Shown: in pieces, positions 1 through 11,567 of the stretch | Position numbering within the stretch: position 1 is the first letter of the stretch | How the letters are laid out: each line of letters starts with the position of its first letter | NCBI GenBank assembly: GCA_902765035.1 | Contig: CACWYF010000016.1 | Span: 1-11,567, forward strand | From: an uncultured Eubacteriales bacterium | Lineage (GTDB): Bacteria > Bacillota > Clostridia > Peptostreptococcales > Anaerovoracaceae | DNA length: 11,567 bases | Direction of reading: 5' to 3' | Translations under genes and position numbers: made by a program | Notes under the pieces: generated by a model | Seen by the model: the letters and a program-made list of their open reading frames with translations, nothing else | What the model was told of the DNA's origin: nothing | Database searches by the model: none

Positions 1-1032
1 GGCGGCTATCATTCCGTCGTCTTCGCTGACCGGGATGAATGCGCCTGAAAGTCCGCCTACGCTTGAGGATGCCATTACGCCGCCCTTCTTGACTGCGTCG
101 TTGAGCATAGCGAGCGCTGCTGTCGTGCCGTGTGCACCGCACTGCTCGAGGCCGATCTCCTCTAGGATGTGAGCTACCGAGTCGCCTATTGCAGGTGTCG
201 GAGCGAGTGACAGGTCGACGATGCCGAACTGCGTGTCGAGGATGGAAGCGACTTCCGATCCTACCAGCTGTCCGACTCTTGTGATCTTGAATGCTGTCTT
301 CTTTATAGTCTCTGCAACTTCGTGGAGAGGAGCGTCGTCAGGCATTGCTGCCAGTACGGATCTTACTACTCCCGGGCCTGAGACTCCGACGCTCAGAACA
401 TGGTCTGCTTCGCCGACTCCGTGGAAGGCGCCTGCCATGAACGGGTTGTCTTCTACAGCGTTACAGAATACTACGAGCTTGGCGGCGCCGATGCACTGCC
501 TGTCTGCGGTGAGCTCTGACGCCTCGCGGACCTTCTTTCCCATGAGCTTTACAGCATCCATGTTGATGCCGGCCTTGGTTGATCCGATGTTTACGGACGA
601 GCAGACGAGGTCGGTCTCTGCGAGTGCGCGGGGTATCGAGTCGATGAGCTCACGGTCGCCTGCGCTGAAACCCTTCTGAACGAGGGCGGAGTACCCGCCG
701 ATAAAATCTATGCCTATCTCATGAGCAGCTCTGTCGAGAGCTTTTGCGTATTTTACCGGGTCGCCGCCGGAGATGCCTGCGAGCATTGATACAGGCGTGA
801 CGCTGACACGCTTGTTTACGATCGGAATACCGTATTTCTCACCGACCGAATCGGCGGTCTTTACGAGGTTCCCTGCAAGGCGGCAGATCTTGTCGTATAT
901 TTTTATGCATGCCTTGTCGGCATCGGTATCCGCACAGTCCAGGAGCGAGATCCCCATGGTGTTCGTACGGATATCGAGATTGTTGTCTCTGATCATGGAG
1001 ATGGTCTCCATGACGTCCTTATCGTTGAACAT
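1..1032 (-). CDS. PFL family protein (DUF711/UPF0210), C-terminus cut by window edge
   Basis: Reading the minus strand from the ATG at 1032 gives 344 codons with no stop before the window edge; the family is usually about 450 residues, so roughly the last quarter is missing. The protein starts [20 protein letters not shown] and contains the family-like stretches [67 protein letters not shown] and [23 protein letters not shown]0210 proteins have a barrel fold related to pyruvate formate-lyase, hence the name, but I know of no established reaction for them. A purine-rich GGAAGGAAA lies just upstream of the start. It follows the ACT gene on the same strand with a 60-nt gap, the common UPF0237-UPF0210 pairing, so the two probably form one operon and the ACT protein may regulate or bind this one (inference). 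No signal peptide or membrane segment is visible. Confidence 0.9.
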
Positions 1033-1092
1033 TTCTGTTTCCTTCCGGTTATATTGATTAATGACAGTAGTGGTGAATGAACTTATATCTGA

Positions 1093-1368
1093 TCAGATGC
1101 TGTGCATTGATGTGAAGATGTTCTCGTGCATCACGTGGACTTCAACACCGGGGAGAACTGCCTTGATGTTCTCCTCCAGCTGATGGATGCTGCAGTTCAT
1201 CGAAGATACCTCGATGTGCATGTTCATGGTGAAGAATTCATCCATTACGATCTGGGATACCTGAACGATGCTCGCGTGTGCCTCGGCAACAGCGGTCGCG
1301 ACCTTGGCGAGTATGCCGATCTCGTTCTTTCCGACTACAGTCAGAATAGCTTTTTCCTGTTTTTCCAT
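1093..1368 (-). CDS. ACT domain-containing protein, UPF0237 family
   Basis: This 91-residue protein is a single ACT domain. Its N-terminus ILTVVGKNEIGILAKVATAV matches the typical first strand and helix of the fold, with the conserved glycine turn that often binds an amino-acid ligand. QIVMDEFFTMNMHIEVS follows, and the C-terminus HENIFTSMHSI resembles the characteristic tail of UPF0237 proteins. Length is normal for the family. The start at 1368 is supported by an AGGAG about 8 nt upstream on the minus strand. ACT domains usually sense small molecules such as amino acids; the ligand here is unknown. The next gene downstream encodes a UPF0210 protein, a pairing seen in many Firmicutes (for example Streptococcus pneumoniae), which suggests a joint but still undefined function. 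Confidence 0.93.
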   Translation of the reverse strand: MEKQEKAILTVVGKNEIGILAKVATAVAEAHASIVQVSQIVMDEFFTMNMHIEVSSMNCSIHQLEENIKAVLPGVEVHVMHENIFTSMHSI

Positions 1369-1425
1369 AGTGATAACTCCTGCTTACGTGAAAGTGATAA
1401 TATCTGTTTTTGAGAAAATGAATCA

Positions 1426-1463
1426 TCCGCCTGCAAAATGTCGCAGCGTTCTGCGGAGGCGGA
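1426..1463. repeat. bulged stem-loop (inverted repeat) in divergent region
   Basis: TCCGCCT (1426-1432) is the exact reverse complement of AGGCGGA (1457-1463). Inside it CGCAG (1442-1446) pairs with CTGCG (1451-1455) around a CGTT loop. A 9-nt bulge on the 5' side and a single G on the 3' side separate the two stems. There is no T tract next to it on either strand, so it is not a standard terminator. If the ACT gene is transcribed from upstream of it, the structure would lie in that gene's 5' leader, about 60 nt before the start codon; otherwise it may be a DNA-level protein site. Confidence 0.5.
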
Positions 1464-1539
1464 CATCCCAACATCATTATGATAAAAAAATAACCTTGAA
1501 AATTCAATAGATTAGAAGAAACAGCAGGTAGTGTTCAAG

Positions 1540-1545
1540 TATAAT
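1540..1545 (+). promoter_or_regulatory. candidate -10 box for ylmH-like gene
   Basis: A perfect TATAAT lies 37 nt upstream of the TTG start. The hexamer at the expected -35 distance (AGAAAC, 1517-1522) is poor, so the call rests on the -10 box and on the need for a rightward promoter in this gap. Confidence 0.35.
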
Positions 1546-1582
1546 AATAGGCAGTAAGACTAAGTTCCTGGAGAGAAAATAA

Positions 1583-2344
1583 TTGACTCACGATGAACTT
1601 ATAGTTTCTAAGATAGAAGATAAGATCAGGCAGTGCCGTGACGGTTATTACGTGACCGCGACGGGACTGCTTGATTCGCATGAGCAGGCTCTGGCGAGGC
1701 AGGTCATGATGCACTCCGCGGATGTGCGGACATTCCTGTGGGGCGGATATGAAGGTGCTGAGCGCAGGATGCTTGTCTGCGTCCCTGCGGAGATCCCGAT
1801 GACTGATGAAGAGGCGTATGAAGGCCTTCTCGAGGTACTGCGTGTGAAGAAGCCGGCTATATCCCGGGAGCTGACGCACCGCGACTACCTGGGTTCGATG
1901 CTCGGGCTCGGTATAGACAGGAGCGTGACCGGCGATATCCTCGTAAGGGATGACGGTGCGGATATAATCATAGTGCCTGAGATCGCAGACTTTCTGCTTG
2001 AGGAATACATCCAGGTGGGCAGGACGCACGTCAGCAGGGAGGTGCACCCTCTGAGCGAGCTGATACTGCCTGAAGTAAGGACACAGATAATAAAGGATAC
2101 AGTCCCTTCAGCCCGTCTTGACAGCATCATCGCATCGGCGTTCAAGCTGTCCCGGAGCAAAGCGGCGGAGGCGATCCGCGGCGGGATAGTATCGGTCGAT
2201 CACATCGAGTGCCTCAAGCCGGATGCGAGAGTCGAGGAAGGAGCGGTACTCGTTCTGAGAGGCAGGGGCAAGGCGTTTCTGAAAGAGGTAGGGGGCGAGT
2301 CGAAAAAGGGTCGCACCTGGGTCATCATAGAGAAGTACATATAA
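1583..2344 (+). CDS. YlmH-like S4 domain RNA-binding protein
   Basis: This 253-residue protein matches YlmH in length and layout. The central segment LTHRDYLGSMLGLGIDRSVTGDI (residues 98-120, partly quoted) is the family signature, and an S4 RNA-binding domain occupies about residues 178-230 (RLDSIIASAFKLSRSKAAEA onwards). In Bacillus subtilis YlmH (RqcP2) binds stalled large ribosomal subunits and takes part in ribosome quality control; the same cytoplasmic ribosome-linked role is likely here by homology. The start is a TTG: GGAGAG at 1570-1575 sits 7 nt upstream, and no in-frame ATG occurs before residue 42, well inside the conserved part. In many Firmicutes ylmH lies next to ylmG and divIVA; here it precedes a tRNA nucleotidyltransferase 53 nt downstream, so both genes concern RNA or translation. 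Confidence 0.87.
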   Translation: MTHDELIVSKIEDKIRQCRDGYYVTATGLLDSHEQALARQVMMHSADVRTFLWGGYEGAERRMLVCVPAEIPMTDEEAYEGLLEVLRVKKPAISRELTHRDYLGSMLGLGIDRSVTGDILVRDDGADIIIVPEIADFLLEEYIQVGRTHVSREVHPLSELILPEVRTQIIKDTVPSARLDSIIASAFKLSRSKAAEAIRGGIVSVDHIECLKPDARVEEGAVLVLRGRGKAFLKEVGGESKKGRTWVIIEKYI

Positions 2345-2350
2345 GCCGGG

Positions 2351-2369
2351 CAGGCGTACATGGCGCCTG
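2351..2369 (+). repeat. intercistronic stem-loop between ylmH-like gene and cca
   Basis: CAGGCG (2351-2356) and CGCCTG (2364-2369) form a perfect 6-bp stem with a 7-nt loop, starting 7 nt after the upstream stop codon. No T run follows (the next bases are AACCGGGATA), so it is not an intrinsic terminator. It may limit 3' decay or tune expression of the downstream gene; this is inference. Confidence 0.45.
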
Positions 2370-2397
2370 AACCGGGATATAAAAGACCGGAAACATA

Positions 2398-3786
2398 ATG
2401 ACAGAGAAGACTAGCATTGAAAAGAGGATCGCGGAAAAGGTAAAGGCAGCCGGCGGAAACACGTATTACGTCGGCGGTTTTGTGCGCGACCGGCTGCTGG
2501 GTACAGATAACAAGGACGTGGACGTCGAGGTCCACGGAGTGACGCCGGAGACTCTGATGCAGATCCTGGAGGAATGCGGTGAGCCGCTGTCTTACGGGCA
2601 GAGCTTCGGAATATATTCCCTCCGCGGAGAAGATATAGACATCGCCATGCCGAGGCGCGAGAGAAAGACCGGCGCCGGACACAGGGACTTCGAGGTCGAT
2701 GTAGATCCGTTCATAGGCACATATGAAGCTGCCAGGCGCAGGGATTTCACCATCAATGCTCTGATGGAGGATGTCCTGACCGGAGAGATCGTGGATCATT
2801 TCGGCGGACAGGAAGACCTTGCGAAGAAGGTCATAAGACACATCAATGATGAGACCTTTGTCGAGGACCCGCTGAGAGTGCTGAGAGCTGCGCAGTTCGC
2901 AGCGAGGTTCGGCTTCAGCGTAGCGCCTGAGACAATAGAGCTGTGCAGAACTATAGATCTGTCGTCCCTTTCGAGAGAGCGCGTGACTGAAGAAATGAAG
3001 AAGGCTCTTCTCAAGGCGGAAAAGCCGTCGGCTTTCTTCGAGGTGCTGAGAGAAATGGATCAGCTCGGGACATGGTTCCCGGAGCTTGAAGACCTCATCG
3101 GGGTTGAGCAGGACCCTGTCTTTCATCCGGAGGGCGATGTGTGGACGCATACTATGCAGGTCGTCGACAGGGCGGCAGTTTTCAGGGACCAGGTCTCTGA
3201 ACCTTTCCGGTTCATGATGCTCGCGCTTACACATGATATGGGCAAAGCGGTCACTACGGCGTTCGTAAAGGGCCGCATACATGCGTACGAGCATGAGACG
3301 CAGGGGGTGCCGATAGTCAGCCGGTTCATCCACAGACTGACGAATGAGCACGAAGTTATAGCATACGTGCTGAACATGGTGCCTCTGCACATGAGACCGA
3401 ACATCGCTGCCTACAACAGGACTTCGCTCAAGTCGACCAACAGGATGTTCGACGCAGCAGCGGCGCCCGAAGACCTCATATATTTTGCGCAGGCAGACCA
3501 TCCGGTAGTCTCCGGCAGTGAGGAGTTCTCGGGAGACCCTGAGTTCCTGGAGGAGAGACTGAGAGCTTACCTTGACACGATGGCGCTGCCGTATGTGACG
3601 GGCAGGGACCTTATAGAAGCGGGCATCGAGCCGGGAGAGCAGATGGGAGAGCTGCTTGAGTATGCGCACAAGCTGAGGCTTGCAGGCATCGACAGGGAGT
3701 CGGCCATGAAGCAGGTGCTGGCACAGGCGAGAAAGAGCAGGGAGAAGGAGTCGCGGAGGCGGAAAACCGCGGAAAAAGACTCTTGA
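2398..3786 (+). CDS. cca: CCA tRNA nucleotidyltransferase with HD domain
   Basis: The protein has 462 residues. The class II nucleotidyltransferase head shows YYVGGFVRD (23-31), the metal-binding DVD (40-42), RRDFTIN (114-120), and EDPLRVLRAAQFAARFGF (156-173), which includes the EDxxR nucleotide-recognition pattern. An ERVTEE segment (194-199) fits the helix-turn motif. A C-terminal HD domain follows, with HPEGDVWTHTM (243-253) and LTHDMGK (277-283), the arrangement of the E. coli-type enzyme, which also has phosphohydrolase activity. It most likely repairs or builds the 3' CCA end of tRNAs; an A-only or C-only adding role cannot be excluded by eye. The tail is very basic and charged (RKSREKESRRRKTAEKDS). 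The ribosome binding site is weak (CCGGAAA), suggesting modest translation or coupling to the gene before it. Confidence 0.85.
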   Translation: MTEKTSIEKRIAEKVKAAGGNTYYVGGFVRDRLLGTDNKDVDVEVHGVTPETLMQILEECGEPLSYGQSFGIYSLRGEDIDIAMPRRERKTGAGHRDFEVDVDPFIGTYEAARRRDFTINALMEDVLTGEIVDHFGGQEDLAKKVIRHINDETFVEDPLRVLRAAQFAARFGFSVAPETIELCRTIDLSSLSRERVTEEMKKALLKAEKPSAFFEVLREMDQLGTWFPELEDLIGVEQDPVFHPEGDVWTHTMQVVDRAAVFRDQVSEPFRFMMLALTHDMGKAVTTAFVKGRIHAYEHETQGVPIVSRFIHRLTNEHEVIAYVLNMVPLHMRPNIAAYNRTSLKSTNRMFDAAAAPEDLIYFAQADHPVVSGSEEFSGDPEFLEERLRAYLDTMALPYVTGRDLIEAGIEPGEQMGELLEYAHKLRLAGIDRESAMKQVLAQARKSREKESRRRKTAEKDS

Positions 3787-3810
3787 ACCTTGATAAATAC
3801 ACGATACAAG

Positions 3811-3839
3811 TTGACTTTAGCGATTTAGCGTGGTAAAGT
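3811..3839 (+). promoter_or_regulatory. his operon promoter with extended -10 and operator-like repeats
   Basis: TTGACT (3811-3816) and TAAAGT (3834-3839) are separated by exactly 17 nt, and TGG directly before the -10 gives an extended -10. Start of transcription would be near 3846, about 80 nt before hisZ. ACTTTA (3814-3819) and TAAAGT (3834-3839) form a 6-bp dyad spanning both core boxes, and TTTAGCG occurs twice 8 nt apart (3816-3822, 3824-3830). A repressor bound here would block polymerase directly. No intrinsic terminator separates this promoter from the preceding cca gene, so some read-through is possible. Confidence 0.72.
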
Positions 3840-3857
3840 GACCGAGTAATTACAATA

Positions 3858-3902
3858 CTCTGCGGATTTTGCGTACAAAATGAAGAAAAAAGAGACGCGG
3901 AG
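3858..3902 (+). promoter_or_regulatory. structured 5' leader of the his operon
   Basis: CTCTGCG (3858-3864) can pair with CGCGGAG (3896-3902), with one G-U pair, closing a domain that contains a perfect hairpin ATTTTG-CGTA-CAAAAT (3866-3881) and a purine stretch (3882-3895). The structure ends 11 nt before the AAAGGGTGA ribosome binding site of hisZ. It lacks the T-box consensus and has no U run, so it is neither a His T-box nor an intrinsic attenuator. The 6-4-6 inverted repeat could equally be a DNA operator just downstream of the transcription start. Confidence 0.45.
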
Positions 3903-3925
3903 CAGAACGGAAAAGGGTGAAATAC

Positions 3926-4930
3926 ATGCAATATGACGACAGTGTGCTGACAAGGACAGAGAGAAGGATATTCGCGCTGAGGACTCTCTATACGAGGGCG
4001 GGATACGGTCCTTACAGGATGAGAAAGTTCGAGGACTACGATCTGTACAGCCGCAACAAGGATTATCTCCTCTCTGACAGGGTCATCACTTTTACGGATA
4101 CTAACGGCAAGCTCAAGGCTCTCAAGCCTGACGTTACGCTTTCGATAGTAAAGAACCTGGACGACAGGCCGGATGAACTGCAGAAGCTGTTTTACGATGA
4201 GAATGTATACAGAGTATCTGAGAGAACGAATACTTTCAGAGAGATCATGCAGATGGGTCTCGAGTGCATCGGGGCAGCCGGCAACCAGGCTGCAGCGGAG
4301 GTCATCAGGCTGGCTGAAAAGAGTCTGGCCCTGGTGGCAGGCGATAATGATTACATACTGAGGATCTCGGACATAGACATGCTCACATTCATAATCGATG
4401 ACATGTCCGACAGCAGGTATGTAAGAAGCGAACTTCTGAGACTTGCGGGAGAGAAGAACCTGCACGGCATAGCGAAGGTGTGCGAAGACAATGATGTGCC
4501 GGCTGAAAAGTGCAGAGTTCTCACCGGACTGCTCGGACTGTACGGAACACCTGCAGAGGTCATGCCTGAGCTCGAAGAGATATGCCGCGGCACTGTCGCA
4601 GAGCCGGAGGTGGAGGAACTGAAGGAAGTTCTGGGCAGTCTCTATGATTATGAAGACGGAAAAGACATGCACATAGTGATGGACTTCTCTGTTATCGGGG
4701 ATACGAATTACTACAACGGCATGGCATTCGAAGGATATATAGACGGGCTGCCGGAGAGCGTGCTTGTCGGAGGAAGATATGACAAGCTGATGCAGAGGAT
4801 GAAGAAGAAGTCGCGCGCGATCGGATTCGCAGTGTACCTCGACAACCTCGGCATGCTGGGAAGAACAGCAGGAGATGAAGCGATAGAATCCTTCTTCAGC
4901 ACCTACAGAGCACCTGAAGAAGACGAATAA
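3926..4930 (+). CDS. hisZ: ATP phosphoribosyltransferase regulatory subunit HisZ
   Basis: From the ATG at 3926 this is a 334-residue paralogue of histidyl-tRNA synthetase that has no aminoacylation role and supports the short HisG. The N-terminal core runs from TERRIFALRTLYTRAGYGPY (11-30) through KFEDYDLYSRNKD and ALKPDVTLSIV to FYDENVYRVSE and TNTFREIMQMGLECIG (101-116), the class II motif 2 region. Near the end GGRYDKL and AIGFAVYLDNL give motif 3. The RGLDYYTG block of true HisRS is replaced by VIGDTNYYNG, so the catalytic arginine is missing, as expected for HisZ. It is shorter than HisRS because the anticodon-binding domain is absent. ATG 3926 is chosen because AAAGGGTGA (3912-3920) is well placed; GTG at 3917 would overlap that site. 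It is the first gene of the operon and overlaps hisG by one base. Confidence 0.9.
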   Translation: MQYDDSVLTRTERRIFALRTLYTRAGYGPYRMRKFEDYDLYSRNKDYLLSDRVITFTDTNGKLKALKPDVTLSIVKNLDDRPDELQKLFYDENVYRVSERTNTFREIMQMGLECIGAAGNQAAAEVIRLAEKSLALVAGDNDYILRISDIDMLTFIIDDMSDSRYVRSELLRLAGEKNLHGIAKVCEDNDVPAEKCRVLTGLLGLYGTPAEVMPELEEICRGTVAEPEVEELKEVLGSLYDYEDGKDMHIVMDFSVIGDTNYYNGMAFEGYIDGLPESVLVGGRYDKLMQRMKKKSRAIGFAVYLDNLGMLGRTAGDEAIESFFSTYRAPEEDE

Positions 4931-5559
4931 TGTGGATATATAACATGGACAGCAAGATGATAAATGTAGCTCTTCCTAAGGGAAGGCTCGGTGAAAAGGT
5001 ATATAAGATGTTCGAGGAGGCGGGCTACGGATGCCCGGATATCTTCGAAGGCCGCAAGCTGGTGTTTGAGAGCAAAGAGGCGGGAGTCAGATATTTCTGG
5101 GTAAAGCCGTCCGATGTTCCTATCTACGTTGAGCGCGGAGCGGCGGATATAGGCGTTGCGGGCAAGGACATTCTTCTTGAGTACGAACCGAATGTATATG
5201 AGCTGAAGGACCTCGGCATAGGGAAATGCCGCATGGTCGTGGCCGCGCCTAAGGGATTCAGGGATGATTCCGAGTATCCTCTGAGAGTAGCGACCAAGTT
5301 CGTAAACATCGCGCAGGACTACTACGCGTCGGTCGGAAGGGATATCGATATAATCAAACTGAACGGTTCCATCGAGATAGCGCCTATACTCGGCCTGTCT
5401 GACGTGATAGTCGACCTCGTGGAGACAGGCACGACACTGAGAGAAAACAACCTCGTCGTGTACGAGGAGATAATGGATATAAGTGCGAGGCTGATAGCCA
5501 ACAAGTCCGGCTACAACTTCAAGAGCAAAGCAATAAACACACTGCTCAGCAGGATATAA
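4930..5559 (+). CDS. hisG: ATP phosphoribosyltransferase catalytic subunit, short form
   Basis: HisG catalyses the first committed step: ATP plus PRPP to phosphoribosyl-ATP. At 209 residues it is the short form lacking the C-terminal feedback domain, so it needs HisZ, encoded just upstream, for activity and histidine inhibition. Motifs: INVALPKGRLGEKVYKMFEE (11-30), VERGAADIGVAGKDILLE (67-84), KLNGSIEIAPILGLSDVI (143-160) and the PRPP-binding VDLVETGTTLRENNL (161-175). The start is uncertain. ATG 4930 overlaps the hisZ stop as TAATG, favouring translational coupling, but in-frame ATGs at 4945 and 4957 are also possible, and family N-termini usually begin only a few residues before the ALPKGR block. 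None has a strong ribosome binding site. Confidence 0.93.
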   Translation: MWIYNMDSKMINVALPKGRLGEKVYKMFEEAGYGCPDIFEGRKLVFESKEAGVRYFWVKPSDVPIYVERGAADIGVAGKDILLEYEPNVYELKDLGIGKCRMVVAAPKGFRDDSEYPLRVATKFVNIAQDYYASVGRDIDIIKLNGSIEIAPILGLSDVIVDLVETGTTLRENNLVVYEEIMDISARLIANKSGYNFKSKAINTLLSRI

Positions 5560-5573
5560 CAAGGGGTAATGCA

Positions 5574-6890
5574 ATGATCAAAATACTGAAGTTTGCGGAA
5601 CTGACTCCGGCGGAGATCTTCTCGAGATCTGAGCCGGTCATGGATGTTTCCGGCACGGTGACTGAGATAATAAATGATGTAACAGAAAACGGCGATGCTG
5701 CGCTGGTGCGTTATGCGGCGAAGTTCGACGGGATCGATCCGGAGGGATTCGTTCTCGAGCTCTCTGAAGAGGAAAGAGCGGCGGCTCTGAAGAAGATAGA
5801 AGAGACTGATCCGGGATTCACTGACATCCTGGCAAAAGCGGCTGCCAATATCGTGAAGTTCCACACTAAACAGGTCAGGAACAGTTTCATCATAAACGAT
5901 ACTCCGGGAATCATCATGGGGCAGAAGGTGGTCCCTCTCGAGAGAGCCGGGCTGTATGTACCTGGCGGCACTGCGGCATACCCTTCCACCGTGCTGATGG
6001 ATTCCATACCGGCACTCATAGCAGGATGCAGTGAGATCATCATGGTAACACCTCCTGATGCGGACGGCAGCATCAATCCTGCCATAATCGCCGCAGCTCA
6101 GGCTGCGCGCAATGCAGTCAGCGGAGCCGGTGAGGTGCGCATCTTCAAGACCGGAGGCGCCCAGGCTATAGCGGCGCTTGCATACGGCACGGAGACCATT
6201 CCGAAGGTGGACAAAATAGTCGGCCCGGGCAATGCTTTTGTGGCAGAGGCTAAAAGGCAGGTGTTCGGCAGAGTATCCATAGACATGATCGCAGGACCGA
6301 GCGAGATACTCGTAGTATCCGACGGCAAGAGCGATCCTGAGGTAGTTGCGGCAGACATGCTGTCGCAGGCAGAGCATGATAAGAACGCCAGCGCGGTCCT
6401 CGTTACAGACTCAGCTGAACTGGCATCTGCCGTACAGCAGGCCATCGAGAAGCAGCTCGCGACACTTGAGCGTGAAGCGATCGCAAGGCCGTCAATAGAC
6501 AACAACGGCAAGATCATAGTAGCTGAGAACCTCGAGCAGGCAATAGAGATATCCAATGAGATAGCACCTGAACACCTCGAGCTCTGCGTAGATGACCCGT
6601 TTGAATGGCTTGGCAAGGTAAAGCACGCAGGCTCCATCTTCCTGGGCAGGAACTGCCCGGAGGCGCTCGGAGACTATTTTGCAGGACCTAACCACACACT
6701 TCCGACGAGCGGCACGGCAAGATTCTCAAATCCACTTTCAGTCGATGACTTCGTCAAGAAGATGCAGTACACTTATTACACAGGAAATGCACTGGCAGAA
6801 GTGGCAGAGGACATCGCGGGATTCGCCCGCAAGGAAGGTCTGACAGGACATGCACGCAGCGTGCTCATCCGTTCCGGTAAAAAACACTAA
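5574..6890 (+). CDS. hisD: histidinol dehydrogenase
   Basis: HisD is the last enzyme of the pathway; it oxidises L-histidinol to L-histidine in two NAD-dependent steps with a zinc ion. The 438-residue length is normal. Recognisable blocks are VPLERAGLYVPGGTAAYPST (120-139), KTGGAQAIAALAYGTE (192-207), VGPGNAFVAEAKRQVFGRV (216-234), the signature IDMIAGPSEILVV (236-248), and GDYFAGPNHTLPTSGTARF (366-384). The expected zinc ligands Q265 and H268 (SQAEHD), D367 and H426 (GLTGHARS) and the catalytic pair E333-H334 (APEHLEL) are all present. AAGGGG at 5561-5566, 7 nt before the ATG, is the ribosome binding site. It follows hisG by 14 nt; downstream lies the structured element that separates it from hisC. 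Confidence 0.97.
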   Translation: MIKILKFAELTPAEIFSRSEPVMDVSGTVTEIINDVTENGDAALVRYAAKFDGIDPEGFVLELSEEERAAALKKIEETDPGFTDILAKAAANIVKFHTKQVRNSFIINDTPGIIMGQKVVPLERAGLYVPGGTAAYPSTVLMDSIPALIAGCSEIIMVTPPDADGSINPAIIAAAQAARNAVSGAGEVRIFKTGGAQAIAALAYGTETIPKVDKIVGPGNAFVAEAKRQVFGRVSIDMIAGPSEILVVSDGKSDPEVVAADMLSQAEHDKNASAVLVTDSAELASAVQQAIEKQLATLEREAIARPSIDNNGKIIVAENLEQAIEISNEIAPEHLELCVDDPFEWLGKVKHAGSIFLGRNCPEALGDYFAGPNHTLPTSGTARFSNPLSVDDFVKKMQYTYYTGNALAEVAEDIAGFARKEGLTGHARSVLIRSGKKH

Positions 6891-6899
6891 CCATATAAA

Positions 6900-7003
6900 A
6901 GACTCAGAGTTTCCGGTATGCACTGCGAATATTCCGCAGGGATCTGCCGGGCCCAGGAAAGGTCCCGAGGACGTGAGCAGGGTATACCGGAAACTCTGAG
7001 TCT
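6900..7003. repeat. 104-nt branched palindromic element between hisD and hisC
   Basis: The arms 6900-6919 and 6984-7003 are perfect reverse complements over 20 bp (core GACTCAGAGTTTCCGGTAT), extended by a G-U and a C-G pair. Within the 60-nt interior, CTGCG (6923-6927) pairs with CGCAG (6935-6939). CTGC (6944-6947) pairs with GCAG (6977-6980), enclosing CGGG/CCCG and CC/GG steps around an AGGAAA loop (6955-6960). The predicted fold is a long stem topped by two hairpins. It starts 9 nt after the hisD stop codon and ends just before the hisC ribosome binding site. No T run follows on the plus strand, so it is not a terminator in the operon's direction; on the minus strand a short TTTTAT follows. 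No target-site duplication is evident. It may be a structured RNA, an mRNA processing or stabilising element, or a small MITE/REP-like repeat. Confidence 0.8.
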
Positions 7004-7022
7004 CAAAGAGGACACAGAGATT

Positions 7023-8093
7023 ATGAGTAAGTTTCTTAGCAGTAAATACGCATCACTTGAACCGTACACTCCGGGCGAGCAGCCGAAGACTCAGGTGCTG
7101 ACCAAGCTTAACACCAATGAGTCGCCGTTCCCGCCTGCACCTGAAGTGGTCAGTGCGGTGAAGGAGGCCGCAGAGAATCTGCAGCTGTATCCGGATCCTG
7201 ACTGCACGGAGCTGCGCAAGGCGATAGCAGCAGTGCAGGGAGTTGACCCTGATGAGATCATCTGCAACAACGGTTCTGATGAGACGATATATTTTGCATT
7301 CCTCGCATACTGCGACAGTGGAAAGCCTGCTGTTTTTCCTAAGATCACATACGGCTTCTACCCGGTGTTCGCGGATATAACGGGAGTGAAATACAGGGAA
7401 GTTCCGCTGAAGGAGGACTTCAGCATCGACCCTGAAGACTACTATGATGCAGAGGGCACGGTGTTCATCGCCAACCCTAATGCACCGACGGGCATCCCGC
7501 TGAGCCTTGATCAGATCGAGGGCATCCTTCAGCACAACAGGGACAATGTGGTCGTGATCGACGAGGCCTATGTCGACTTCGGGACAGAGTCTGCTGTGCC
7601 GCTGGTGGCAAAATACGATAACCTGCTCGTAGTGCAGACTTTCTCCAAGTCGCGTTCGATGGCGGGCATGAGGCTCGGATACGGAATAGGCAATAAGGAG
7701 CTGATCGCTGACCTCAACGCGCTGAGGTTCTCGACCAACCCGTATAATATAGACAGGCTCGCGATCGCAGCTGGCATAGCATCTCTTGAGCACGATGAAG
7801 TGAACAGAGAGCACTGCAGAGCTGTCATGGAGAACAGAGAGTACACAGTGGAGGAGCTCGGCAAAATGGGGTTCGAAATGACCCCGTCCACAGCGAACTT
7901 CATATTCGTAAGGCATCCTGAAGTACACGGATCAGTACTGTTCCGCAGGCTGAGGGAGCGCGGAGTCATCATAAGGCACTGGGACAAGCCGGAGCTGGCT
8001 GACTACAACAGGATAACGATAGGATCGCGTGAGCAGATGGATATTCTGCTCAGAGAGGTAAAGGACATTCTTTCTGAGGAGGTGGCAAAATGA
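7023..8093 (+). CDS. hisC: histidinol-phosphate aminotransferase
   Basis: HisC is a PLP-dependent class I/II aminotransferase that converts imidazole acetol phosphate and glutamate to histidinol phosphate and 2-oxoglutarate. From ATG 7023 it has 356 residues, the usual length. Key segments are [12 protein letters not shown] (29-40), [12 protein letters not shown] (82-93), [11 protein letters not shown] (150-160), [10 protein letters not shown] (178-187, with D180 and Y183) and [15 protein letters not shown] (206-220), where K209 is the PLP lysine and R217 binds the cofactor phosphate. The frame stays open back to an ATG at 6918, but that lies inside the palindromic element, has no ribosome binding site and adds 35 residues foreign to the family. 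AGAGGA at 7007-7012 supports 7023. Its stop overlaps the hisB start as ATGA, with a strong AGGAGGT inside its 3' end. Confidence 0.95.
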
Positions 8094-8677
8094 GAAGTGC
8101 AGATATCGACCGCATGACGGCTGAGACGGATATAAGGCTGTCTCTTGAACTTGACGGAAGAGGTGCATGCGACATAGACACAGGCGTCGGATTCCTCGAC
8201 CACATGCTGACGCTGCTGGCAAGACACGGACGTTTTGACCTGTCTGTAAATGCAAAAGGCGATAACTATGTCGATGACCACCACACTGTGGAGGATGTCG
8301 GAATTGCTCTCGGACAGGCTTTCGCTGAGGCGCTCGGTGACAAGAGAGGCATAGGCCGCTATGGAGACTGCACGCTTCCGATGGACGAAGCTCTGATCCT
8401 TACGGCAGTCGATATCTCCGGAAGAGATTATCTCGGGTTCGGCCTTGAGATCCCGGCTGAGAAGGTCGGGACCTTCGACACTGAGCTTGTGGAAGAGTTC
8501 TGGCTCGGCTTTGTCAGAAACGCCGGAATAACGATGCACATCAGGCAGCTCGCCGGAAAGAACTCCCACCACATCATCGAAGGATCATTCAAGTCAGCGG
8601 CAAGGAGCCTGAGACAGGCTGTAGCCATCGAGAAGGAATTCGCAGGAGAGATCCCGTCAACCAAGGGACTTCTGTAG
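8090..8677 (+). CDS. hisB: imidazoleglycerol-phosphate dehydratase (single-domain HisB)
   Basis: This 195-residue enzyme dehydrates imidazole glycerol phosphate to imidazole acetol phosphate using two manganese ions. Metal-binding motifs are complete: FLDHML (35-40), DDHHTVED (62-69), MDE (98-100), H150 and SHHIIEG (159-165). It is the single-domain form; there is no N-terminal HAD-type histidinol phosphatase domain as in the enterobacterial bifunctional protein, so that reaction needs another gene. AGGAGGT (8077-8083) lies 6 nt before the ATG, the best ribosome binding site in the window, and the ATGA overlap with hisC implies translational coupling. Confidence 0.97.
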
Positions 8678-8693
8678 GAGGATAATTACAACA

Positions 8694-9302
8694 ATGATAG
8701 CAATTATAGATTACGGAGTAGGCAACCTGTTCTCTCTGAAGAGCTCCCTTGCGGAGATCGGAGCAGAGGCTGTCGTAACATCGGATAAGAAAGTGATCGC
8801 GGAGTGCGACAGGATCATCCTGCCCGGCGTCGGCGCATTTGAGGATGCGGCCCGCAAGCTGAGAGAGTCAGGCATGGCTGAGGTCGTTAAGAAGGAAGCC
8901 GCTGCCGGCAAGCCTCTTCTCGGCATCTGTCTCGGCATGCAGCTCATGTTCGACAAGGGCTATGAATACGGTGAGCATGAAGGCCTCGGACTGATACACG
9001 GAAACGTACGGCCGATCGCCGATGTCATCCCTGAGGGATACAAGATCCCTCACATCGGATGGAATCTGCTGAATTTCACGAAGAAAAGCCCACTTTTCAA
9101 ATACATCAAAGAGGGCGACTATGTATATTTCGTCCACTCATACTATGCTGCCGACTGCGATGAGTCGGTCATAGCGACCACAGAGTACGGCGCGGACCTG
9201 ACTGCGGCTGCAGCAAACGGCAACGTATACGGCTGCCAGTTCCATCCGGAAAAGAGCGGCAAAGTAGGAATGAAGATACTGAAGGCATTCGTTGAACTGT
9301 AG
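8694..9302 (+). CDS. hisH: imidazole glycerol phosphate synthase, glutaminase subunit
   Basis: HisH is the class I glutamine amidotransferase that supplies ammonia to HisF through a channel. Its 202 residues include the N-terminal MIAIIDYGVGNLFSLKSSL, the oxyanion strand LPGVGAFEDA (43-52), the nucleophile C79 in GICLGMQLMF and the catalytic H184 and E186 in CQFHPEKSG. AGGAGG at 8676-8681 overlaps the hisB stop codon and lies 12 nt before the ATG, a little far but with no better start nearby. It is separated from its partner hisF by hisA, the common bacterial order. Confidence 0.96.
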   Translation: MIAIIDYGVGNLFSLKSSLAEIGAEAVVTSDKKVIAECDRIILPGVGAFEDAARKLRESGMAEVVKKEAAAGKPLLGICLGMQLMFDKGYEYGEHEGLGLIHGNVRPIADVIPEGYKIPHIGWNLLNFTKKSPLFKYIKEGDYVYFVHSYYAADCDESVIATTEYGADLTAAAANGNVYGCQFHPEKSGKVGMKILKAFVEL

Positions 9303-9310
9303 GGAAACAG

Positions 9311-9328
9311 GCGGCAGATGCAAGCCGC
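9311..9328 (+). repeat. intercistronic stem-loop between hisH and hisA
   Basis: GCGGC (9311-9315) and GCCGC (9324-9328) form a perfect 5-bp GC stem with an 8-nt loop in the 41-nt hisH-hisA gap, ending just before the GAGAGG ribosome binding site of hisA. No T run follows. Such a short stem can occur by chance; it is listed because similar stems occupy other junctions here. Confidence 0.35.
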
Positions 9329-9343
9329 AGAGAGGCAGGCAAA

Positions 9344-10066
9344 ATGATTATTTATCCGGCAATAGACCTGTATGACGGCAAAGCGGTAAGACTCTACAAG
9401 GGCGACTATGAGCAGATGACCGTGTACAGCGAGAATCCGCCTGAAATAGCCGAAGCTTTTGCAAAAGCGGGTGCGACACATATGCATGTTGTCGACCTTG
9501 AGGGTGCAAAGAGCGGGATGACCCCGAACTTCGACACCATCATGGCTATAAGGAAGGCTGCTCCGGATATGTTCATCGAAGTCGGAGGCGGCATCAGAGA
9601 TGAGGATACCATCGAGAAATACCTAAAGGCAGGGATCGACAGAGTCATCCTCGGGACCGCAGCCGTACAGGACCAGGGCATGCTGAACAGGGCTGTCAGG
9701 AACTGGGAGCGCAGGATCGCGGTTGGCATAGATGTCAGGGACGGATATGTCGCAGTCAAGGGCTGGACGGAGCTTTCAAGCTATACTGTTGAGGAATTTG
9801 CCCGTCTGATGCAGAGCTACGGCGTAAGCACTATAATCTGCACGGACATCTCGCGCGACGGTGCCATGAAGGGGGCTAACAGGCTCCTGTACAGAGAACT
9901 CTCGGAATCCATGAATCTGGAGATAATCGCATCCGGTGGAGTTTCCTCGCTGGATGAGATAAAAGCGCTTGCGGGATTCGGCATACACGGAGCGATCGTG
10001 GGCAAAGCGTATTATACCGGTGACGTCGATCTTGCAGAGGCGATCCGGGTGGCTGCAGGAGAATAG
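9344..10066 (+). CDS. hisA: ProFAR isomerase (HisA)
   Basis: HisA is a TIM-barrel enzyme that isomerises ProFAR to PRFAR by an Amadori rearrangement. The 240 residues show the two-half phosphate-binding pattern of the HisA/HisF family: YPAIDLYDGKAVRLYKGDY (4-22), HVVDLEGAKSG (48-58), VGGGIRDEDTI (80-90), IAVGIDVRDG (125-134), CTDISRDGAMKG (166-177) and IASGGVSSLDEI (195-206). The two catalytic aspartates D8 and D130 are in place, and the conserved serine-to-glycine loops are intact. The GAGAGG site at 9330-9335 is 8 nt before the start. I see nothing pointing to the bifunctional PriA form, though that cannot be fully excluded by eye. Confidence 0.96.
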   Translation: MIIYPAIDLYDGKAVRLYKGDYEQMTVYSENPPEIAEAFAKAGATHMHVVDLEGAKSGMTPNFDTIMAIRKAAPDMFIEVGGGIRDEDTIEKYLKAGIDRVILGTAAVQDQGMLNRAVRNWERRIAVGIDVRDGYVAVKGWTELSSYTVEEFARLMQSYGVSTIICTDISRDGAMKGANRLLYRELSESMNLEIIASGGVSSLDEIKALAGFGIHGAIVGKAYYTGDVDLAEAIRVAAGE

Positions 10067-10068
10067 AC

Positions 10069-10106
10069 TGCGCAGGCAGAAAAGGCGGGGCATCAGGCCC
10101 TGCGCA
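10069..10106 (+). repeat. intercistronic inverted repeat between hisA and hisF
   Basis: TGCGCAGG (10069-10076) and CCTGCGCA (10099-10106) are perfect 8-bp complements around a 22-nt loop. An alternative hairpin, GGGC (10088-10091) with GCCC (10097-10100), shares bases with the right arm, so the two folds exclude each other. The right arm ends 4 nt before AAGGAG, the hisF ribosome binding site. No T run follows, so it is not a terminator; a role in hisF translation or mRNA stability is possible (inference). Confidence 0.5.
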
Positions 10107-10125
10107 TATCAAGGAGAATCATAAA

Positions 10126-10890
10126 ATGATAACCAAAAGAATCATCCCATGTCTTGATGTAAGGGACGGAAGAGTAGTAAAGGGCGTCAACTTCGAAAAC
10201 ATCGGAGACGTCGCATCCCCTGTGGACATGGCCAAGAAATACACTGAGGCGGGAGCTGATGAGCTGGTCTTCTACGACATAACGGCTTCGGCAGAAGGAA
10301 GGAAGCTGTTCACCGAAATACTGACGGAGACCGCATCGAACGTCTTCATTCCGCTGACAGTCGGAGGCGGAATCAGCAGCATAGCGGATTTTGACAGAGT
10401 CCTGAAATGCGGAGCTGACAAGGTCAGCGTCAACTCGGGAGCCATCAGAAACCCGGGGATCATCACCGAGGCGGCCAAGCTGTACGGAGACCAGTGCGTC
10501 GTGCTTTCGTGCGATATCAAGAGAGTCGGCGGTGAGTTCAGAGTCTTCTCAAGAGGCGGCAGGGACGATACCGGCATGGAGGCCATCGAGTGGATAAAAA
10601 GGTGTGTCGGAATGGGCGCGGGCGAGGTCGTCGTCAACTCCATAGACACAGACGGAGTCAAGACCGGATTCGATATCGAGCTTCTTGACCTTGTGTGCAA
10701 AGCGGTCTCTGTACCTGTTATCGCATCGGGCGGTGCAGGCAGCATCGATCACTTCATCGAGCTGTTCCGCAGGATCCCGACAATCGACGCAGGACTCGCT
10801 GCTTCCATATTCCACTTCGATGAAGTGAGCATATCCGATCTAAAGGATGCCATGGCGGCAGAGGGGATCCCAGTAAGGAGAATAAAATGA
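10126..10890 (+). CDS. hisF: imidazole glycerol phosphate synthase, cyclase subunit
   Basis: HisF is the TIM-barrel cyclase that uses ammonia from HisH to turn PRFAR into imidazole glycerol phosphate and AICAR, the latter feeding purine synthesis. The 254-residue length is typical. Motifs are [19 protein letters not shown] (5-23), [12 protein letters not shown] (48-59), [13 protein letters not shown] (77-89), KVSVNSGAI (99-107), VVLSCDIKR (125-133), [13 protein letters not shown] (171-183) and VIASGGAGS (198-206). Both catalytic aspartates, D11 and D130, are present at the standard positions. AAGGAG at 10111-10116 lies 9 nt before the ATG. The stop codon overlaps the hisIE start as ATGA. Confidence 0.97.
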
Positions 10891-11546
10891 TCAATATTAG
10901 CGAACTGAAATTTGATGAAAAGGGACTCATCCCGGCGATAGTCGTTGACTCCGTGACGAAGAGAGTCCTGACTCTCGCGTACATGAATGAGGAGAGCCTT
11001 AAGATATCCATGGAGAAGGGCCTTACCTGCTTCTGGAGCCGCTCAAGACAGGAGCTGTGGCTCAAGGGCGAGACAAGCGGCAACTATCAGCACATAGTCA
11101 GCATCACAGCGGACTGTGACAGGGACGCTCTTGTAGTAGTCGTTGAACCGGACGGACCGGCATGCCACCTCGGCACAGAGTCGTGCTTCGAATATCCTGT
11201 ATGGGAGTCGGATGAGCTTAAGGAGTTCTCGTATGAAGGCCTGATGGACCTGATCGAAGGCCGCAAGACCGATCCTAAGGAAGGTTCGTATACGACATAT
11301 CTCTTCGACAAGGGACTCGATAAGATCCTCAAGAAGATAGGCGAGGAGTGCACCGAGGTCATCATCGCTGCAAAGTCTGCAGAGCAGAGCGGAGACAATG
11401 CGGAGACCATATATGAGATCGCTGACCTGGCATATCATACGATGGTCATGATGATAGAAGCCGGCATCTCTCTTGAGGACATCCACAGAGAGCTCGCTTC
11501 GAGACACGTTATAGACAAGAAGGTAAAACAGGAAAAGATGGTGTAA
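10887..11546 (+). CDS. hisIE: bifunctional phosphoribosyl-AMP cyclohydrolase / phosphoribosyl-ATP pyrophosphatase
   Basis: A fused enzyme for steps two and three of the pathway. Residues 1 to about 110 are HisI (cyclohydrolase), with [20 protein letters not shown] (45-64) and the metal-binding DCDRDALVV (76-84), [11 protein letters not shown] (91-101), giving C77, C93 and C100 as zinc ligands. Residues about 130-215 are HisE (pyrophosphohydrolase), an all-helical MazG-like domain with [18 protein letters not shown] (146-163) and the downstream E177/D180 pair (EIADLAYH). The 219-residue length fits the fusion. AAGGAG (10875-10880) is 6 nt before the ATG, inside the end of hisF, so the two are probably translationally coupled. 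It closes the recognised his genes; no terminator is visible before the window ends. Confidence 0.97.
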
Positions 11547-11550
11547 AACT

Positions 11551-11567
11551 ATGCAGGATTTTGATCT
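11551..11567 (+). CDS. possible start of the next operon gene, cut by window edge
   Basis: An ATG 4 nt after the hisIE stop opens a frame reading MQDFD before the window ends. GGAAAAG (11531-11537) lies about 13 nt upstream as a weak ribosome binding site. Too little is visible to name a product or to be sure it is a gene. Confidence 0.3.

What the first reader, a model, noticed from the sequence alone, without database searches (positions are those of the whole stretch)
6900..7003. 104-nt branched palindromic element inside the his operon
Seen: two 20-bp arms that are perfect reverse complements enclose a 60-nt interior that itself splits into two hairpins, so nearly the whole gap between hisD and hisC is paired. 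A 20-bp perfect match is far beyond chance for a 130-nt spacer. It is not a terminator in the operon's direction, does not match the T-box or other riboswitch consensus sequences I know, and the interior shows no promoter. Inference: it could be a new structured RNA acting as a processing or stability element that sets hisC-IE levels apart from hisZGD, or a REP/MITE-like dispersed repeat that landed between genes.
Basis: partly seen in the sequence, partly recalled or inferred. Interest (0 to 1): 0.72.

Follow-up and report, generated by a model that had tools for sequence, protein, structure and literature searches.

The report
Dispersed palindromic element with private arms
The hairpin between two histidine genes is one copy of a scattered DNA repeat whose short central core is nearly constant but whose long flanking arms differ at almost every place it occurs, which points to an unusual kind of small mobile palindrome rather than a histidine-specific RNA switch.

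Summary
The inverted repeat is real: 20 bp perfect, 27 bp with two mismatches, fold z = -8.7. It folds as one unbranched hairpin with internal loops. It is not particular to the his operon: the draft host genome (68% complete) has 21 matches and two sister species 27 and 15. They share a core, GARTATTCCGCAG-hairpin-CGAGGACGYGA or a variant, but the outer arms are private to the site. Between sites the arms are 24-48% identical per position, yet mostly Watson-Crick paired. At the same site in sister species, 20 of 30 comparisons show at most 2 of 44 arm bases changed. Copies sit just 3' of genes, in both orientations. Sister species show clean absences, core-less remnants (including one sister's his site) and in-place inversions. 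I conclude it is a REP/MITE-like dispersed mobile palindrome, unusual because the centre, not the ends, is conserved. No mobilising enzyme was found. A his-specific regulatory RNA is not supported; a more general transcript-level role is not excluded.

The parts
5574..6890 (+). hisD (histidinol dehydrogenase), upstream neighbour; stop codon at 6888-6890
   Evidence: ORF, Pfam PF00815 E 6.8e-166
6900..7003 (+). whole palindromic element, his-operon copy
   Evidence: matched by model R1 at 6905-6998, 83.8 bits (this copy is among the sequences the model was built from)
6900..6922 (+). left arm, private to this site; outer 20 bp perfectly complementary to the right arm
   Evidence: the outer arm matched only itself, its own reverse complement and a 75% match covering query 7-85 at C244
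6923..6926 (+). CTGC, inner end of left arm, common to many copies
   Evidence: alignment A1
6927..6939 (+). 5' strand of the conserved core, GAATATTCCGCAG
   Evidence: the third base is A in 12 and G in 14 of 26 aligned copies and pairs with T or C in the 3' strand accordingly
6939..6966 (+). inner hairpin, variable in sequence and length, stem kept by covariation
   Evidence: helix 2: 98.4% of cells paired, 4 of 5 pairs with changes on both sides
6966..6976 (+). 3' strand of the conserved core, CGAGGACGTGA
6977..7003 (+). right arm, complement of the left arm
7005..7012 (+). AAAGAGGA, likely ribosome-binding site of hisC, directly after the right arm
   Evidence: read from the sequence; inference
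7023..8093 (+). hisC (aminotransferase); the longer ORF start at 6918 lies inside the element and is unlikely, since relatives start at the equivalent ATG

Best explanation
The 104-nt hairpin is one member of a dispersed family of small, non-coding palindromic elements in this lineage of uncultured Clostridia. Each member has a nearly constant asymmetric core (GARTATTCCGCAG ... CGAGGACGYGA, or variants such as GAGAATCCCGCAG ... CGAGGACTCGA) that can fold on one strand through internal loops round a variable inner hairpin. The core sits in the middle of inverted-repeat arms, typically 20-30 bp, whose sequence is private to the site. Shown: multicopy; presence/absence differences between sister species; decay by partial deletion; in-place inversion; position just 3' of genes; both orientations; good vertical stability of the arms at most sites. 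Inferred: the core, folded as single-stranded DNA, is the recognition signal for an unidentified recombinase or transposase, and the arms are acquired or rebuilt at or after insertion and then kept as a stable hairpin. At convergent gene pairs the arms may also serve as terminators. In the his operon the copy is probably neutral or a mild mRNA-stability element without a his-specific purpose.
For: Copies: own genome 12 exact-core matches against 0 for the reversed-pattern control; model R1 finds 21 in G000, 27 in G015, 15 in G001, 7 in G023 and 1-2 in 7 more of 47 genomes of the genus. Arms private: per-position identity between sites 0.24-0.48 at positions 8-22 from the core (33 site representatives), with Watson-Crick pairing 0.91-1.00 at 13 of those 15 positions and 0.83-0.85 at two (only the 41 of 77 copies with gapless arms at least 75% paired were used, which raises the pairing figure). 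Arms stable by descent: of 30 same-site comparisons among the three sisters, 20 differ in at most 2 of 44 arm bases, while flanks in the 23 pairs measured differ by 0.8-13.8%. Sites 26, 53, 24 and 27 empty in one or both sisters; core-less hairpins at site 16 (G000, G001), site 73 (G001) and the his site (G001); one arm only at site 12 (G001). Element inverted in place between sisters at sites 9/13 and 8/15, and between G015 and G010 at 67/72. The same arms at two different sites of G015 (h2, h7) shows copying. A-run before the left arm in 8 of 12 convergent against 2 of 23 codirectional sites, Fisher p 7e-4.
Against: No transposase or recombinase is tied to the family and no coding (autonomous) version was seen. 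No target-site duplication was established. Orientation is not random: the nearest upstream stop lies on the element's right in 25 of 35 sites, p 0.017, which leaves room for a transcript-level role. The T-run on the other side is not enriched at convergent sites (4 of 12 against 4 of 23, p 0.40). Some absences are losses (site 12, his site of G001), so recent gain is not proved site by site. Ten of the 30 sister comparisons show 3 to 23 of 44 arm bases changed, five of them more than 10, so arms are not stable everywhere. In six comparisons with G023 or G030 the same intergenic position holds elements with 18-29 of 44 arm bases different, which could mean long retention for a function rather than repeated insertion.
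Confidence: 0.72

Rival explanations
1. A functional structured RNA (aptamer, ribozyme-like or protein-binding motif) dispersed in 3' untranslated regions: constant internal loops, free stems, strong covariation.
For: 27 of 32 pairs change on both sides, covariation score 0.640 against 0.209 in shuffles and at most 0.184 when slid; the R-Y pair inside the core exchanges G-C (14) and A-U (12); oriented bias 25 of 35, p 0.017.
Against: One of the five measures, further pair types, does not exceed the shuffles (64 against 65.5). Codirectional sites: 16 with the core strand antisense, 10 sense (p 0.33). Inverted in place between sisters at two sites. Transcript-strand wobble against A-C mismatches in distal arms 11:6, p 0.33: inconclusive. 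No match in 36 of 47 genomes of the genus at E 0.01 (stricter filters). No Rfam match at gathering score in the window; matches in seven other loci are below gathering.
Confidence: 0.12
2. The core is the mobile part and inserts into the loop of host terminator hairpins or other palindromes; the arms are host sequence.
For: Private arms that are stable at most sites; position 3' of genes; A-tracts at 8 of 12 convergent sites; a second hairpin inserted at one fixed point inside the core of several copies, empty in the G015 orthologue; core-less hairpins with the same arms in sisters at site 16; in G185 (another family of the order) six clustered copies share inner arms but have different, terminator-looking outer arms.
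Against: The empty sites 26, 53, 24 and 27 lack the arms altogether; the core-less hairpin at site 16 keeps inner-arm sequence typical of the family, and the G001 his hairpin is explained by deletion between CAGGG repeats (reading); h2 and h7 carry the same arms at two sites.
Confidence: 0.25
3. An ordinary REP element mobilised by a RAYT transposase.
For: Extragenic, palindromic, 3' of genes as REPs are (PMC3733652, abstract and passages); a 248-aa RAYT-like gene exists in G015 and a comparable PF01797 match in G001; G000 has four PF01797 matches in open frames of 155-195 aa.
Against: The nearest model match to the G015 gene is about 5.9 kb away; G023, 95% complete, has 7 copies and no PF01797 match; no constant tetranucleotide tag at the end of the palindrome, and the stems have unrelated sequences.
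Confidence: 0.1

Closest known systems
REP / BIME repeats (GTAG- and CGTC-tagged palindromes, Di Nocera et al. 2013, PMC3733652; abstract and 12 passages seen)
   Same: Extragenic palindromes in many copies, between codirectional and convergent genes, downstream of coding regions, complementary stem changes; some REP dimers sit inside longer palindromes.
   Different: REPs keep the stem by family (stems 5-13 bp) and carry an end tag; here the arms are typically 20-30 bp and private to the site, and the constant part is in the middle.
Bacterial MITEs such as Correia/NEMIS, RUP, ERIC, RPE (review Delihas 2007, PMC2229807; part 1 of 3 of the text read)
   Same: About 100-200 bp, non-autonomous, long stem-loop, mainly intergenic, empty sites in relatives; NEMIS transcripts proposed to be cut by RNase III.
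   Different: That review gives terminal inverted repeats for most families; here the inverted repeats are the variable part. 5'-TA termini and target duplications were not established.
Integron attC sites (recalled, no call)
   Same: Sequence-variable palindromes recognised by structure as folded single-stranded DNA with unpaired bases.
   Different: The conserved core is internal here; integrase, cassettes and attC core sites were not searched for.
Group II-C introns and other elements that target terminator hairpins (recalled, no call)
   Same: Position at or near terminators.
   Different: A ~100-nt non-coding element with no Rfam match in the window; the empty sites do not show a pre-existing hairpin with these arms.

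Membership tests
Dispersed repeat family | several non-orthologous copies in one genome | tested here: met
   21 matches in G000 on many contigs; 12 exact-core matches against 0 for the reversed-pattern control
MITE | conserved terminal inverted repeats | tested here: not met
   arm identity between sites 0.24-0.48 per position at positions 8-22
MITE | empty sites in close relatives | tested here: met
   sites 26, 53, 24, 27
MITE | target-site duplication | tested here: inconclusive
   no uniform short duplication seen by eye in the alignments; ends are hard to fix because the arms are private
REP/RAYT | GTAG or CGTC tag at one end of a 20-40 bp palindrome | tested here: not met
   by reading: CGTC occurs inside the core on the minus strand of type-A copies and is missing in type B (CGAGGACTCGA)
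REP/RAYT | flanks or accompanies a RAYT gene | tested here: not met
   no exact inverted repeat of 9 nt or more with a loop up to 80 nt in the 3.8-kb RAYT locus of G015; nearest copy about 5.9 kb away; G023 has 7 copies without PF01797
Known RNA family (Rfam 15) | match at or above gathering score | tested here: not met
   window; seven other loci only below gathering
Intrinsic terminator | GC-rich hairpin followed by a T-run | tested here: inconclusive
   not met in the his copy; across sites A-run on the left in 8 of 12 convergent and 2 of 23 codirectional, T-run on the right in 4 of 12 and 4 of 23
Phage or plasmid element | copies on phages or plasmids | tested here: not met

The most novel reading that the evidence does not exclude
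An 'inside-out' mobile element: the only conserved and recognised part is a structured core, and at each new site the element is embedded in, or builds (for example by snap-back copying of DNA), a new pair of long inverted-repeat arms. It therefore has no constant ends at all, and it occurs in at least two families of one bacterial order with the same plan.
Probability: 0.33. Interest if true: 0.82.

Novelty: new variant of a known kind. Interest (0 to 1): 0.58.

Why it matters
Small palindromic repeats are usually recognised by constant stems or ends. A family with a constant centre and private arms is easily missed by repeat finders. Its covariation could pass as a 'new structured RNA', so it is also a caution for covariation-based RNA discovery. 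If the arms are made anew at each insertion, this is a mode of DNA mobility that I do not know of, and it could be tested by following insertions in cultured relatives.

Tried and rejected
A his-specific regulator was rejected: copies lie beside other genes, and the 21 other spacers upstream of hisC that were printed lack the element (28 of 47 genomes matched the query region, some only by a 28-nt stretch).

Fast compensated mutation of the arms in place was my first idea. It was rejected as the main cause because 20 of 30 sister comparisons show at most 2 of 44 arm bases changed (4 further sister pairs dropped because one copy is cut by a nested hairpin; register shifts up to 4 nt allowed). 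An earlier count on a chosen 23 of the 39 pairs gave 17. Exceptions with more than 10 changes: h5/h30, h39/h58, h41/h47, h44/h47, h62/h69. Of 724 pairs treated as non-orthologous, 5 reach 0.8 arm identity: 3 are one pair of sites (h0-2 with h7), h8/h15 proved to be one site inverted, and h12/h17 remains.

Site counts (46 sites), the orientation count (27 of 37) and the A-run count (10 of 14) were made before inverted orthologues were recognised; (43 sites) replaces them. Genes were called by my own script, which misplaced hisC.

The wobble test was inconclusive: 11:6, p 0.33, on 41 of 77 copies; 36 were dropped for register or core-pattern reasons.

RAYT linkage was not found. A tyrosine-recombinase-like ORF beside three clustered copies in G185 (PF00589 E 1.3e-4, below the curated cut-off) has a relative only in G163 among 17 genomes searched, none in G000, G001, G015 or G023; it is not the family's enzyme. 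Rfam at relaxed threshold gave sub-gathering matches. The short pattern gives chance matches: 28 of 60 relatives, with control matches in several. Model R2 over 297 genomes of the order, with strict filters, hit 3 genomes outside the genus. In 391 genomes of the class the pattern matched 23 including the own one.

Literature: searches listed nothing that I recognised as this family. Apart from PMC3733652 and PMC2229807 only listings were seen.

Full report
What is there. Between hisD (stop 6888-6890) and hisC (ATG 7023) the window holds a palindrome at 6900-7003. Its arms 6900-6926 and 6977-7003 are 93% complementary, and the outer 20 bp are perfect. The RNA fold is -65.5 kcal/mol with z = -8.71. 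It is predicted as one long hairpin interrupted by internal loops, not a branched structure. No promoter-like or terminator-like site and no Rfam family was found there.

It is a family. A DNA search of the own genome (G000, 1.76 Mb in 304 contigs, 68% complete) found further matches mainly through the centre of the element. The pattern TTCCGCAN{10,40}GAGGACG gave 12 matches there and none for the reversed control. Each of the 12 is flanked by complementary arms, near-perfect in most and imperfect in a few (L011, L012, L015), and the arms are different sequences. An alignment of 26 copies and pair counting show 27 of 32 pairs with changes on both sides and 229 such cells against 78 in shuffles; one of the five measures, the number of further pair types, does not exceed the shuffles. 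The constant positions are the core strands GARTATTCCGCAG and CGAGGACGYGA. The core can be read as two internal loops (a tandem G-A step next to the outer arm, and GCA opposite GA next to the inner hairpin) with a covarying R-Y pair between them. The sheared G-A reading is recalled chemistry, not a tool result. Variants such as GAGAATCCCGCAG/CGAGGACTCGA, and copies with ordinary pairs in place of the G-A step, occur.

Distribution. Covariance model R1 found at least one match in 11 of 47 genomes of the genus: 21 in G000, 27 in G015, 15 in G001, 7 in G023, 2 in G016 and 1 each in six others. By contig numbers, lengths and positions G015 corresponds to OMZI01 (RUG099) and G001 to CAMIWY01, both uncultured Clostridia in the named collection (inference). 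A second model over 297 genomes of the order hit G306 and G321 (other genera of the family, one each) and G185 (another family). In the family of G185 (41 genomes) a pattern matched 11 places in G185, 2 in G197 and 1 in G176; the matches in four other genomes lack such arms or are a tandem repeat. By their folds 9 of the 11 G185 places have long complementary arms, one is imperfect and one weak; six clustered copies share inner arms but not outer arms. Not found: phages and plasmids. Viral contigs gave 8 matches without arms. From the wider pattern in viral contigs and 391 genomes of the class, the 22 strongest of 134 by arm energy were inspected and none is convincing.

Arms are private to the site and mostly stable. 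Among 33 site representatives, arm identity at positions 8-22 from the core is 0.24-0.48, while pairing is 0.91-1.00 at 13 of these 15 positions (only 41 of 77 copies, those with gapless arms at least 75% paired, could be used, so the pairing figure is favourable). Apart from one pair of sites (h2 and h7 of G015) shared arms between different sites were hardly seen. Among the three sisters, 20 of 30 same-site comparisons have at most 2 of 44 arm bases changed, 5 have more than 10; in six comparisons with G023 or G030, 18-29 bases differ. Gradual change is therefore usually slow, and the difference between sites must come from how copies arise, from replacement of one copy by another, or from great age.

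Gain, loss, decay and inversion. Sites 26, 53, 24 and 27 are empty in one or both sisters. Sites 16 (G000 and G001) and 73 (G001) keep a hairpin without the core, and site 12 in G001 keeps one arm. The his site of G001 keeps a short hairpin that fits a deletion between CAGGG repeats. The other 21 printed spacers upstream of hisC have no such element. At sites 9/13 (G015, G000) and 8/15 (G015, G001), and at 67/72 (G015, G010), the element is inverted relative to the neighbouring genes.

Context. I merged the 77 hits into 43 sites by flank similarity: 12 convergent, 26 codirectional (16 with the core strand antisense, 10 sense, p 0.33), 4 divergent, 1 unknown. Genes were called by my own codon-score script, so single cases are uncertain. 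In the four main genomes (37 sites) the right-hand end lies a median 12 nt from a stop codon and the left-hand end 49.5 nt; the nearest upstream stop is on the right in 25 of 35 sites (p 0.017). An A-run precedes the left arm at 8 of 12 convergent and 2 of 23 codirectional sites (p 7e-4), while a T-run after the right arm is not enriched (4 of 12, 4 of 23, p 0.40). So convergent copies look like terminators for the gene on their right, and operon copies such as the his one do not.

Interpretation. The best-supported account is a dispersed, non-coding, mobile or formerly mobile palindrome of the REP/MITE kind. Mobility rests on presence/absence, copying (h2/h7) and inversions. The recognition of a folded core by an enzyme is inferred, and no candidate enzyme held up: the RAYT-like gene is not linked, and a recombinase-like ORF beside the G185 cluster has no relative in the main carriers. 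It differs from MITEs with constant terminal repeats and from REPs with constant tagged stems (PMC2229807 and PMC3733652, read in part). The strong covariation is real but does not prove an RNA role, since the core strand is often antisense and inverts between sisters, and the wobble test is inconclusive (11:6, p 0.33). The oriented bias and the recurrence at equivalent positions in more distant species are the best arguments left for a transcript-level function.

For the his operon the element most likely has no specific role. It may stabilise the mRNA or help to cut it between hisD and hisC, as proposed for NEMIS with RNase III (PMC2229807), but nothing here tests that.

Noticed in passing
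G000:C46:19452-19588 (L232), G000:C59 (L233), G000:C7 (L234), G000:C106 (L235), G001:C25 (L280), G015:C12 (L265): A second, unrelated hairpin (about 45 nt, ATCRTAAGG..CCACCGCAAGCGGT..CCTTRYGAT) is inserted at one fixed point inside the core of several copies; the G015 orthologue L255 shows the empty state. A palindrome nested in a palindrome at one spot.
   Followed up: partly
L302 (G001:C205), L239 (G000:C146), L314 102-174: Another palindromic repeat beginning GGGGACGG occupies or surrounds the same site as one element copy and also lies on the PF01797 gene contig of G001; it may be the true RAYT-linked REP of these species (inference).
   Followed up: no
L313 1348-2094 (G015:C35): RAYT-like 248-aa Y1 transposase gene without flanking inverted repeats, between a ComF-like and a RecD-like gene (names from reading the sequences, not searched).
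   Followed up: partly
L495 (G185:C33:464500-482500): Six copies of the family within 14 kb in a bacterium of another family, with shared inner and different outer arms, three of them next to a divergent tyrosine-recombinase-like ORF (PF00589 E 1.3e-4, below cut-off) that also exists in G163, where the pattern found no copy.
   Followed up: partly
L277 (G001:C215) upstream of the element: A degenerate half copy with the arm of the G000/G015 element lies beside a different complete element at the same site, as if one element had replaced another.
   Followed up: no
L281 (G023:C13:55440 and 55793): Two type-B copies in opposite orientation about 350 bp apart with unrelated arms, in the spacer that holds one copy in the three sisters.
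   Followed up: no
L305 (G015:C35:27950-28800): The orthologue of the G001 copy at site 55 appears to be a core in the opposite orientation with a large insertion in its inner loop; G000 has only a small outer hairpin there (by eye).
   Followed up: no
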